Positions 1 through 64,000 of a stretch of DNA of 64,000 bases are shown here, one piece after another. The notes beneath the pieces were generated by a model that made no database searches, was not told the DNA's origin, and was given only the letters and a program-made list of their open reading frames with translations. This DNA comes from Marinobacterium lutimaris (GTDB lineage: Bacteria > Pseudomonadota > Gammaproteobacteria > Pseudomonadales > Balneatricaceae). Position numbers and translations under genes: made by a program. The stretch spans positions 372,001 to 436,000 of the forward strand of contig NZ_FNVQ01000004.1 of assembly GCF_900108065.1 (NCBI RefSeq), read 5' to 3'. Within the stretch, counting starts at the first letter, position 1, and every line of letters begins with the position of its first letter.

Positions 1-1076
1 AGGAACAGGCCGCAGGCAAACAGGTAACGTGCATCGACCCAGCGCTGATACAGCAGAATAGCCATCACCGAACCCAGCACGATCTGCGGCAGACCGACAA
101 TCAGGCCAAGCCCGGTCATCTGTTCGATACGAAAACCCTGCATCCCACTCAACAGATTCATCGGCAGGCCCACACCGGCGGCCATTCCCAACAGCAGGCA
201 GAAGAAGACGGTAAAACCGAGCCCAAGGTTGCGCCGCCCCAGCAACTGCAGCTTGATAAACGGGGCCGGATGGAACCACTCGCTGATCAAAAACAGCAGA
301 AACAGGCCGCCGCCGGTGACGAATCCGGCCTGCACCAGCGATGAATTCAGCCAGTCGAGGCGCACCGCCTGGCTGGTGGTCAACGCAATGATCACCAGCC
401 CCGGAAAGCCGATCAGCATCCCGATCCAGTTACCCTGCTTGATGCGCTCGTACGCCGGCGGCATCTTCGGAACGCCCCAGGCCACCAGCGGTATCGAGAT
501 CGCGCCGATAATCACCAGCTGCCAGTAGAGCCAGCGCCAGTCATGCAAGGTATCGAGACAATACGCAGCGATCCACACGGCCACGTTGGGCGCCAGCGTA
601 GCGGTCATCGCATAGAGCGCCAGGCCGTGCAGACGTATGGGCGCCGGCAGAAAGCGCAGCGCCGCCATCATCAGCAGCGGGATCATGGCGCCGGCAAACA
701 GCCCCTGCAGGCCACGCAGTACCAGCAGAGCCTGATAGTTGGTCACCTCTGGGATGATCAGCGCCAACAGCACAACCACCACCTGCATGCCCAGGTGAAA
801 GCGGCGCAGGGAAAAGGTGATCGCAAACCAGGTGGCAAAAGGCATCGCCGCCAGCTCACCGGCGGCATAGGCGGAGTCGAGCCAGCCTGCCATATCATGA
901 TCGATCCCCAGCGCACCGCTGATATCGGTCATGCCCAGGCCAACCACCCGGTTGCTGAGGCCCGACATCATCGCCGCCAGCAGAATACCGAGCAGTCCGG
1001 AAAGCACGCGCCAGTCATATATCGACTGGCCGCCCTGGGGCGTGGCACTCGGCGCTGCGGCCTGAGCTGCACTCAT
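1..1076 (-). CDS. MFS drug efflux transporter, EmrB/QacA (DHA2) type, C-terminus cut by window edge
   Basis: Reading the minus strand from an ATG at 1076 gives an open frame of 358 residues that runs off the left edge, so the C-terminus is missing. The translation is a polytopic membrane protein: a short cytoplasmic N-terminus, then repeated hydrophobic segments. Arginine-rich turns between helices follow the major-facilitator pattern, and the length without a stop suits a 14-helix DHA2 protein. The start codon overlaps the stop of the upstream outer-membrane factor gene (ATGA at 1073-1076), so the two are translationally coupled. Such pairs normally export drugs or toxic metabolites together with an HlyD-like membrane-fusion protein. 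No such gene lies upstream, so it would have to be beyond the left edge (inference). The substrate is unknown. Confidence 0.85.
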   Translation of the reverse strand, partial: MSAAQAAAPSATPQGGQSIYDWRVLSGLLGILLAAMMSGLSNRVVGLGMTDISGALGIDHDMAGWLDSAYAAGELAAMPFATWFAITFSLRRFHLGMQVVVVLLALIIPEVTNYQALLVLRGLQGLFAGAMIPLLMMAALRFLPAPIRLHGLALYAMTATLAPNVAVWIAAYCLDTLHDWRWLYWQLVIIGAISIPLVAWGVPKMPPAYERIKQGNWIGMLIGFPGLVIIALTTSQAVRLDWLNSSLVQAGFVTGGGLFLLFLISEWFHPAPFIKLQLLGRRNLGLGFTVFFCLLLGMAAGVGLPMNLLSGMQGFRIEQMTGLGLIVGLPQIVLGSVMAILLYQRWVDARYLFACGLF

Positions 1077-2572
1077 GAAGCATCACCTGCCGAGGCCAGA
1101 TCGGCTTCACCGGCGTTGTCCGCCTGCTGTTGCCAGCCACCGCCCAAGGCCCGGTATAGCGAGACGATACTCAGTGCTGCCTCGGCCTGGCCCGCGGCCC
1201 GTTGCTGGGAGCGGGCGATCAGGTTGAGGCGCGCCTGCAACACATCCATACGGCTGGCATAGCCTTCGGACTCGGCGTGTTCGGTACGGTTAAAGGCGTC
1301 CTGCTGCCGCTCCATCGCTTCGTTCAGACGCGCATAGCGCTGCGTCATCAGTTGATGACTGCTCAGGGCATCGTCCACCTCATGCCAGGCATCCAGCACC
1401 GTGGTGACATAACGGATCCCTGCCTGTTGCTGATGCAGATCGGCCAGCTCCAGCGTGCGACGCAGACGCCCGCCCTGGAAAATCGGCAGATAGAGACTCG
1501 GCCCCACCGAGAAAGCACGGCTGCCCCAGCTGCCCAGATTATCCAGCTCAAACGCCTCCCGGTCGTAGCTGCCGGTCAGTCTCAGGCGTGGGTAGAAATC
1601 CGCCTGCGCCGCACCCAGATCCGCCAGAGCCGCCTTCAGCTGAGCCTCGGCACGCAGAATATCGGGACGCTTGCGCACCTCGCTGCTGGGAACGCCAACC
1701 GGCACGGACGCTGGTAACTCTGGCAGCGATACGCCGCTTGCGAGACGCTGATCCAGCGCATGAGGCTTGAGCCCCAGCATCTGCTCCAGCAGGTTCTGCT
1801 GCTGCTCCCGCTGCTGCTGCAGCGGCGCCAGATCCGCCAGGGCCGATGCCAGTTGCGCCTGAACCTCGGCCACATCGGTCTCGGTGGCAACACCGTTGCG
1901 CACGCGGCTTTGGGTCAGTTCCACCAGTGTCTGGTAAAGCTCTACCCGTTGCTGACTCCACTGCAGCTGCTGCTCGCTCACCCGCAGCAGCATATAGTGA
2001 CGGGCAATTGTCGCCGCATTGGAGATAGCCACCGCCTGCTGGTTGAAGCGACTCGCCATCGCCCTTTCACGGGCGCCCTGCTCGAGCTGATCCAGGTAGC
2101 CGAACAGATCCAGCTCCCAGCTTGCCTGTATCCCCAGCTCCCAATAGTCATGCGCCTTGGGGCTGCCACCAATACGGGCCGAGGGCGAGTTTTCGCTGAT
2201 ACCGGAACGGCTGTAAGCCGCACCCAGACCGAGCTGCGGATTGCCCTGCGACTGCACCAGTCCCAGCCGCGCGGCCTGCGCCTCAACCTGCAATGCCGCC
2301 AGTTGGCGCTCAGGGCTTGCCGACACCGCCTGCTGCTCAAGCCAGTTCAGCGTGTCATCACCGAACAGCTGCCACCATTGCGAAGGCAGCATCGCATCAC
2401 TGAGCAGCGAGTTCTGCTGGGCCAGCGGCAGATCTACATCCATCACCCCGGATTCTGCGGGATTATCGACCTCGACCATCGGCGCACAGCCTGCAAGGGC
2501 CAGACAGGCCGCCATCATACTCAGGAGAACCGATGGATAACGTCGGGGAAGGGATCGACTACTCGGGAACAT
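1073..2572 (-). CDS. NodT-family outer-membrane efflux lipoprotein (TolC-like)
   Basis: This is an outer-membrane channel of the OprM/NodT family that would carry substrates of the co-transcribed MFS pump across the outer membrane. Translated from ATG 2572 it has an arginine-rich n-region, a hydrophobic stretch and a lipobox ending LAGC with Cys29 as the lipidation site. The remaining ~470 residues are Ala/Gln/Leu-rich helices in two similar halves, as in TolC duplications, with the usual KRPDILRAEAQL-type motif before the second half. A GTG at 2587 would add five residues; neither start has a clear ribosome site, and ATG is preferred because the signal sequence is complete from there. It is first in the operon, 10-25 bp from a palindromic operator, so it is probably repressed by the divergent TetR protein. 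Confidence 0.9.
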   Translation of the reverse strand: MFPSSRSLPRRYPSVLLSMMAACLALAGCAPMVEVDNPAESGVMDVDLPLAQQNSLLSDAMLPSQWWQLFGDDTLNWLEQQAVSASPERQLAALQVEAQAARLGLVQSQGNPQLGLGAAYSRSGISENSPSARIGGSPKAHDYWELGIQASWELDLFGYLDQLEQGARERAMASRFNQQAVAISNAATIARHYMLLRVSEQQLQWSQQRVELYQTLVELTQSRVRNGVATETDVAEVQAQLASALADLAPLQQQREQQQNLLEQMLGLKPHALDQRLASGVSLPELPASVPVGVPSSEVRKRPDILRAEAQLKAALADLGAAQADFYPRLRLTGSYDREAFELDNLGSWGSRAFSVGPSLYLPIFQGGRLRRTLELADLHQQQAGIRYVTTVLDAWHEVDDALSSHQLMTQRYARLNEAMERQQDAFNRTEHAESEGYASRMDVLQARLNLIARSQQRAAGQAEAALSIVSLYRALGGGWQQQADNAGEADLASAGDAS

Positions 2573-2596
2573 ACGCAACAAAATCACTCGTAAAAC

Positions 2597-2617
2597 TAAA
2601 CTAGACAGTACAGTTTA
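2597..2617. promoter_or_regulatory. Candidate TetR operator between efflux operon and tetR
   Basis: A 21-bp imperfect palindrome with outer arms TAAACT and AGTTTA, and inner matching dinucleotides AC and GT around one central base. It sits in the 220-bp AT-rich divergent region, just ahead of the efflux-operon start. Symmetry and placement fit a TetR-dimer site; binding is inferred. Confidence 0.5.
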
Positions 2618-2807
2618 ATTTTATATAGCGATTTAATACAGATTAAATTGGGTTTGATTTAGTGAACCGAGTAGTACAGATTTAACTTAAATCAATTGAA
2701 TACCTGCACAAAACCCGTTGCTATTGAGACGGCCAGGCCAGCTGGTTATAGTTTGCCCCGCCCTAATACCGATCCATACAGATCAACACACAATAACAAG
2801 GTGCCAC

Positions 2808-3431
2808 ATGGAGCAGAGTGCAAAACCCGACCACAAACGCCAGGCGATCCTCAGTGCCGCTGCCGACGTGTTCCTGCAACACGGATTCAGTGGCGCCACT
2901 ACCGACATGATCCAGCGGGCGGCGGGTGTATCCAAAGCCACCATCTACACTCGCTATGCCACCAAGGAAGAGCTGTTCTGCGACGCCATCGAGCATCTCT
3001 GCTCCAGGATGCACACGGAATTCGCCGCGATGGCGGTCAACGAAGGCGACCTGCGCTCCCGTCTTCACACCATCGCGCATGCCTACATGGACCTGGCACT
3101 CTCCTCCAGCGCCATGGCTCTGCTGCGGGTGATCATCTCCGAGGCGCCCCACTTTCCCAACCTTGCGCGGCGCTTCTTCCTGGTGGGCCCCAACGTGATC
3201 GACCCGATGGTCTCCGGGCACCTGGAGCTGGCTGCAGAGAAAGGCGAGCTGGACCTGCACGCCGTGGGTACCGCCGATGCGGGAAGGATCTTTATCGGCA
3301 TGCTGCGCGGTATCAGTAACCTGGAGGCGCTGACCCATCCCAACGCCCTGCCTTCAGAAGCGCAGATCGATCGCTGGGTGACTCTGGCCGTGGATACATT
3401 TCTGCGCGCTTACGCCACGAAGCAGCCTTAA
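2808..3431 (+). CDS. TetR/AcrR-family transcriptional repressor
   Basis: A 207-residue regulator with an N-terminal TetR DNA-binding domain. The helix-turn-helix is at about residues 30-50, with the recognition segment VSKATIYTRYATKEELF. The all-helical C-terminal ligand domain resembles the AefR-type group. The ATG at 2808 is preceded by AAGG at a suitable distance; an upstream in-frame ATG (2718) would add 30 residues unlike the family and was rejected. It is divergent from the outer-membrane factor and MFS genes, the standard arrangement of a local efflux repressor released by the pump substrate. The ligand cannot be read from the sequence. Confidence 0.92.
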   Translation: MEQSAKPDHKRQAILSAAADVFLQHGFSGATTDMIQRAAGVSKATIYTRYATKEELFCDAIEHLCSRMHTEFAAMAVNEGDLRSRLHTIAHAYMDLALSSSAMALLRVIISEAPHFPNLARRFFLVGPNVIDPMVSGHLELAAEKGELDLHAVGTADAGRIFIGMLRGISNLEALTHPNALPSEAQIDRWVTLAVDTFLRAYATKQP

Positions 3432-3453
3432 GCATCGAGCAGCCACAACGAAA

Positions 3454-3473
3454 AAGCCCCCTCGCGGGGGCTT
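3454..3473 (-). terminator. Rho-independent terminator, mainly for the minus-strand gene at 3499
   Basis: An 8-bp stem (AAGCCCCC / GGGGGCTT) with a 4-nt loop. On the minus strand it is followed by five T residues; on the plus strand only by TTAAAA. It should stop the leftward gene and may also stop tetR. Confidence 0.75.
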
Positions 3474-3498
3474 AAAACAGCAGATATCGGTGCACTGC

Positions 3499-3999
3499 TC
3501 AGGGCGTCTCAGGCGAGACCGAATAACCCGGCCGCGAAAACGCCCTGAAGGTAAACGCCGCCAGCGACACTATGCCCCAGGCCAGACCCAGCACCACACC
3601 GCTATCGATAATTCCGCGCCAGGGTTGCTCCATCTGGCGCACGATCATCACCAGCACCACGATGCCCGCGGTCAGGCAGATCGAGATGATCTGGCGCTTG
3701 CGAGTCGCGTGGAAGTAGCCCATACCGAAAAACGGCGCAAAGATCAGACGCGCAGGGGTCACGTTACGCTGCAGATAAAGCAGGCGCGCCGCCACCCGCG
3801 GTGAGAAGTTCTGCTGGAAACCGCGGTACCCCTCGGCAAACCCCATGAACAGCACACAGGCCACCAAAGCCACCCAGTGATACCAGCTGAAGCTGTGCAC
3901 AGGCATCTCCAGAGCCAGCGCGCCCAGTCGATAGATGGCGCTACTGAACAGCATCAGAATTCCGCAGAATCCCCAGACCGCCGCAATCGTACCCAGCAT
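3499..3999 (-). CDS. Conserved inner-membrane protein of unknown function
   Basis: A 166-residue protein with about four hydrophobic segments: residues 2-22, ~40-58, ~105-125 and a last one near 135-150. A basic cytoplasmic loop (FSPRVAARLLYLQRN and HATRKRQ) lies between the second and third. No enzymatic motif is visible. The ATG at 3999 is preceded by GGGGA at about 9 nt. A longer frame from a TTG at 4047 was rejected because a TATAAT box lies at 4039-4044, which would put transcription start inside that extension. It is a single gene with its own terminator between tetR and the dct operon, and neither neighbour explains its function. Confidence 0.7.
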   Translation of the reverse strand: MLGTIAAVWGFCGILMLFSSAIYRLGALALEMPVHSFSWYHWVALVACVLFMGFAEGYRGFQQNFSPRVAARLLYLQRNVTPARLIFAPFFGMGYFHATRKRQIISICLTAGIVVLVMIVRQMEQPWRGIIDSGVVLGLAWGIVSLAAFTFRAFSRPGYSVSPETP

Positions 4000-4038
4000 T
4001 AATGCATATCCCCACAACTGCTCAAAAATTAACCCCGC

Positions 4039-4044
4039 ATTATA
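4039..4044 (-). promoter_or_regulatory. Candidate -10 box for the 3499-3999 gene
   Basis: A perfect TATAAT on the minus strand about 40 bp before the chosen start. No convincing -35 element is visible, so the promoter call rests on the -10 box and its distance. Confidence 0.35.
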
Positions 4045-4130
4045 CAACCAGAATTACGCCCCTCATATCCGACTCGCACACTATGTTATCGAACAGACTT
4101 TTCCGCGCTGACCGCCCGTTCCGCAGAAAC

Positions 4131-4162
4131 AAAAAAGCCGCTGCAGTAGAAGCCACAGCGGC
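4131..4162 (-). terminator. Rho-independent terminator of the dctPQM operon
   Basis: A GCCGCTG / CAGCGGC stem with a 12-nt loop, followed on the minus strand by six T residues. It lies about 95 bp after the dctM stop and is the only terminator-like structure there. Confidence 0.75.
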
Positions 4163-4254
4163 GTAAAACACTCGGTTTCAGGAAGAGTGTTGGCGGAAGA
4201 ACCGGCGTCCTGCCGGTGCTTCCGGATCTCCTGTTCTAGGAATGGGTCAGCAGA

Positions 4255-5652
4255 TCAGTAGCCGTGCAGCTTGTCGATATACTCCGGCAGGAACAGTGAT
4301 ATCTGCGGTATATACGTGATCAGTATCAGGAAGAACAGCAGCAGGCAGAGCCAGGGCGCGCAGGCCTTGATCACCCAGATCATGTCGCGACCGGTAATAC
4401 CGGCGGTGACAAAGAGGTTAAGCCCCACCGGCGGCGTCAGCATGCCGATCTCCATGTTCACCACCATGATGATACCCAGGTGGATCGGATCGATACCCAG
4501 CTGAGTGGCGATCGGGAACAGGATCGGCGCCATGATCAGCAGGATCGCGGACGGCTCCATGAAGTTACCGGCGATCAGCAGCAGGATGTTCACCACGATC
4601 AGGAAGCCCCAGGCCGGCAGACCCCAGTCAACTATCACTTCGGCGATCTGATGCGGGATACGCTCGGTGGTCAGTACGTGGGCGAACAGCATCGCGTTGG
4701 CGATGATGAACAGCAGCATCATGGAGACCTTGGACGCATCCACAAACACCTTACGCACTTCCGGGTGGGTCACCGATTTCGGGAACGCCAGCAGCATCAT
4801 GCCAGTATTACGCAGCACCATGCCGGCCATGCCTTCGCCATCCTTACGCCAGGCCACACCCTTGAGCGGCCCTATATCGCGATAGCCCATCACGGCAATC
4901 AGGTAGGCGTAAATCGCCGCCACTGAAGCCGCTTCGGTGGGCGACGCAACACCACCGTAGATGGAACCCAGCACGATGATGATCAGCATCAGGCCGCCCA
5001 ACGCGATCAGACCGGAGCGCGCCAGCGCACCAAAGCCCGGGAACGGCTGCGCCGGCAGCTTCATGATCCGCGCCGCGATGTAGATCGCGATCATCAGGAT
5101 CAGGCCCATCATGATGCCGGGGATAAAACCCGCCATGAACATGCGCGATGCAGAAACTTCAGTCGCTGCGGAGTAAACCAGCATCACGATAGACGGCGGA
5201 ATCAGGATACCCAGGGTACCGGCGTTGGCGATAACACCAGCGCCGAACGCTTCCGGATAACCTGAGCGCACCATACCGGCGATAACGATAGAACCGATCG
5301 CCGCCACGGTGGCCGGAGAAGAACCGGACACTGCAGCGAACAGCATGCACGCCATAACGGACGCCATCGCCAGACCGCCACGAACGTGACCGATCGCATC
5401 GACGGCGAAGTTGATCAGACGCTTCGCCACACCGCCGGTAGACAGAAACGCAGACGACAGAATAAAGAACGGGATCGCCAGCAGCGTGTAGTGCGAAGAG
5501 GTCGCCTCAAACAGCTTCAGTGCGATCGACGCCAGCGAGTCGTTGGAGAACAGCAGAATCGTGGTCACGCTGGAAAGTCCCAGTGCAATCGCGATCGGCA
5601 TGCCCATCAGCATGCAGCCGAACAGCATGATAAAGAGCATCGCAGTGGTCAT
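4255..5652 (-). CDS. dctM: C4-dicarboxylate TRAP transporter, large permease subunit DctM
   Basis: A 465-residue, very hydrophobic protein with the 12-helix layout of TRAP large subunits. It catalyses sodium-driven uptake of succinate, fumarate or malate delivered by DctP. Family signatures are clear: PSxxTVAAIGSIVIAGMVRSGY-like and PPSIVMLVYSAATEVS near the scoop-helix region, and NMEIGMLTPPVGLNLFV near the C-terminus. It has the extended cytoplasmic insertion (around residues 255-305) typical of Pseudomonas and Oceanospirillales DctM. The ATG overlaps the dctQ stop (ATGA), so it is coupled to dctQ. The match with the dctBD regulators next door supports the C4-dicarboxylate call. Confidence 0.95.
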   Translation of the reverse strand: MTTAMLFIMLFGCMLMGMPIAIALGLSSVTTILLFSNDSLASIALKLFEATSSHYTLLAIPFFILSSAFLSTGGVAKRLINFAVDAIGHVRGGLAMASVMACMLFAAVSGSSPATVAAIGSIVIAGMVRSGYPEAFGAGVIANAGTLGILIPPSIVMLVYSAATEVSASRMFMAGFIPGIMMGLILMIAIYIAARIMKLPAQPFPGFGALARSGLIALGGLMLIIIVLGSIYGGVASPTEAASVAAIYAYLIAVMGYRDIGPLKGVAWRKDGEGMAGMVLRNTGMMLLAFPKSVTHPEVRKVFVDASKVSMMLLFIIANAMLFAHVLTTERIPHQIAEVIVDWGLPAWGFLIVVNILLLIAGNFMEPSAILLIMAPILFPIATQLGIDPIHLGIIMVVNMEIGMLTPPVGLNLFVTAGITGRDMIWVIKACAPWLCLLLFFLILITYIPQISLFLPEYIDKLHGY

Positions 5653-6206
5653 GAGCGATTCTCCTTCTGCTCAGCTTCTTTCAGTTCGTTAGCCAGGTGC
5701 ATACTTTCTTCCGCTTCGTCAGCAAAGGCAAAGCCATCGGCCTCACCGCGGAACACCTTCCAGCCCAGTTGCAGGAAACGGATGATCAACAGTACAAAAC
5801 CGATAATCAGGATGGTGGATGCCGTCCATTTGGGTACCGGGATATCCTCCAGTTCGATGCCGATCATCTTCATCTTCATCACGTACTCCCAGGAGCCGAT
5901 CAGGAAGAGAATGCAATAAACAACGCACAGTGCGATCGCAAGCAGGGTCACAGCACGATGCAGTTTGTTCGGCAACATGCGGACAAACACATCGACACCG
6001 ATGTGAGCACCCACTTTCACGCCATAGGAGGCGCCGAAAAGGACAAACCAGCCGGCCAGCAGCAGTGTTGCTTCCTGCGCCCAGTGGATACCTGCGTTGA
6101 AACCGAAGCGGGCAACCACTTCAGCGAAAACCAGGAGGGTCACGCTCACCAGCAGCAGAGACAGGATCGCCTCCTCAATCTGGGTGACCAAATTACGTAC
6201 AGCCAT
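5649..6206 (-). CDS. dctQ: C4-dicarboxylate TRAP transporter, small permease subunit DctQ
   Basis: A 185-residue membrane protein with four helices, the DctQ topology, and the family segment around WAQEATLLLAGWFVLFGASY in the second helix region. Its charged C-terminal tail (about 35 residues, rich in Glu and Lys) is cytoplasmic. It forms the membrane complex with DctM. GAGG precedes the ATG by 8 nt. A 130-bp gap with a strong stem-loop separates it from dctP, which probably lets the binding protein be made in excess. Confidence 0.94.
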   Translation of the reverse strand: MAVRNLVTQIEEAILSLLLVSVTLLVFAEVVARFGFNAGIHWAQEATLLLAGWFVLFGASYGVKVGAHIGVDVFVRMLPNKLHRAVTLLAIALCVVYCILFLIGSWEYVMKMKMIGIELEDIPVPKWTASTILIIGFVLLIIRFLQLGWKVFRGEADGFAFADEAEESMHLANELKEAEQKENRS

Positions 6207-6294
6207 GATTTAAACCTCTATCCAGCCGTGGTGCGACAGACGCACAGGGGAGACCCCGGGCCTTTCCTCTACATCCCTGACGGCAGTAGAAGGA

Positions 6295-6317
6295 GCCCGG
6301 ATGGAAGCCATCCGGGC
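6295..6317 (-). promoter_or_regulatory. Intercistronic stem-loop between dctP and dctQ
   Basis: A perfect 10-bp inverted repeat (GCCCGGATGG / CCATCCGGGC) with a 3-nt loop, 20 nt after the dctP stop and with no T-run on the minus strand. It is better read as an mRNA-stabilising or partial-termination element than as a full terminator. Confidence 0.6.
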
Positions 6318-6336
6318 GGTATGTAGCGCGGGGAGA

Positions 6337-7323
6337 TTAGCCTTCGTTGGATTTCAGCGCAGCGTCGATCAGGTCAGAACCGATCTCGTCTTCGAACTGT
6401 TTCCAAACCGGCTTCATGGCATCAACCCACTGCTGACGTTCTTCCGGAGTGATCTCGATCACTTCAGAACGACCGGAGTCGATGATCGCCTGACGGTCGG
6501 CGGCATCCTGTTCCTGGGAGATCTGGTTGCCGTAGGCAATGGCTTCGTCCAGCGCCTTTTTGACTTCAACACGCAGGTCGTCGTCCAGGCCATTCCAGAA
6601 CTCGGCAGAGGTCACAACCATGTAGTCGAGCAGACCGTGGTTGGTTTCAGTGATGTAAGGCTGAACTTCGTGGAACTTCTTGGAGTAGATGTTGGACCAG
6701 GGGTTTTCGGCACCGTCGATCGCCTTGGTCTGCAGCAGGGTGAACACTTCAGAGAACGGCTTTTTCAGCGGCACACCGCCGACAGCTTCGAACTGCGCCT
6801 GCAGCACATCAGAGGTCATGATGCGGAATTTCTTGCCATCAGCATCGGCCGGTACACGCAGCGGCTGGTTGGCAGACATCTGCTTCATGCCGTTGTGCAG
6901 GTAGCCCAGACCAACCAGGCCACGCTTGTTCAGAGAGTTGAGCAGTTCCTGGCCGGTTTCACCCTGCTGGAAGCGATCAACCGCGGCCATGTCGTTGAAC
7001 AGGAACGGCAGGTCGAATACCTGCAGGCTCGGGGTGTACTTCTGGAATTTGGAGAGGGACGGAGCCGCCATCTGGACATCGCCCAGCAGCATCGCCTCCA
7101 GCACCTTGTCGTCACCGAACAGCTGGGAGTTAGGGAATACGGAAACGCTTACTTCGTCTCCCATACGCTCTTCCACCAGCTCCTTGAACTTGAGCGCCAT
7201 CTTGCCTTTAGGGGTGTTTTCGGCAACCACGTGGGAAAACTTGATCTCGATCGGAGCGGCGCTGGCGATCTGGGCACCCAGGGTGAGGGCAACGGTGGTA
7301 ACTGCGGCAGTCAGTAGACGCAT
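6337..7323 (-). CDS. dctP: C4-dicarboxylate-binding periplasmic protein DctP
   Basis: A 328-residue TRAP substrate-binding protein. A signal peptide of about 22 residues ends in ASA before APIEIKFSHVVAENTPKGK, the usual DctP mature start. The conserved carboxylate-binding arginine lies in GKKFRIMTSDVLQAQFEAVGG, and AIDGAENPWSNIYSKKFHEVQ is the DctP-type ligand and hinge motif. The overall sequence strongly resembles the Pseudomonas succinate/fumarate/malate protein. The ATG at 7323 has AGGAGAAG upstream at the right distance; a longer frame to 7452 was rejected because it would overlap the sigma-54 promoter at 7409-7423. It is first in dctPQM and under DctB/DctD control by inference. Confidence 0.95.
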   Translation of the reverse strand: MRLLTAAVTTVALTLGAQIASAAPIEIKFSHVVAENTPKGKMALKFKELVEERMGDEVSVSVFPNSQLFGDDKVLEAMLLGDVQMAAPSLSKFQKYTPSLQVFDLPFLFNDMAAVDRFQQGETGQELLNSLNKRGLVGLGYLHNGMKQMSANQPLRVPADADGKKFRIMTSDVLQAQFEAVGGVPLKKPFSEVFTLLQTKAIDGAENPWSNIYSKKFHEVQPYITETNHGLLDYMVVTSAEFWNGLDDDLRVEVKKALDEAIAYGNQISQEQDAADRQAIIDSGRSEVIEITPEERQQWVDAMKPVWKQFEDEIGSDLIDAALKSNEG

Positions 7324-7408
7324 TTTACTTCTCCTGAAACATTTATCGTTGTTAGTCGTCGTTATTGTCGCCGGCATCTTGGGGAAATCCCGGCAGTACC
7401 ATAGATGA

Positions 7409-7423
7409 GCAAAACCGATGCCA
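7409..7423 (-). promoter_or_regulatory. Sigma-54 promoter of dctPQM
   Basis: The minus strand reads TGGCATCGGTTTTGC: the invariant GG (-24) and GC (-12) are present with exactly 10 nt between them. The predicted start is about 75 bp before dctP. The adjacent dctD encodes a sigma-54 activator. Confidence 0.85.
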
Positions 7424-7525
7424 AATATGAAAAATATTTCAACAAACGCCAAAAACTCAAAAAATTCAGAAACTTAAGAAACAGCAACCAGCAAGAGGCG
7501 AAAACGGGTCTGGCGGAAGAAGCGT

Positions 7526-7541
7526 GAAATCGGCGGATTTC
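7526..7541. promoter_or_regulatory. Candidate DctD upstream activator site
   Basis: A perfect palindrome GAAATC-GGCG-GATTTC, about 105-130 bp upstream of the -24/-12 promoter. That is the distance expected for an enhancer site of a sigma-54 activator. The half-sites resemble rhizobial DctD sites (GGAAATCC-like). The remaining 386-bp dctP-chemoreceptor interval is AT-rich and otherwise shows no gene. Confidence 0.55.
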
Positions 7542-7709
7542 CACACATCGAAAAATGAAAACAGGCGGTAGTTCGCCCAAACTGAAAACCACTCTCCAGG
7601 TCAATAAGATGTATTCTTTTTGCGCCATAAAGACCTTTCGTATTGAACGGACTATAGAATTTGCGCAACATGCCGAAAGCCCTATTAAGTAGCCACCCCA
7701 TATCAAAGG

Positions 7710-9329
7710 ATGAACGGTGCAGTGAAGAAGGCCCTCTCTATACAGACTAAAGTGAACCTCTCGCTGGCGATTGTGTTCCTGATCGTATTTGCCAGCTCAC
7801 TGACGGCCATATACCGCAGCGAGGGCTCACTCAGCCGTGACGTGGCGGAATTCACCACGCTCGCTACCGCTGATTCCTACTTCGACAGCATCAATATCCT
7901 GATGCTCAGCGGCGCCATGCAGAACCGCGGCACCCTGCAGCAGAAGATTCTCAGCAACGAATCGGTCACCGAGGCCCGTATCATCCGCGGCGCTCCCGTC
8001 ACCGATATGTACGGTCCCGGCAGCGAAGACTCCGTCGTTATGGACGAGCTGGATGAGCGCGCCATGAGCGGCGAGCACGTGGTTGAAGAGTTCAACGACA
8101 GCAAGGGCCACCGTCTGACCGTGGTCACGCCGATGAAGGCACTGAGCGAATACAAGGGCACCAACTGCCTGCTCTGTCACCAGGTCGAAGAAGGCACGGT
8201 GCTGGGCGCCGTCCGTGTCACCTATGACTTCGCCCGGGTCGACGGCGAGATTCTCAAGAACCTGCGCAACGTGGCGCTGGTGGAACTGGCTCTGTTTATT
8301 GCCGGCGTACTGCTGATCAGCTTTATCATCCGTCGCATCGTTATCCGCCCGATCAACGCCTTCGCCAGCACCATGAGCGATATCGAGAAAAACGCCGACC
8401 TGAGCCAGCGTGTCGATATCCAGTCCGGTGACGAGGTCGGTCAGATGGCCACCGCCTTCAACTCCATGCTGGGTACCTTCCAGTCCAGCATTCAGCATGT
8501 GAATGAAACGGTGCAGAAACTGGCCAGCTCCAGCTCCCAGATCAGTACCATCGCCACTCATTCCATCGATGCCGCGCGTGGCCAGCAGATGCAGACCAGT
8601 TCCGTAGCCTCTGCCATGGAACAGATGGAAGCCGCCACCAAGAGCGTGGAGGCCAGTGCCGAAAACACCGTCTCCGCCTCCGATCTGGCGCTGCAGGAGA
8701 GCTCCGACGGCACCCGCGTGACCCAGACCGCCATCGAATCGATCGAGTCGCTGAAGCAGAGTATCGAGCGCGCGACCGCCGTCATTGAACGGCTCGACTC
8801 CCAGAGCGAGAACGTGGGCACGGTGCTGGAGGTGATTCAGAAGGTGGCCGAGCAGACCAATCTGCTGGCGTTGAACGCCGCCATTGAAGCGGCCCGGGCC
8901 GGCGAACAGGGCCGCGGTTTTGCCGTGGTGGCCGACGAGGTACGCACCCTGGCGAGCCGCACCCACGCCTCCACCGAAGAGATCAACAAGATCATCAGCG
9001 ACCTGCAGGTGGATGCCAAGGACGCCGTTTCCGTAATGCGCACTGCGCTCGATGGTGCCGGCGATGGCGTGGAGCATGTGCGTAAAACCGCCAATGCCCT
9101 GAGCAACATCGCCGAGGAGGTCCGTATCATCAACGATATGAACCACCAGGTAGCCAGCGCCGTACGCGAGCAGACCCAGATGGCCACCAGCGTGGAGCAG
9201 AGCATCACCGAGATCAACGACGGCGCCGAAACCACCGCCAGCCGGGCGCAGGAACTGGCCAGCGTTTCTGACCAGCTCAGCGATCTGTCGCAGCAGCTGG
9301 AACAGATGGTGAGCCGATTCAAACTCTGA
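7710..9329 (+). CDS. Methyl-accepting chemotaxis protein with periplasmic CxxCH (c-haem-like) sensor domain
   Basis: A 539-residue chemoreceptor: transmembrane helix at ~16-34, a periplasmic domain of about 150 residues, a second helix at ~187-207, HAMP at ~208-260, then a long methylation and signalling helix pair. The kinase-interaction tip is present ([20 protein letters not shown]). Residues 153-157 read CLLCH, a c-type haem attachment motif just before the second helix. Such motifs occur in redox or gas-sensing receptors such as DcrA. There is no NWETF-type tail. AAAGG lies directly at the ATG; a GTG at 7722 is better spaced and may be the true start. The gene lies between dctPQM and dctBD on the opposite strand, so a role in taxis linked to respiratory substrates is possible but unproven. 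Confidence 0.92.
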
Positions 9330-9352
9330 TTGCGGGGACAGTTTAGAGGAGT

Positions 9353-9388
9353 TTTAAAAGAGTGGCGGATTTTCGCCACTCTTTTAAA
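9353..9388. terminator. Bidirectional terminator between chemoreceptor and dctD
   Basis: A perfect 15-bp stem (arms at 9353-9367 and 9374-9388) with a 6-nt loop, AT-rich at the base so that either transcript ends in a U-run. It serves the converging chemoreceptor and dctBD genes. Confidence 0.85.
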
Positions 9389-9457
9389 TCCGGGTAATAG
9401 GCACGCCACCATGCCGATTGGACATGGCCCCGCAGTGATTTCAAACCACGGCGGTTT

Positions 9458-9482
9458 ATCGCGACGGGGGCGTCGCTCCTAC
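9458..9482 (-). repeat. REP-like palindromic element 1
   Basis: On the minus strand this begins GTAGGAGCGACGCC and continues into an internal inverted repeat GCGACG / CGTCGC. The GTAGGAGCG head is the classic Pseudomonas-type REP start. It faces the second element at 9505 in inverted orientation, forming a BIME-like pair. Confidence 0.65.
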
Positions 9483-9504
9483 GCAAAAGCAACCACTCCA
9501 CCCG

Positions 9505-9531
9505 GTAGGAGGCCCGCCCCCGGGCCGATTG
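9505..9531 (+). repeat. REP-like palindromic element 2
   Basis: It begins GGTAGGAGGCCCGCC and ends GGGCCGATTG, sharing the GTAGGAG head and palindromic body with element 1 and with the copy at 20825-20851. It is oriented opposite to element 1. Confidence 0.65.
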
Positions 9532-9586
9532 AACCCGGCACGGCGGTTATTTCAAACTCTGGCGGTTGATCGTGGCGCGACGCCGC

Positions 9587-10960
9587 TTACGCCTTGTAGT
9601 CTTCCTTTTCCAGTCCGTACTTCTTCATCTTGTCGTACAGGGTTTTGCGCGGCAGGCCCAGCGCATGCAGGGTGTCCTTGATCGAACCGCCATGCTTGGA
9701 GAGCTCGGTGTGGATCAGCATGCGCTCGAACCGCTCCACCTGTTCCGGCAGGGTCAGGCCGTTGCCCTGGGCCTCGTCGGTGATCGGCCGGTTGTCGAAG
9801 TCGAAGGTGCAGGATTCACCCAGCAGCACATAACGCTCCGCCAGGTTACGCAGCTCACGCACGTTACCGGGCCAGTCATGCATCAACAGGCTGTGCATGC
9901 GCTCGGCGGAAACCTCCACCACCTCGCGTCCATACAGCGCCGAGGCCACCAGTACGAAATGCTGGAACAGCAGTGAAATATCTTCGCGGCGCTCGCGCAG
10001 CGGCGGGATATCGATCCTGACCACATTCAGACGGTAGTAGAGGTCTTCACGGAACTTACCCTCTTCCGCCAGTTTTTTCAGATCGATTTTGGCCGCGGCC
10101 ACCACGCGGATATCCAGCGGGATCAGCTGGTTGGAACCCAGACGTTCTATGGCGCGCTCCTCGAGCACCCGCAGCAGTTTGATCTGCAGCGACATCGGCA
10201 TGCTCTCGATCTCATCGAGAAACAGTGTGCCACCGTTGGCGTGTTCCAGCTTGCCTATACGCCGCGCCTTGGCACCGGTAAAAGCACCCGCCTCGTGACC
10301 GAAAAGCTCACTCTCGATCAGGTTTTCCGGCACCGCGCCGCAGTTGATGGCGACGAAGTTTTTCGACCGCCGCGGACTGCTCTCATGGATATAGCGCGCC
10401 ACCAGATCCTTGCCGGAGCCGGTTTCGGCCAGGATCAGAATATCCGCCGGGGTCTCCGCCACTGTTTTGCACAGTTTGCGCAGGGCGACGATTTTCGGGT
10501 CTTTACCCACCAGGCGCGGCCCCGCCGTGTTCTGTATCTCCAGCTCCTGACGCAGACGCCGGTTTTCCAGCGTTAGCCGGCGCTTGTCGACGGCACGACG
10601 CACGGTATCGAGCAGAAAATCGGAAGCGAACGGCTTTTCGATAAAGTCGTAGGCCCCTTCGCGTATGGCGCTGACCGCCATGGAGATATCGCCATGTCCG
10701 GTAATCAGTATCACCGGCAGCTCACTGTCTACCGCCCGCACCTGGCGCATCAGCTCCAGGCCATCGATGCCGGGCATGTTGATATCGGTAACGATCACAC
10801 CGGGCCAGTCCGGATCCAGGCGCTCCAGCACACCGTCTGCTGAAGGCAGGGCTTCCACCGTGTAGCCCTCAAGCTCCAGCGTCTGCCCCGCCGCCAGTCG
10901 TATATGTTTCTCATCGTCGATCAGCAGTATCGGTGCGATCGTCGCTTCAACGCTTGTCAT
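9587..10960 (-). CDS. dctD: C4-dicarboxylate response regulator DctD (NtrC family, sigma-54 activator)
   Basis: A 457-residue regulator with a receiver domain at 8-125 (phospho-acceptor Asp59, Lys109), then an AAA+ sigma-54 interaction domain at ~150-380 and a Fis-type helix-turn-helix at ~425-457. The Walker A reads AETGSGKD (178-185), slightly off the usual GETGTGKE, and the sigma-54-contacting GAFTGA loop is intact at 225-230. It starts one base after the dctB stop, so the pair is co-translated, with GGAGGAATAGG as ribosome site. It is expected to activate the dctPQM promoter at 7409-7423 when phosphorylated by DctB. Confidence 0.95.
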   Translation of the reverse strand: MTSVEATIAPILLIDDEKHIRLAAGQTLELEGYTVEALPSADGVLERLDPDWPGVIVTDINMPGIDGLELMRQVRAVDSELPVILITGHGDISMAVSAIREGAYDFIEKPFASDFLLDTVRRAVDKRRLTLENRRLRQELEIQNTAGPRLVGKDPKIVALRKLCKTVAETPADILILAETGSGKDLVARYIHESSPRRSKNFVAINCGAVPENLIESELFGHEAGAFTGAKARRIGKLEHANGGTLFLDEIESMPMSLQIKLLRVLEERAIERLGSNQLIPLDIRVVAAAKIDLKKLAEEGKFREDLYYRLNVVRIDIPPLRERREDISLLFQHFVLVASALYGREVVEVSAERMHSLLMHDWPGNVRELRNLAERYVLLGESCTFDFDNRPITDEAQGNGLTLPEQVERFERMLIHTELSKHGGSIKDTLHALGLPRKTLYDKMKKYGLEKEDYKA

Positions 10961-10961
10961 C

Positions 10962-13241
10962 CTATTCCTCCGCCGGCAGGACTGTCAGTTCCGGGCGCAC
11001 GCCACGGGGCAGATCGATGGTAAATACCGCACCGCCCTCGGGATGATTCGCCGCCGTGAGCTTTCCGTCCAGGGTTTCGACGATCCTGTAGGAGATCGAC
11101 AACCCAAGCCCCAACCCCTGGCCCGACTTCTTGGTGGTGAAGAAGGGTTCAAATACTCGTTCAAGATCCTTTTCGGGGATACCCGGCCCATGGTCGCGCA
11201 CCGCCAGCAGCAGGCGCTTGTCATGGGTCTCAATGCTGACATCGATGCGCTTGTCCGGGCTCTGCTCCATCGCCTGCAACGCGTTGGCCAGCAGGTTCAC
11301 CAGCACCTGCTCGAGCCTGAGAATGTCGCCGAGCACGTAAAATTCAGCCAGCCGCTGCGGCCAGTGCACATCGACACCGGCCTTTTCGAAGCGGCCGTAC
11401 ATCAGCGACATGGCGCCATCGCGCACCGCCTGGAGCGATACCAGCTCTGAGCTGTTACTGCTTTTGCGGGCAAACTCCTTGAGCGGATGGATGATGCGGC
11501 TCATGCGCTCGGTGAGGCCGCTGATCTCGGTGAGATTGCTGTCCACGGTTTCCAGTCGGTCCCGGGCCAGGAAGGCGCGGGCGTTATCGGCGTAGTTGCG
11601 GATCGCCGTCAGCGGCTGGTTCAGTTCGTGGTTGATCCCGGCGGACATCTGCCCGATGACCGCAAGTTTCGCGGTCTGGATCAGTTCGTTCTGGGTCTGG
11701 CTGTGCTGTTCCATCTCTTCGCGCAGCTTGTCGTTGGCGCGGCTCAGGTCGGCGGTACGCTCTTCCACCCGGCTTTCCAGCGCTTCCTGGGCAGCCCGCA
11801 GCCGGTCCTCCTGCTCCTTGCGCTCGGTCAGGTCGTGCAGGGTGACGATAAAGTGGCGGCCATCGGTCAGCGCCATGCGGTTGATGGTGATCTCCAGCGG
11901 AATCTCGCCACCATCGCCACGCAGCCCGGTGACCTCCGCGTTAAGCAGGTCCGCCTGCTCGACGGTATCGGCCAGGATATGGCGCCAGCATTTGACCCGG
12001 TCCGGTTGTGTCAGCAGCTGACTGAAATAGTGCCCACGCACCCGCTCCAGACTCTGCCCGAACAGGATTTCTGCGGTGGGATTGATCGACTCGATACAAC
12101 CGCTGGAATCTAGCACCACCAGCCCCGCATGGGTGTTGTCGATAATCGCCCGTACTCGCGCTTCGTTCTCCTCCAGCGCCAGCATCTCGCGTTGCTGGAA
12201 CAGGGCCCGCTCGCGCACGATACGACGACGCGCCAGCAGGAACAGGATCAGCAGAGTGATGGCGGCGGTACTGAAGCCCACCAGCAGCAGCGCACTCCAC
12301 ATCGCCTCGCCTACTGGCGCCAGGCTCGCCAGTACCGAGACATGAAGGCCGGTACCCGGCACCTGCTTGCGACGCAGCACATACTTTTTCGGTTCCACCC
12401 CATCGAGGGCTTCGTTGCGGATCTCCTTACCATCGAGCAGCGTAATCAGCTCACCGCCCTCAGCCAGGGGTTCTCGTTTAACCACTTCCAGCGCCGACAG
12501 CTCGTAATCGCCGTAGCGCTGGCTATCCACAATGCGCCCAAGATCGGCCTGGGAGAGCGCCCGCAGCGAGCGAAACTTCCATTCCGGCCGGGTCGAAATA
12601 AAGATGATCCCATCGGAGTCGGTCACCAGAATATCGATCAGCGGGTTACTCCAGTGGCGCTCCACATCGTGCAGATCCACCTTGACCACTACCGCGCCAA
12701 CCACCTTGCCATCAAGACGCAGAGGACTGGAGAAGTAATAACCGCGGCGGTTGGAGGTGGTGCCCAGTGCAAAGTAACGACCTTCGTTACCAGCCATGGC
12801 GTCCTGGAAATAGGGGCGGAAGCTGAAGTTACGACCGATAAAGGTGTCTTCCTTGCGCCAGTTGCTGGCCGCCACGGTCAACCCCTCGGCGTTCATCAGG
12901 TAGGCATCGGTGGTGCCCATGATCTCGTTAACCTGCTCGAGATAACGGTTGGCGCTGTCGATGGCAGGGACGCCTGCTTCGGCTACCACGGCGGAGCGTA
13001 GATCGGAATGAGTCGAGAGCAGATGCGGCAAATCTTTGTAGCGGCTCAGCTTCTGTTGCAAACTGATAATATAGCGATCGAGGTGAGACTCGGCACTCTG
13101 CTGCAGATCTTCAAGCGCCTCCTGTCGGCTGATCACGCCGGTTTCAAGCAGGAGCAGGGAGAACAGCGCAAGCAGCAGGAACAGGATGGCAGGCCGCAAG
13201 GCCTTGGGCGGATGGATGGACGGGTCGGTTTTTTCCGCCAT
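10962..13241 (-). CDS. dctB: C4-dicarboxylate sensor histidine kinase DctB with extra PAS domain
   Basis: A 759-residue sensor kinase: transmembrane helix at ~17-34, a large periplasmic dCache-type domain (~40-310), a second helix at ~316-337, PAS at ~358-475, a coiled coil at ~475-520, and HisKA with His538 in GINHELNQPL. The HATPase domain has N, G1 (DHGPGIPE) and G2 (GQGLGLGLS) boxes. It would sense C4-dicarboxylates in the periplasm and phosphorylate DctD. It is longer than rhizobial DctB (about 620 residues) because of the cytoplasmic PAS domain, which could add a redox or ligand input. First gene of the dctBD operon. Confidence 0.94.
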   Translation of the reverse strand: MAEKTDPSIHPPKALRPAILFLLLALFSLLLLETGVISRQEALEDLQQSAESHLDRYIISLQQKLSRYKDLPHLLSTHSDLRSAVVAEAGVPAIDSANRYLEQVNEIMGTTDAYLMNAEGLTVAASNWRKEDTFIGRNFSFRPYFQDAMAGNEGRYFALGTTSNRRGYYFSSPLRLDGKVVGAVVVKVDLHDVERHWSNPLIDILVTDSDGIIFISTRPEWKFRSLRALSQADLGRIVDSQRYGDYELSALEVVKREPLAEGGELITLLDGKEIRNEALDGVEPKKYVLRRKQVPGTGLHVSVLASLAPVGEAMWSALLLVGFSTAAITLLILFLLARRRIVRERALFQQREMLALEENEARVRAIIDNTHAGLVVLDSSGCIESINPTAEILFGQSLERVRGHYFSQLLTQPDRVKCWRHILADTVEQADLLNAEVTGLRGDGGEIPLEITINRMALTDGRHFIVTLHDLTERKEQEDRLRAAQEALESRVEERTADLSRANDKLREEMEQHSQTQNELIQTAKLAVIGQMSAGINHELNQPLTAIRNYADNARAFLARDRLETVDSNLTEISGLTERMSRIIHPLKEFARKSSNSSELVSLQAVRDGAMSLMYGRFEKAGVDVHWPQRLAEFYVLGDILRLEQVLVNLLANALQAMEQSPDKRIDVSIETHDKRLLLAVRDHGPGIPEKDLERVFEPFFTTKKSGQGLGLGLSISYRIVETLDGKLTAANHPEGGAVFTIDLPRGVRPELTVLPAEE

Positions 13242-13357
13242 CTTATCGACCTATCTCCATGTTGAAATCCTGCATGACTTGAAATTGTAGTGTCTGAATC
13301 TTACTTTAGTCGCGCTCCGCCGAACAGGCGTCCTCCACTGCAAGCAGAGACCTTCCG

Positions 13358-14794
13358 ATGCTGAAACGTACCAAGATCGTTGCCACCCTGGGCCCCTCCA
13401 CCGACCAACCCGGCGTTCTGGAACAGCTGATTCAGAGCGGCGTGAATACTGTCCGCCTTAACTTCTCCCACGGTAGCGCCGACGATCATCGCCAGCGTGT
13501 TCAGGCGGTGCGCGAAGCCAGCCGCAAGCTGGGCATTTCAGTCGCGGCCCTGGGCGACCTCCAGGGACCGAAGATCCGTATCGCCCGCTTTGCCGAGGGT
13601 CCGATCACGCTGAAGATCGGCGATCACTTTGTCCTCGACGCGGCGCTGGACACCAACGCCGGCAACCAGCAGGAAGTTGGCATCGACTACAAGGCGCTGC
13701 CGGGTGACTGCGTTGAAGGCGATATCCTGCTGCTCGACGATGGCCGCGTGCAGCTGCGTGTTACCAGCATCGAAGGCAGCCGCATAAACACCGAAGTGAC
13801 CATCGGCGGCAAGCTCTCCAACAACAAGGGCATCAACCGCCAGGGCGGCGGTCTTTCCGCTGCCGCGCTGACCGAAAAAGACAAGGCCGACATCAAGGTG
13901 GTGGCCGAGCTGGACCTGGACTATGTCGCGGTCTCCTTCCCGCGCTCCGGCGACGATCTGCGCGAAGCCCGCGCCCTGCTCGATGAAGCCGGCAGCCGCG
14001 CCGAGATCATCGCCAAGGTGGAGCGCGCCGAAACCGTCGCTACCGAAGCGGCGCTGGATGAGATCATCCTTGCCTGCGACGGCGTCATGGTGGCCCGAGG
14101 CGACCTGGGCGTTGAGATCGGCGATGCCGAGCTGATCGGCGTACAGAAGCACATCATCCGCCGCGGCCGCGAGCTGAACCGCGTTGTCATCACCGCCACC
14201 CAGATGATGGAAACCATGATCACCGCACCGATGCCGACCCGTGCCGAGGTGTTTGACGTGGCCAACGCCATCCTCGACGGCACCGATGCGGTGATGCTGT
14301 CCGCAGAGACCGCTGCCGGCCAATACCCGGTAGAGGTAGTGCAGGCGATGACCCGCATCTGCCAGGGCGCCGAGAAGCACCTGCTGTCGCGTCCGATCAC
14401 CACCGAGCCGGAACATGCCTGTAAGAGCAGCGACGAGGCGATCGCCCGTTCCGCCATGTTCACCGCCAACAGTCTGCCGACCATCAAGGCGATCATCTGC
14501 CTGACCGAATCCGGCTCTACCCCGCTGTGGATGTCGCGTATCCGCTCCGGTCTGCCGATCTACGCGCTGACCCGTAACGAGCAGACCATGCGTCGCGTGG
14601 CCCTCTACCGCGGTGTGGAAGCGATGTTCTTCGACGCCACCCAGGCCAGCGAAGCGAAGCTCAACGAAGAGGCGCTGGCGGGACTGGTTGCCGCCGGCAA
14701 GATCAACAGCGGCGACACCGTGCTGCTGACCCGCGGCCAGAAGCTGGGCGTGCATGGCGGCACCAACTCCATGCAGATCATCCAGGTGCCCTGA
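13358..14794 (+). CDS. pykA: Pyruvate kinase II
   Basis: A 478-residue enzyme converting phosphoenolpyruvate and ADP to pyruvate and ATP, the last step of glycolysis. The sequence aligns along its length with E. coli PykA rather than PykF: RTKIVATLGPS at the start, NFSHGSADDH, GDLQGPKIRI, SNNKGINRQGGGLSA, and the catalytic region AKVERAE and MVARGDLGVEI. The C-terminal allosteric domain is complete. The upstream ribosome site is weak. A terminator follows directly. Pyruvate kinase next to the dct genes is probably coincidental; there is no shared promoter. Confidence 0.96.
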   Translation: MLKRTKIVATLGPSTDQPGVLEQLIQSGVNTVRLNFSHGSADDHRQRVQAVREASRKLGISVAALGDLQGPKIRIARFAEGPITLKIGDHFVLDAALDTNAGNQQEVGIDYKALPGDCVEGDILLLDDGRVQLRVTSIEGSRINTEVTIGGKLSNNKGINRQGGGLSAAALTEKDKADIKVVAELDLDYVAVSFPRSGDDLREARALLDEAGSRAEIIAKVERAETVATEAALDEIILACDGVMVARGDLGVEIGDAELIGVQKHIIRRGRELNRVVITATQMMETMITAPMPTRAEVFDVANAILDGTDAVMLSAETAAGQYPVEVVQAMTRICQGAEKHLLSRPITTEPEHACKSSDEAIARSAMFTANSLPTIKAIICLTESGSTPLWMSRIRSGLPIYALTRNEQTMRRVALYRGVEAMFFDATQASEAKLNEEALAGLVAAGKINSGDTVLLTRGQKLGVHGGTNSMQIIQVP

Positions 14795-14818
14795 GCACCG
14801 CGTTGCTGACAGCCATCC

Positions 14819-14843
14819 AGCCCCCGCCACGCGGGGGCTTTTT
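14819..14843 (+). terminator. Rho-independent terminator of pykA
   Basis: A 9-bp stem AGCCCCCGC / GCGGGGGCT with a 3-nt loop followed by a run of T, 25 bp after the pykA stop. Confidence 0.9.
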
Positions 14844-14881
14844 CCACCTCGATTCGCTCTCCATTCACCCCGGAAAACCCC

Positions 14882-17152
<2,271 letters not shown>

Positions 17153-17157
17153 GGTGC

Positions 17158-17187
17158 ATGACTCCCGCCCTTGGGCGGGCGTATAAT
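17158..17187 (+). promoter_or_regulatory. Hairpin and sigma-70-like promoter ahead of gshA
   Basis: A TATAAT at 17182-17187 lies 18 bp after an ATGACT hexamer that could serve as a weak -35. A 7-bp inverted repeat (CCCGCCC-TT-GGGCGGG, 17164-17179) occupies the spacer; it lacks a T-run, so it may be a regulatory hairpin or a weak end for tex. Confidence 0.5.
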
Positions 17188-17221
17188 GCCGCGTTTTAGT
17201 CTTTTGAACAGGAATTCACCT

Positions 17222-18787
17222 GTGCAGGCAACTCTGGAAAAACATCTGGATCTACTGGTCGCCACCGGCGATGCCAAACTGCTGACCCAACTGGGCCATG
17301 GCATCGAGAAAGAGGGCTTGCGAGTCGACTCTCAGGGGCGTCTGGCACAGACCGACCATCCGCGCGCGCTCGGCTCCACGCTGACGCATCCGCAGATCAC
17401 CACCGACTATTCCGAAGCGCTGCTGGAGTTCATCACTCCGGTGTGCGATACGCCGGCGGACACGCTGGCCTACCTCGCTGACCTGCACCGCTACACCTAC
17501 AAGCACCTCGGCGACGAAGAGCTCTGGAACGCCAGCATGCCCTGCGATATCCCGTCCGAGGCGGCGATCCGCATCGCCGAGTATGGCCGTTCCAACGTGG
17601 GTACGATGAAACACATCTACCGCGTTGGTCTGCAGCACCGCTACGGCAAGATGATGCAGACCATAGCCGGTATTCATTACAACTTTTCACTGCCGGAAAA
17701 CTTCTGGCCGGTGTATCAGCAGCTGACGCAGACCGCGGGCACTATGGATGCGTTCCGCTCCGCCGGTTACTTCGGCCTTATCCGCAACTTCCGCCGCTAC
17801 AGCTGGCTGCTGCTTTACCTGTTCGGTGCCTCACCGGCGCTGTCATCCAGCTTTATGCAAGGCCGCCCGAATCAACTGGAAAAGATCGGCGACCATACGC
17901 TGTTCATGCCCTGGGCCACCTCGCTGCGAATGAGCGACCTGGGTTACTCCAACAAGGCGCAGTCGGCACTGAATATCTGCTACAACCATCTCGACAGCTA
18001 CACCGCCTCGCTGAGCGATGCGATCCGCAGGCCCCACCCGGCTTACGAACAGCTGGGTGTGAAGCAGAACGGCCAGTACAACCAGCTCAACACCAACCTG
18101 CTGCAGATCGAGAACGAGTACTACAGCGACGTGCGTCCGAAACGGGTGACCCGTTCCGGCGAGAAGCCGATCCAGGCGCTGCGTGAGCGCGGTGTGGAGT
18201 ACATCGAGGTGCGCAGCACCGATATCGACCCACTGAAACCGCTGGGGATCGATCTGGAGCAGTCCCTGTTTATGGATGCGTTCCTGATCACCTGCCTGAT
18301 CTGCTCCAACGAGCCGATCACCGATGCCGAGTGCGAACAGATCGCCATCAACCACCAGCTGATCGTTACCCGTGGCCGTGAGCCTGGCCTGAAACTGGCC
18401 TGCTACAACGGTGGCCAGAGCGTGGCCGAGCGCGGCAGCGATATGCTCGACCAGGTGCGACTCACCGCCCAGGTAATGGACAGCATCAAGGGCGGCGACA
18501 GCTATACCAAAGCGGTGGATGCGCAGTACGCCAAGCTGGAAGATCCGGATCAGACGCCGTCGGCACAGGTGCTGAACGCCATCCGCGAAAGCGGTGCCGG
18601 TTATAACGAATGGGCGCTGCAACAGAGCCGCACACACCGGAAAAACCTGTGCGCTACGCCGTTGTCAGCGGAAAAAGAGCGGCTGTTCGACAAGATGGCC
18701 GCGGATTCCCTGGCCGAGCAGCAGGCGATTGAGGCCGCCGACAGCCAGAGCTTCGACGAATTCCTCGCCCACTACATGGCAAGTTAA
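17222..18787 (+). CDS. gshA: Glutamate-cysteine ligase (gamma-proteobacterial type)
   Basis: A 521-residue ligase joining glutamate and cysteine with ATP, the first step of glutathione synthesis. It matches E. coli GshA across its length: GIEKEGLRVD (ATP/glutamate site), DYSEALLEFITP, and AGIHYNFSLP in the catalytic core. The GTG at 17222 is chosen because AGGA lies 8 nt ahead, a TATAAT promoter lies only 35 bp upstream, and the product then has the E. coli length (518). Starts at 17171 or 17186 would overlap the promoter. A weak hairpin follows the stop. Confidence 0.94.
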   Translation: MQATLEKHLDLLVATGDAKLLTQLGHGIEKEGLRVDSQGRLAQTDHPRALGSTLTHPQITTDYSEALLEFITPVCDTPADTLAYLADLHRYTYKHLGDEELWNASMPCDIPSEAAIRIAEYGRSNVGTMKHIYRVGLQHRYGKMMQTIAGIHYNFSLPENFWPVYQQLTQTAGTMDAFRSAGYFGLIRNFRRYSWLLLYLFGASPALSSSFMQGRPNQLEKIGDHTLFMPWATSLRMSDLGYSNKAQSALNICYNHLDSYTASLSDAIRRPHPAYEQLGVKQNGQYNQLNTNLLQIENEYYSDVRPKRVTRSGEKPIQALRERGVEYIEVRSTDIDPLKPLGIDLEQSLFMDAFLITCLICSNEPITDAECEQIAINHQLIVTRGREPGLKLACYNGGQSVAERGSDMLDQVRLTAQVMDSIKGGDSYTKAVDAQYAKLEDPDQTPSAQVLNAIRESGAGYNEWALQQSRTHRKNLCATPLSAEKERLFDKMAADSLAEQQAIEAADSQSFDEFLAHYMAS

Positions 18788-18792
18788 ATGAC

Positions 18793-18810
18793 GGCCAGCT
18801 AAGGCTGGCC
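18793..18810 (+). terminator. Weak hairpin after gshA
   Basis: A 7-bp stem GGCCAGC / GCTGGCC with a TAAG loop, followed by GGGTTT rather than a clean T-run. It is a possible terminator between converging gshA and the FliL-like gene. Confidence 0.4.
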
Positions 18811-18826
18811 GGGTTTCCCGCCTGTT

Positions 18827-19225
18827 TTACTGAACGACAAAGCTGGTAAAGAAGAGGTCGGCGACAAAGGGTTCGCCCTCCTCTTCGCGCAGCATATCCT
18901 GCACCAGCTTTAACGCCTCGCCGGACAGCACCTGCTGTGAGGCGATGCTGTCTACACTCTCCTCGGTCTGGGCGCTGAACAGGAACACCAGATCGTTACG
19001 GATCTGGGCCTTGTGCGCATTCACCGCGTGATGCGCGGCTTCAGACTCCACCTGCAGCGTCACCTCAGCCTTAAGAAAATGCAGATCATCCGCCGAGCCG
19101 AAGTTGGTCACGAACGGCTTGAGCTCGATATAGCTGATATAGGGCGCACCCTCTTCCGCCGCATGCAGCTGAGGAGCCGCCAGAAACAGCATCATTAGTA
19201 GCAGCGACTTGAGCGTTCTGAACAT
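18827..19225 (-). CDS. Exported FliL-like protein
   Basis: A 132-residue protein with an N-terminal signal sequence (cleavage probably after LHA at about residue 21), then a FliL-type domain: ELKPFVTNFGSADDLHFLKAEVTLQV, a helical region with RNDLVFLFS, and a C-terminal DLFFTSFVVQ. Flagellar FliL proteins are membrane-anchored and modulate the stator; this one seems secreted to the periplasm and lies far from any flagellar gene, so a flagellar role is unproven. The ATG at 19225 has GAGGGAAAGGGA upstream; a longer frame to 19264 adds 13 residues that spoil the signal peptide and was rejected. Confidence 0.8.
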   Translation of the reverse strand: MFRTLKSLLLMMLFLAAPQLHAAEEGAPYISYIELKPFVTNFGSADDLHFLKAEVTLQVESEAAHHAVNAHKAQIRNDLVFLFSAQTEESVDSIASQQVLSGEALKLVQDMLREEEGEPFVADLFFTSFVVQ

Positions 19226-19367
19226 TCCCTTTCCCTCTGTGAAAACCTGTGGCCTGTGCCGCAAAAGTATACCGGTGCCGAGGCTGGGCTGACACTATTC
19301 GGTGCGCTGTTGCACCCCTGTTGGGCTGGCATTAGTATTGGGGAATAATAAATGCGGAGGGGCGAAA

Positions 19368-19844
19368 ATGCTGGAAAAATGCCGTAATGCCAAAGAACGT
19401 TGGGGCGGTGTCAGCGATATTATCGATCAGTGGCTAGAACAGCGTCAGCAGCTGATCCGAACCCTTTTCTCCCTTTCGGATTGTGAGATCGGCAAACCGC
19501 TCAATGAACAGCTGACACTGTTCTGCGACCTGCTGATGGATTACCTCTCCTCCGGCCACTTCGAAGTCTACGAGCAGCTGCTGCTTGAGGGCAGCGAGTT
19601 TGACGATGGCAGCGTCGACAAGGTGCAGGACCTGTTCCCGCGCATTCAGCCGACCACCAACGCCGCACTGGACTTCAACGACCGCTACGGATCGTTCGAC
19701 AGCCCCACACTGCGTGAGATTCGCGACTTTGCCGAGGAACTCTCCAACATGTGTGAAACGCTGGAAGACCGCTTCGAGCTGGAAGACCAGCTGATCGAGG
19801 TTCTGCACAACGCCCACCGACCCGCGGTGGCCGACGAGGCGTGA
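19368..19844 (+). CDS. rsd: Regulator of sigma-70, Rsd/AlgQ family
   Basis: A 158-residue, all-helical anti-sigma factor that binds RpoD and favours alternative sigma factors in stationary phase. It resembles Pseudomonas AlgQ most: MLEKCRNAKERWGGV at the start and DYLSSGHFEVYEQLLLEG in the centre. The ATG at 19368 follows GGAGGGGCG at the right distance; an upstream ATG at 19302 was rejected. Its TGA overlaps the GTG start of the next gene, so the two are coupled, a combination I do not recognise as standard. Confidence 0.93.
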   Translation: MLEKCRNAKERWGGVSDIIDQWLEQRQQLIRTLFSLSDCEIGKPLNEQLTLFCDLLMDYLSSGHFEVYEQLLLEGSEFDDGSVDKVQDLFPRIQPTTNAALDFNDRYGSFDSPTLREIRDFAEELSNMCETLEDRFELEDQLIEVLHNAHRPAVADEA

Positions 19845-20809
19845 AGTTCAGCCTAGCCCTCCTTTGCAGTGTATTGCTCCTGACTGGCTGCAGCGGCGAT
19901 AGCCCGGATAGCTGGCAGGAGTACACCGCCCAGGGGATCTACAGCGCCACCCTCTCGCCCGATGGCAGCCATGCTATCGTCGGCTCTACCCAGCATGGCG
20001 GCAGTTACTGGGACACACGCCGGCATGAACGTCTTTACGACTGGAACCACAAGCAGGGCGAATACACCAACATCGTCGACAGCAGCTTTTCGCCGGATGG
20101 CCGCTTTGCCGCCACTGCGAGCAGCATCGACCTGGTGCTCTGGAACACCGATGACGGCAGCCCGATCTGGTACTGGATCGCTCCCGCCGAGGTGCTCTCT
20201 ATCGCACTGTCAAACAACGGCGACTACGCCCTGCTCGGCCTGGGTAACCATCAGGCGGTCTATTTCGATATCAAGAATGGCGGCATCCTGCGCACTCTGC
20301 TGCATCCTGCCCGGGTGCGTTCGGTGGCGCTCGACAACACCGCCAGCCTGGCGCTGACCGGCGATGACGCCTACGCCGCAAGGCTTTGGGATATGAGCAG
20401 CGGTAAAGAACTGCACAGCGTCAGCTTCAATAATACCGTCGATACCGTGGCTCTCTCCGGAGACGGACGCTTCGCCTTCAGTTCTGCCACGCTGGACAAG
20501 GCCTATATCTGGGACACCCGCAGCGGGCAGATTCTGCATACGCTGAGTGGGGACGAGATGCTGTGGCAAAAACGGATCAGTTACATCAGCGCCCGCTTCT
20601 CCAACGATGGCAGCCAGCTGTTGACCGGCTCCGCGTCCGGCAGTGTGCAGCTCTGGGATGTCAGCACCGGCAAACAGCTGCGCAAGTGGCAGACCAAAAA
20701 GCGTGAAGCCTACGGACCCACCAGCACCAGCATCGAAGCGGTAGGCTTCGGCAACGATGGCCGTTATTACGCCATCGGCTCTAACGGGCTGATTAACGTG
20801 CTGAGGTAA
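19841..20809 (+). CDS. WD40-repeat lipoprotein
   Basis: A 322-residue protein starting at a GTG that overlaps the rsd stop (GTGA). The signal peptide ends in the lipobox LTGC with Cys17. The mature part carries about six WD40/quinoprotein-like blades of the form SxDGxxAxxGS-xxxxxxWD (SPDGSHAIVGS, SPDGRFAATAS, SNNGDYALLGL, SGDGRFAFSSA, SNDGSQLLTGS, GNDGRYYAIGS). It is probably an envelope-anchored beta-propeller for protein interaction. Its function and the reason for coupling to rsd are unknown. Confidence 0.85.
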   Translation: MKFSLALLCSVLLLTGCSGDSPDSWQEYTAQGIYSATLSPDGSHAIVGSTQHGGSYWDTRRHERLYDWNHKQGEYTNIVDSSFSPDGRFAATASSIDLVLWNTDDGSPIWYWIAPAEVLSIALSNNGDYALLGLGNHQAVYFDIKNGGILRTLLHPARVRSVALDNTASLALTGDDAYAARLWDMSSGKELHSVSFNNTVDTVALSGDGRFAFSSATLDKAYIWDTRSGQILHTLSGDEMLWQKRISYISARFSNDGSQLLTGSASGSVQLWDVSTGKQLRKWQTKKREAYGPTSTSIEAVGFGNDGRYYAIGSNGLINVLR

Positions 20810-20824
20810 ATTCTTCTGCCCTCC

Positions 20825-20851
20825 CAATCGGCGCGAGGCGCGCCTCCTACC
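20825..20851 (-). repeat. REP-like palindromic element 3
   Basis: On the minus strand it begins GGTAGGAGGCGCGCC and ends CGCCGATTG, matching element 2 at 9505-9531 in head, length and tail while the palindrome body has compensating changes. It lies between a stop codon and a terminator, a typical REP location. Confidence 0.65.
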
Positions 20852-20859
20852 AGACACGA

Positions 20860-20883
20860 AAACGGCCGCATCAGCGGCCGTTT
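20860..20883. terminator. Bidirectional terminator between WD40 lipoprotein and FKBP genes
   Basis: A 10-bp stem AAACGGCCGC / GCGGCCGTTT with a 4-nt loop and T-runs on both strands, between converging genes. Confidence 0.9.
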
Positions 20884-20902
20884 TTCGGTGCAAGGCAGTG
20901 CC

Positions 20903-21607
20903 TTACTGAGCGTCGGATTCCGGATTGATCTCCAGCAGCTCGACTTCAAATACCAGGGTTTCGTTCGGGCCGATAGCGTTACCCATGCCACCCGGACCAT
21001 AGGCCAGGTCGGACGGGATCACCAGGCGTGCCTTGCCGCCCTCTTTCATCAGCTGCAGACCTTCGGTCCAACCCGGGATCACCCCGTTCAGCGGGAAAGA
21101 TACCGGCTTGTCACGTGCGTAAGAGCTATCAAACTCGGTGCCGTCGATCAGAGTACCGCGGTAGTGAACCTTGACGGTGTCCTCTTCGTTCGGGCTTGCG
21201 CCTTCACCCTCGGTCAGCTCTTCATACTGCAGGCCGGAATCGGTGGTAACCACGCCATCCTTCTTGCCGTTTTCAGTCATGAACGCTTCACCGGCAGCCT
21301 TGTTGTCGTCGGCCAGCTTGGCCATGGCAGCCTGCTGTTCCTGCATTTTCTGCTGCTGGAACGACTGCATCACCGCGCCCATCTCTTCCTGGGTCAGCAG
21401 CGGTTCTTCCTCGGAGTAGACAGTCTCCACGCCGCTACGGAAGGCATCGATATCCAGGTCTTCAATATCCAGTTTCAGCTTCTGGCCGAGGATAAGACCC
21501 AAGCTGTAGCTGAGTTTCTCCTGGTCGGTGCTAAGCTCCTCGGCCTGGAGAGCCGGTGCAGACACAAGCGCACCGGTCAGTGCCACAGCGATTAAGGTTT
21601 TCTTCAT
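20903..21607 (-). CDS. FKBP-type peptidyl-prolyl isomerase, FkpA/Mip-like, exported
   Basis: A 234-residue periplasmic isomerase. A signal peptide ends in LQA (cleavage after about residue 22); an N-terminal helical dimerisation domain (~25-115) with a long Gln/Met-rich helix is followed by the FKBP domain (~125-230) with VKVHYRGTLIDGTEFDSSY, VIPGWTEGLQLMKEGGKARLVIPSDLAYG and LVFEVELLEI. Residues lining the FKBP pocket (Tyr, Phe, Asp, Trp, Tyr) are present, so it should be active. AAGGAA precedes the ATG. It helps fold outer-membrane and periplasmic proteins. Confidence 0.93.
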   Translation of the reverse strand: MKKTLIAVALTGALVSAPALQAEELSTDQEKLSYSLGLILGQKLKLDIEDLDIDAFRSGVETVYSEEEPLLTQEEMGAVMQSFQQQKMQEQQAAMAKLADDNKAAGEAFMTENGKKDGVVTTDSGLQYEELTEGEGASPNEEDTVKVHYRGTLIDGTEFDSSYARDKPVSFPLNGVIPGWTEGLQLMKEGGKARLVIPSDLAYGPGGMGNAIGPNETLVFEVELLEINPESDAQ

Positions 21608-21670
21608 GCTCGATTCCTTAACAGTTTAACGCGGGTTGTGCTGGGTTAGTCGTCCATTAAACGCGAAAGT

Positions 21671-22171
21671 TCAGCCACTGGCCAGCCGACCTGGATCAAC
21701 GACAGTTATAAAAGCGTCGATCTGTGATGACGCTTGAGATACAGCCCGATCACCCATTTCTGCAACGATCTGTTCAATGTTGCCACGCAGCAGATCCTCC
21801 CCAAGCGCCAACTGCACCTCAGGCACAGCCTCAACGCACTGCCACAGCAGCATGATCTCAACCTGCTCACAGGCGAGCTCGGCTTCACGCAGCTTGCGAT
21901 AGCACGGATCAAGCTCCGGGTTATCCGCTTTCCGCGCTCTCACTTTGTAGCGTAGCGCCCTTAGTGGATGGGTCAGTTCGTTCTGCCACTGCTGCGCTTC
22001 ACCGCGCAGCAGCTCCGGCATCAACCGGCACCCCTTCTGCGCCAGGAAACAGGCCAGTATCAGGCGGTTGATACTGCATCCAAGACTCTGCAGCTCAAGG
22101 GCGGCGGCTTCCACTCCCGGTCGAGCATAGAGATCGAGAGCAAAGCGCCAAAGTGGATTATCCAGTGCCAT
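21671..22171 (-). CDS. TIGR02444-family conserved protein
   Basis: A 166-residue soluble, helical protein starting MALDNPLWRFALDLYARPGVE, the hallmark of the TIGR02444 (DUF2390) family found in gammaproteobacteria, often beside yheS-type ABC genes. It has WQNELTHPLRALRYKVR in the centre. No catalytic motif is evident. AAGGAG precedes the ATG. It is divergent from the yheS homologue 56 bp away, and that neighbourhood is conserved in Pseudomonas, but its function is unknown. Confidence 0.85.
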   Translation of the reverse strand: MALDNPLWRFALDLYARPGVEAAALELQSLGCSINRLILACFLAQKGCRLMPELLRGEAQQWQNELTHPLRALRYKVRARKADNPELDPCYRKLREAELACEQVEIMLLWQCVEAVPEVQLALGEDLLRGNIEQIVAEMGDRAVSQASSQIDAFITVVDPGRLASG

Positions 22172-22227
22172 GATTGCACTCCTTAGAACTGGCGCTGAAG
22201 GCCATGCGCGCTGTAAGATTCAGCGCC

Positions 22228-24150
22228 ATGATACAGATCCAGAATCTCAGCTTAAACCGCGGCGCCCTGGCCCTGCTGGAGCAGGCAAATCTGACCCTGC
22301 ATTCCGGTTGGAAAGTCGGCATTGTCGGTAACAACGGCGTCGGTAAATCGAGCCTCTTCAAACTGCTTTTGGGCGAGCTTCAGCCGGATGCCGGCGAGCT
22401 CAAGCTGCCGGCAGGGCTTTCTATCGCCCATATGGCCCAGGAGGTGTCCGCCACCGACCGCACGGCGCTGGAATATGTGCTCGACGGCGACGCGCGTCTG
22501 CGCCAGGTTCAGCAACAGCTCGCCGAGGCGGAAGCGGCGCACCAGGCGGGCCGTATCGGTGAACTGCACGCCGAGCTCGATGCCATCGACGGCTACCGGG
22601 CCGAGTCCCGCGCCCACCAGCTGCTCGACGGCCTTGGCTTTATGCCGGGTGACGCCGAACGTCCGGTCAACAGCTTTTCCGGCGGCTGGAGGATTCGTCT
22701 TAACCTGGCCCAGGCGCTGATGTGCCGCTCCGACCTGCTGCTGCTCGACGAGCCCACCAACCACTTGGATCTGGACGCCACCATCTGGCTGGAGCAGTGG
22801 CTCAAGCTCTACCCGGGCACCCTGCTGCTGATCTCCCACGACCGCGACTTTATCGACGCCGTAGTCGGCCATGTGGCGCATATGCACAACCGTCAGCTCA
22901 CTCTCTACAAGGGTGGCTACTCGGCGTTCGAGCACCTGCGTGCAGAAAAGCTTTCCCAGCAGCAGGCCGCCTACGAGAAACAGCAGGCCCGTATCGAGCA
23001 GATCGAGGGCTTTGTGCGCCGCTTCAAGGCCAAGGCCTCGAAAGCCAAGCAGGCGCAGAGCCGGGTCAAGGAGCTGGAGCGGATGGAGCAACTCTCCCCG
23101 GCTCATATCGACAGCCCGTTCACCTTTACTTTCGACTGCTCCGACAAGCTCTCCTCGCCGCTGCTGACGCTCTACGATGCGGATCTCGGCTACCCGGGCC
23201 GCACCATACTCAAGGATATCGCGCTGACGCTGACGCCGGGCGAACGGATCGGCCTGCTGGGTCATAACGGCGCCGGTAAATCGACGCTGATCAAAAGCCT
23301 GGTCGGCTCCATCGATCTGGTGAACGGTGAGCGCCATGAGGGCGAGCATCTCGAGATAGGCTACTTCGCCCAGCACCAGCTGGAAGCCCTGGATCTGGCC
23401 GCATCACCGCTATTGCACCTGCAACGTATATCGCCCAAAAGCTCCGACCAGGAGCTGCGTAACTTTTTAGGCAGCTTTGGCTTCATCGGTGATCAGGCGT
23501 TGGACCCGGTGGGTTCGTTCTCCGGCGGCGAAAAGGCCCGCGTCGCGCTGGCCCTGATCGCCTGGCGCAAACCCAACCTGCTGCTGCTCGATGAGCCCAC
23601 CAACCACCTGGACCTGGAAGTGCGTCATGCACTGACATTGGCCCTGCAATCTTTCGATGGTGCGCTGATCCTGGTCTCCCACGACCGCCACCTGATCCGG
23701 AACAGCGTGGACCGCTTCCTGCTGGTCGCAAACGGCGGTGTCGAGGAGTTCAACGGAGACCTGGACGACTATCACCAGTGGCTGGCACAGCAGCGCCGGG
23801 ACCAGTCCAGCAGCGACGAAGCACCTAAAGAGACCCGCTCGCTCAGCGCTGCCGAGCGCAAGGAACAGAAACGCCTTGAAGCGGAGCGACGCGCTCAGTT
23901 AAGACCGCTGAAGAAAGAGGTGGAAAAGCTGGAAAAGGCGCTGGAGAAAACCAGCGATGCGCTGGGCAAGGTGGAAGAAGCACTGGGTGATCCGGCAGTC
24001 TATGATGACAGCGCCAAGGAGCAGCTGAAGACCCTGCTGGCGGATCAGGCTCGCCTGACCCGTGAACAGCAGGAGATCGAAGAAGCCTGGATGGAGCAGC
24101 TCGAAGCACTCGAACTGCTCCAGGAAGAGCTGGATCAGGCGGACAGCTGA
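22228..24150 (+). CDS. yheS: ABC-F family ATPase YheS
   Basis: A 640-residue soluble tandem ABC protein of the ribosome-associated ABC-F family. First nucleotide-binding domain: Walker A GNNGVGKSS, signature FSGGW, Walker B LLLLDEPTNHLDLD. The ABC-F linker (~235-320) is helical and basic with KAKQAQSRVKELERM. Second domain: GHNGAGKST, FSGGEKAR, LLLLDEPTNHLDLE. A C-terminal coiled coil (~525-640) follows. Length and sequence match E. coli YheS (637). The ATG at 22228 begins the conserved MIQIQNLSLNRG segment; a start at 22174 would overlap the divergent promoter. Confidence 0.95.
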   Translation: MIQIQNLSLNRGALALLEQANLTLHSGWKVGIVGNNGVGKSSLFKLLLGELQPDAGELKLPAGLSIAHMAQEVSATDRTALEYVLDGDARLRQVQQQLAEAEAAHQAGRIGELHAELDAIDGYRAESRAHQLLDGLGFMPGDAERPVNSFSGGWRIRLNLAQALMCRSDLLLLDEPTNHLDLDATIWLEQWLKLYPGTLLLISHDRDFIDAVVGHVAHMHNRQLTLYKGGYSAFEHLRAEKLSQQQAAYEKQQARIEQIEGFVRRFKAKASKAKQAQSRVKELERMEQLSPAHIDSPFTFTFDCSDKLSSPLLTLYDADLGYPGRTILKDIALTLTPGERIGLLGHNGAGKSTLIKSLVGSIDLVNGERHEGEHLEIGYFAQHQLEALDLAASPLLHLQRISPKSSDQELRNFLGSFGFIGDQALDPVGSFSGGEKARVALALIAWRKPNLLLLDEPTNHLDLEVRHALTLALQSFDGALILVSHDRHLIRNSVDRFLLVANGGVEEFNGDLDDYHQWLAQQRRDQSSSDEAPKETRSLSAAERKEQKRLEAERRAQLRPLKKEVEKLEKALEKTSDALGKVEEALGDPAVYDDSAKEQLKTLLADQARLTREQQEIEEAWMEQLEALELLQEELDQADS

Positions 24151-24157
24151 GCGTCGC

Positions 24158-25495
24158 TCAGACCGCCGTCCGGTGTTTGCTGAGGGTGTGGGTCAGTTGA
24201 TCCAGGCCGTCACGGTTGGCAAGTAATGCTGTCATGGCGGCTTCCAGATCATCTTCACTGAGCCCCAGAGACTCATACATATCCGGCTCCAGGGTCGTGA
24301 TCGGCCCATCGGCCAGTTTCTCCTGACGCAACAGAGCCTGAGCCAGACGCAGTAAGCGGGCGTAGGGTTCGCCATCTCCGACCGGCAGTTCGAACTGCTG
24401 CTGGCGTATACCCGAGCACACCTCCGACGGCAGATTCCAGCTTTCCAGCAACCAGCCACCGACCTGATCCCGGGTTACCTTGAGCACATGCTGTTCAACC
24501 AGCTGGGGCTCCAGATGCGGGTTGGCCTCGATGTAACGTGACAACACGGAGAACTGCGGCTGGAACAGGTGGGCCAGCACCAGGTAGCCAAAGTTATTCA
24601 GCAGCCCGGAAAGATAGGCAAGACCTGCCTTGGGCCGGGTTTCGATCGGCATGCGACGGGTCAACAGCTCACACAGAGTGGCCGTATATACCGACTGCTT
24701 CCAGTACGGAGTCGAGCCGCGGGGCACATCTTCCGGCAGGTTCAACACCTGGCCCATGGCGATTCCCAGCGCCAGGTTTACCACCAGATCAAAGCCCAGC
24801 ACGCGGATCACCGCATCCTCAATCGATTCTACCTTGCCCGGCGCCGCGTAATAGGGCGATGCCGCCCAGCTCATCACCTGGGCCGACAGGCTGGGGTCCA
24901 GACGTACGACAGGGACCAAAGCATCAACACCGGAATCCGGATCCGAGCGCAACATGATGATCTTCTGGGTGGTCGGCGCCAGCGCCGGCAGCCCAAGGGT
25001 GTCTTCGAGGCGCTGCTGAATACGCAGCGCGGTAAAACGCTCCACCGCGCGAGTGATTGCTACGGCATCCCGGCCGCGCTCGCCGCCGTTCTGCACCTGG
25101 ATGGTCTCAGGCTCCAGACCCAGCTCGCCGTAGAGAACCTCCTGTTCCGGCGCCGTATCCAGCCCCCAGTGAAAGTGCAGTCCGCTGCGCAACTCACAGA
25201 GCTCTACGCCGCTACACCCCTGCAGGGATGAATCCACCAGCAGGGTAAAGGAGTGCATCAACCGCTGCTGCCCCTCTTCGTTCTGCAGACCCGCCTGGGA
25301 GAAATAGCGCAGCGTATCCTCGCCGCGAGCGGCGCGCAGTTTGCGGCCTGAAAGCGACCAGACGGCAGCCATGTTGAGCAGTTTGTCGGAGGGCACCAGA
25401 ACCAGCACCTTGCCTTCGGCATCATGCATCAGCACGAGCCGGACACAGGCCCCTTCTGGGTTGTCATATGCGGGGATCTGCACACCTAAAGTCAC
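24158..25495 (-). CDS. HDOD-domain signalling protein with YbaK-like N-terminus
   Basis: A 445-residue cytoplasmic protein. The N-terminal ~130 residues resemble the YbaK/aminoacyl-tRNA deacylase-associated fold (LVLMHDAEGKVLVLVPSDKLLNMAA); the C-terminal ~200-400 is an HDOD domain (LPALAPTTQKIIMLRSDPDSGVDALVPVVRLDPSLSAQVMSWAAS, GFDLVVNLALGIA, YLSGLLNNFGYLVLAHLF), which lacks the full HD metal motif. HDOD proteins act in signalling and biofilm or chemotaxis control. It starts at a GTG with CGGAG 8 nt ahead. The yheS gene ends 8 bp from its stop in convergent orientation, with no terminator in between. The 192 bp upstream (25496-25687) holds no gene. Confidence 0.88.
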   Translation of the reverse strand: MTLGVQIPAYDNPEGACVRLVLMHDAEGKVLVLVPSDKLLNMAAVWSLSGRKLRAARGEDTLRYFSQAGLQNEEGQQRLMHSFTLLVDSSLQGCSGVELCELRSGLHFHWGLDTAPEQEVLYGELGLEPETIQVQNGGERGRDAVAITRAVERFTALRIQQRLEDTLGLPALAPTTQKIIMLRSDPDSGVDALVPVVRLDPSLSAQVMSWAASPYYAAPGKVESIEDAVIRVLGFDLVVNLALGIAMGQVLNLPEDVPRGSTPYWKQSVYTATLCELLTRRMPIETRPKAGLAYLSGLLNNFGYLVLAHLFQPQFSVLSRYIEANPHLEPQLVEQHVLKVTRDQVGGWLLESWNLPSEVCSGIRQQQFELPVGDGEPYARLLRLAQALLRQEKLADGPITTLEPDMYESLGLSEDDLEAAMTALLANRDGLDQLTHTLSKHRTAV

Positions 25496-25687
25496 TGAAA
25501 ATCTCCGGATTGGAAAAAGCTATGTCAGGAATTTATATCGAAGAGAAGCCAGTATTCCTTACCAGCTTCCCTGGCCCATTCAATACGTTCCAGCGAATGA
25601 ACCAGATTATATGAACGAGCGGCTGAAAACCGCAAAAACCTTTAACTTTCAATAAAGAACTGACACAACACAGAGACAGAAGAGATC

Positions 25688-27814
25688 TTAGAGACGAGCG
25701 ATATGGTTTACGCCCAACTGCCGGCGCAGCTGCTTGATCACCTTCGCCAGGTGGATACGGTTGAATACGGTCAGTTCCATCTGAACACTGTATAGCTGCC
25801 CTTCCCGCTCACCGCTATCGATCTTGAGCAGATTGGCTCCCGCGGAAGCTACCGCCATGGCCAGGTGGGCAATAATGCCGCGCTGAGACTCCACCGACAG
25901 CATCAATGCCACCGGATATTCCTCTTCGGCCAGGCTCGACCATTCGAGGAAAACGCATTTTTCCGGATCTTCACGCATGTAGCGGATATTGCGGCAGTCG
26001 GTCCGATGCACCACCAGGCCACGGCCGGTGCTGATATGACCGACGATGGCATCACCCGGGATCGGATGACAGCAGCGTGCATAGTGCATCACCATGCCCT
26101 CGGTGCCATGCACCGCCAGCGGCTTACCCTGGGGTGAGAGCGTCTGGGTCTGTTCGCTGTCCGGTGCAACCTCGGGCCGCAGCCGACGCGCCACCACGTA
26201 GGCCATGCGGTTACCCATGCCGATATCTTCCAGCAGGGCATCGATATTCTTGAGCTCCGCCTCATCCAGCAGGGCCTGCAGCTTGTCCGGATCGATATCG
26301 TCGATACCGGCGCCATAGTTAGCCATGAACTGGTTCAGCAGACGCCGGCCCAGCTCCACGGATTCGTGGCGCTGCTGGTTCTTCAGGAAGTGACGAATGC
26401 TGGAACGCGCCTTGCCGGTGACGACGAAATTGAGCCAGGCCATGTTGGGCTGTGCCCGCGGCGTGGTGATGATCTCGACGGTCTGGCCGGAGTCCAGCGC
26501 TTCAGACAGCGGTGCCAGGCGGCGGTTGATGCGACAGGAAACGCAGGAGTTGCCGACATCGGTATGCACGGCGTAGGCAAAGTCCACCGGAGTCGCACCG
26601 CGAGGCAGCTCGAGAATGCGCCCCTTGGGCGTGAACACGTAGACCTCGTCCGGGAACAGGTCTTTCTTGACGTGCTCGATAAACTCCATGGAATCGCCGG
26701 CACGACGCTGCATCTCCAGCAGCCCCTGAACCCATTTGCGGGCACGGTTGTAGGATCCGACAGCGCTGTCTGAATCGCCGTAAACCTTGTAGTGGGAGTG
26801 CTCGGCGATCCCCTGGCTGGCCACGGCATCCATCTCGCGGGTACGGATCTGCACCTCGATGGTGATTCCGCGGGCGCCGAACAGCGCGGTGTGCAGCGAC
26901 TGGTAACCGTTCGCCTTGGGGATAGCGATGTAATCCTTAAAGCGACCCGGCACCGGTTTATAGAGGTTATGCACTGCGCCCAGGATGCGGTAGCAATCGT
27001 CCACCGAGTCGGTGACGACGCGGAACGCGAACACATCCATGATCTCTGAAAACGCCTTACTCTGCGTTTTCATCTTGCGATAGATGCTGTACAGGTGCTT
27101 CTCGCGACCGGTCACTATGCCGGGCAGGTGTTCCTTGTCGATCCGTCCCTGAATCGCCTGTTCGATCTGGGTAATGATATCGCGACGCTGGCCCCGCGCC
27201 TTGACCACGGCGCGGCGGATATAGCGCGCGCGCATCGGGTAGTAGGCCTGGAACGCCAGGTCCTCGAGCTCCACCTGCAGATCGCGCATACCAAGACGCG
27301 CAGCGATGGGAGAATAGATATCCAGGGTTTCACGGGCGATACGGCGCTGTTTCACCGGCGGCATGGCACCCAGGGTGCGCATGTTATGCAGACGGTCGGC
27401 CAGCTTGACCAGAATGACGCGGATGTCCTCCGCCATGGCCAGCACCATCTTCTGGAAGTTTTCCGCCTGGGCCTCAGCCTTGGTTTCGAACTCAAGATGG
27501 GTCAGCTTGGATACGCCGTCGACGATATCCGCCACCGGCTTGCCGAACTGGGTTTCGATCCCCTCGTAACTGATCTCGGTATCTTCGATCACATCATGCA
27601 GCATCGCCGCCATCAGGCTTTGATGATCCATGTGCATTTCGGAGAGAACACCGGCGACCGCCAGCGGATGGGTTACGTAGGGTTCACCGCTTTTGCGGCG
27701 CTGACCGTCATGGGCCTGTTCGGCGTAGAAATAGGCGCGACGCACCTGCCGGATCTGTTCAAGATCCAGATACTCGGTCAGATTGTCTGAAAGGGCATCG
27801 ATGGTCGGCATCAT
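25688..27814 (-). CDS. spoT: Bifunctional (p)ppGpp synthetase/hydrolase SpoT
   Basis: A 708-residue stringent-response enzyme. The HD hydrolase domain is intact (His50, HDVIEDT at 73-79), the synthetase domain carries GRFKDYIAIPKANGYQSLHT with the RxKD motif of bifunctional enzymes rather than ExDD of RelA, then TGS (VFTPKGRILELPRGATPVDFAYAVHT), a helical and zinc-finger-like region (HYARCCHPIPGD) and a C-terminal ACT domain. It follows rpoZ and gmk in the conserved gmk-rpoZ-spoT order. It degrades and makes (p)ppGpp in response to starvation. Confidence 0.97.
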   Translation of the reverse strand: MMPTIDALSDNLTEYLDLEQIRQVRRAYFYAEQAHDGQRRKSGEPYVTHPLAVAGVLSEMHMDHQSLMAAMLHDVIEDTEISYEGIETQFGKPVADIVDGVSKLTHLEFETKAEAQAENFQKMVLAMAEDIRVILVKLADRLHNMRTLGAMPPVKQRRIARETLDIYSPIAARLGMRDLQVELEDLAFQAYYPMRARYIRRAVVKARGQRRDIITQIEQAIQGRIDKEHLPGIVTGREKHLYSIYRKMKTQSKAFSEIMDVFAFRVVTDSVDDCYRILGAVHNLYKPVPGRFKDYIAIPKANGYQSLHTALFGARGITIEVQIRTREMDAVASQGIAEHSHYKVYGDSDSAVGSYNRARKWVQGLLEMQRRAGDSMEFIEHVKKDLFPDEVYVFTPKGRILELPRGATPVDFAYAVHTDVGNSCVSCRINRRLAPLSEALDSGQTVEIITTPRAQPNMAWLNFVVTGKARSSIRHFLKNQQRHESVELGRRLLNQFMANYGAGIDDIDPDKLQALLDEAELKNIDALLEDIGMGNRMAYVVARRLRPEVAPDSEQTQTLSPQGKPLAVHGTEGMVMHYARCCHPIPGDAIVGHISTGRGLVVHRTDCRNIRYMREDPEKCVFLEWSSLAEEEYPVALMLSVESQRGIIAHLAMAVASAGANLLKIDSGEREGQLYSVQMELTVFNRIHLAKVIKQLRRQLGVNHIARL

Positions 27815-27909
27815 ATCTCGTGAACCTCGGTAGCGCCGGCATCAACTCAGCGTCGCCGGCGAAAAGCTCTACCCGATGATGATGCCGTATCCGAAAGCGG
27901 AGGGGAAGA

Positions 27910-28122
27910 TCAGCCCTCGTCGCGCTCGTCGAGGATAGTGCGGTCGACGAAACCTTCAGCGATTTCGCGCAGGGCAACAACGGTGGGCTTGTCGTTTTCC
28001 CACTCAACCTGGGCATCTTTGCCACCAGTCGCCAGCTGACGTGCACGACGGGACGCGACCATTACCAGCTCGAAGCGGTTATCAAGATTATCCAGGCAGT
28101 CTTCAACTGTTACTCGTGCCAT
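27910..28122 (-). CDS. rpoZ: DNA-directed RNA polymerase omega subunit
   Basis: A 70-residue protein starting [20 protein letters not shown], the family signature, with the conserved RRARQL helix that latches the beta-prime subunit. It assists RNA polymerase assembly and, in E. coli, forms part of a ppGpp-binding site, fitting its place between gmk and spoT. AGGA precedes the ATG. It is somewhat shorter than E. coli omega (91), as in many Pseudomonadota. Confidence 0.96.
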
Positions 28123-28184
28123 TGCAGTCCTCGGCGGGAAATTGGGTGATGAAAATAAAACCAGTCGGCTAGTTTACGATTCGA

Positions 28185-28880
<696 letters not shown>

Positions 28881-29369
28881 CTAACTTTTAAGCGTTTCGA
28901 GTAGGCTGTCCGGCACAAACTCGGTATCTTTGACCCGCTTGGTCACGATATAGGTGTAGTAGCGGCGCAGACCGATATCAGCGTTGAGCATACGATCGAC
29001 AAAGCGCTGGTAATCATCCACAGAGGGCGCAATCACCTTGAGCATATAGTCGATGCCGCCGCCGAGGGCGTAGCACTCCAGCACCTCGGGCTGCTCCTGC
29101 ATGGCACGCTCAAAGCGGTCGAAATCGGCAGCCTGGTGGCTGTTCAGCTCCGCTTCCATAAACACAATGGTCTGGCGACTCAGCGCAGACCAGGCGATGC
29201 GGGCGCCATAGCCTTCGATGACGCCGAGTTTTTCCAGATGTTGCAGACGCTCCCAGCAGGGTGTCGGCGACAGATTGACCCGCCGCGCCAGCTCCGTCTT
29301 GGTGATGCGCCCCTCCCGTTGCAGGATCGACAGCATCTGGATATCCCGATCATCCAGTCTTATACGCAT
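28881..29369 (-). CDS. doeX: Lrp/AsnC-family regulator of ectoine catabolism DoeX
   Basis: A 162-residue feast/famine regulator: an N-terminal winged helix-turn-helix (LDDRDIQMLSILQREGRITKTELARRVNLSPTPCWERLQHLE) and a C-terminal RAM/AsnC ligand-binding domain with ALGGGIDYMLKVIAPSVDDYQRF. In Halomonas and Ruegeria an AsnC-type regulator, DoeX/AsnC, sits in the ectoine-degradation cluster and binds its control region. Here it is the last gene of the minus-strand arm, beside eutC. Recognition as DoeX rests on context plus family. Confidence 0.88.
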   Translation of the reverse strand: MRIRLDDRDIQMLSILQREGRITKTELARRVNLSPTPCWERLQHLEKLGVIEGYGARIAWSALSRQTIVFMEAELNSHQAADFDRFERAMQEQPEVLECYALGGGIDYMLKVIAPSVDDYQRFVDRMLNADIGLRRYYTYIVTKRVKDTEFVPDSLLETLKS

Positions 29370-29442
29370 TCAGGCTTCGTCTCTCGTATTCAGCTCTCGT
29401 GTTCGGCTCGCTTATTCAGCTCTCTTATTAAAAAACCATGGC

Positions 29443-30435
29443 TCAGCTTTCAATCAACGTCCCCAACCCTTTCTGCCGTGCAATCCGCAGCGCCAGGTCG
29501 GCGATGGCGGTGTCCTGAACGCCGGTACCGGTCAGGTCACAGAGGGTGATCTGCTCCTCCGAGTGCCGCCCCGGCACCAGGCCTGCGCTGATCGCCGGTA
29601 GCTCCGGCAATATGCTGTCGGCGTCGATGAGGCCCGCTTTGACTGCCGTGCGCATCTCACCGCGTTCCAGCGACTGGCTGACACGATCTACCGCCACCAG
29701 GTCCGCCTGCACCAGTACGCGAGGGTCGATCTCGTTTTTCTCCGGCGAATCACAACCCATGGCAGTGATATGCAGCCCCGGATGCAGCCAATCAGCATCG
29801 ATCACCGGCTCTTTCGCCGGCGTGGTGGTGATCACCACCTGGGAGGCTTTCACCAGCGCCTCGGCGCTATCCGCGACGCTGACGGGAATACCCAGAACCT
29901 GCGTCTGCTCATCGGCGTATTGCCTGGCCCTGGCGGCATCGCGTCCCCAGACCAGTAGGTGCTCCACATTACGTTCCAGCAACAGTGCCTGCGCCTGCAG
30001 CCGAGCCTGCAGCCCGGTACCGATCATACCGGCGGTTTCGACCCGCTGCGGCGCCATAAAGCGGGCGGCCACGCCACCGGCCGCCGCAGTGCGGATATCG
30101 GTCAGGTAACCGTTATCCAGCAGTACCGCCGAGACGATGCCGGTTTCGGCGGACAGCGCCACCATCAGGCCGTTCAGGCTTGGCAGCCCTTTGAGTGGGT
30201 TGTTAAAGAAGCCGGGGCTGACCTTGATGGCGAAGTTATCCATGCCCGGCACATAGGCGGTCTTCACATCCACCTCGCCGTTCACCTGGGGCAATTCCAT
30301 GCTCAAAACAGGCGGCATCACCACGCCGCCCTGGGCCAGGCGAGCAAAGGCGGCGGCGATCACGTCGGTGACCTCTTTGGTCAGCCTGACGCACTGTCTG
30401 AGTTCAGATTCGGTCAGTATGCTGATCTCGGCCAT
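29443..30435 (-). CDS. eutC: EutC, ornithine cyclodeaminase-family enzyme of hydroxyectoine catabolism
   Basis: A 330-residue member of the ornithine cyclodeaminase/mu-crystallin family with a Rossmann NAD(P) motif GMIGTGLQARLQAQAL near residue 130 and AYVPGMDNFAIKVSPGF in the substrate domain. In Ruegeria and Halomonas clusters the homologue EutC acts with EutB in the proposed conversion of hydroxyectoine-derived intermediates. The ATG at 30435 lies 7 nt after AGGAGG; a frame from 30489 would overlap eutB by 41 bp and was rejected. It follows eutB by 13 bp. Confidence 0.88.
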   Translation of the reverse strand: MAEISILTESELRQCVRLTKEVTDVIAAAFARLAQGGVVMPPVLSMELPQVNGEVDVKTAYVPGMDNFAIKVSPGFFNNPLKGLPSLNGLMVALSAETGIVSAVLLDNGYLTDIRTAAAGGVAARFMAPQRVETAGMIGTGLQARLQAQALLLERNVEHLLVWGRDAARARQYADEQTQVLGIPVSVADSAEALVKASQVVITTTPAKEPVIDADWLHPGLHITAMGCDSPEKNEIDPRVLVQADLVAVDRVSQSLERGEMRTAVKAGLIDADSILPELPAISAGLVPGRHSEEQITLCDLTGTGVQDTAIADLALRIARQKGLGTLIES

Positions 30436-30448
30436 GATGACCTCCTGC

Positions 30449-31456
30449 TTAGCTGTCTTCGCTGTTCCAAGCGCTGTGACTGCCATCAATCACCGCCGTA
30501 AACGCGTCCATATCCACATTACGGCCAGAAACGATGATCGCGATTTTCGATCCCAGCTTGGCGCCCATCTCTCGCCGGCGTTCAGGCTCCAGCAACAGCG
30601 CCGCACCCAGGGTACTGGCTCCCTCGGCCACCAGCTGTTCATGACGATAGAGATGGCGCATGCTGGCGGCGATCTCCCGCTCCTCCAGCAGCACATAGGC
30701 ATCCATCAAGGAGCTCACATGCTCGTAGGTGTAACGGTTATCCAGACCGATGCCGCCACCGAGGGAATCGGCCAGGGTTTCCAGCTCTTCAACCTCAACC
30801 GGCTTTCCAGCCTGCAGGCTGGCCGCCATGGCCGCGCCCCGGCGCGGGCTGACGCCGATAATACGGATATCCGGTTTGATCGCCTTTGCGGCCAGCGCTA
30901 TGCCGCTGAGCAGCCCGCCACCGGAGAGCCCGATAATCAGGGTGTCGACTTCCGGCCAGTCCTCCAGAATCTCCAGCCCGATGGTGCCCTGCCCTGCGAT
31001 CACATCGGCGTGGTCAAAAGGCGGGATTTCATTCATGCCCTGTTCGGCGACCAGCTTATCCACAAGCTGCTGCGCCTCGTCCTGGCTACGCCCGTGAATG
31101 CGCACATCGGCACCTAGCGCCCGGATCGCTTCGACCTTGTTCTGCGGCACCAGCGACGACATGCAGATAGTCGCCCGGGCACCCAGCTGCGATGCCCCCC
31201 AGGCCAGGGCGCGGCCATGATTGCCGGTGGAGGCGCAAACCACGCCACGCGCCAGCTGTTCCTCACTCAGATTGGCCAGCGCATTGACCGCACCGCGCAG
31301 TTTGAAGGCGCCGGTGGGCTGGGTGGTTTCCAGCTTCAGACGCACCTCGGTGTGTTCATCACCGAGGCTGAACGCCGGAATCAGTGGCGTACGGGTAACA
31401 CGCCCGGCGATGGCCCGACGGGCACGATACACGGCGGCTAGATCGATCAGGCTCAT
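30449..31456 (-). CDS. eutB: EutB, PLP-dependent threonine dehydratase-family enzyme of hydroxyectoine catabolism
   Basis: A 335-residue fold-type II PLP enzyme. The cofactor lysine lies in TGAFKLRGA (about residue 52), CASTGNHGRALAWGA binds the phosphate side, and SGGGLLSGIALA is the glycine-rich PLP-phosphate loop. In ectoine-catabolic clusters this threonine dehydratase homologue is EutB. The start ATG overlaps the gntR stop (ATGA at 31453-31456), so regulator and enzyme are coupled. A start at 31642 would run deep into gntR and was rejected. No EutA-like racemase gene is present in the window. Confidence 0.88.
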   Translation of the reverse strand: MSLIDLAAVYRARRAIAGRVTRTPLIPAFSLGDEHTEVRLKLETTQPTGAFKLRGAVNALANLSEEQLARGVVCASTGNHGRALAWGASQLGARATICMSSLVPQNKVEAIRALGADVRIHGRSQDEAQQLVDKLVAEQGMNEIPPFDHADVIAGQGTIGLEILEDWPEVDTLIIGLSGGGLLSGIALAAKAIKPDIRIIGVSPRRGAAMAASLQAGKPVEVEELETLADSLGGGIGLDNRYTYEHVSSLMDAYVLLEEREIAASMRHLYRHEQLVAEGASTLGAALLLEPERRREMGAKLGSKIAIIVSGRNVDMDAFTAVIDGSHSAWNSEDS

Positions 31457-32169
31457 GCAACCAATCCATTCTCGGTAGACATCAGTTTCAACCGCTGCAA
31501 CGCCATGGCGATATGGCGGCGGCGCAGATTGCCAACGGCGACCATCTGTCCGCTTTCCAGCAGTTGCAGGGTTTCGCGGATCTCGTTGGCGAACATCTCC
31601 GCCTCCATCGCCACGGTTTCGTCGCGCATCAGGTAGGGCCACATCCGCGATGAGCGGTAGAACAGCAGCGTCGCCACTTCGCGCAGGGCGCGGTTACCCA
31701 CCAGCTGCATCAGCTGTTCGAAAAATTCGATATTTACCTGGGCAAACAGACGCTTGGGATTTTCGTCACTGCCGACCTGGCGGGTACGTTCAAGGGTTTC
31801 ATGGATCGAGGCCAGCAGCTCTTCCGACGGCGGCATCGGCGCCATGATGCCCAGGTGACAGACCAGTTCCATACGCACCTGGTACACCTCGGCCAGGTAA
31901 TCAAAATCGATTTCGGTCACCAGCGTGCCCACGCCGTGACGGATCTCCAGCAGACCCTCGAGTTCAAGCCGCCCAAGCACCTTGCGAACCGGCGTGCGGC
32001 TGACATCAAACTCCCGCGCCAGCGCCACTTCGGAAAGGCGCGTGCCCGGCTTGTAATCCAGCAGACAGATGCGGCTGCGCAGCGTGGAGTAGATATGTTC
32101 GAAACGCTGTTCGACGCCGCTCAGGGATTCATCCACCTCGGTACCGGAACTGTCCGGCAAAGCATTCAT
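31453..32169 (-). CDS. GntR-family regulator with FCD domain, presumed controller of the ectoine cluster
   Basis: A 238-residue regulator: a winged helix-turn-helix with LSEVALAREFDVSRTPVRKVLGRLELEGLLE (about 45-78), then an all-helical FCD ligand domain (~90-225) with conserved His and Asp/Asn positions that usually bind a metal. Ectoine clusters are typically controlled by EnuR, a MocR-type GntR protein fused to an aminotransferase-like domain; this one lacks that domain and is FadR-like. It is coupled to eutB and lies in the uehABC-usp-gntR-eutBC arm. The two inverted GAGATGTAYACA sites between uehA and doeA are its likely operators (inference). Confidence 0.85.
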   Translation of the reverse strand: MNALPDSSGTEVDESLSGVEQRFEHIYSTLRSRICLLDYKPGTRLSEVALAREFDVSRTPVRKVLGRLELEGLLEIRHGVGTLVTEIDFDYLAEVYQVRMELVCHLGIMAPMPPSEELLASIHETLERTRQVGSDENPKRLFAQVNIEFFEQLMQLVGNRALREVATLLFYRSSRMWPYLMRDETVAMEAEMFANEIRETLQLLESGQMVAVGNLRRRHIAMALQRLKLMSTENGLVA

Positions 32170-32207
32170 CGTGTTTCAACCCGCTCTTTTAAAATCATTG
32201 TTGTTAT

Positions 32208-32251
32208 GGGAGCCGACCAGCCCTTGAGGGGTGGCCGGTGATTCGGCTCCC
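32208..32251 (-). promoter_or_regulatory. Stem-loop between usp and gntR
   Basis: A 9-bp stem GGGAGCCGA / TCGGCTCCC with a 26-nt loop that itself contains a smaller stem. No T-run follows on the minus strand, so it is more likely an mRNA processing or attenuation element than a terminator. Confidence 0.45.
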
Positions 32252-32260
32252 AGGCGGAGG

Positions 32261-32698
32261 TCAGACAACCAATACCGGTATTTTTGACATGCCCACCACT
32301 TTCTGCGAGACACTGCCCACCAGGAAGGTCTCGGCATCGCCAAGCCCCCGGCTGCCCATAATAATCAGCTCAACCTTGTTCTTCTCAGCAAATTCCACGA
32401 TGGTTTTCGCGGTATGGCCGCTTTTCACGAACGCCCTAACCCCGGGGCAGCCCTGTTCGATGGCGTACTTGCGAAAGCTTTCCGCCACTTCCCGGGAGTA
32501 ACTCTGCATCAGGTCATCCATATGTTCGGGCTCGCGTGGACGCACCATCGACATGGAAGCCTCGCGCAGACTGTGATGCCGATAGACCGACAGAATCATC
32601 AGCTCTGCGTCGTGGATCTTCTGCATTTCGACCGCCACCTTCAGCGCTTCGAAAGCACCGTCCGATCCATCGACCGGCAGGAGTATGCGTTTAAACAC
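32261..32698 (-). CDS. Universal stress protein, TeaD/UehD-like
   Basis: A 145-residue UspA-type protein with an ATP-binding motif of the GxxG-x9-G(S/T) form: GSRGLGDAETFLVGSVS near the C-terminus, and the N-terminal RILLPVDGSDGAFEAL strand-loop. In Halomonas, TeaD follows teaABC and modulates the ectoine transporter in an ATP-dependent way. Here the gene starts at a GTG (GGAGGCGAA before it) 12 bp after uehC, the same arrangement. The role is inferred from that position and the fold. Confidence 0.85.
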   Translation of the reverse strand: MFKRILLPVDGSDGAFEALKVAVEMQKIHDAELMILSVYRHHSLREASMSMVRPREPEHMDDLMQSYSREVAESFRKYAIEQGCPGVRAFVKSGHTAKTIVEFAEKNKVELIIMGSRGLGDAETFLVGSVSQKVVGMSKIPVLVV

Positions 32699-32710
32699 TT
32701 CGCCTCCTTA

Positions 32711-33997
32711 CTATTTTTCGAACGCAAGATCCCTCAGGAAAAGCGCAATATCAGGGAAGAAGATCAGCGCTACAGCCACCGCCAGCAGGATAATGACGAA
32801 CGGCGGTGTGCCACGGATTACCTCGATATAAGGGCGTTTAAACACCGCCATGGCGGTAAATATGTCACAGCCAAAGGGTGGCGTTGCCGAGCCTATCGCC
32901 ACCTGCAGCGTGATGATGGTACCCACCAGCACCGGGTCCAGACCCACCGATTCCACCACCGGCGCAAAGATCGGCACCAGGATCAGAATCACCACGATCG
33001 GGTCAACAAACATGCAGCCGACAAAGAAGGCGATGGAGATCACAAACAGCACGCCGATGGCGCTCATATCGGCCACGCCGACCGCCGACAGGATCTCCTG
33101 CGGAATCCGCGCGAAAGAGATCACCCAGGAGAACGCCGCGCCGGCACCCACCAGGATAAACACCACACCGGTGATCAGACCGGTGGACTTGGCGGTATCC
33201 CAGACATCCTTGACGCTGATGGCGCGGAATACGACGACCTCAAGAATCAGTGCATAGAGCACGCAGACCGCCGCCGCTTCGGTGGGGCTGAAGATACCGC
33301 CGTAGATACCGCCAACGATGATCACCGGGAAACCCAGCGGCCAGACCGCCTGTTTCACCGCCCCCAGGCGCTCACCCCAGCTGGCTTTTGGCTCGGTGGG
33401 CACATTGTGAATGGTGGCGTAGATCATGCTGTAGATGGAGAACAGCACCAGGATCAGCAGGCCCGGGCCGATACCGGCGATGAAGAGTTCGGAGATGGAG
33501 GTGTTGGATACCACGCCGTAGATGATCATGCCGATACTCGGCGGAATCAGGAAGGCGATATCACTGGCGTTGACGATCAGCGCCAGCACAAAGTTGTCCT
33601 TGTAACCCGCCTTGAGCATGCGTGGTCGCAGCGGCGAACCCACCGCCACTACCGTGGCCTGGGTCGAGCCGGAAACCGCACCGAACAGGGTACAGGCCGT
33701 CGCGGTACTGACCGCCAGGCCGCCTTTGATATGGCCAACAAAGCTCATCACCATATCGATCAACCGGTTGGCGGAGTGACCGCGGGTCATGATATCCGCG
33801 GCAAAGATAAACATCGGCACGGCGATCAGCGATGCCGGGCGTATACCGGCCATGAACTGCTGCACCATGAAGTCCATTTTACCGACCCCGTTAAAGAGGT
33901 CGTAAAAGCCGATGAAAGCGCCGATGATCAGCGGGATCATCATCGGGAAACCCAGCAACAACAGGATGATCATTGCCAGAAAGATGGTAGCTGCCAT
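32711..33997 (-). CDS. uehC: Ectoine/hydroxyectoine TRAP transporter large permease
   Basis: A 428-residue DctM-type protein with about 12 helices. Family motifs include SGSTQATVVAVGSPLRPRMLKAGY, PPSIGMIIYGVVSNTS and SATPPFGCDIFTAMAVFK near the C-terminus. It imports the osmolyte delivered by UehA with sodium. It follows uehB by 16 bp with GGGAG as ribosome site. It is clearly not a duplicate of the DctM at 4255; it is shorter and lacks the long cytoplasmic insertion. Confidence 0.93.
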   Translation of the reverse strand: MAATIFLAMIILLLLGFPMMIPLIIGAFIGFYDLFNGVGKMDFMVQQFMAGIRPASLIAVPMFIFAADIMTRGHSANRLIDMVMSFVGHIKGGLAVSTATACTLFGAVSGSTQATVVAVGSPLRPRMLKAGYKDNFVLALIVNASDIAFLIPPSIGMIIYGVVSNTSISELFIAGIGPGLLILVLFSIYSMIYATIHNVPTEPKASWGERLGAVKQAVWPLGFPVIIVGGIYGGIFSPTEAAAVCVLYALILEVVVFRAISVKDVWDTAKSTGLITGVVFILVGAGAAFSWVISFARIPQEILSAVGVADMSAIGVLFVISIAFFVGCMFVDPIVVILILVPIFAPVVESVGLDPVLVGTIITLQVAIGSATPPFGCDIFTAMAVFKRPYIEVIRGTPPFVIILLAVAVALIFFPDIALFLRDLAFEK

Positions 33998-34013
33998 GAT
34001 CGAGTCTCCCTAC

Positions 34014-34592
34014 CTATAGCTCAACTTCGGTGTCGTCATATCCCTCAAGCACCTTGGTCGAGAGGTAGATATCTTTCTGCATCAGGTTTTTCACCGCTGT
34101 CAGCGCGTATTGCACCCCGGTAACGAAGAAACCCACCGGCACCCAGAGGTAGATCCAGTAAACCGGAATCTGCAGCGATGGCAGCACCCGGCCGGAGCTG
34201 GCCACCTTGTCGATGTAGAGAACCGAGAAATAACAGAGTGCGAACAGACACAGGGAGGAGATGATAGCGATCACGACCATGAACACCTTGCGCACCGATG
34301 GCGGCAACGCATCGTAGATCGCCGACATGCGGATATGGCGGCCATGTCGGGCGGCATAACCTATGCCGGCAAAGGTGATCAGGATGATCAGGATTCGGTT
34401 CACCTCTTCGCTGAAGAAAAGGCTCTCGCCGAAGGCAAAACGACCGATCACATTGGCGATGGTATTCACCGCCATCAGGATCACACTCAGCGCCAGCCCC
34501 CAGGCTTCCAGGCGGCTGATGCATGAATCGATGATGCCGAGAATACCGGGCAGGTCGGACGAGTGTTCGTTATCCGCTGGTTTGTCAGCCAT
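34014..34592 (-). CDS. uehB: Ectoine/hydroxyectoine TRAP transporter small permease
   Basis: A 192-residue DctQ-type protein with four helices and the family segment [23 protein letters not shown]; a charged N-terminal stretch of ~20 residues precedes the first helix. It pairs with UehC. A 188-bp interval with hairpins separates it from uehA. Confidence 0.92.
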
Positions 34593-34689
34593 ACCAGCCC
34601 TCCTTGGTAATCAATACCCTGGACATTGCCTTGCTCTCCAAAACAGTTCCTCAGCAGCTCCGTCTCGGGCTCTGCAAAGGGTTCTGAAC

Positions 34690-34761
34690 AAAGAGTTTCA
34701 AACTGCTGGTTTGAAACTGCCGGTTTGAAACCAAAAGGGCCGACCGCCCGGCCGGCCCTTT
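34690..34761 (-). promoter_or_regulatory. Hairpins between uehA and uehB
   Basis: A 9-bp stem (AAAGGGCCG, 34734-34742; CGGCCCTTT, 34753-34761) is followed on the minus strand by TTTT. Next to it lie three spaced copies of a GTTTCAAAC/GGTTTGAAAC repeat at 34695-34732 that can form alternative stems. This suits partial termination or 3'-end protection after the binding-protein gene. Confidence 0.6.
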
Positions 34762-34780
34762 GGTCACACGCAGCTCCCTG

Positions 34781-35797
34781 TTACTGGGTAACTGCTTCGA
34801 GATCGGCTTTCAGCTGATCGAGGATCGCCTTGCCGCTATCACCGGTCATTTCAATGAACTTCGCCTCTACCTGCGTAGCCGCGGCCTTGAACGGCGCCCG
34901 CTGCTCTTCGGTCAGCACGCTGACGTTCATTTCCGGCTTGGCTTCCTTGATCTTGGCGATGGAATCCTCATCCAGCCCCTGCTGGTAATCGAGGATGTAT
35001 TCGAACGCCACATCGGTGGCGTCCTGAATCACTTTCTGGTCCGCTTCGCCGAGGCCGTCATAGAAATCCTTGTTGGCCATGACCGCGGTGGTGAAGTTGC
35101 TGTGACCCGCGTAGGTGATGTAGTCGGTCACCTCATACATCTTGGTGGATTCGATAAAGAAGGCCGGGTTTTCCTGGCCCTGGATGATGTTGGTCTGCAG
35201 GCCGCCATACACCTCACCCCAGGGCAGAGGAGTCGGGGTGGCGCCAAACGCCTTGTAGGTTTCGACCAGCAGCGGGTTGGTCATTACACGCACCTTGACG
35301 CCATCCAGGTCTGCGGGGCTGGTGACCGGCTCCTGGGTGGTCATCGCCACCGCCCCCTCAGGGAACATGGTCAGCAGCTCAAGACCGTGCTGGGCGTAAA
35401 GCTCCTTGAAGTCCTCGTTGATCGCCTTGCTGGTGCGGAAAAACTCGTTCAGCTGCTCCGGGTCGTTCGGCAGCAGGTAGGGTACGAAGAAAACCTGGGC
35501 TTCCGGAATCAGCGCGCCGGTGAAACCCGGTGACTGGTCAACAAACTGCAGAATGCCGGCCTGGGCCTGCTCCATGATGTCTGCCGATTCCCCCAGAGTA
35601 CCGTAGGGAAAGAGTTCCAATTCATGGTCGGAATTTTTCTCGATCTCCTCCTTGAACTTGGTCGCGTACATACCCTGTACATCGGTAAGCGCCTCCTCAA
35701 AGGCGTAGCGCCAGGTGTCAGCCTGGGCGGCGCCGGTGGTCATCACCATACCCGCAATCACGCCGGCCAGAACTTTCGGAGTGAGTGTTTTCTTCAT
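34781..35797 (-). CDS. uehA: Ectoine/hydroxyectoine-binding TRAP periplasmic protein (TeaA/UehA-like)
   Basis: A 338-residue substrate-binding protein with a signal peptide cleaved after QA (residue 26). The mature protein begins DTWRYAFEE, matching Halomonas TeaA, and shares long stretches with it: ILQFVDQSPGFTGALIP, RVMTNPLLVETYKAFGATP, PLPWGEVYGGLQTN and GQENPAFFIES. These include residues of the ectoine pocket in TeaA (Glu at the N-terminus, Arg, Trp in PLPWGE, Asn in GQENP and the aromatic after it). AGAGGGAT precedes the ATG. It is first in the uehABC-usp-gntR-eutBC-doeX arm, divergent from doeA. Confidence 0.94.
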   Translation of the reverse strand: MKKTLTPKVLAGVIAGMVMTTGAAQADTWRYAFEEALTDVQGMYATKFKEEIEKNSDHELELFPYGTLGESADIMEQAQAGILQFVDQSPGFTGALIPEAQVFFVPYLLPNDPEQLNEFFRTSKAINEDFKELYAQHGLELLTMFPEGAVAMTTQEPVTSPADLDGVKVRVMTNPLLVETYKAFGATPTPLPWGEVYGGLQTNIIQGQENPAFFIESTKMYEVTDYITYAGHSNFTTAVMANKDFYDGLGEADQKVIQDATDVAFEYILDYQQGLDEDSIAKIKEAKPEMNVSVLTEEQRAPFKAAATQVEAKFIEMTGDSGKAILDQLKADLEAVTQ

Positions 35798-35930
35798 CTG
35801 ATATCCCTCTGCTGGAAGTTATTTTTCGGATTGCAGTGCGCGAAAAACAGCGTCTGCAGGCTGCCAAGAGCACGACCCCCTTATCCGCACAGTTACATTC
35901 AACATACAACCTAGAAACAGATTTGCAACC

Positions 35931-35942
35931 GAGATGTATACA
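35931..35942. promoter_or_regulatory. Candidate GntR operator 1 (ectoine control region)
   Basis: GAGATGTATACA containing the perfect 10-bp palindrome ATGTATACAT (35934-35943), a typical FCD-type GntR site. It lies 134 bp upstream of uehA and about 107 bp upstream of doeA. A second, inverted copy is at 36009-36020. The 252-bp divergent gap is otherwise AT-rich with no gene. Confidence 0.6.
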
Positions 35943-36008
35943 TTCAATCGAATTCGTACTAGAAATACCCCTTAAAGGCAGCATTTCTTAGCACCTGAAA
36001 ATGTTATT

Positions 36009-36020
36009 TGTGTACATCTC
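36009..36020. promoter_or_regulatory. Candidate GntR operator 2 (ectoine control region)
   Basis: TGTGTACATCTC, the reverse complement of GAGATGTACACA, differs from operator 1 at one base. It is 30 bp before the doeA start, where bound protein would block transcription. Confidence 0.6.
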
Positions 36021-36049
36021 AAACCGTCAACGCGATAGGGAGACGCCAA

Positions 36050-37228
36050 GTGAAACCAAGTCGTCGTCGTTTTGAAGCGGGTGAATACCTGGCCCGCCAG
36101 GCTAAAACCCGTAAATCAATGATAGACCAGGGAATCGACGTGCTGGTGATCGCCGACCCATCCAACATCTGTTGGCTCACCGGATATGACGCCTGGTCCT
36201 TCTATGTTTATCAGTGTGTGGTGATCAGTGCCGACAGTGAACTGTTCTGGTTCGGCCGCGGTATCGATGCACCTTCCGCACAGATCACCACCAACCTGCC
36301 CGACGACGACATCATCGCCTACCCGGACCACTACGTTCAGTCGGCGGAGGTTCACCCCACCGAGTACCTGGCGCAGATTCTCAAGCAGCGCCAGCTGGAT
36401 ACCGGCGTCATCGGCGGCGAGATGGACAACTACTATCAGACCTACCGCGGTATGCATCTGCTGATCCAGTGCCTGCCCGACGCCAGCTTCACCGATGCCA
36501 CGGCGCTGGTTAACTGGCAGCGGGCGATCAAGTCACCGCAAGAGATCGAGTACATGCGTCGCGCCGGCTCGGTGATCGAAGAGGTTTACAAGCGGGTGCT
36601 CGACGTGGCCGAACCCGGCCTGCGCAAGAATGACCTGGTGGCGGAGATTCTTCACGCCAGTACCCGTGGCACACCGGATATCTACGGCGACTACGCGGCG
36701 ATACAGCCATTGCTGGCGTCAGGACCGGAAGCGGCCGCCTGTCACCTGACCTGGGATGACACCCCCATCGAGAACAACACCGGCATGTGCCTGGAGCTGG
36801 CCGGTGTGCATAACCGCTACCACTGCCCGGTGAGCCGCACCCTTCACTTCGGCAAGCCATCACAGAAATACCTGGATATCGAGGCGGTGATCCTCGATGC
36901 CATCGACATGGTTCAGGAGATGTTCCGCCCCGGCACCACCTGCGGAGAGGTTGCCACAGCGTTCACCCAGCATATCCGCAAACATGGCTATGAGAAGGAC
37001 AACCGCTGCGGCTACTCCATCGGCCTGAGCTACCCGCCCGACTGGGGCGAGCGCACCATGAGCCTGCGTGATATCGATGACACCGTGCTGGAGGAAGGGA
37101 TGTGCTTCCACTTCATGCCCGGCATGTGGTTTGACGACTGGGGCTTCGAGATCACCGAGAGCATGACAGTCACCCCTGAGGGCGGCCTGATGCTTTCCCA
37201 GGTTCCACGCAAGCTGTTCGTCAAATAG
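36050..37228 (+). CDS. doeA: Ectoine hydrolase DoeA
   Basis: A 392-residue M24 (creatinase/aminopeptidase P-fold) protein that opens the ectoine ring to N-alpha-acetyl-L-2,4-diaminobutyrate. N-terminal creatinase-like domain (to ~160), then the pita-bread domain. The metal-ligand aspartates of M24 peptidases are not seen: the region reads LELAGVHNRYHCPVSRTL instead of DxG...D, as in metal-free creatinase relatives. The C-terminal half has GYSIGLSYPPDWGE and GFEITESMTVTPEG. Start GTG at 36050 has AGGGAG 7 nt upstream; an in-frame start at 36008 would include operator 2 and was rejected. First gene of the doeABCD arm. Confidence 0.92.
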   Translation: MKPSRRRFEAGEYLARQAKTRKSMIDQGIDVLVIADPSNICWLTGYDAWSFYVYQCVVISADSELFWFGRGIDAPSAQITTNLPDDDIIAYPDHYVQSAEVHPTEYLAQILKQRQLDTGVIGGEMDNYYQTYRGMHLLIQCLPDASFTDATALVNWQRAIKSPQEIEYMRRAGSVIEEVYKRVLDVAEPGLRKNDLVAEILHASTRGTPDIYGDYAAIQPLLASGPEAAACHLTWDDTPIENNTGMCLELAGVHNRYHCPVSRTLHFGKPSQKYLDIEAVILDAIDMVQEMFRPGTTCGEVATAFTQHIRKHGYEKDNRCGYSIGLSYPPDWGERTMSLRDIDDTVLEEGMCFHFMPGMWFDDWGFEITESMTVTPEGGLMLSQVPRKLFVK

Positions 37229-37273
37229 CGACGCGGCAGCTGATTTACCGCATCCGATTTCTGGAGCTGATTT

Positions 37274-38272
37274 ATGCGTAACAACCCGATCACGCCAACC
37301 ATCGATTTCGACAAGGACGGGATTCAGCACGGCTTTCTGCGCCTGCCCTACTCCCGCAACGATTCCGCCTGGGGCGCAGTGATGATTCCGGTCACCCAGT
37401 TCAAAAACGGTGATGGCCCCACGGCGCTGATGACCGGCGGCAACCACGGCGATGAATACGAGGGGCCGATCGCCCTGTACAACTTTGCCAACCGCACCGA
37501 TATCGAAAGCTTTCACGGCCGCGTTATCGTTGTGCCGGCGATGAACTTTCCCGCGTTTCAGGCCGCCACCCGGGTCTCCCCGGTGGATCAGCTGAACCTG
37601 AACCGCATCTTCCCCGGCCGCCCCGATGGCAGCCTGTCAGAGGTGATCGCGGACTACTTCTCGCGCACCCTGGTGCCGATGGCCGATTACGTGCTGGATA
37701 TCCACTCCGGCGGCAAAACCCTGGACTTCGTGCCCTTTGCCGCCTCGCATATTCTCGACGACAAGCAGCAGCAGGCCGCCTGTGAAGAAGCCGCGAGGGC
37801 ATTCGGCGCACCCCACTATCTGCAGATGCTGGAGATCGATGCCGCCGGGCTCTATGACACCATGGTGGAGGAAGCCGGCAAGGTGTTTGTCACCACCGAG
37901 CTCGGTGGCGGCGGCACCAGCTCGCCCTATACGGTGGAGATCGCCCGCCGCGGTGTGGATAACTTTCTGATCCATGCCGGGATACTCAACGCTGATCCGC
38001 AGATGCCCAAGCACGATAGCGTCAGCCTCGATATGCCGGACTTCCGCTCCTTCATCTTCTGCGAGCACGCGGGCCTCGTAGAGCCCTGCGTGGCGTTGGG
38101 CGATATCGTCCATGAGGGCGACCTGGTCGCGCGTATCCACAGTACGGAGCGCACCTCGCCGGAACTACCGGCGGAATATCGCGCGCCCCGCGATGGCATG
38201 GTGATCTGTCGCCATGTACCGTCGCTGATCAAGATCGGCGACTGCCTTAACGTGATCGCAGAAGTCGTTTAA
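37274..38272 (+). CDS. doeB: N-alpha-acetyl-L-2,4-diaminobutyrate deacetylase DoeB
   Basis: A 332-residue zinc-dependent deacetylase of the succinylglutamate desuccinylase/aspartoacylase (M14-like) family, releasing acetate and diaminobutyrate from the DoeA product. Zinc ligands His58 and Glu61 lie in GGNHGDEYEG, the third ligand in DIHSGG, and the catalytic Glu in FVTTELGGGGT. The C-terminal part has a biotinyl/lipoyl-like hammerhead (HAGLVEPCVALGDIVHEGDLVARIH). GGAG precedes the ATG at 8 nt. It lies 45 bp after doeA, and DoeA-DoeB are known to work together. Confidence 0.93.
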   Translation: MRNNPITPTIDFDKDGIQHGFLRLPYSRNDSAWGAVMIPVTQFKNGDGPTALMTGGNHGDEYEGPIALYNFANRTDIESFHGRVIVVPAMNFPAFQAATRVSPVDQLNLNRIFPGRPDGSLSEVIADYFSRTLVPMADYVLDIHSGGKTLDFVPFAASHILDDKQQQAACEEAARAFGAPHYLQMLEIDAAGLYDTMVEEAGKVFVTTELGGGGTSSPYTVEIARRGVDNFLIHAGILNADPQMPKHDSVSLDMPDFRSFIFCEHAGLVEPCVALGDIVHEGDLVARIHSTERTSPELPAEYRAPRDGMVICRHVPSLIKIGDCLNVIAEVV

Positions 38273-38309
38273 TCCTTTTCTAATTCAAACAGTTATCAGC
38301 ACTTAAACA

Positions 38310-38359
38310 GCCCGGGAGAAACTCTCTCCCGGGCGCCCTGCAAAAAAGAGAGTTTCTCC
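38310..38359 (+). promoter_or_regulatory. Two mutually exclusive hairpins between doeB and doeC
   Basis: Stem 1 pairs GCCCGGGAGA (38310-38319) with TCTCCCGGGC (38325-38334), 10 bp. Stem 2 pairs GGAGAAACTCTCT (38315-38327) with AGAGAGTTTCTCC (38347-38359), 13 bp. They share bases, so only one can form. No T-run follows either, and no gene is seen in the 227-bp gap. It may be an attenuator or processing site. Confidence 0.55.
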
Positions 38360-38499
38360 TCCAGACAGCCCGATTTCAGAAAACCCCTCGCCGGTTTCTG
38401 ACCCACAATGAACCCATCGTCTTCTCCACCGAAAACACCGGACGGAGAGCGCCGCCAGAGAACACCTACCTGGCGAACACCCTTGGGAGGACATTCATC

Positions 38500-39987
38500 A
38501 TGCTGTCAGTCAAAAAACGCCACGAACGCGACGCCCTGCTCGATCGATTGAACGACCCGACGCTGTTCCGCGAGTTTGCCTACGTGGACGGCGAATGGCG
38601 CTCCGGTGACGGCGACGCCAAGATCGATGTCTCCAACCCGGCCGATGGCAGCTGGATCGGCTCCGTCGCCAGCCTCAGCGCCGAACAGAGCCGCACCGCC
38701 GTGCAGGTAGCGCACAAGGCGTTCGGCGACTGGTCGATGATGCTGCCCCAGGATCGCAGCCGCATCCTGCGCCGCTGGTACGACCTGCTGCTGGAGAACA
38801 AAGAGGATCTGGCGCTGCTGATGACCGTGGAACAGGGCAAGCCCCTGTCCGAATCCCGCGGCGAGATCGAATATGCCGCGGGTTTTCTCGAGTACTACGC
38901 CGAAGAGGGCAAGCGCCTCAATATCGAGAGCGTCATGTCCCACCTGGTTCATGCCGAGGTAGAACTCTGGCGCGAACCAGTGGGCGTGGCGGCACTGATC
39001 ACCCCCTGGAACTTCCCCTCCGCCATGCTGACCCGCAAGGCCGGCGCGGCGATGGCGGCCGGTTGCACCGTGGTGGCTCATCCCTCCTGGGAAACGCCTT
39101 TCTCGGCGCTGGCCCTGGCAGAGCTGGCGGAGCGTGCCGGCGTACCGGCCGGTGTGTTTAACGTGGTCACCGGCGAAGCGCCCACAGTCGTCAAACCCTG
39201 GACCGAGATGACTGAAGTGCGCGCCCTGTCATTCACCGGTTCCACCGAGATCGGCAAGCTGCTCTATCGCCAGAGCGCCGATACAGTGAAGCGCCTGGTG
39301 CTGGAACTGGGCGGCCATGCGCCTTTTCTGGTGTTCGCCGATGCGGACCTGGAACACGCCGTGGACTGCGCCATCGACGCCAAGTTCGCCACCTCGGGGC
39401 AGGACTGCCTGGCCGCCAACCGCATCCTGGTGGAACGCCCCATCTATGAAGAGTTCTGCCAACGCTTTGCCGAAAAAACCGCCGCACTCACCGTAGGCGC
39501 CGGCATCGACGATCCGGTGATCGGCCCGCTGATGAATGACAAGGCGGTGGCCAAGCAGCAGGAGCATGTCAGCGACGCGCTGGAAAAAGGCGCCCGCCTG
39601 CTCACCGGCGGCAAGGTGCATAAGGCCGGTCCGCTGTTCTTTGAACCCACCGTACTGGCGGATGTGCCCACCGGCGCGAAGATCTTCCATGAGGAGACCT
39701 TCGGCCCGGTGGCCGCCATCGCCCCGTTCGACACCGAAGCGGAAGCGATCGGCCGCGCCAATGACACCGAATACGGCCTGGTCAGTTACGTTCATACCGA
39801 AAGCGCCCATCGTATCTACCGTCTTACCAAGGCGTTGCAGTACGGCATGGTCGCGGTAAACCGCACCAAGGTCACCGGTGCACCCATCCCCTTCGGCGGG
39901 ATGAAACAGTCCGGTATCGGCCGTGAAGGCGCGCGCCAGGGCATTGAAGCATTTACTGAAATTAAATATGTCTGCCGGGACTTTTAA
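38500..39987 (+). CDS. doeC: Aspartate-semialdehyde dehydrogenase of the ectoine pathway DoeC
   Basis: A 495-residue aldehyde dehydrogenase of the succinate-semialdehyde dehydrogenase subfamily, oxidising aspartate semialdehyde to aspartate. Motifs: ALITPWNFPSAML (Asn site), SFTGSTEIGK (NAD binding), LELGGHAPF (general-base Glu) and SGQDCLAANR with the catalytic Cys. The FATSGQDC segment is less usual than the FxNAGQxC of most relatives, but Cys is in place. GGGAGG lies before the ATG. It follows doeB after 227 bp and precedes doeD by 26 bp. Confidence 0.9.
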   Translation: MLSVKKRHERDALLDRLNDPTLFREFAYVDGEWRSGDGDAKIDVSNPADGSWIGSVASLSAEQSRTAVQVAHKAFGDWSMMLPQDRSRILRRWYDLLLENKEDLALLMTVEQGKPLSESRGEIEYAAGFLEYYAEEGKRLNIESVMSHLVHAEVELWREPVGVAALITPWNFPSAMLTRKAGAAMAAGCTVVAHPSWETPFSALALAELAERAGVPAGVFNVVTGEAPTVVKPWTEMTEVRALSFTGSTEIGKLLYRQSADTVKRLVLELGGHAPFLVFADADLEHAVDCAIDAKFATSGQDCLAANRILVERPIYEEFCQRFAEKTAALTVGAGIDDPVIGPLMNDKAVAKQQEHVSDALEKGARLLTGGKVHKAGPLFFEPTVLADVPTGAKIFHEETFGPVAAIAPFDTEAEAIGRANDTEYGLVSYVHTESAHRIYRLTKALQYGMVAVNRTKVTGAPIPFGGMKQSGIGREGARQGIEAFTEIKYVCRDF

Positions 39988-40013
39988 GGGCCGGATTACT
40001 ACTGGAGGTAGCT

Positions 40014-41384
40014 ATGACTGATATCAACACACTGGAAAGCTGGGATCGCGAAAACTTTTTCCACCCCTCCACACATCTGGCCGGCTTTGCCCGCGGTGAT
40101 CTGCCCAACCGTGTCGTCACCGGCGGTAAGGGTGTCTACATCGATGATATGAACGGCAACACCCTGCTCGACGCCTTTGCCGGCCTTTACTGCGTCAACG
40201 TCGGCTATGGTCAGCAGAAGGTGATCGATGCGATCAGCAAGCAGGCTAACGAACTGGCTTACTACCACGCCTACGTGGGCCACGGCACCGAAGCGTCGAT
40301 CACCCTGTCGAAAATGATCCTCGACCGCGCACCGGCGCATATGTCCAAGGTCTACTTCGGCCTGTCCGGCTCAGACGCCAACGAGACCAACGTCAAGCTG
40401 GTCTGGTACTACAACAACGTGCTGGGTCGCCCGCAGAAGAAAAAGATCATCTCCCGCTGGCGCGGTTACCACGGCTCCGGCCTGGTTACCGGTTCGCTGA
40501 CCGGTCTGCATCTTTTCCACAAACAGTTCGACCTGCCGCTGAGCCAGGTTGTCCACACCGAGGCGCCCTACTACTACGGTCGCCAGGACGACAATATGAG
40601 CGAAGAGGAGTTCTCCGCTCACTGCGCCAACGAACTGGAAAAGCTGATTGAAGCGGAAGGCGCGGATACCATCGCCGCCTTTATCGGCGAACCGGCGCTC
40701 GGTACCGGTGGCCTGATTCCGCCGCCGAAGGGCTACTGGGAAGCGATCCAGAAGGTGCTGAACAAGTACGACATCCTTCTGATCGCCGATGAAGTGGTCA
40801 CCGGTTTCGGCCGTCTGGGCACCATGTTCGGCTCCGAGCATTACGGACTGAAGCCGGACATCATCACCATCGCCAAGGGCCTGACCTCTGCCTACGCGCC
40901 GCTGTCCGGTTCCATCGTCGCCGACAAGGTGTGGAAAGTACTGGAACAGGGTACCGACGAGTTCGGCGCCTTCGGTCACGGCTGGACCTACTCCGCGCAT
41001 CCGATCGGTGCCGCTGCCGGTGTCGCCAACCTGGAGCTGGTGGACGAGCTGAACCTGGTGGCTAACGCCGGTGAAACCGGCGCCTACTTCAAGCAAGCGC
41101 TGATCGAAGCGGTCGGCAGCCACAAAAACGTGGGCCAGGTACGCGGCGAAGGCCTGCTGGTGGCTGTGGAATTTGTCGAAGACAAGGCCCGCCGCAAGCG
41201 CTTCGACAACGTTGGCGCACTCGGCGGCAAACTGGCTGCTGCACTGCTGGCCCGCGGCGTGATCTCCCGCGCCATGCCACAGGGCGATATCCTCGGCTTT
41301 GCGCCGCCGCTCTGCATCAGCAAGGAGGAGTGCGACAAGGTGGTCTCCGCCCTGCACAGTGCCATCGAGGAAGTTCTCGGTTAA
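40014..41384 (+). CDS. doeD: L-2,4-diaminobutyrate transaminase DoeD
   Basis: A 456-residue class-III PLP aminotransferase that turns diaminobutyrate into aspartate semialdehyde. The PLP lysine is in ITIAKGLTSAYAPLS (about residue 285), the Asp pairing the ring nitrogen in LIADEVVTGFGRLG, and the phosphate loop in GLSGSDANETNVKL. AGG lies 5 nt before the ATG. It is last of doeABCD and is followed by a terminator. Confidence 0.93.
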   Translation: MTDINTLESWDRENFFHPSTHLAGFARGDLPNRVVTGGKGVYIDDMNGNTLLDAFAGLYCVNVGYGQQKVIDAISKQANELAYYHAYVGHGTEASITLSKMILDRAPAHMSKVYFGLSGSDANETNVKLVWYYNNVLGRPQKKKIISRWRGYHGSGLVTGSLTGLHLFHKQFDLPLSQVVHTEAPYYYGRQDDNMSEEEFSAHCANELEKLIEAEGADTIAAFIGEPALGTGGLIPPPKGYWEAIQKVLNKYDILLIADEVVTGFGRLGTMFGSEHYGLKPDIITIAKGLTSAYAPLSGSIVADKVWKVLEQGTDEFGAFGHGWTYSAHPIGAAAGVANLELVDELNLVANAGETGAYFKQALIEAVGSHKNVGQVRGEGLLVAVEFVEDKARRKRFDNVGALGGKLAAALLARGVISRAMPQGDILGFAPPLCISKEECDKVVSALHSAIEEVLG

Positions 41385-41403
41385 GCTGACTGCTAATACA
41401 CCC

Positions 41404-41430
41404 AAGGGGGCACACTGTGCCCCCTTTTTT
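41404..41430 (+). terminator. Rho-independent terminator after doeD
   Basis: A GC-rich stem GGGGGCACA / TGTGCCCCC with a one-base loop core, followed by six T residues, 20 bp after the stop. Confidence 0.88.
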
Positions 41431-41494
41431 GTGCCTCTCATGCTGCCAACAGCACGAGTGTTTGCTATCCCCAGGCTGCTAAACAGGAGACACC

Positions 41495-42433
41495 ATGCTT
41501 ATCCCGCTGATCGCCGATATCGATGCCGAGGAGCTTGAGCTCTGGCTGCAAAGCCTGAACCGGGTACTGCCCGATCAGCAGGTGATCACTTCCGAAGCGA
41601 TCGACGATGAGCAGGCAGCGAGCATAGAGTTCGCCATCGTCGCCAACCCGACACCTTCGGAGCTGCGCCGTTTTCCGAACCTGAAATGGGTGCAGAGCCT
41701 CTGGGCGGGGGTGGAAAAGATGGTATCCATGCCGGAGCTGGCCGAGATCCCCATCGTGCGCATGCAGGACCCGGAACTGGCGCGAATCATGGCCGAGGGT
41801 GTACTGACCTGGACACTCTACCTGCACCGGCAGATCCCCACTTACCTGCGTCAGCAGCAACAGCACCACTGGAAACAGCATATCTACCAGCCGCCGTCAC
41901 AGACGCGCGTGGGCGTGCTCGGCACCGGCAACCTGGGCCTGGCCGCCATCGAGACGCTGCTCGCCAACGGATTTAAGGTTTGCGCCTGGAGCCGCAGCCC
42001 GAAGCAGATCGACAACGTGGAGCATTTCGCCGGCAGTGAAGGCCTGGATGCGATGCTGCCTCAGTGCGATATTGTCATCGCCCTGCTGCCACTGACTGAC
42101 GCCACCCGCTTGCTGATGAACGACCAGCGCCTGTCACAGCTCAAGCCCGGCGCCAGCATCATCAACTTTGCCCGCGCACCGATCTTCGATTACGACGCCC
42201 TGTTACGCCACCTCGATGCGGGACATCTGGAACACGCCGTGCTCGATGTATTCAACCAGGAGCCGCTGCCGCAGGATAATCCGCTCTGGGAGCATCCGGC
42301 GGTCAGCGTTCTGCCGCATATTTCCGGCCCCACCGATATCACCAGCGCCAGCGAAATCGTGCGCCAGAACGTCAGTGCCTACCTGATGCATGGCAGCATT
42401 CCCGAGACGGTGGATTACCAGCGAGGCTATTAG
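41495..42433 (+). CDS. D-isomer-specific 2-hydroxyacid dehydrogenase (GhrA-like)
   Basis: A 312-residue NAD(P)-dependent dehydrogenase of the glyoxylate/hydroxypyruvate reductase A group. Visible: Rossmann GVLGTGNLGLAA (~140), catalytic Arg in INFARAP, Glu in VFNQEPL and His in LPHISGPTD. The substrate is not certain; glyoxylate or hydroxypyruvate is typical. CAGGAG precedes the ATG. It sits after the doeD terminator on the same strand, so membership of the ectoine cluster is possible but not shown. Confidence 0.85.
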   Translation: MLIPLIADIDAEELELWLQSLNRVLPDQQVITSEAIDDEQAASIEFAIVANPTPSELRRFPNLKWVQSLWAGVEKMVSMPELAEIPIVRMQDPELARIMAEGVLTWTLYLHRQIPTYLRQQQQHHWKQHIYQPPSQTRVGVLGTGNLGLAAIETLLANGFKVCAWSRSPKQIDNVEHFAGSEGLDAMLPQCDIVIALLPLTDATRLLMNDQRLSQLKPGASIINFARAPIFDYDALLRHLDAGHLEHAVLDVFNQEPLPQDNPLWEHPAVSVLPHISGPTDITSASEIVRQNVSAYLMHGSIPETVDYQRGY

Positions 42434-42545
42434 GCTGAAACACCGCTGGCATGACTGCTCAGAGGTAAAATTTGACTCCCTGGCCAGCCGGGAACAGCGC
42501 TAGAATAGGCGCCAACTTTTAACCCACACGTTTTTCGAGGTGTGT

Positions 42546-43112
42546 ATGCCCAAGGCATCCGAACTCAAGCGTAACCAGGTCGTCGATATCGACGGCAAAC
42601 TGATGGTCGTCCAGCAGATCGACGTCCGTAGCCCCACTGCCCGTGGCGCATCCACGCTGTACCGCGTACGTTTCAGCCTGCTGCCCGGTGGCGGCAAACA
42701 TGAAGCTACCTACACCGGCGACGATATCCTCAAGGATGTTGCCCTGGAACGCCGCACCGCGTCTTACCTCTACCGTGAAGACAACCTCTACTACTTCATG
42801 GATGCCGAGGATTACAGCCAGTACGGCATCGACGCCAGCGCTATCGAAGGCCAGGTGCCTTTCCTGATCGAAAACATGGAAGGGATCATGGTTTCCCTGG
42901 TGGACGGTCAGGCGATCTCTATCCAGCTGCCGGCGATTGTGGTGATGGAAATCGTTGAAACCGTACCGGGTATGAAAGCGGCCAGCGCTACCGGTCGCAC
43001 CAAGGCGGCGAAATTCGCCAACGGCCTGGAGATTCAGGTACCTGAATACCTGGAAGCCGGCGAAAAGGTGAAGATCAACACCGAAACCGGTAAGTTCAGC
43101 TCCCGCGCCTGA
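42546..43112 (+). CDS. efpL: Elongation factor P-like protein EfpL (YeiP)
   Basis: A 188-residue, three-domain EF-P paralogue that helps ribosomes past difficult peptide motifs. The loop in domain I is SPTARGA with Arg33 in place of the modified lysine or arginine of true EF-P, the mark of the EfpL/YeiP subgroup. Domains II and III follow (VPGMKAASATGRTKAAKFANGLEIQVPEYLEAGEKVKINTETGKF). The ATG at 42546 has GAGG 6 nt upstream; a GTG six bases earlier is in frame and was not chosen. Confidence 0.94.
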   Translation: MPKASELKRNQVVDIDGKLMVVQQIDVRSPTARGASTLYRVRFSLLPGGGKHEATYTGDDILKDVALERRTASYLYREDNLYYFMDAEDYSQYGIDASAIEGQVPFLIENMEGIMVSLVDGQAISIQLPAIVVMEIVETVPGMKAASATGRTKAAKFANGLEIQVPEYLEAGEKVKINTETGKFSSRA

Positions 43113-43122
43113 TCCGCACCCA

Positions 43123-43146
43123 GTCGCCCATCCCAGCATGGGCGAC
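43123..43146 (+). terminator. Terminator after efpL
   Basis: A perfect 9-bp stem GTCGCCCAT / ATGGGCGAC with a 6-nt loop, followed by a C/T-rich tail with TTTT. The rest of the 252-bp interval to the next gene holds nothing recognisable. Confidence 0.65.
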
Positions 43147-43364
43147 GCTCCCCTTTTCTACCCGCTTCCTGAGCACTCTTCAGCAGAATATCTAACCCTT
43201 TTACCCGCGCTCCACCTATCCTCAACCGATACCCTTAAATCAACGCTAAAACTGACGACAAAAATGTTACTTTTCCGGTAAGGCTGTCTCGGTTCGTCTA
43301 CACTGAAACCACCGATAGCGGCCTGGTAATCCGAAGCGGAGCCCCCCTGAGGAAATAATAACGA

Positions 43365-45767
43365 ATGCTGAGACGCTTACAGGAGCTCAGGCAAAGCCAT
43401 CCTCTATCCCTGAAGATTCTCGCCAGCATTCTGCTGGCCAGCAGCCTGTTTGCCGCGCTGGTCGCTGTCGCCCAGCTCTACGTCGGCTTCAAGGACGAGC
43501 TGAATCAGCTGGATGCACGACTGGCAGATGCCGAACCGACCTTTATTCTGTCCCTTCAGGATGCCGTCTGGCGCCTGGACGAAGAGCTTATTACCTACAA
43601 TCTGACGTCTATCCAGCGCCTTCCCTACATCGCCCAGGCTTCACTGAAAACGCCAGAAGGCAGCAGCTACAGCGCCGGCGAGGCGCAGGGCTCTCAGCAC
43701 ATCACAAGAAAAACTTATCCACTGCAGCAAAACACTCCGGACGGCGCTATCCCGCTGGGACAACTGACACTGCAGATCGATCGCTCAGCCGCCTATGACA
43801 ACCTGCAGCGAGAGGCCCTGCTGATCGTGGCTTTACAGGCGCTGAAAACGCTGATCGTCTCGGCGCTGATTCTACTGATTCTGCATCGCCTGCTGTTCCG
43901 CCACCTGCTCAAACTGCGCCACAGCGCCAGCCAGATCACCCTCAGCACTCCGGCGCAGGCGTTCGTCTATGATCGCTCCCAGGCGCAGAGAGACGATGAG
44001 CTGGACCAGATCCGTAACGCCCTTAACGCCATGCGCCAGCGCTTTATCGAAGACGCCGAACGGCTCAAGACCATTAGCACCGAGCACCGGCGCCTGGCCC
44101 TGGCAGCCAATACCGGCAGCGCTGCACTGCTGATCTTCAATGCCGACCAGCAGCCCCAGTATGCCAACAACCCCTTTAAGCAGCTGCTCGGTGTAGAGCC
44201 CTGGGAAGAGGTGGACAGCCAGACCCTGAAACAGCTTGGCGAGCGTATCGCTCCCGAGCAGGGAGGATTGCGCGGCGTTATCAAAAACACTCGCAGCACC
44301 GAAGAGTGGGAAAAGGAACTGTTCTGGCCCTACGATGAAGCACGCCCCGCCTGGATCAATATCCGCTGCCGGCGCTTCAGGGATCAGGGAGAGGAGCTCT
44401 TCATTTTCTTCGCCATCGATATCACCGAACAGCGCGAGGCCCGAGCCCGGGAACGCCACCTGCTTGAACATGATCTACTCACCGGTCTGCCCAATCGCGA
44501 GCTGGCCCTGGCGAGTATCGATGAACAACTGATCGAGGATAACAACCTGGCGGTATTGGCGATCTCCATCCAGTCCTACGCCGAGGTCCTGGAGTCCCTG
44601 GGGCTGCAGTATGCCGATCAGCTGTTACTGGAGGTGTGCAGTATCATCGAGGAGAACCTGCCCAGCGGCGCCCTGCTCGCCCGCACCACCGGTAATGAAC
44701 TGCTCTGCGCCCTGCCGCTTGAGGAAGACGACCAGCGCGGCGGTATCGAACGCCTGGCGAGCAACCTGCTGAAAACATTCAACACTCCACTCTGGCTGCG
44801 AAAAGAGCAGATCAACGCCAACCTGAACATCGGCATCGCCCTGGCACCGGATGATGGCGACAACGGTAACCAGTTGATGCGACACGCCCTGGCTGCGCTC
44901 TACCAGTCAAAACGCGGTGGCGACCGCAGCTTCCGCTTCTTCAAGCCGGAGATGAGTGAAGCACTGGCGCGACGCCTGCGCATCTCTACCCTGCTCAAAA
45001 GCGGACAGATACTGGAAGAGCTGGATGTCTATTACCAGCCGGTGGTCCAGTCTGATAGCGGTGAGATCAGCGGCTGCGAAGCCCTGGCCCGCTGGCATAA
45101 CGAGGAGCTCGGCTGGATCTCACCGGAGGAGTTTATCGGCGAGGCGGAACGCCTGAACCTGATCGGAGAGATCGGTGAACTGATTCTGCAACGCGCCTGC
45201 ATCCAGGCCAGCGAATGGCTCTACCGAAAGCCGGACTTCGTCATCAACGTCAATGTATCACCGCTGCAGATGGCTGACAGCGGCTTTCTCCGGGTGGTCA
45301 ACAACGCGCTGCAGCTCTCGGGGCTGCCCAGTAAAGCCCTGAAACTTGAAGTCACCGAACAGCTGTTGCTGAGTGGTAACGACCTGATCCAGAACAAGCT
45401 GCAGCAGCTGACCGACAAAGGGATCTCACTGGTGATCGACGACTTCGGCAGCGGCTACGCCTCGATGAACTATCTGTGCCGCTTCCCGTTCCAGGCGTTG
45501 AAGATCGATAAGAGCTTTATCCTCAATATGCATGACGACGATCGCACTCTCAGGCTGGTAGAGGCCACCATCAACCTGGCCCACACTCTGGGCCTGGCGG
45601 TGGTCGCCGAGGGTGTCGAAACAGCCCGCCATGCCGAATCACTGCGCGAGATGCAGTGCGAGCTGCTGCAGGGCTACCATTTCGCTCGCCCCATGCCAGC
45701 AGAACAGTTCAGCCGAATGCTGGATACCCGGGAGTCACTCATATGCGAATACTCTCAGCGCTCCTGA
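43365..45767 (+). CDS. Membrane PAS-GGDEF-EAL c-di-GMP protein, degenerate GGDEF
   Basis: An 800-residue protein: transmembrane helix at ~17-37, a periplasmic domain of ~115 residues, a second helix near 158-176, a HAMP-like linker, PAS (~240-350), GGDEF (~365-520) and EAL (~535-785). The GGDEF signature is lost (ARTTGNELLCAL), so cyclase activity is unlikely. The EAL domain keeps CEALARW, the metal-binding DDFGSGYAS region, KIDKSFI and AEGVET, so phosphodiesterase activity is expected. GAGGAAA precedes the ATG. The 3' end overlaps the binding-protein gene by 25 bp, which suggests that this protein senses through the periplasmic partner. Confidence 0.9.
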   Translation: MLRRLQELRQSHPLSLKILASILLASSLFAALVAVAQLYVGFKDELNQLDARLADAEPTFILSLQDAVWRLDEELITYNLTSIQRLPYIAQASLKTPEGSSYSAGEAQGSQHITRKTYPLQQNTPDGAIPLGQLTLQIDRSAAYDNLQREALLIVALQALKTLIVSALILLILHRLLFRHLLKLRHSASQITLSTPAQAFVYDRSQAQRDDELDQIRNALNAMRQRFIEDAERLKTISTEHRRLALAANTGSAALLIFNADQQPQYANNPFKQLLGVEPWEEVDSQTLKQLGERIAPEQGGLRGVIKNTRSTEEWEKELFWPYDEARPAWINIRCRRFRDQGEELFIFFAIDITEQREARARERHLLEHDLLTGLPNRELALASIDEQLIEDNNLAVLAISIQSYAEVLESLGLQYADQLLLEVCSIIEENLPSGALLARTTGNELLCALPLEEDDQRGGIERLASNLLKTFNTPLWLRKEQINANLNIGIALAPDDGDNGNQLMRHALAALYQSKRGGDRSFRFFKPEMSEALARRLRISTLLKSGQILEELDVYYQPVVQSDSGEISGCEALARWHNEELGWISPEEFIGEAERLNLIGEIGELILQRACIQASEWLYRKPDFVINVNVSPLQMADSGFLRVVNNALQLSGLPSKALKLEVTEQLLLSGNDLIQNKLQQLTDKGISLVIDDFGSGYASMNYLCRFPFQALKIDKSFILNMHDDDRTLRLVEATINLAHTLGLAVVAEGVETARHAESLREMQCELLQGYHFARPMPAEQFSRMLDTRESLICEYSQRS

Positions 45768-46618
45768 TCAGCCTTGCACTGCTTCTGCCACGCCCGGCCT
45801 GGAGTGCAGATCAGACGACCCTGGTGCGCTATGCCACTGACGGGTTGATTGATTACCCGCTCGCCCTGCTAGAGAAAAGCCTGCAGGCCTCAGAGGAGAA
45901 GTACGGCCCTTACAGGCTGCAAAGGTCCGATATGTCCCCTTCCCAGGGGCGTGTGCGTCAACTGGTCACGGATGGGGCACTGCTGGACGTCATGTTTGTC
46001 ATGTCCAGCGAGGAGGTCGAGTCGGAAATGCTCGTGGTCCCCTTTCCGCTGATGCGCGGCCTGCTCGGTTACCGGGTGATGATGACCACCCCGGAGAATC
46101 TGGCCGCCCTGGAAGCGGTCAAGTCACTGGAAGATTTACAGCCGTACGTTGCCATCCAGGGCGGCGACTGGGCGGACACCGATATACTGCGAGCCAACCA
46201 GCTGTCCGTTATTACCACATCGGACATGGTAAGCATGATGCGAATGCTAAAAGCGGGTCGTGTCGACTACTTCCCCCGCGGTGTGGCCGAGATCTGGGAA
46301 GAGCTGAAACTGCCACTCGCCGAAGGTCTGGTCGCAAATAAAAAAGTGGTCCTGCGCTACACAGGCCCCTATTACATAGCGGTATCAAAACGCAGACCTC
46401 TGCTCCAGGAGCGCATCCTCTACGGGCTGATGCAACTGCACGAAAGCGGCGAGTTCGAACGTTTTCTGCGCCAGCGTCCGGAGATGAGCAGGGCACTGAG
46501 TTTTCTCGAACACAGCGACTACCAGATTATCGACCTGACCTCCCCGTTTACGCTTCCGTCGATCCAAAAGGTTCCCAGTGAACTCTGGTACCAACCGGCA
46601 CTCGAAAAATCGCGATAA
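45743..46618 (+). CDS. Periplasmic solute-binding-like protein coupled to an EAL gene
   Basis: A 291-residue exported protein with a signal peptide cleaved near WSA (about residue 21), then a fold typical of SBP family 3 domains used as orphan sensors: LVRYATDGLIDYPLALLEKSL near the start and a C-terminal lobe with PYYIAVSKRRPLLQERI. No ABC permease or ATPase lies next to it. The ATG at 45743 (GGAG 9 nt upstream) lies inside the c-di-GMP gene, overlapping by 25 bp. It is best read as a ligand-sensing partner of the upstream membrane EAL protein (inference). Confidence 0.8.
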   Translation: MRILSALLISLALLLPRPAWSADQTTLVRYATDGLIDYPLALLEKSLQASEEKYGPYRLQRSDMSPSQGRVRQLVTDGALLDVMFVMSSEEVESEMLVVPFPLMRGLLGYRVMMTTPENLAALEAVKSLEDLQPYVAIQGGDWADTDILRANQLSVITTSDMVSMMRMLKAGRVDYFPRGVAEIWEELKLPLAEGLVANKKVVLRYTGPYYIAVSKRRPLLQERILYGLMQLHESGEFERFLRQRPEMSRALSFLEHSDYQIIDLTSPFTLPSIQKVPSELWYQPALEKSR

Positions 46619-46672
46619 CAGGTGCCGGCGCCATCGATCACCGGCTGACCGAACAAGGAGAAAAAAATCGCT

Positions 46673-47461
46673 ATGCGTTGTCATGAAGTAGATTACGAGC
46701 TGATCGGCTCCGAAATGCAGCTGGTTGAGGTGGAGCTGGATCCAGGCGAGACGGTTATCGCCGAAGCCGGCGCCATGACCTACATGGAGCAGGAGATCGA
46801 CTTCGAAACCAAGATGGGCGATGGCTCCAACCCGGATGAAGGGTTTATGGGCAAGCTCTTCTCCGCCGGCAAGCGGGTGTTCACCGGTGAATCGATCTTT
46901 ACCACCCATTTCAGCAACCGCGGCAGCGGCAAACGCCGCGTTGCGTTCTCCGCCCCCTACCCGGGCAATATCGTCCCACTCAACATGGCCGATTACGGCG
47001 AGAAGATCACCTGCCAGAAAGACGCCTTTCTCTGCGCCGCACTTGGCACCCGGGTCAGCATCGCCTTCAACCGCCGCATCGGTTCCGGCCTGTTCGGTGG
47101 TGAGGGTTTTATCCTGCAGACCCTCGAAGGTGACGGTATGGCATTTATCCAGGCCGGCGGTACAGTGGTGAAAAAGGAACTGAACGGCGAAACGCTGAGG
47201 GTCGATACCGGCTGCCTGGTGGGCTTCACCGAGGGTATCAACTACGACATTCAACGCGCCGGCAACCTGAAGTCCATGGTGTTTGGCGGTGAAGGTCTGT
47301 TCCTGGCCACGCTGCAGGGGCACGGCACCGTCTGGCTACAAAGCCTGCCGTTCTCACGCATGGCGGACCGCATCATCGCCAGCGCGCCAAGCTCCGGCGG
47401 CAGTGACAAGGGTGAGGGTTCTGTCCTTGGCGGCTTGGGCCGTATGCTCGACGGCCGCTAA
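46673..47461 (+). CDS. TIGR00266/AIM24-family protein
   Basis: A 262-residue protein with the AIM24-type beta-roll fold: [24 protein letters not shown] at the start, [20 protein letters not shown], then Gly-rich strands [27 protein letters not shown] and [23 protein letters not shown]. It is common in bacteria and mitochondria, and its molecular function is unknown. It is 54 bp after the SBP gene and 151 bp before the sirtuin gene. Confidence 0.87.
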
Positions 47462-47612
47462 GGCTCAACGATGGTGCCCCACGGGCGCCGCTCTTCCGTT
47501 CAATAGTTGCGACTATAAGCCCCGCCCTGCTTCTGGCCAAACACCCGCCGCTTTCACCGCTTGACGCCATCACTCCTGCGCATAGTCTGTAAGGCCTGAA
47601 AGGAGGATCGGG

Positions 47613-48335
47613 ATGAGACGAGTTATCTTTTTCACCGGCGCCGGCATCTCCGCCGAGTCCGGCGTACCTACGTTCCGCACCGGTTCAGATGCGGTGTGGG
47701 AAAACCATTCCATCGAGGATGTCTGCAATATCGACACCTTCGAGCGTAACTACGAGCTGGTGCATCAGTTCTACAACCAGCGCCGCACCTCGCTGGCTGG
47801 TGTTGAGCCCAACCCGGCCCATAAAGCCATAGCCGCCGTACAGCAGGCACATCCCGGGCGCGTGATTCTGATGACCTCCAACGTGGATGATCTGCATGAA
47901 CGCGCCGGCAGCACAGCTGTGCGTCATATCCACGGCAACCTGCTGGAGATGGTGGACCTGGAAAGCCGCGAGATCTTCCACCTGGGTTACGAGGCTTTCG
48001 ACTACGCCAGCCGACCGAAACAGTTCAAACCCAACGTGGTGTTTTTCGGCGAGATGGCGCCGGTGTACCAGGAGCTGTTCGCCCTGATGGACAGCCTCAC
48101 CGAAGAGGATCTGGTTGTGGTGGTGGGCAGCAGCGAAAGCGTCATCGCCTTCTGCGCCGAAGCCTACATGGGCAGCCAGGGCGCGGCGCGTATCGTCTAT
48201 GTCGATCCCTGCGAGAAAAGCGTCTACGACGGCAAGTCGTTGATCCCCTACGAGCGCCATTTCCGCACCAGCGCCACCGAAGCCTTTGCCGAAGACAGTC
48301 ATCTGCTGGACAGGATCAAGCGCTGGCTGGACTGA
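47613..48335 (+). CDS. Sir2-family NAD-dependent deacylase lacking the zinc-finger cysteines
   Basis: A 240-residue sirtuin. NAD-binding GAGIS at 9-13, TSNVDDLHER near 88-97, catalytic His107 in HIHGN and VVFFGE at 142-147 are all present. FYNQRR at 53-58 supplies Tyr54 and Arg57, the pair that gives class III (CobB/SIRT5-like) enzymes preference for negatively charged acyl groups. Between His107 and the FGE motif there are no cysteines, where CobB has four that bind zinc, and the region is shorter. Activity is likely but the fold must be stabilised otherwise. GGAGG precedes the ATG. Confidence 0.88.
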   Translation: MRRVIFFTGAGISAESGVPTFRTGSDAVWENHSIEDVCNIDTFERNYELVHQFYNQRRTSLAGVEPNPAHKAIAAVQQAHPGRVILMTSNVDDLHERAGSTAVRHIHGNLLEMVDLESREIFHLGYEAFDYASRPKQFKPNVVFFGEMAPVYQELFALMDSLTEEDLVVVVGSSESVIAFCAEAYMGSQGAARIVYVDPCEKSVYDGKSLIPYERHFRTSATEAFAEDSHLLDRIKRWLD

Positions 48336-48370
48336 GCCAATAGCGCCCAAAGCCCAAGCCGCAGACACAA

Positions 48371-48394
48371 AAAAACCGCCAACAGGCGGTTTTT
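48371..48394. terminator. Bidirectional terminator between sirtuin and TRAP-binding protein genes
   Basis: A 10-bp stem AAAAACCGCC / GGCGGTTTTT with a 4-nt loop, with T-runs on both strands, between converging genes. Confidence 0.92.
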
Positions 48395-48408
48395 TTATTC
48401 CGAGGCGC

Positions 48409-49491
48409 TTAATCCAAGGCCGGCTGGCTATCCAGGTAAGCCTTGTCGGAGATGTTGGTCCACTTGCGAACCTGCTTCAGGTAGGTTTCCTGGCTTTCCA
48501 CGATTTCCGCGGTGAGCGGATCCTTGGCGGCTTCCTGCTTAAGCAGTTTCTCCGTAGCCGCACGCAGCGCATCCATCACCTCCGGCGGGAACACCTTGTG
48601 GGTCACATCCGGATACTCTTCCTTCATCTGCTGCCAGGCGAGGGAGTTCAGGTGGGTACTCTCGCTGTACATGTCGTAGGCTGCGGTGCGCATCGCCACA
48701 CGCAGGATCTCCTGCAGATCTTCCGGCAGGCTCTCCCAGGTACGCTTGTTGATCAGAAACTGCACCTCGGCACCCGGTTCCTGCCAACCGGAGTAGTAGT
48801 AGTTTGCGATGCGGTGGAAACCCATCGGCAGGTCCAGCGCGGGGCCAACCCACTCCAGTGCGTCGATGGTGCCGCGCTCCAGTGAGGTGTACAGCTCGCC
48901 CGGCGGGATGTTGGTTACGGCAACGCCGACTTCGGCCATTACCTCACCGGCAAAGCCTGGGGTACGCATTTTCAGACCCTGAAGATCTTCGATGGAGTTG
49001 ATCTCCTTGCGGAACCAGCCGCCCATCTGGTTGCCGGTGTTACCGCCCGGGAAAGAGAGCAGGTTATGCGGCGCATACACCTTTTCCATCAGTTCCATAC
49101 CGCCGCCATAGTAGAACCAGGCGTACTGTTCCGGCGCGGTCATTCCGAAAGGAACGGTGGTGAAGTACATGGTGTTGGGCACCTTGCCCTTATAGTAGTA
49201 GGACGCGGTGTGGCCCATGTCGTACTGACCGGCCTTGACCATGTCGAAGATGCCGAACGGCGCCTTGTGCTTGTTGGACGAATCGATACGGATCTGCAGG
49301 CGCCCGCCGGACATCTTCTCGGCCATGGCAGCCATGTGGCGCGTGGTCTCGCCCAGAATCGGTGTGTTCGGCCCCCAGGTTTCGGCCAGATTCAGTCGGT
49401 AGGTCTTATCTGCCAGCACAGAGGTACTGGCCAGCGACAGCAGCGCGGCAAGCGCCGCCGCCAGCTTGAACGAGGCAAAGCGAATTCTCAT
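48409..49491 (-). CDS. Orphan TRAP substrate-binding protein of the TakP/DctP7-like group
   Basis: A 360-residue TRAP binding protein with a signal peptide ending VLA at about residue 27. The mature part begins DKTYRLNLAETWGPNTP and carries PGFAGEVMAEVGVAVTNIPPGELYTSLERGTIDALEWVGP, the hinge of the TakP group that binds 2-oxo acids or other monocarboxylates. It differs clearly from DctP at 6337 and UehA at 34781. There is no dctQ or dctM gene next to it, so it either works with a permease elsewhere or has a signalling role. The ATG at 49491 begins the signal peptide; a longer frame to 49668 was rejected. Confidence 0.88.
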   Translation of the reverse strand: MRIRFASFKLAAALAALLSLASTSVLADKTYRLNLAETWGPNTPILGETTRHMAAMAEKMSGGRLQIRIDSSNKHKAPFGIFDMVKAGQYDMGHTASYYYKGKVPNTMYFTTVPFGMTAPEQYAWFYYGGGMELMEKVYAPHNLLSFPGGNTGNQMGGWFRKEINSIEDLQGLKMRTPGFAGEVMAEVGVAVTNIPPGELYTSLERGTIDALEWVGPALDLPMGFHRIANYYYSGWQEPGAEVQFLINKRTWESLPEDLQEILRVAMRTAAYDMYSESTHLNSLAWQQMKEEYPDVTHKVFPPEVMDALRAATEKLLKQEAAKDPLTAEIVESQETYLKQVRKWTNISDKAYLDSQPALD

Positions 49492-49698
49492 TGTCGTCAG
49501 TCCGTGTCCGTATGTGTCATTTTTATGTCGAGAGGAGCCGGAGGATAGTACCTTCTGTGCGCAAAGTTCTGAAGAGTACAGCGCAGATATTGCACACTTC
49601 GCCCACGTTTGGCGGTAAAAAGCGGGGATAAAACGATGCAGAGGGGCAAACCTCGCCCCTCTTATCAAGGTGGCTTAAACAGAACTCACCCGGTCGAT

Positions 49699-50235
49699 CT
49701 ATTTACGTTCGCCGACCGGAATCATCACATGAGCGTAGGGGCTGTCTTTCCACATCACATAGGGACCACCGGCGTTCGGGTCGCTCGGAATACCTTCCAG
49801 CAGCTCAGCCGGCAGTATCACCATCAGGTGCGGCCCTTCACGGATAAAGTCATCCGCATGGAAGCGGTCCGCATGGAAAGGGTTCGAATTACTCACCCCG
49901 CCATCTGGGCCGTCGCCTGCCAGCATGTAAGAGAAGCCAACCTGTGTCGCCTCATAGGGTGCCTGGGCGCCCATCGCCTGCATCATCTCCATCCAGACCG
50001 CGTCATTGCACAGAGGAGAACCGTCGTCCGGAAAGGTTTCCGGCATACAGACCCAGCCATTACTGCCCTCTTGCAGCACCTCGCCACGGTACATCACCGT
50101 CGCACCGTCGATGACCATGGATGGCGCCGCGGAAAGCGCCCGTTCGATTAAAGCCTGATTATCTTCAGCTTGTGCCAACACCGGAGACAGGATCAGGCCG
50201 GTTACCATCAGTAACTTGCCAGTTAACCTGTTCAT
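49699..50235 (-). CDS. Exported conserved protein of unknown function
   Basis: A 178-residue protein with a signal peptide cleaved near AQA (about residue 23). The mature domain ends in a conserved-looking block PHLMVILPAELLEGIPSDP and PYVMWKDSPYAHVMIPVG. Two cysteines (NGWVCMPET, SPLCNDAV) could form a disulfide. I know this as a widely distributed hypothetical family but cannot assign a function. AGGCGACGCAG precedes the ATG. It is a single gene with a 207-bp gap to the TRAP gene (49492-49698). Confidence 0.75.
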   Translation of the reverse strand: MNRLTGKLLMVTGLILSPVLAQAEDNQALIERALSAAPSMVIDGATVMYRGEVLQEGSNGWVCMPETFPDDGSPLCNDAVWMEMMQAMGAQAPYEATQVGFSYMLAGDGPDGGVSNSNPFHADRFHADDFIREGPHLMVILPAELLEGIPSDPNAGGPYVMWKDSPYAHVMIPVGERK

Positions 50236-50268
50236 CTGCGTCGCCTTTCTTATTGATAGGAATGCCTG

Positions 50269-50303
50269 CTGCCGACACTGGATATATCCGAGTCAGTCGG
50301 CAG
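50269..50303 (+). other. Hairpin with T-run inside a 363-bp gap
   Basis: An 8-bp stem CTGCCGAC / GTCGGCAG with a 19-nt loop containing GGATATATCC, followed by GTTTTTAG on the plus strand. No plus-strand gene ends here. It may be the terminator of a small RNA or only a leader structure of the leftward gene. The rest of 50236-50598 holds no recognisable gene. Confidence 0.35.
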
Positions 50304-50598
50304 GTTTTTAGTTTAGACGATGCTGAACTAACCGATAGACAGGCCTCTGCCACCGAAAGCCCTGATGAATCCGGCCGGGGGCGCACCTCAGGGCGAAAAT
50401 GATTCGCACTGTGCGAAAAGATATCGGCGCGTCATGGCCAGGAAATGCTGATCGACTATTCTTCATTTGGGCTGCCTGGAGGCAGTACCAAGGAGAGACT
50501 CTGCTCTCTCAGGGATATCAACCTGCGGAATATTAACCGGCTGATAGCAACGCAGAAGCATGATCAGCGGTTCAGATATGGCTGTTAAGGAGAACGAA

Positions 50599-50874
50599 AT
50601 GAGAAAGATTGCACTGGCTTTCGCGCTGACCCTGGCCGCTTCATCAGCGTCGGCGGACCTGCTGGATCCCGACTGCAACGCCGAAAAGGTCGCCAAGGGT
50701 GCGGTCGCTAAATCCACCATCGGCATCGGCGGCCGTTGCACACCGGCCGAGGCCGCCAAGGATATGGCTGCAGACAAGGTCGAGGACAAGCTTCCGGATG
50801 GCAAGGTGATGGACAAGATCGAAGAGAAGAAAGAGCCATCGGTGAAAAAGGCGGTTAAGAAGGCGATGGATTAA
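50599..50874 (+). CDS. Small exported protein of unknown function
   Basis: A 91-residue protein with a clear signal peptide (cleaved after ASA, about residue 19). The mature part has two cysteines (DPDCNAEK, GGRCTPAE) and a lysine-rich, helical C-terminal half (KVEDKLPDGKVMDKIEEKKEPSVKKAVKKAMD). AAGGAG precedes the ATG at 6-7 nt. The stop codon TAA runs directly into the terminal hairpin of the tRNA-linked repeat array. No family is recognised. Confidence 0.7.
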   Translation: MRKIALAFALTLAASSASADLLDPDCNAEKVAKGAVAKSTIGIGGRCTPAEAAKDMAADKVEDKLPDGKVMDKIEEKKEPSVKKAVKKAMD

Positions 50875-50889
50875 CCCCCATCGGGGGTT
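50873..50889. terminator. Hairpin at the distal end of the repeat array
   Basis: A 7-bp stem AACCCCC / GGGGGTT with a 3-nt loop. It could end transcription of the small exported gene or, on the other strand, of the tRNA-repeat transcript. There is no long T-run. Confidence 0.45.
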
Positions 50890-51300
50890 CTCACCCTCCA
50901 GGCGTAGGAATGCTTTGTGAGCTTTAGTGCGGACCGGAAGATAAGGTCGGTCGAGAAAATGGTGCAAATGGAGCTGGAGGGATTACTCGGCTACGCCTCG
51001 CCCTGCGGGTCGTTGCCTGCGGCAACGCTGTCTCGCTTCGCTCGGCTCGAATCCCTATCGGGGGTTCTCACCCGCCAGGCGTAGGAATGCTTTGTGAGCT
51101 TTAGTGCGGACTGGAAAATAAGGTCGGTCGAGAAAATGGTGCAGATGGAGCTGGAGGGATTACTCGGCTTCGCCTCGCCCTTCGGGTCGTTGCCTGCGGC
51201 AACGCTGTCTCGCTGCGCTCGGCTCGAACCCCATCGGGGGTTCTCACCCTCCAGGCGTAGGAATGCTTTGTGAGCTTTAGTGCGGACTGGAAGATAAGGT
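50876..51300 (-). repeat. Tandem 177-bp repeats downstream of tRNA-Arg (rtT-like)
   Basis: Copies at 50876-51052, 51053-51228 and a partial one at 51229-51300 have periods of 177 and 176 bp and differ at only about eight positions in the two full copies. Each full unit ends, in tRNA orientation, with GTAATCCCTCCAG...CACCATTTT, resembling the tRNA 3' end (GAATCCCTCCAGGCGCGCCA). A GTTGCC / GGCAAC stem is inside. E. coli tyrT carries comparable 178-bp repeats (rtT RNA) with tRNA 3'-end fragments. No protein gene is supported here. Confidence 0.85.
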
Positions 51301-51314
51301 GGAGCTAGGAAAAA

Positions 51315-51391
51315 TGGCGCGCCTGGAGGGATTCGAACCCCCGACCAACAGGATCGGAACCTGCTACTCTATCCAGCTGAGCTACAGGCGC
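51315..51391 (-). tRNA. tRNA-Arg(CCG)
   Basis: A complete 77-nt cloverleaf on the minus strand: acceptor GCGCCTG / CAGGCGC, discriminator G, encoded CCA, D-stem GCTC, anticodon stem GCAGG / CCTGT with loop TTCCGAT (anticodon CCG) and T-arm GGGGG-TTCGAAT-CCCTC with one G-U pair. It closely resembles E. coli tRNA-Arg(CCG). It is a single gene, with tandem repeats directly downstream. Confidence 0.97.
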
Positions 51392-51544
51392 GCATAGGAA
51401 GTGTTTGCGGGTCGCAATGTTACCGATTCGACAGCGCTTTGCAAGCTAGATTTACTCCCTAAGAAGTGTAGACGACCAGCATCTGGCGGCCCTACTATAG
51501 GCCCGATTGAACTAACCGCAACTCAATAACGGTACCTGAGAGCG

Positions 51545-52267
51545 ATGACCTACTGCGTGGCGATGCGACTGGCTGAAGGGCTGGTTTTTGTGGCCGATTC
51601 CCGCACTAATGCGGGTGTGGATAACATTTCAACTTTCCGCAAGCTGTTCTCTTTTGGCAACGGCAAGGATCATGCACTGGTGCTGCTCAGCGCCGGTAAT
51701 CTGGCCACCACCCAGAGTATCGTCGAGTTGCTGAAACGGCGTATCAACGAGGCTGAAGAGAACCTGATGACGCTGCCGTCCATGTATGACGAAGCGGCGT
51801 ATATCGGCAAGCTGATGCGCGAGATTATCGAGCGCGACACCCACAATCAGCAGGGCCAGGGCGTGGACCTGGGCTGTTCACTGCTGCTCGGCGGCCAGAT
51901 CCGCGGCGAGGAGCCGCGCCTGTTCCTGATCTATCCACAGGGCAACTTTATTGAGGCCAGCATCGAAACGCCGTTCCTGCAGATTGGCGAGTTCAAATAC
52001 GGCAAGCCGATTCTCGACCGTATCATCGATTTCAACACGCCGCTGGAAACCGCGATGACCTGCGGCCTGATTTCGATGGACTCCACCATCAAGAGTAACC
52101 TAACGGTGGATCTGCCAATCGACGTGCTTACTTATGAAAAGAACAGCTTCAGCCTTGAGCGCACCCGCCAGCTGGGCAGCGAAGATGCCGAGTTCCTGGC
52201 GCTGCGCAAAGCCTGGGGTGAAGGGATCAAGGAACTGTTTAACCAGTTGCCGCGTACAACCCTGTAA
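51545..52267 (+). CDS. anbu: Anbu, bacterial proteasome-related peptidase
   Basis: A 240-residue beta-subunit-like Ntn hydrolase. The sequence begins MTYCVAMRLAEGLVFVADSRTNAGVDNISTFRK, the family signature. Thr2 becomes the N-terminal nucleophile after Met removal, with Asp18 and Lys34 at the usual catalytic positions. Anbu forms open helical rings of unclear cellular role. It usually clusters with an ATP-grasp protein, an alpha-E protein and a transglutaminase-like gene; none is here, since the neighbours are tRNA-Arg and cytochrome c5. A ribosome site is weak (TACCTGAGAGCG). Confidence 0.92.
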   Translation: MTYCVAMRLAEGLVFVADSRTNAGVDNISTFRKLFSFGNGKDHALVLLSAGNLATTQSIVELLKRRINEAEENLMTLPSMYDEAAYIGKLMREIIERDTHNQQGQGVDLGCSLLLGGQIRGEEPRLFLIYPQGNFIEASIETPFLQIGEFKYGKPILDRIIDFNTPLETAMTCGLISMDSTIKSNLTVDLPIDVLTYEKNSFSLERTRQLGSEDAEFLALRKAWGEGIKELFNQLPRTTL

Positions 52268-52375
52268 TCGAGCCGGTCGCTGCGTTCTCACCGGTTGATG
52301 CACCAGCGACCTTTTATTAGCTGTCCTGGGTCAGGGGTACTAAGGTCCGCCTTTTCGTAGGGACTTTTTTGTCGG

Positions 52376-52381
52376 TATAAT
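52376..52381 (+). promoter_or_regulatory. Candidate promoter of cytochrome c5
   Basis: A TATAAT box with a TTTTCG hexamer 18 bp upstream, about 95 bp before the chosen GTG. A hairpin of the form AAG-TCC / GGA-CTT with T6 (52342-52370) just before it may end the anbu transcript. Confidence 0.4.
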
Positions 52382-52477
52382 CCCTGACCAGATTTTTGGT
52401 GCAGCCTTGTTTGCCTCGCCTGGAAGCGCATTTTGACAAGCCTGCCAAAACCATTTCCTGATAATGAGGTTGTGACT

Positions 52478-52906
52478 GTGAACAAATTCGCTGCAAAAGC
52501 TGTTAAAGCACTCTGCGCGCTGGGTCTGGGCTTTGCCCTGGCCAGCTCTGTTCAGGCGGCTACCGATGATGCTATCGCTGAGCGCATCAAGCCGATCGGT
52601 AGCGTATGTATCGAAGGTGATGACAGCTGTGGTGGCGCCGCTGCTGCACCGGTCGCTGCTGGTGGTGCCCGCTCTGGCGAAAGCATCTACACCGGTAAGT
52701 GCGCTGCATGTCACGGCACCGGCGTGCTGGGCGCTCCGAAATTCGGCACTAACGAAATGCAGGCCCGCCTGGACGAGAAAGGCATGGAAACTCTGATGAA
52801 CCATGCGCTCAACGGCTTCAACGCCATGCCGCCGAAAGGCACCTGTGCAGACTGCTCCGACGACGAGATCAAGACTGCCATCGAGTACATGCTGTCCGGT
52901 TCCTGA
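52478..52906 (+). CDS. Cytochrome c5-type monohaem cytochrome
   Basis: A 142-residue exported protein with a signal peptide ending VQA (about residue 27), a flexible Ala/Gly linker with two Cys (SVCIEGDDSCGG) and a class-I cytochrome domain. The haem site is CAACH at 75-79, the axial Met is in MPPKG and the C-terminal CADCSDDEI is the extra disulfide of cytochrome c5. It carries electrons in the periplasm to terminal oxidases or reductases. The GTG at 52478 has AGG 9 nt upstream; a GTG six bases earlier is an alternative, and a start at 52433 was rejected. Confidence 0.92.
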   Translation: MNKFAAKAVKALCALGLGFALASSVQAATDDAIAERIKPIGSVCIEGDDSCGGAAAAPVAAGGARSGESIYTGKCAACHGTGVLGAPKFGTNEMQARLDEKGMETLMNHALNGFNAMPPKGTCADCSDDEIKTAIEYMLSGS

Positions 52907-52940
52907 TTTCAGACCCAATCTGATTTCTACAGCAGATAGC

Positions 52941-52968
52941 AACAAGGCCACCCTCGGGTGGCCTTGTT
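52941..52968. terminator. Bidirectional terminator between cytochrome c5 and rep
   Basis: A 13-bp stem AACAAGGCCACCC / GGGTGGCCTTGTT with a 2-nt loop, between converging genes. Confidence 0.85.
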
Positions 52969-52993
52969 CGTTGTTGAGAGAAGCCTCAGGCGA

Positions 52994-55009
52994 TCAGAGG
53001 TCGTCGAACATCCCCTTGAGGCTGTTCAGCGTGGCGTTGCCGCGTTTACGGTTCTGCTCCGGGCTGGCCTGACCTGCGCCTTCGATCTCCAGGTCATCCG
53101 CCGGCAACTCTTCCAGGAAGCGACTCGGCGCGCACTCCACCTCCTCGCCGAACTGACGTCGTTTTTTTGCCAGCGTCATGGTCAGCGTACGCTGGGCGCG
53201 GGTGATCCCCACATAGGCCAGACGCCGCTCCTCCTCAATGGTATCCATCTCGATGCTGTTGCGGTGCGGCAGCAGCTCCTCCTCCATCCCCATCAGGAAA
53301 ACGTGGGGAAACTCCAGTCCCTTGCTGGCGTGAAGCGTCAGCAGCTGCACCTTGTCGGAGTCGTCTTCCTCTTCCTGGCGATCCATCAGATCCAGCAGGA
53401 TCAGGCGCGCAATCGCCTCTTCAATGCCGGCGTCCGGATCCTCCTCCTGCAGACGCTCCAGCGTTGAGCGCAAAGAGTCGACCAGGAACCAGACGTTCTG
53501 CACCCGCTTCTCGGCAACCCCTTCGCTGGTGCTGTTCTGGCGGATCCAGTCTTCATATTCGATCTCGTAGATCAGATCACGAATCGCCGCGATCGGGTCA
53601 CCTTTGCCGCAGTTCTCATACATCCGCTGCAGCATGTCGCAGAAACGGCGTAACCGGTCCACCGCCTTGGCGGAGAGTACCTGTTCTATACCGATTTCAT
53701 CGCAGGCGGCGAACAGGCTGATCTGGCGCTCGGACGCGTACTGCCCCAGTTTCTCCAGCGTGGAGGGGCCGATCTCACGGCGCGGCAGGTTCACCACCCT
53801 CAGGAAGGCGTTGTCATCATCCCGGTTGACCAGCACCTTGAGGTAGCACATCAGATCCTTGATCTCTGCGCGGGCAAAGAAGGAGGTGCCACCGTTGATC
53901 TTGTAGGGTACCTGGTAGCTCTGCAGCTTCACCTCCAGTAGTCGCGACTGGAAGTTGCCACGGTAGAGCACGGCAAACTCCTTGAACGGGATGCGGTCAC
54001 GCAGGTGGCGGTCGAGAATCTCGGTAGCGATGCGGTCGCATTCGGCATCTTCGTTACGGGTATGGATAAGCCGCAATGGATCGCCATAGCCCATCTCGCT
54101 CCACAGCGTCTTCTCGAACACGTGTGGGTTGTTGGCGATCAGGGTGTTGGCCGCCTTCAGGATACGGCTGGTCGAGCGGTAGTTCTGCTCCAGCTTCACC
54201 ACCTTGAGGCTGGGAAAGTCTTCCTGCAGCTGATTCAGGTTCTCGGGTCGGGCGCCGCGCCAGGCGTAGATCGACTGGTCGTCATCGCCCACCACGGTGA
54301 GTGCGGCACGGTGGCCAACCAGTTGCCGAACCAGCCGATACTGGGACAGGTTGGTATCCTGGTACTCATCCACCAGCAGGTAACGGATGCGGTGTTGCCA
54401 GCGCTCGAGCACATCCGGATGCTCTGCAAACAGTCTTACCGGCACCAGGATCAGGTCGTCGAAGTCCACCGCGTTATAGGCGCGCAGGTGACGGTTGTAA
54501 GCTTCATAGGCGCGGGCGGCGAGAATCTCCTGCGGCCCCTGGGCGATTTCCAGCGCCTGCTGCGGCTCGACCATGTCGTTCTTCCAGCTGGAGATCTGGC
54601 CCTGCACCATCTGCACATGGTCGGTATCTTCATTGTGATCGATCATCAGGTCGCGCAGCAGCGCCTTGCTGTCCTGGTCATCGAAAATGGAGAAGCCGGG
54701 TTTGAAGCCGAGCACCTTGTGCTCACGGCGGATAATATTCAGCCCCAGGTTATGGAAGGTAGAGACGGTCAGACCGCGGCTGGCCTTGCCCTGAATCAGG
54801 CTGCTGACGCGCTCTTTCATCTCGCGCGCTGCCTTGTTGGTAAAGGTAACCGCTGCGATATGCCGCGCCTCGATGCCACAGCTTTGAACCAGGTAGGCAA
54901 TCTTGCGCGTAATTACGCTGGTTTTGCCCGATCCGGCACCAGCGAGCACGAGTAACGGGCCACCGATATAGTGGACGGCCTCCTGCTGGCGGGGGTTCAG
55001 TTTGCTCAT
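52994..55009 (-). CDS. rep: ATP-dependent DNA helicase Rep
   Basis: A 671-residue UvrD/Rep-type 3'-5' helicase, the same length as E. coli Rep (673). Motif I is LAGAGSGKTSV, II VDEYQDTN, III GDDDQSIYAWRGA, IV LEQNYRST, V LLTLHASKGLEF, VI YVGITRAQRTL. It clears proteins ahead of the replication fork. The C-terminal tail is short and basic, as in Rep. It converges on cytochrome c5 and is divergent from the c-di-GMP gene at 55317 across 307 bp. Confidence 0.97.
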   Translation of the reverse strand: MSKLNPRQQEAVHYIGGPLLVLAGAGSGKTSVITRKIAYLVQSCGIEARHIAAVTFTNKAAREMKERVSSLIQGKASRGLTVSTFHNLGLNIIRREHKVLGFKPGFSIFDDQDSKALLRDLMIDHNEDTDHVQMVQGQISSWKNDMVEPQQALEIAQGPQEILAARAYEAYNRHLRAYNAVDFDDLILVPVRLFAEHPDVLERWQHRIRYLLVDEYQDTNLSQYRLVRQLVGHRAALTVVGDDDQSIYAWRGARPENLNQLQEDFPSLKVVKLEQNYRSTSRILKAANTLIANNPHVFEKTLWSEMGYGDPLRLIHTRNEDAECDRIATEILDRHLRDRIPFKEFAVLYRGNFQSRLLEVKLQSYQVPYKINGGTSFFARAEIKDLMCYLKVLVNRDDDNAFLRVVNLPRREIGPSTLEKLGQYASERQISLFAACDEIGIEQVLSAKAVDRLRRFCDMLQRMYENCGKGDPIAAIRDLIYEIEYEDWIRQNSTSEGVAEKRVQNVWFLVDSLRSTLERLQEEDPDAGIEEAIARLILLDLMDRQEEEDDSDKVQLLTLHASKGLEFPHVFLMGMEEELLPHRNSIEMDTIEEERRLAYVGITRAQRTLTMTLAKKRRQFGEEVECAPSRFLEELPADDLEIEGAGQASPEQNRKRGNATLNSLKGMFDDL

Positions 55010-55316
55010 GACACCTCAATAAAAGCTAAATGTTGTAACGATACGGCCGATCTATTAAGAGATTCTGTTCAAAAGCGGTGGTATTTTAAGACAATCCGCC
55101 ACAGCTCAGTCGCAGAGTTCTCAGGAACCGCCTCCACGCATTACCCGGGACGGATAATCCTAAGAGACTGAAAGAAAACGATTTAAACAGTTGTTTCAAG
55201 CCTGATTTGTACGTGTTAATCTGGCTGGCCTTCCGGGGCAGCCATTATCGCACGAGAGTGGCGAATCTCAGAGCACTCCGGCGCCGTACCTATCGCAGTT
55301 TCAGAAGGACCGGCAG
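55010..55316. other. Non-coding divergent gap between rep and a GGDEF/EAL gene
   Basis: I see no gene here. AAGGA before the ATG at 55317 is the ribosome site of the c-di-GMP gene, and an AT-rich stretch near 55020-55090 could hold the rep promoter. No clear operator or repeat is visible. Confidence 0.6.
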
Positions 55317-57029
55317 ATGCTGGCATTTGACCAGGCAACACACGACAGTGACAACGATCAGCAACAGCTGTTGCTGCTAGATCCCACAGCCCGGCTTGAG
55401 CCGCTGCTGCAATCGGTATTGATACCGACGGACGGCTTCCGTCTGCAGGCGTGCGCCAGCACGGAGGATATCGAAAAGAAGCTGTCGAGCGGAGCATTGC
55501 TGCTCTGCTACACCAACGATAAACCCGCACTTCAGAACCTGATCAAGCGGGTACAGCTGGCTCATCCCGGCATGCCGATCATCGTCTTCAACGATCATCT
55601 GGCCGAAGCCGATCCATCGCTGCTGATCCGCCAGCCGCTTATCGACCAACTCAGCCTGAAAAAGCTCGACCGTGACCTGCTGCTGCGTTCACTGCGCTAC
55701 GCCCAGTGCACCCGCCGCAGCCAGGACGCCCTCGCCCAGTTAAAAATTACCGACCCGCTTACCGGTGTGGGTAACCGTCAGTACTTTTACCAGGCACTCG
55801 TTAATGAGCTGCATGAAAAGCAGCAGCTGGCTCTGATCACCGTCGACTTCGACAGTTTCAGCCGCTTCAACAATGAATTCGGCCACGACGCCGGTGATGA
55901 AGTCGTGTTGGAGCTGAGCCGTCGCCTGCGCAGTTTCGGCGAAACCCGGCATATTTCCCGCATCGGCAGCGACGAATTCGCCTTTATTCTGCCGGTGGAA
56001 GAAGCCGATGTAATTGAGCACCGCACCAAGGGGCTCCTCGGTGAACTGATCGCCGCGCTTATGCCGGCATACAACATCGGTGATGGTGAAAAGACGCTGA
56101 GCTGCAGTATCGGCGTTGCCTACTCGCCCCAGCACAGCAGCGAATTTGACACCCTGATCAAGCAGTCCGGCCTGGCGCGAACCCGCGCCAAACAGAAGGG
56201 CGGACTCAGCTACGCTATCTACGATACCCGTCTGGATCGCAGCGAAAACGAGGATATCACGCTGGAGCCCGAGCTCTGGCGCGCCCTGCAGAACGAAGAG
56301 TTCGTGCTTTATTATCAGCCCCGCATCGATCTGCGCACCGGCTGCATCACCGGCGCTGAAGCGCTGATCCGGTGGGAGCATCCGGTCCACGGACTGATCC
56401 CACCGGACTCATTTATCCCTGCCTGCGAAAAGTCAGGCCTGATCGTGCCGATCGGCTACTGGGTCATCCAGCGCGCCGGCCGCGATATGAAGCTGATCCG
56501 CGAGGCTGGGCTGCACGGTCATATCGGCGTGAACCTGTCGTTCCGCCAGTTCCAGGACACCTATCTGGCGCGCACCATCGAGCGTCTTATAGAGCAGTTC
56601 GATATCGACACCTCGATGCTGGAGTTCGAACTTACCGAAACCGCGCTGTTCAGCGACGAGATGCACGTCAAGGAATGCATCAAGACCCTGAGCGCCCACG
56701 GCATCGCCTTCTCGCTGGATGATTTCGGTACCGGCTACTCCTCGTTCTCGCTGCTGCAGAAACTGCCGATCACCACGCTTAAGATCGACAAGAGCTTTAT
56801 CGCCGGTGTACCCGGCAACCCCGATGATGAAGAGATTGTCCGCGCCATCGTCACCCTTGCGCATAACCTGCAGAAGAGCGTGATCGCGGAAGGGGTGGAA
56901 ACCAAGAACCAGCTGGAGTTCCTGATCAAACAGGACTGCGACCAGGTCCAGGGCTACTTCTTCAGCCCGCCGGTGAGCCTCGACGTGTTCCTGAAGATGC
57001 TCGGAACCAACCAGCTGCAAAGCGGCTGA
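55317..57029 (+). CDS. Cytoplasmic c-di-GMP protein with pseudo-receiver, GGDEF and EAL domains
   Basis: A 570-residue protein. The first ~130 residues look like a receiver fold without clear phosphorylation residues (LLLLDPTARLEPLLQSVL, PIIVFNDHLAEADP, LIRQPLIDQLSLKKLDRD). A GGDEF domain (~143-300) has RIGSDEF at 215-221, a GSDEF variant that can be active. The EAL domain (~315-560) keeps GAEALIRWEH, VNLSFRQF, ELTETALF, LDDFGTGYSSFSLL, KIDKSFIAG and AEGVETKNQLEF, so phosphodiesterase activity is expected. No transmembrane segment is present. AAGGA precedes the ATG. Confidence 0.9.
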   Translation: MLAFDQATHDSDNDQQQLLLLDPTARLEPLLQSVLIPTDGFRLQACASTEDIEKKLSSGALLLCYTNDKPALQNLIKRVQLAHPGMPIIVFNDHLAEADPSLLIRQPLIDQLSLKKLDRDLLLRSLRYAQCTRRSQDALAQLKITDPLTGVGNRQYFYQALVNELHEKQQLALITVDFDSFSRFNNEFGHDAGDEVVLELSRRLRSFGETRHISRIGSDEFAFILPVEEADVIEHRTKGLLGELIAALMPAYNIGDGEKTLSCSIGVAYSPQHSSEFDTLIKQSGLARTRAKQKGGLSYAIYDTRLDRSENEDITLEPELWRALQNEEFVLYYQPRIDLRTGCITGAEALIRWEHPVHGLIPPDSFIPACEKSGLIVPIGYWVIQRAGRDMKLIREAGLHGHIGVNLSFRQFQDTYLARTIERLIEQFDIDTSMLEFELTETALFSDEMHVKECIKTLSAHGIAFSLDDFGTGYSSFSLLQKLPITTLKIDKSFIAGVPGNPDDEEIVRAIVTLAHNLQKSVIAEGVETKNQLEFLIKQDCDQVQGYFFSPPVSLDVFLKMLGTNQLQSG

Positions 57030-57086
57030 ATCAACTGCCTACTGAATCAACCGCCCACTTAATTAACCACCTACTGAATCAACCGC
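57027..57086 (+). repeat. Short degenerate tandem repeat after a GGDEF/EAL gene
   Basis: Nearly four copies of a 15-17 bp unit (TGAATCAACYGCCYAC) begin at 57027, 57043, 57060 and 57075. The first unit includes the stop codon TGA of the upstream gene and the last runs into the comM stop. This is slippage-prone spacer DNA with no apparent function. Confidence 0.55.
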
Positions 57087-58592
57087 TTAAGTTTCCGCCA
57101 GCTTGCCCCTGTACGCCAGCGCCTCCAGCAGATGGGCACTGCCGATATCCGCATCCCCCGCCAGGTCTGCCAGCGTCCGCGCCACCCGCAGCAGACGGTG
57201 ACAGGCACGCGCCGAGACATGATGGCGCACCATCACCTGCTCCAGCAGCCGCAGCGCATCATCCGGCAGCGCGCAGAACTGATCCAGCTCCTGCGCCGAC
57301 AGATCGCGATTCACCTTGCCCTGCCGCGTCAGTTGACGCTCCCGTGCCGCCAGCACCCGCTCTCTCACCCTGGCACTGCCCTCGCCAGGCTCCGCCGGAT
57401 GCAGCAGCTCTGCAGGACTCAGTGCTGGCACATGCAGATGCAGGTCGATACGATCCAGCAGCGGCCCGGAGATACGCTGTTGATAACGTTTGATCTGGTC
57501 CGGGCTGCAGTGACAGCGCTCAGTGCCATCGCCAAAGTATCCACAGGGGCAGGGATTCATGGCGGCAACGAGCTGAAACCGAGCGGGGTAATGGGTCGAG
57601 CGAGCCGCGCGGGAGATCAGTATCTCGCCGCTCTCCATCGGCTCGCGCATCACCTCCAGCACCCGGCGCGGAAACTCCGGCAGCTCATCAAGAAACAAAA
57701 CGCCCTGGTGGGCCAGAGAGATCTCCCCCGGCCTCGGTCGCCCACCGCCACCCACCAGCGCCACCGCCGAGGCGGTGTGGTGCGGCGCCCGGAAAGGGCG
57801 CACGCCGGCGCAGGCCAACTCCACCGGCAACCCCGCCACCGAGTGAATAGCCGCCACGCCGAGCGCCTCATTACGTGCCATCGGCGGTAACAGACCGGGC
57901 AGTCGCGATGCCAGCATGCTTTTGCCGCTGCCGGGCGGGCCACTGAATAGAAGATTATGGGCACCGGCGGCGGCCACTTCCAAAGCGCGCCGTGCCTGTA
58001 GCTGGCCGCGAACATCACACAGGTCCGGCACATCGGCAGAGAGCGGTGGTAGCTGTGCCTGCGTCGGCATCTCCGGCAGCTCTTTACTGCCAAGCAGCTG
58101 CGTCAGCGCCAGCAGATGCTCGGTGGCAAGCACCTGAACCTCGCCCGTCATCAGTGCTTCTTCCGCATTACGGGCGGGTACGATCAGCTTGCGCCCGGCC
58201 GAGGCGCAGGCTACCGCTGCCGGCAAAACACCGGTCACCGGCCTTACCGTGCCGGAAAGCGCCAGCTCACCGATCACCTCGAACTGATCCAGCCAGTCGC
58301 TTTTCAACTGTCCCGACGCCAGCAGGATGCCAAGAGCGATGGCCAGGTCGTAGCGACCGCCCTCTTTCGGCAGATCCGCCGGCGCCAGATTGATGGTGAT
58401 GCGTCGCTGAGGAAAGTCGAAACCCGCTGTGATCAGGGCGCTGCGCACCCGCTCACGGGATTCCTTGACCGCCGTTTCCGGCAGACCAACGATAGAAAGT
58501 GACGGCAGACCGCCGGAGAGATGTACTTCAACGGACACCGCCGGCGCTTCGACGCCAAGCTGGGCCCGGGTATGAATTATGGCTAAAGACAT
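57087..58592 (-). CDS. comM: ComM/YifB-family Mg-chelatase-like AAA ATPase
   Basis: A 501-residue ATPase. The N-terminal Lon-like/ChlI domain has SIVGLPETAVKESRERVRSA and ITINLAPADLPKEGGRYDLAIALGIL, then the AAA+ core with Walker A FSGPPGSGKSML, HHTASAVALVGGG and Walker B LFLDELPEF, a CPCGYFGDG Cys motif and a C-terminal helical domain. ComM is a branch-migration helicase that promotes integration of heterologous DNA during natural transformation in Vibrio and relatives. It is followed by ubiK in the same direction (ubiK upstream by 33 bp). Confidence 0.94.
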   Translation of the reverse strand: MSLAIIHTRAQLGVEAPAVSVEVHLSGGLPSLSIVGLPETAVKESRERVRSALITAGFDFPQRRITINLAPADLPKEGGRYDLAIALGILLASGQLKSDWLDQFEVIGELALSGTVRPVTGVLPAAVACASAGRKLIVPARNAEEALMTGEVQVLATEHLLALTQLLGSKELPEMPTQAQLPPLSADVPDLCDVRGQLQARRALEVAAAGAHNLLFSGPPGSGKSMLASRLPGLLPPMARNEALGVAAIHSVAGLPVELACAGVRPFRAPHHTASAVALVGGGGRPRPGEISLAHQGVLFLDELPEFPRRVLEVMREPMESGEILISRAARSTHYPARFQLVAAMNPCPCGYFGDGTERCHCSPDQIKRYQQRISGPLLDRIDLHLHVPALSPAELLHPAEPGEGSARVRERVLAARERQLTRQGKVNRDLSAQELDQFCALPDDALRLLEQVMVRHHVSARACHRLLRVARTLADLAGDADIGSAHLLEALAYRGKLAET

Positions 58593-58625
58593 GACACCGT
58601 CCCTGGGTCATGAGGCGAAGCCGTA

Positions 58626-58904
58626 TTACTCCGCCGGTTTGTCGTTGCCTTCCTTTGCGGCAGGGGCTGCCTGCTCAAGTTCGGCGAGTCGCTTCTCCAG
58701 CTGTTCTACCAGCTCGCGGGTTCGTGCCAGAACGGCGCTCTGGGCGTCGAACTCATCCCGGGTCACCAGGTCGAGTCGGGAAAAGGTGCTCTGTACCACG
58801 GTACGCACCTGCTGCTGCAACTCTTTCTGCCCCGGCAGCTCACGGGCGCCTTCGAAAATCTGGCCCAGTTGAGCATTGAGGCTATCGATCAGTTTTTGAT
58901 GCAT
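58626..58904 (-). CDS. ubiK: Ubiquinone biosynthesis accessory factor UbiK
   Basis: A 92-residue, mostly coiled-coil protein of the YqiC/UbiK family. The N-terminal MHQKLIDSLNAQLGQIFEGA and central QVRTVVQSTFSRLDLVTRDEFDAQSAVLARTRE helices match the family, which forms membrane-active trimers and aids UbiJ in ubiquinone assembly. The C-terminal tail (PAAKEGNDKPAE) is disordered. The ATG at 58904 starts the family sequence; a frame to 59009 was rejected. Confidence 0.9.
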   Translation of the reverse strand: MHQKLIDSLNAQLGQIFEGARELPGQKELQQQVRTVVQSTFSRLDLVTRDEFDAQSAVLARTRELVEQLEKRLAELEQAAPAAKEGNDKPAE

Positions 58905-59001
58905 CGGGAATAAACCCCAGCTTGAATTGGTTGATGACTGAACACCACTATACCGCGCCAGACCCCGTACTGTCAGGCTTGGTGCAAGTCTGAAAATACA
59001 G

Positions 59002-59035
59002 TGCACCAAAAAAATGCGCGCACTTTATCGGTGCA
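59002..59035. promoter_or_regulatory. Two adjacent NtrC-like binding sites
   Basis: Site A TGCACCAAAAAAATGCG (59002-59018) and site B CGCACTTTATCGGTGCA (59019-59035) match the NtrC half-sites TGCACC and GGTGCA with a 5-bp spacer; the best half-sites are the outer ones. They abut with no gap, suiting cooperative dimers, and lie about 100 bp upstream of the -24/-12 promoter. Confidence 0.75.
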
Positions 59036-59108
59036 CAAAAATTGCTCAGCTTTTTTTATCGTGCACCGCCAGTTACCTGATCAATTTTCACTCTATACAA
59101 ATATCTAA

Positions 59109-59567
<459 letters not shown>

Positions 59568-59619
59568 TCAATCCATAAACTGTTTAAGACGTTGTAAGGC
59601 CTGATGGAGGGCTAAGCAG

Positions 59620-60879
<1,260 letters not shown>

Positions 60880-60897
60880 TGCTCTGTAACTGAGCCT

Positions 60898-60925
60898 AAA
60901 AGGGAGCCCTTCGTGGCTCCCTTTT
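60898..60925 (+). terminator. Rho-independent terminator after amtB
   Basis: An 11-bp stem AAAAGGGAGCC / GGCTCCCTTTT with a 6-nt loop and a T-run. It separates amtB from the second PII gene. Confidence 0.9.
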
Positions 60926-60986
60926 TTACGTATCTATTTTTGCACTTCGCGGCGAATGACGCGTATGCGAAAGCCGGCTATTGTAG

Positions 60987-61415
<429 letters not shown>

Positions 61416-61553
61416 GCGTCTCGACCCACCCGCTCCAACCCTTGCTCCACACCATCGACAATCGAGTTTGTGTCGCAAATCTATTGCACTAAGCCCTCTG
61501 TTTGCTAGGATCACCCTTTAGCTTTTTTGTCATGAAGTTGGGGTAGAAGTCCG

Positions 61554-63626
61554 GTGGTGAGGGTGCCCGAGCAAGGTGAGATAAGCGCTGTAGCCAGGAG
61601 TACTCTGGATGCTCTGGAGTCCTCTCCTTTGGGTGCCTGCCTGTTTGACAGCCAGGGGCGTTGCCTGGCAGCCAACAGGGCACTGTCTGCACTGATTTCC
61701 CTGCCCTCCCCGCTTCATCAGCTCAGCCGTTTTTTTCTCGACAGCGCTTCCAGCCCGGATCTCGTCAGCCGCCTTGGCGCCCTGTTTCGTGGCGACCATG
61801 CCGCATTTTCCCTGCCGTACTACCGTATTCACAACGATGCACCTCTGGATCTGGAGCTGCACGTATCGGCAGTACACGATACCAATGGCAATGTCAGCGC
61901 AGCCCTGGTGCTGGTCACCGATGAACGGATTCACCACCTCCGGGAGCTGGAACTGAAGCAGTTCTCCAATGCCGTGGAAAACAGCGGCAGCGCCGTGGTC
62001 ATCACCGACTCTCAGGGGCGCATCGAATATATCAACTCCCGTTTTACCGATATCAGCGGCTACACCCTTTCAGAGGTGATCGGGCATCAGCCCTCGTTTC
62101 TCAAATCCGGCAATACGCCCGGTGAGGTCTACGCCAATCTCTGGGCCACTGTCCTGAGCCACCGCAAATGGCGCGGCACTCTGCATAACCGGCGCAAGGA
62201 CGGTGAGCTTTACTGGAGCCTGCAGTCGATCTCGCCGATTCTGAATGAGGATGGCAAGCTGACCAATATTGTCTCGGTCAGCGACGATATCACCCAGTTA
62301 AAAGAGCACCAGCAACAGATGGAACGGCTGGCCTTCTTCGATCCGCTGACAGACCTGGGCAACCGGCGTAATTTCCGCGACCACCTCGAAGAGCTGCTGC
62401 ACTCGCGCGGAGAAGGGATCAGTGCCCTGCTGCTGCTCGATCTGGATCATTTCAAGAAGATCAACGACACCATGGGTCATGAAGCCGGGGATACGCTGCT
62501 GCGCAGCGTCGCCAGCCGGCTGCGTTTCTGTATCAATCCGCCGCATACGGTGCACCGCCTCGGCGGCGACGAATTCACCGTTCTGCTGCGTAACCTGAGC
62601 TCCATCGACGCGGTGCGCAACTACTGTGACGATATTATCGAGCTGCTGGCACAGCCACTGGACATAGGCACGCACCAGATACAAGTCACCGTCAGTGTCG
62701 GCATTACGCTGCTGGGCGTCGACGCCGTGGACGTAAGCGGCCTGCTGCGCAATGCAGACCTGGCGATGTATCGCGCCAAGCACGTGGGTCGTAACACTTA
62801 CCAGTTCTACAGTGCCGAGATGAACGCTGAAGCACACCGGGCGCTGACACTTGAGCACGACCTGCGCCAGGCACTGGACCGGGGCGAGCTGAAGCTGGTT
62901 TACCAGCCGCAGATTGACCTGAAAAGCGGCGCCCTGGTGGGTATTGAAGCGCTGCTGCGCTGGAACCACCCCCAGGAAGGGCCTATCTCACCGGCAGAAT
63001 TTATCCCCATGGCCGAGGAAACCGGCCTGATCGTCTCCATCGGCCGCTGGGTGCTGCTACAGGCCTGTCGCCACGCCGCAAAGCTGCGCCAGCATCTGGA
63101 CGCTCCCTTCCGGGTGGCGGTGAACCTCTCCGCACGCCAGTTCGATGACCTGGGCCTGGCTGCTACGGTTAAATCAGTGCTGGAGGAAACCGAACTGCCG
63201 GCCAGCTTCCTGGAACTGGAGATCACCGAGGGGCTGATGATCGATAACTACAGCAACTCCCTGATGTTGCTGCACAAGTTACGTGACCTGGGCATCACGC
63301 TGGCGATCGATGATTTTGGCACCGGCTACTCCTCGTTGAGCTACCTGAAAAAGATGCCGGTACAGGTGCTCAAGATTGATCGCTCCTTCGTGCAGGATCT
63401 GCCGGATGATCGCGACGACCTGGCGATCACCTCAACCATTATCCTGATGGCGCGCCAGTTAGGACTGCAGGTGCTGGCCGAGGGAATAGAGACCAGCGAA
63501 CAGCACCAGTTCCTGCTCAACTCCGGCTGCCCGGTGGGTCAGGGTTTCCTGTTCGACAGGCCTCTGCCACTGGAGGAGATCATCCAGCGTTACAGTCAGG
63601 AAACCCTGACCGCGCCCCAGCTCTGA
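61554..63626 (+). CDS. PAS-GGDEF-EAL c-di-GMP protein
   Basis: A 690-residue cytoplasmic protein: a degenerate PAS (~20-125), PAS-PAC (~135-250), GGDEF (~258-420) with intact GGDEF at 337-341, and EAL (~430-680) with IEALLRWNH, VNLSARQFDD, ELEITEG, IDDFGTGYSSLSYLKKMP and AEGIETSEQ. There is no RxxD inhibitory site just before GGDEF. Both activities are plausible. The start is taken as GTG 61554, with a GTG three bases later as alternative; the ribosome site is poor (GGGGT and AGAAG). It is 138 bp after the second PII gene. Confidence 0.88.
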   Translation: MVRVPEQGEISAVARSTLDALESSPLGACLFDSQGRCLAANRALSALISLPSPLHQLSRFFLDSASSPDLVSRLGALFRGDHAAFSLPYYRIHNDAPLDLELHVSAVHDTNGNVSAALVLVTDERIHHLRELELKQFSNAVENSGSAVVITDSQGRIEYINSRFTDISGYTLSEVIGHQPSFLKSGNTPGEVYANLWATVLSHRKWRGTLHNRRKDGELYWSLQSISPILNEDGKLTNIVSVSDDITQLKEHQQQMERLAFFDPLTDLGNRRNFRDHLEELLHSRGEGISALLLLDLDHFKKINDTMGHEAGDTLLRSVASRLRFCINPPHTVHRLGGDEFTVLLRNLSSIDAVRNYCDDIIELLAQPLDIGTHQIQVTVSVGITLLGVDAVDVSGLLRNADLAMYRAKHVGRNTYQFYSAEMNAEAHRALTLEHDLRQALDRGELKLVYQPQIDLKSGALVGIEALLRWNHPQEGPISPAEFIPMAEETGLIVSIGRWVLLQACRHAAKLRQHLDAPFRVAVNLSARQFDDLGLAATVKSVLEETELPASFLELEITEGLMIDNYSNSLMLLHKLRDLGITLAIDDFGTGYSSLSYLKKMPVQVLKIDRSFVQDLPDDRDDLAITSTIILMARQLGLQVLAEGIETSEQHQFLLNSGCPVGQGFLFDRPLPLEEIIQRYSQETLTAPQL

Positions 63627-63652
63627 GCCATTCCGAAAAAGTTATCCACATT

Positions 63653-63710
63653 TGTCGCATTCTGCAAAACATACATAAGCCACTGTTACTAAACATCTTT
63701 TGCAAAAGAT
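63653..63710. promoter_or_regulatory. Candidate regulatory region of astA (ArgR-like half-site and palindrome)
   Basis: TGTCGC at 63653-63658 with AA eight bases later fits the Pseudomonas ArgR half-site TGTCGC-N8-AA. ATCTTTTGCAAAAGAT at 63695-63710 is a perfect 16-bp palindrome, and ATGCA-GTT-TGCAT (63713-63725) is an adjacent inverted repeat. The sites lie 130-190 bp before astA. Their function is inferred. Confidence 0.4.
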
Positions 63711-63843
63711 TCATGCAGTTTGCATAACAAAGCCACAGACTTATCCAGTGACTAATACCACATATTCCACGCCTATCTGCCGGCAAGCGGACTAAACTCT
63801 CTGTTATATCACTAGCAACAACAGGGATTTATGGAGGCGGCCC

Positions 63844-64000
63844 ATGTTTATCATCCGTCCAATCCGACATACGGATCTTGAGGTGCTGTTAGAGATTGCC
63901 CGGGAATCAGGCCCTGGCTTTACTTCCCTGCCAGCCGATGCGGAGTTCCTGGCCAATAAAATCCGTCAATCGGTTGAGACCCTGAGCCGCAGTGACGCCG
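63844..64000 (+). CDS. astA: Arginine N-succinyltransferase AstA (N-terminal part, cut by window edge)
   Basis: The 52 residues in the window read MFIIRPIRHTDLEVLLEIA and continue ESGPGFTSLPADAEFL, matching the N-terminus of AstA/AruF-type proteins, the first enzyme of the arginine succinyltransferase pathway. GGAGG precedes the ATG at 8 nt. The rest is beyond the right edge. The recognition rests on the TSLP motif and N-terminal pattern, so it is good but not certain. Confidence 0.75.
   Translation, partial: MFIIRPIRHTDLEVLLEIARESGPGFTSLPADAEFLANKIRQSVETLSRSDA

Follow-up and report, generated by a model that had tools for sequence, protein, structure and literature searches.

In the window, a 64,000-nucleotide stretch of Marinobacterium lutimaris DNA, a tRNA-Arg(CCG) gene is followed by a tandem array whose units carry pieces of that tRNA, which raises the question of what kind of repeat this is and how it comes to match the gene in front of it. 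The host gene lies on the minus strand at 51315..51391 (ARAGORN; Rfam tRNA, 64.1 bits), with its 3′ CCA at 51315-51317, and the repeats lie downstream of it in the minus-strand reading. Tandem Repeats Finder placed the array at 50876-51300 (period 177, 2.4 copies, 95% matches, score 785). A repeat search of the window returned two 177-nt copies, 50873-51049 and 51050-51226, that are 95% alike, together with three occurrences of an 84-nt segment (50876-50959, 51053-51136 and 51229-51312); 50876-51052 and 51053-51229 are identical at 168/177 positions. The choice of unit boundary decides which piece counts as partial; read from the tRNA onward as RtT elements, the array comprises two complete elements and a third that ends past its antisense arm and hairpin. 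ARAGORN, Tandem Repeats Finder and Rfam agree with the original prediction of a tRNA-Arg(CCG) followed by two full and one partial 177-bp copy, and the array coordinates it gave are correct. Tandem Repeats Finder also reported four other short tandem repeats in the window, at 1781-1831, 29381-29429, 34695-34731 and 57026-57086, with periods of 21, 13, 14 and 16.

In minus-strand order, a unit consists of an antisense arm, a split T-arm copy, a core, a partial copy of the tRNA 3′ half and a trailer. The stretch from the tRNA to the first antisense arm is trailer (51258..51314; minus strand, as are all features of the array). RtT copy 1 (51143..51267) has its antisense arm, CGCCTGGAGGG TGAG AACCCCCGA, at 51234..51257; this arm is the reverse complement of the T-arm of tRNA-Arg and of some of its acceptor strand, with TCG of the loop replaced by GAG. 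The second T-arm copy is interrupted between TTCGA and ATCC by a core of ~63 nt, located at 51161..51223 in copy 1. RtT copy 2 (50966..51091) has its antisense arm, CGCCTGGCGGG TGAG AACCCCCGA, at 51058..51081, and the cut-off copy 3 retains an antisense arm and its hairpin (50868..50904). The predicted tRNA 3′-end fragments are present as the 11-nt sense copy AATCCCTCCAG, found in the tRNA at 51323-51333 and in both complete copies, at 51151..51161 in copy 1 and 50974..50984 in copy 2. Beyond these 11 nt the copies diverge from the tRNA (CTCCATCTGCACCATTTT vs GCGCGCCATTTTT), the remainder of the acceptor copy in copy 1 being eroded. The fold of copy 1 (51146-51260) has a z of -3.17; that of copy 2 (50969-51084) is weaker, with a z of -1.82, and some of its pairs are non-standard in the Rfam alignment. 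The end of the array, in copy 3, overlaps the stop codon of a small ORF that converges on it (50560-50874, plus strand), and a divergent ORF 153 bp from the tRNA start (51545-52267, plus strand) matches Pfam Proteasome (PF00227, E 3.1e-8).

Both complete copies matched Rfam RF00391 over the full model length, with scores of 100.7 and 89.3 bits (E 5.4e-21 and 3.5e-18) against a curated cut-off of 45 bits, and the first match begins 48 nt past the end of the tRNA, on the tRNA strand. With such scores, well past what chance would give, the array is not a look-alike of RtT; it belongs to the RtT family, the family of E. coli rttR. The locus was thus rightly described as rtT-like and tRNA-linked, RF00391 matching behind tRNA-Arg(CCG), and wrongly as not obviously related to rtT in sequence. 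The same match rules out an independent evolution of the repeat, the other possibility raised in the original prediction, in which it would merely resemble rtT. That the tRNA and the species differ speaks for such an origin, which nevertheless has practically no chance of being right, since model R2, for which the window supplied part of the input, matches E. coli tyrT and rrnB as well.

The family is tied to many tRNAs. Within the same genome, RtT also occurs behind tRNA-Ser(GGA) (73.5 bits) and twice behind tRNA-Tyr(GTA) (46.6 bits and 44.5 bits, the latter just below the cut-off), and all five RtT matches of this genome are behind tRNAs. We searched RF00391 at four taxonomic levels. Positives numbered 6/8 genomes in the genus at an E limit of 0.001 and, at 1e-5, at least 16/145 in the order, 45/369 in the class and 38/398 in the phylum; these sets overlap, and in those above 40 genomes few candidates were scored, so that the positives are lower bounds. 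E. coli was the sole positive of 14 control genomes. All 180 distinct matches listed, from 98 genomes, were examined: a same-strand tRNA lies upstream, at most 876 nt away, in 162, the hosts being Tyr, Ser (four anticodons), Lys, Gln, Pro, Arg, Val, Glu and Asp. Nine of the remaining 18 sit less than 400 nt from a contig end and three are behind tmRNA; judged by eye, two begin in a tRNA-Lys gene, three are cores in split tRNA copies and one follows a tRNA-Ser fragment. Eight of the 180 matches, including all four Val rows, begin inside a tRNA-Lys gene and are doubtful as RtT. Linkage to tRNA-Arg alone is ruled out by the Ser, Tyr and other hosts, and the unit does not, as had been asked, always follow tRNA-Arg(CCG), either in its own genome or elsewhere.

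A model made from 55 units, R1, found 152/369 class genomes at E 0.001, a number to be set against the 45/369 of RF00391 with care, as the limits are unequal (0.001 vs 1e-5) and the R1 E-values rough. From the top of its class listing we took a second set of 72 matches absent from the first: 64 have a same-strand tRNA within 1,200 nt, five are near contig ends and three are without a tRNA. Split tRNA-Arg genes were encountered in two relatives. In Marinobacterium mangrovicola (L169), other DNA, from ~2,100 up, splits the syntenic tRNA-Arg(CCG) and leaves its 3′ part ahead of an RtT remnant; by look, this DNA bears putative Mrr-like and HNH-like genes. In Neptuniibacter pectenicola (L177), RtT likewise lies behind the 3′ part of a split tRNA-Arg. 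Among 10 of the 47 matching phage records, nine matches lie on tRNA-Arg genes and one belongs to a Salmonella genome that is filed under phages and has an RtT RNA annotated. Ten of the 156 matching plasmid records were viewed and several are chromosome-sized; of two matches opened, one has the chromosomal purU-narI neighbourhood and the other no annotated gene in the stretch.

The two tRNA-derived ends of the unit are matched to the host. The unit end is usually a copy of the 3′ end of its own host tRNA, positions 59-76, and the unit start is usually an antisense copy of host positions ~48-69, in a positional profile of 118 first copies from which Val rows and long matches were dropped. Over positions 59-76, the 3′ copy has an identity of ~0.9 to its own tRNA, compared with 0.23-0.67 to other tRNAs. 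Among 137 first copies (those within 100 nt of a tRNA, four doubtful rows being kept), the direct copy matched its host better than it matched 95% of other-isotype tails in 123, and the antisense arm did so in 111. In the second set, with 49 first copies, the direct copy passed in 49/49 and the antisense arm in 34/49; the antisense test was failed by 26/137 and 15/49 copies respectively. Among genes of a single anticodon, 71 copies had three or more different tails available for comparison, and the own tail was better than the mean of the tails of other genomes in 70/71 for the direct copy and 66/71 for the antisense arm. Sequence comparison thus indicates that both arms follow the individual tRNA gene, also where several genes share an anticodon, and suggests that RtT-type repeats rebuild part of themselves to fit whichever tRNA precedes them.

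Evidence for structure was sought in a sequence-only alignment of the 55 units, the structure being extended from an RNAalifold prediction on the same alignment. In all, 87.8% of alignment cells pair. Cells changed on both sides numbered 182, compared with a shuffled mean of 58.5 (reached by 0/500 shuffles) and no more than 70 with slid partners. Covariation of the outer stem in the family needs care, because this stem is copied from the host tRNA, and the core stems are the cleaner evidence of structure: both-side changes occur in 6/6 pairs of core helix 3 and 4/4 pairs of core helix 5, neither of them tRNA-derived, and in none of the hairpin formed with the T-arm copy. We conclude that the core stems of RtT covary. 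This covariation, the tracking of the host by the antisense arm and the occurrence of the core across the class (152/369 genomes, R1) all count against the view of the array as a neutral tandem duplicate of a tRNA 3′ end, with structure and matching that mean nothing. That view, which we regard as very improbable, would account for the erosion of the window copies, for homogenised trailers and for a freely variable copy number.

Trailers are indeed alike within many loci, and copy number does vary. The trailer after the tRNA resembles that after an RtT unit (score of at least 15) at 65/115 loci, compared with 2% for random pairings. At the orthologous Arg(CCG) locus, inspected by eye in eight Marinobacterium genomes, three have complete units (two and a part in the genome under study, one each in G001 and G004), two have remnants and three have none. 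In 60 E. coli records, taken at even steps from 5,391, there were 0-5 RtT copies annotated at the best place of each, which may miss part of an array: none in 8 records, one in 17, two in 10, three in 10, four in 14 and five in 1. In E. coli PD23, purU, two tRNA-Tyr genes and narI are present with no RtT, and the 34-nt inter-tRNA spacer matches, at 33/34 positions, what follows the first RtT in K-12; on this comparison the junction reads as a clean zero-copy state. In E. coli p4A, by annotation, tRNA-Tyr is followed by other genes and no RtT. A copy-number change of a 175-bp rtT unit is described for Salmonella in the accessible text of PMC2658671. The suggestion that the repeats spread by unequal recombination fits these observations, copy number in relatives varying as such recombination would give.

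We consider it probable, with some reserve, that the array represents tandem RtT units in the 3′ trailer of tRNA-Arg, made by read-through, varied in copy number by recombination and having at most a weak function. RNA polymerase running past the tRNA would make the repeat RNA, which would fold as a closed multi-helix RNA and be freed during tRNA maturation. Northern signals have been reported for two RtT-family RNAs in Actinobacillus (PMC4986893, accessible text). Because the units are bracketed by tRNA 3′-end copies, recombination between these copies could gain or lose whole units and leave the tRNA unharmed. The same recombination would hold the sense copy similar to the tRNA, and the antisense arm would then follow the host, because pairing is kept. 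No terminator-like hairpin was found between tRNA-Arg and the repeats in the window. Across the family, one is present between tRNA and RtT at 47/115 loci (1.75 expected from shuffles), after RtT at 37/115 (2.9 expected) and in both positions at 33/115; with 47/115 trailers having such a hairpin before RtT, much of the family may need read-through. These hairpins count against the explanation, and so do the first copies that fail the antisense test, the doubtful matches that begin inside tRNA-Lys and, in the window, the short tRNA-end copies and the poor fold of copy 2. Any function of the repeat RNA would presumably be weak and non-essential.

A stronger role has been considered for such RNAs, in which RtT is a functional regulatory RNA: its antisense arm would engage the precursor of the host tRNA, or the released RNA would bind a global regulator, so that its output follows tRNA or rRNA synthesis. 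The host-specific antisense arm and the covarying core would suit this role, and so would the read-through sRNAs, of ~173 and 115 nt, that three E. coli rrn operons make from repeats lying between their two terminators (rrA, rrB and rrF) and that bind Hfq and CsrA (PMC8144298, accessible text). Nevertheless, deletion of rrA, B and F had modest effects, and the claim regarding the stringent response was retracted, both as stated in the accessible text of PMC8144298; one table of an sRNA overexpression screen, its headings lying outside the accessible text, lists RttR at 97% with no marked change (PMC4606813). Two natural E. coli strains, PD23 and p4A, are without RtT at tyrT (repeats at other loci may remain), and 3/8 congeners are without RtT at the Arg locus. 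We therefore judge a regulatory role improbable. With gene-by-gene host matching, the antisense arm and natural strains with 0-5 copies, it can be asked directly if this RNA has an effect on its own tRNA or is only carried along.

The core is also found outside the usual tRNA trailers. The core-only model R2 matched 65 places in 12 chosen genomes, and we viewed 40, chiefly those outside the Rfam set. Seventeen have a same-strand tRNA upstream (ARAGORN). By eye, three split tandem tRNA-Gln copies, one splits a D-loop, four bear copies of tRNA tails, either at the edges of contigs or along arrays, and two break tRNA-Phe T-loop copies with the core inverted. One is behind a 5S rRNA gene; it has a direct 3′-end copy and an antisense arm that scores 28, a value reached by 0.25% of mononucleotide shuffles. 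Eight belong to a dispersed element of one genome, of which 6/8 copies have both inverted ends, up to two mismatches being allowed, and four have no recognisable RNA gene. The matches of R2 to E. coli include the spacer after 5S in K-12 rrnB (39.8 bits), where a direct 5S copy is present; an antisense arm is absent from this element (score 12 vs a shuffled mean of 13.1).

Some of these places have an unusual arrangement. The dispersed element, of ~0.3 kb, is present in eight copies in a single-contig genome (G272; L214, L219-L224 and L227), with inverted ends CCGGATATTGCACCAAGG and the RtT core mid-element. In the same genome (L226, G272:C1:489797-493299), three tandem tRNA-Gln-like copies, each with one core in its T-loop, lie upstream of an intact tRNA-Gln. 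Elsewhere (L059, G413:C141), a tRNA-Ser(GCT) copy with RtT-like cores in the D-loop and T-loop lies directly upstream of an intact tRNA-Ser(GCT). In the M. lutimaris genome, the pattern CCCGMAGGGYGAG has four sites, two inside the array and two elsewhere; the latter were rejected as core copies, with no tRNA near and surroundings that are not RtT-like, and by eye we judged them chance matches in coding sequence. Copies scattered away from tRNA genes, which would have argued against a tRNA-linked function, are therefore not seen in this genome, and cores without an RNA gene do exist in some others. Such cores do not fit a purely tRNA-bound repeat and count against the read-through and recombination explanation that we prefer.

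They raise the possibility, which we hold doubtful but worth weighing, that RtT is a small selfish element whose mobile core inserts at GA|A sites in the loops of stable RNAs, above all the T-loop, the host-matching arms being the scar of insertion in duplicated 3′ ends. Such an element would explain cores that split T-loop copies between TTCGA and ATCC, the tRNA-Ser copy split in both loops and two more tRNA copies split in the T-loop, the three tandem tRNA-Gln splits, the two tRNA-Phe copies with an inverted core, the eight dispersed copies in one genome, six of them within an inverted-end element, and a patchy presence among close relatives. Against it, no carrier was identified and no recombinase was seen among the five neighbouring ORFs searched against Pfam, viral contigs gave no match to the one exact pattern searched, all five matches in the M. 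lutimaris genome are behind tRNAs, and the dispersed element may merely have captured a core.

Tentatively, and well short of the confidence we place in read-through and recombination at the tRNA-Arg locus, RtT could be the most frequent version of a portable, structured RNA module that spreads to the 3′ ends of stable RNA genes (tRNA, tmRNA and 5S rRNA), both in the Gammaproteobacteria and in one or more further classes of the phylum. For each host gene the module would be rebuilt, one arm being antisense to the 3′ end of that gene and the other a copy of it, and one product of the process would be the dual terminators of some rRNA operons. The host-matched antisense arm, the tracking of individual tRNAs, the tmRNA hosts and the core outside RNA genes may be new. 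We did not find these four points in the accessible text of open-licence papers, a scope apart from the older literature (Egan and Landy 1978, Rudd 1999, Bosl and Kersten 1991 and 1994).

Several described systems bear comparison. An RtT-type core in another genome (L232; G741:C55, 1491-1577, minus strand) scored 35.4 bits against Rfam AaHKsRNA22 (cut-off 39.8), which may be the same module under another name; we found no paper on AaHKsRNA22 in the open-licence literature. In the accessible text of the respective papers, rtT-like elements appear among interspersed repeats (PMC2965389), a tandem GA motif is described in RtT (PMC7657543), and rttR is listed as REP-bearing with citation of Bosl and Kersten 1991 (PMC12306157, PMC11623569). 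Arrc20 and Arrc21 of Actinobacillus pleuropneumoniae are RtT-family RNAs that likewise adjoin tRNA genes, but the tRNAs are Asn and Lys and, in the accessible text, the RNAs are described as upstream of them (PMC4986893). The E. coli elements termed 'tRNA-linked repeats' (TLRs) were described first in 1978 and comprise 22 elements at 10 loci, rrA, rrB and rrF among them (Rudd 1999; Egan and Landy 1978, as cited in PMC8144298); they had no accepted function at the time of PMC8144298, as far as its accessible text goes. Like the array, they lie behind a tRNA or rRNA gene and carry a copy of its 3′ end. That text names an 18-19 bp sense copy only; an antisense arm matched to the host, tmRNA as a host and tracking among genes of one anticodon do not appear in it. 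The strict TLR definition combines a 3′ end identical over 18-19 bp to that of the upstream tRNA or rRNA gene with an array of one to five copies immediately after this gene; the array has two complete copies and one cut off in that position, and only 11 contiguous nt of identity. In a congener (G001), the orthologous single copy reads ATCCCTCCGGGCGCGCCA, matching its own tRNA. The array is therefore RtT and a decayed TLR-type repeat, not a strict TLR; tRNA-end copies down to 11 nt and the poor folding of copy 2 suit such decay. Its closest counterpart is E. coli rttR at tyrT-tyrV, where K-12 has four RtT matches of 133-138 bits. Both share the covariance model, the tandem layout, a first copy ~45-48 nt past the tRNA and a T-arm-derived outer stem, and the unit of 177 bp compares with 178-nt steps between K-12 copies 2-4. 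Unlike rttR, the window array has tRNA-Arg(CCG) as host, a tRNA-end copy of 11 identical nt and a truncated third copy, and it adds a partly decayed member to the known RtT family.
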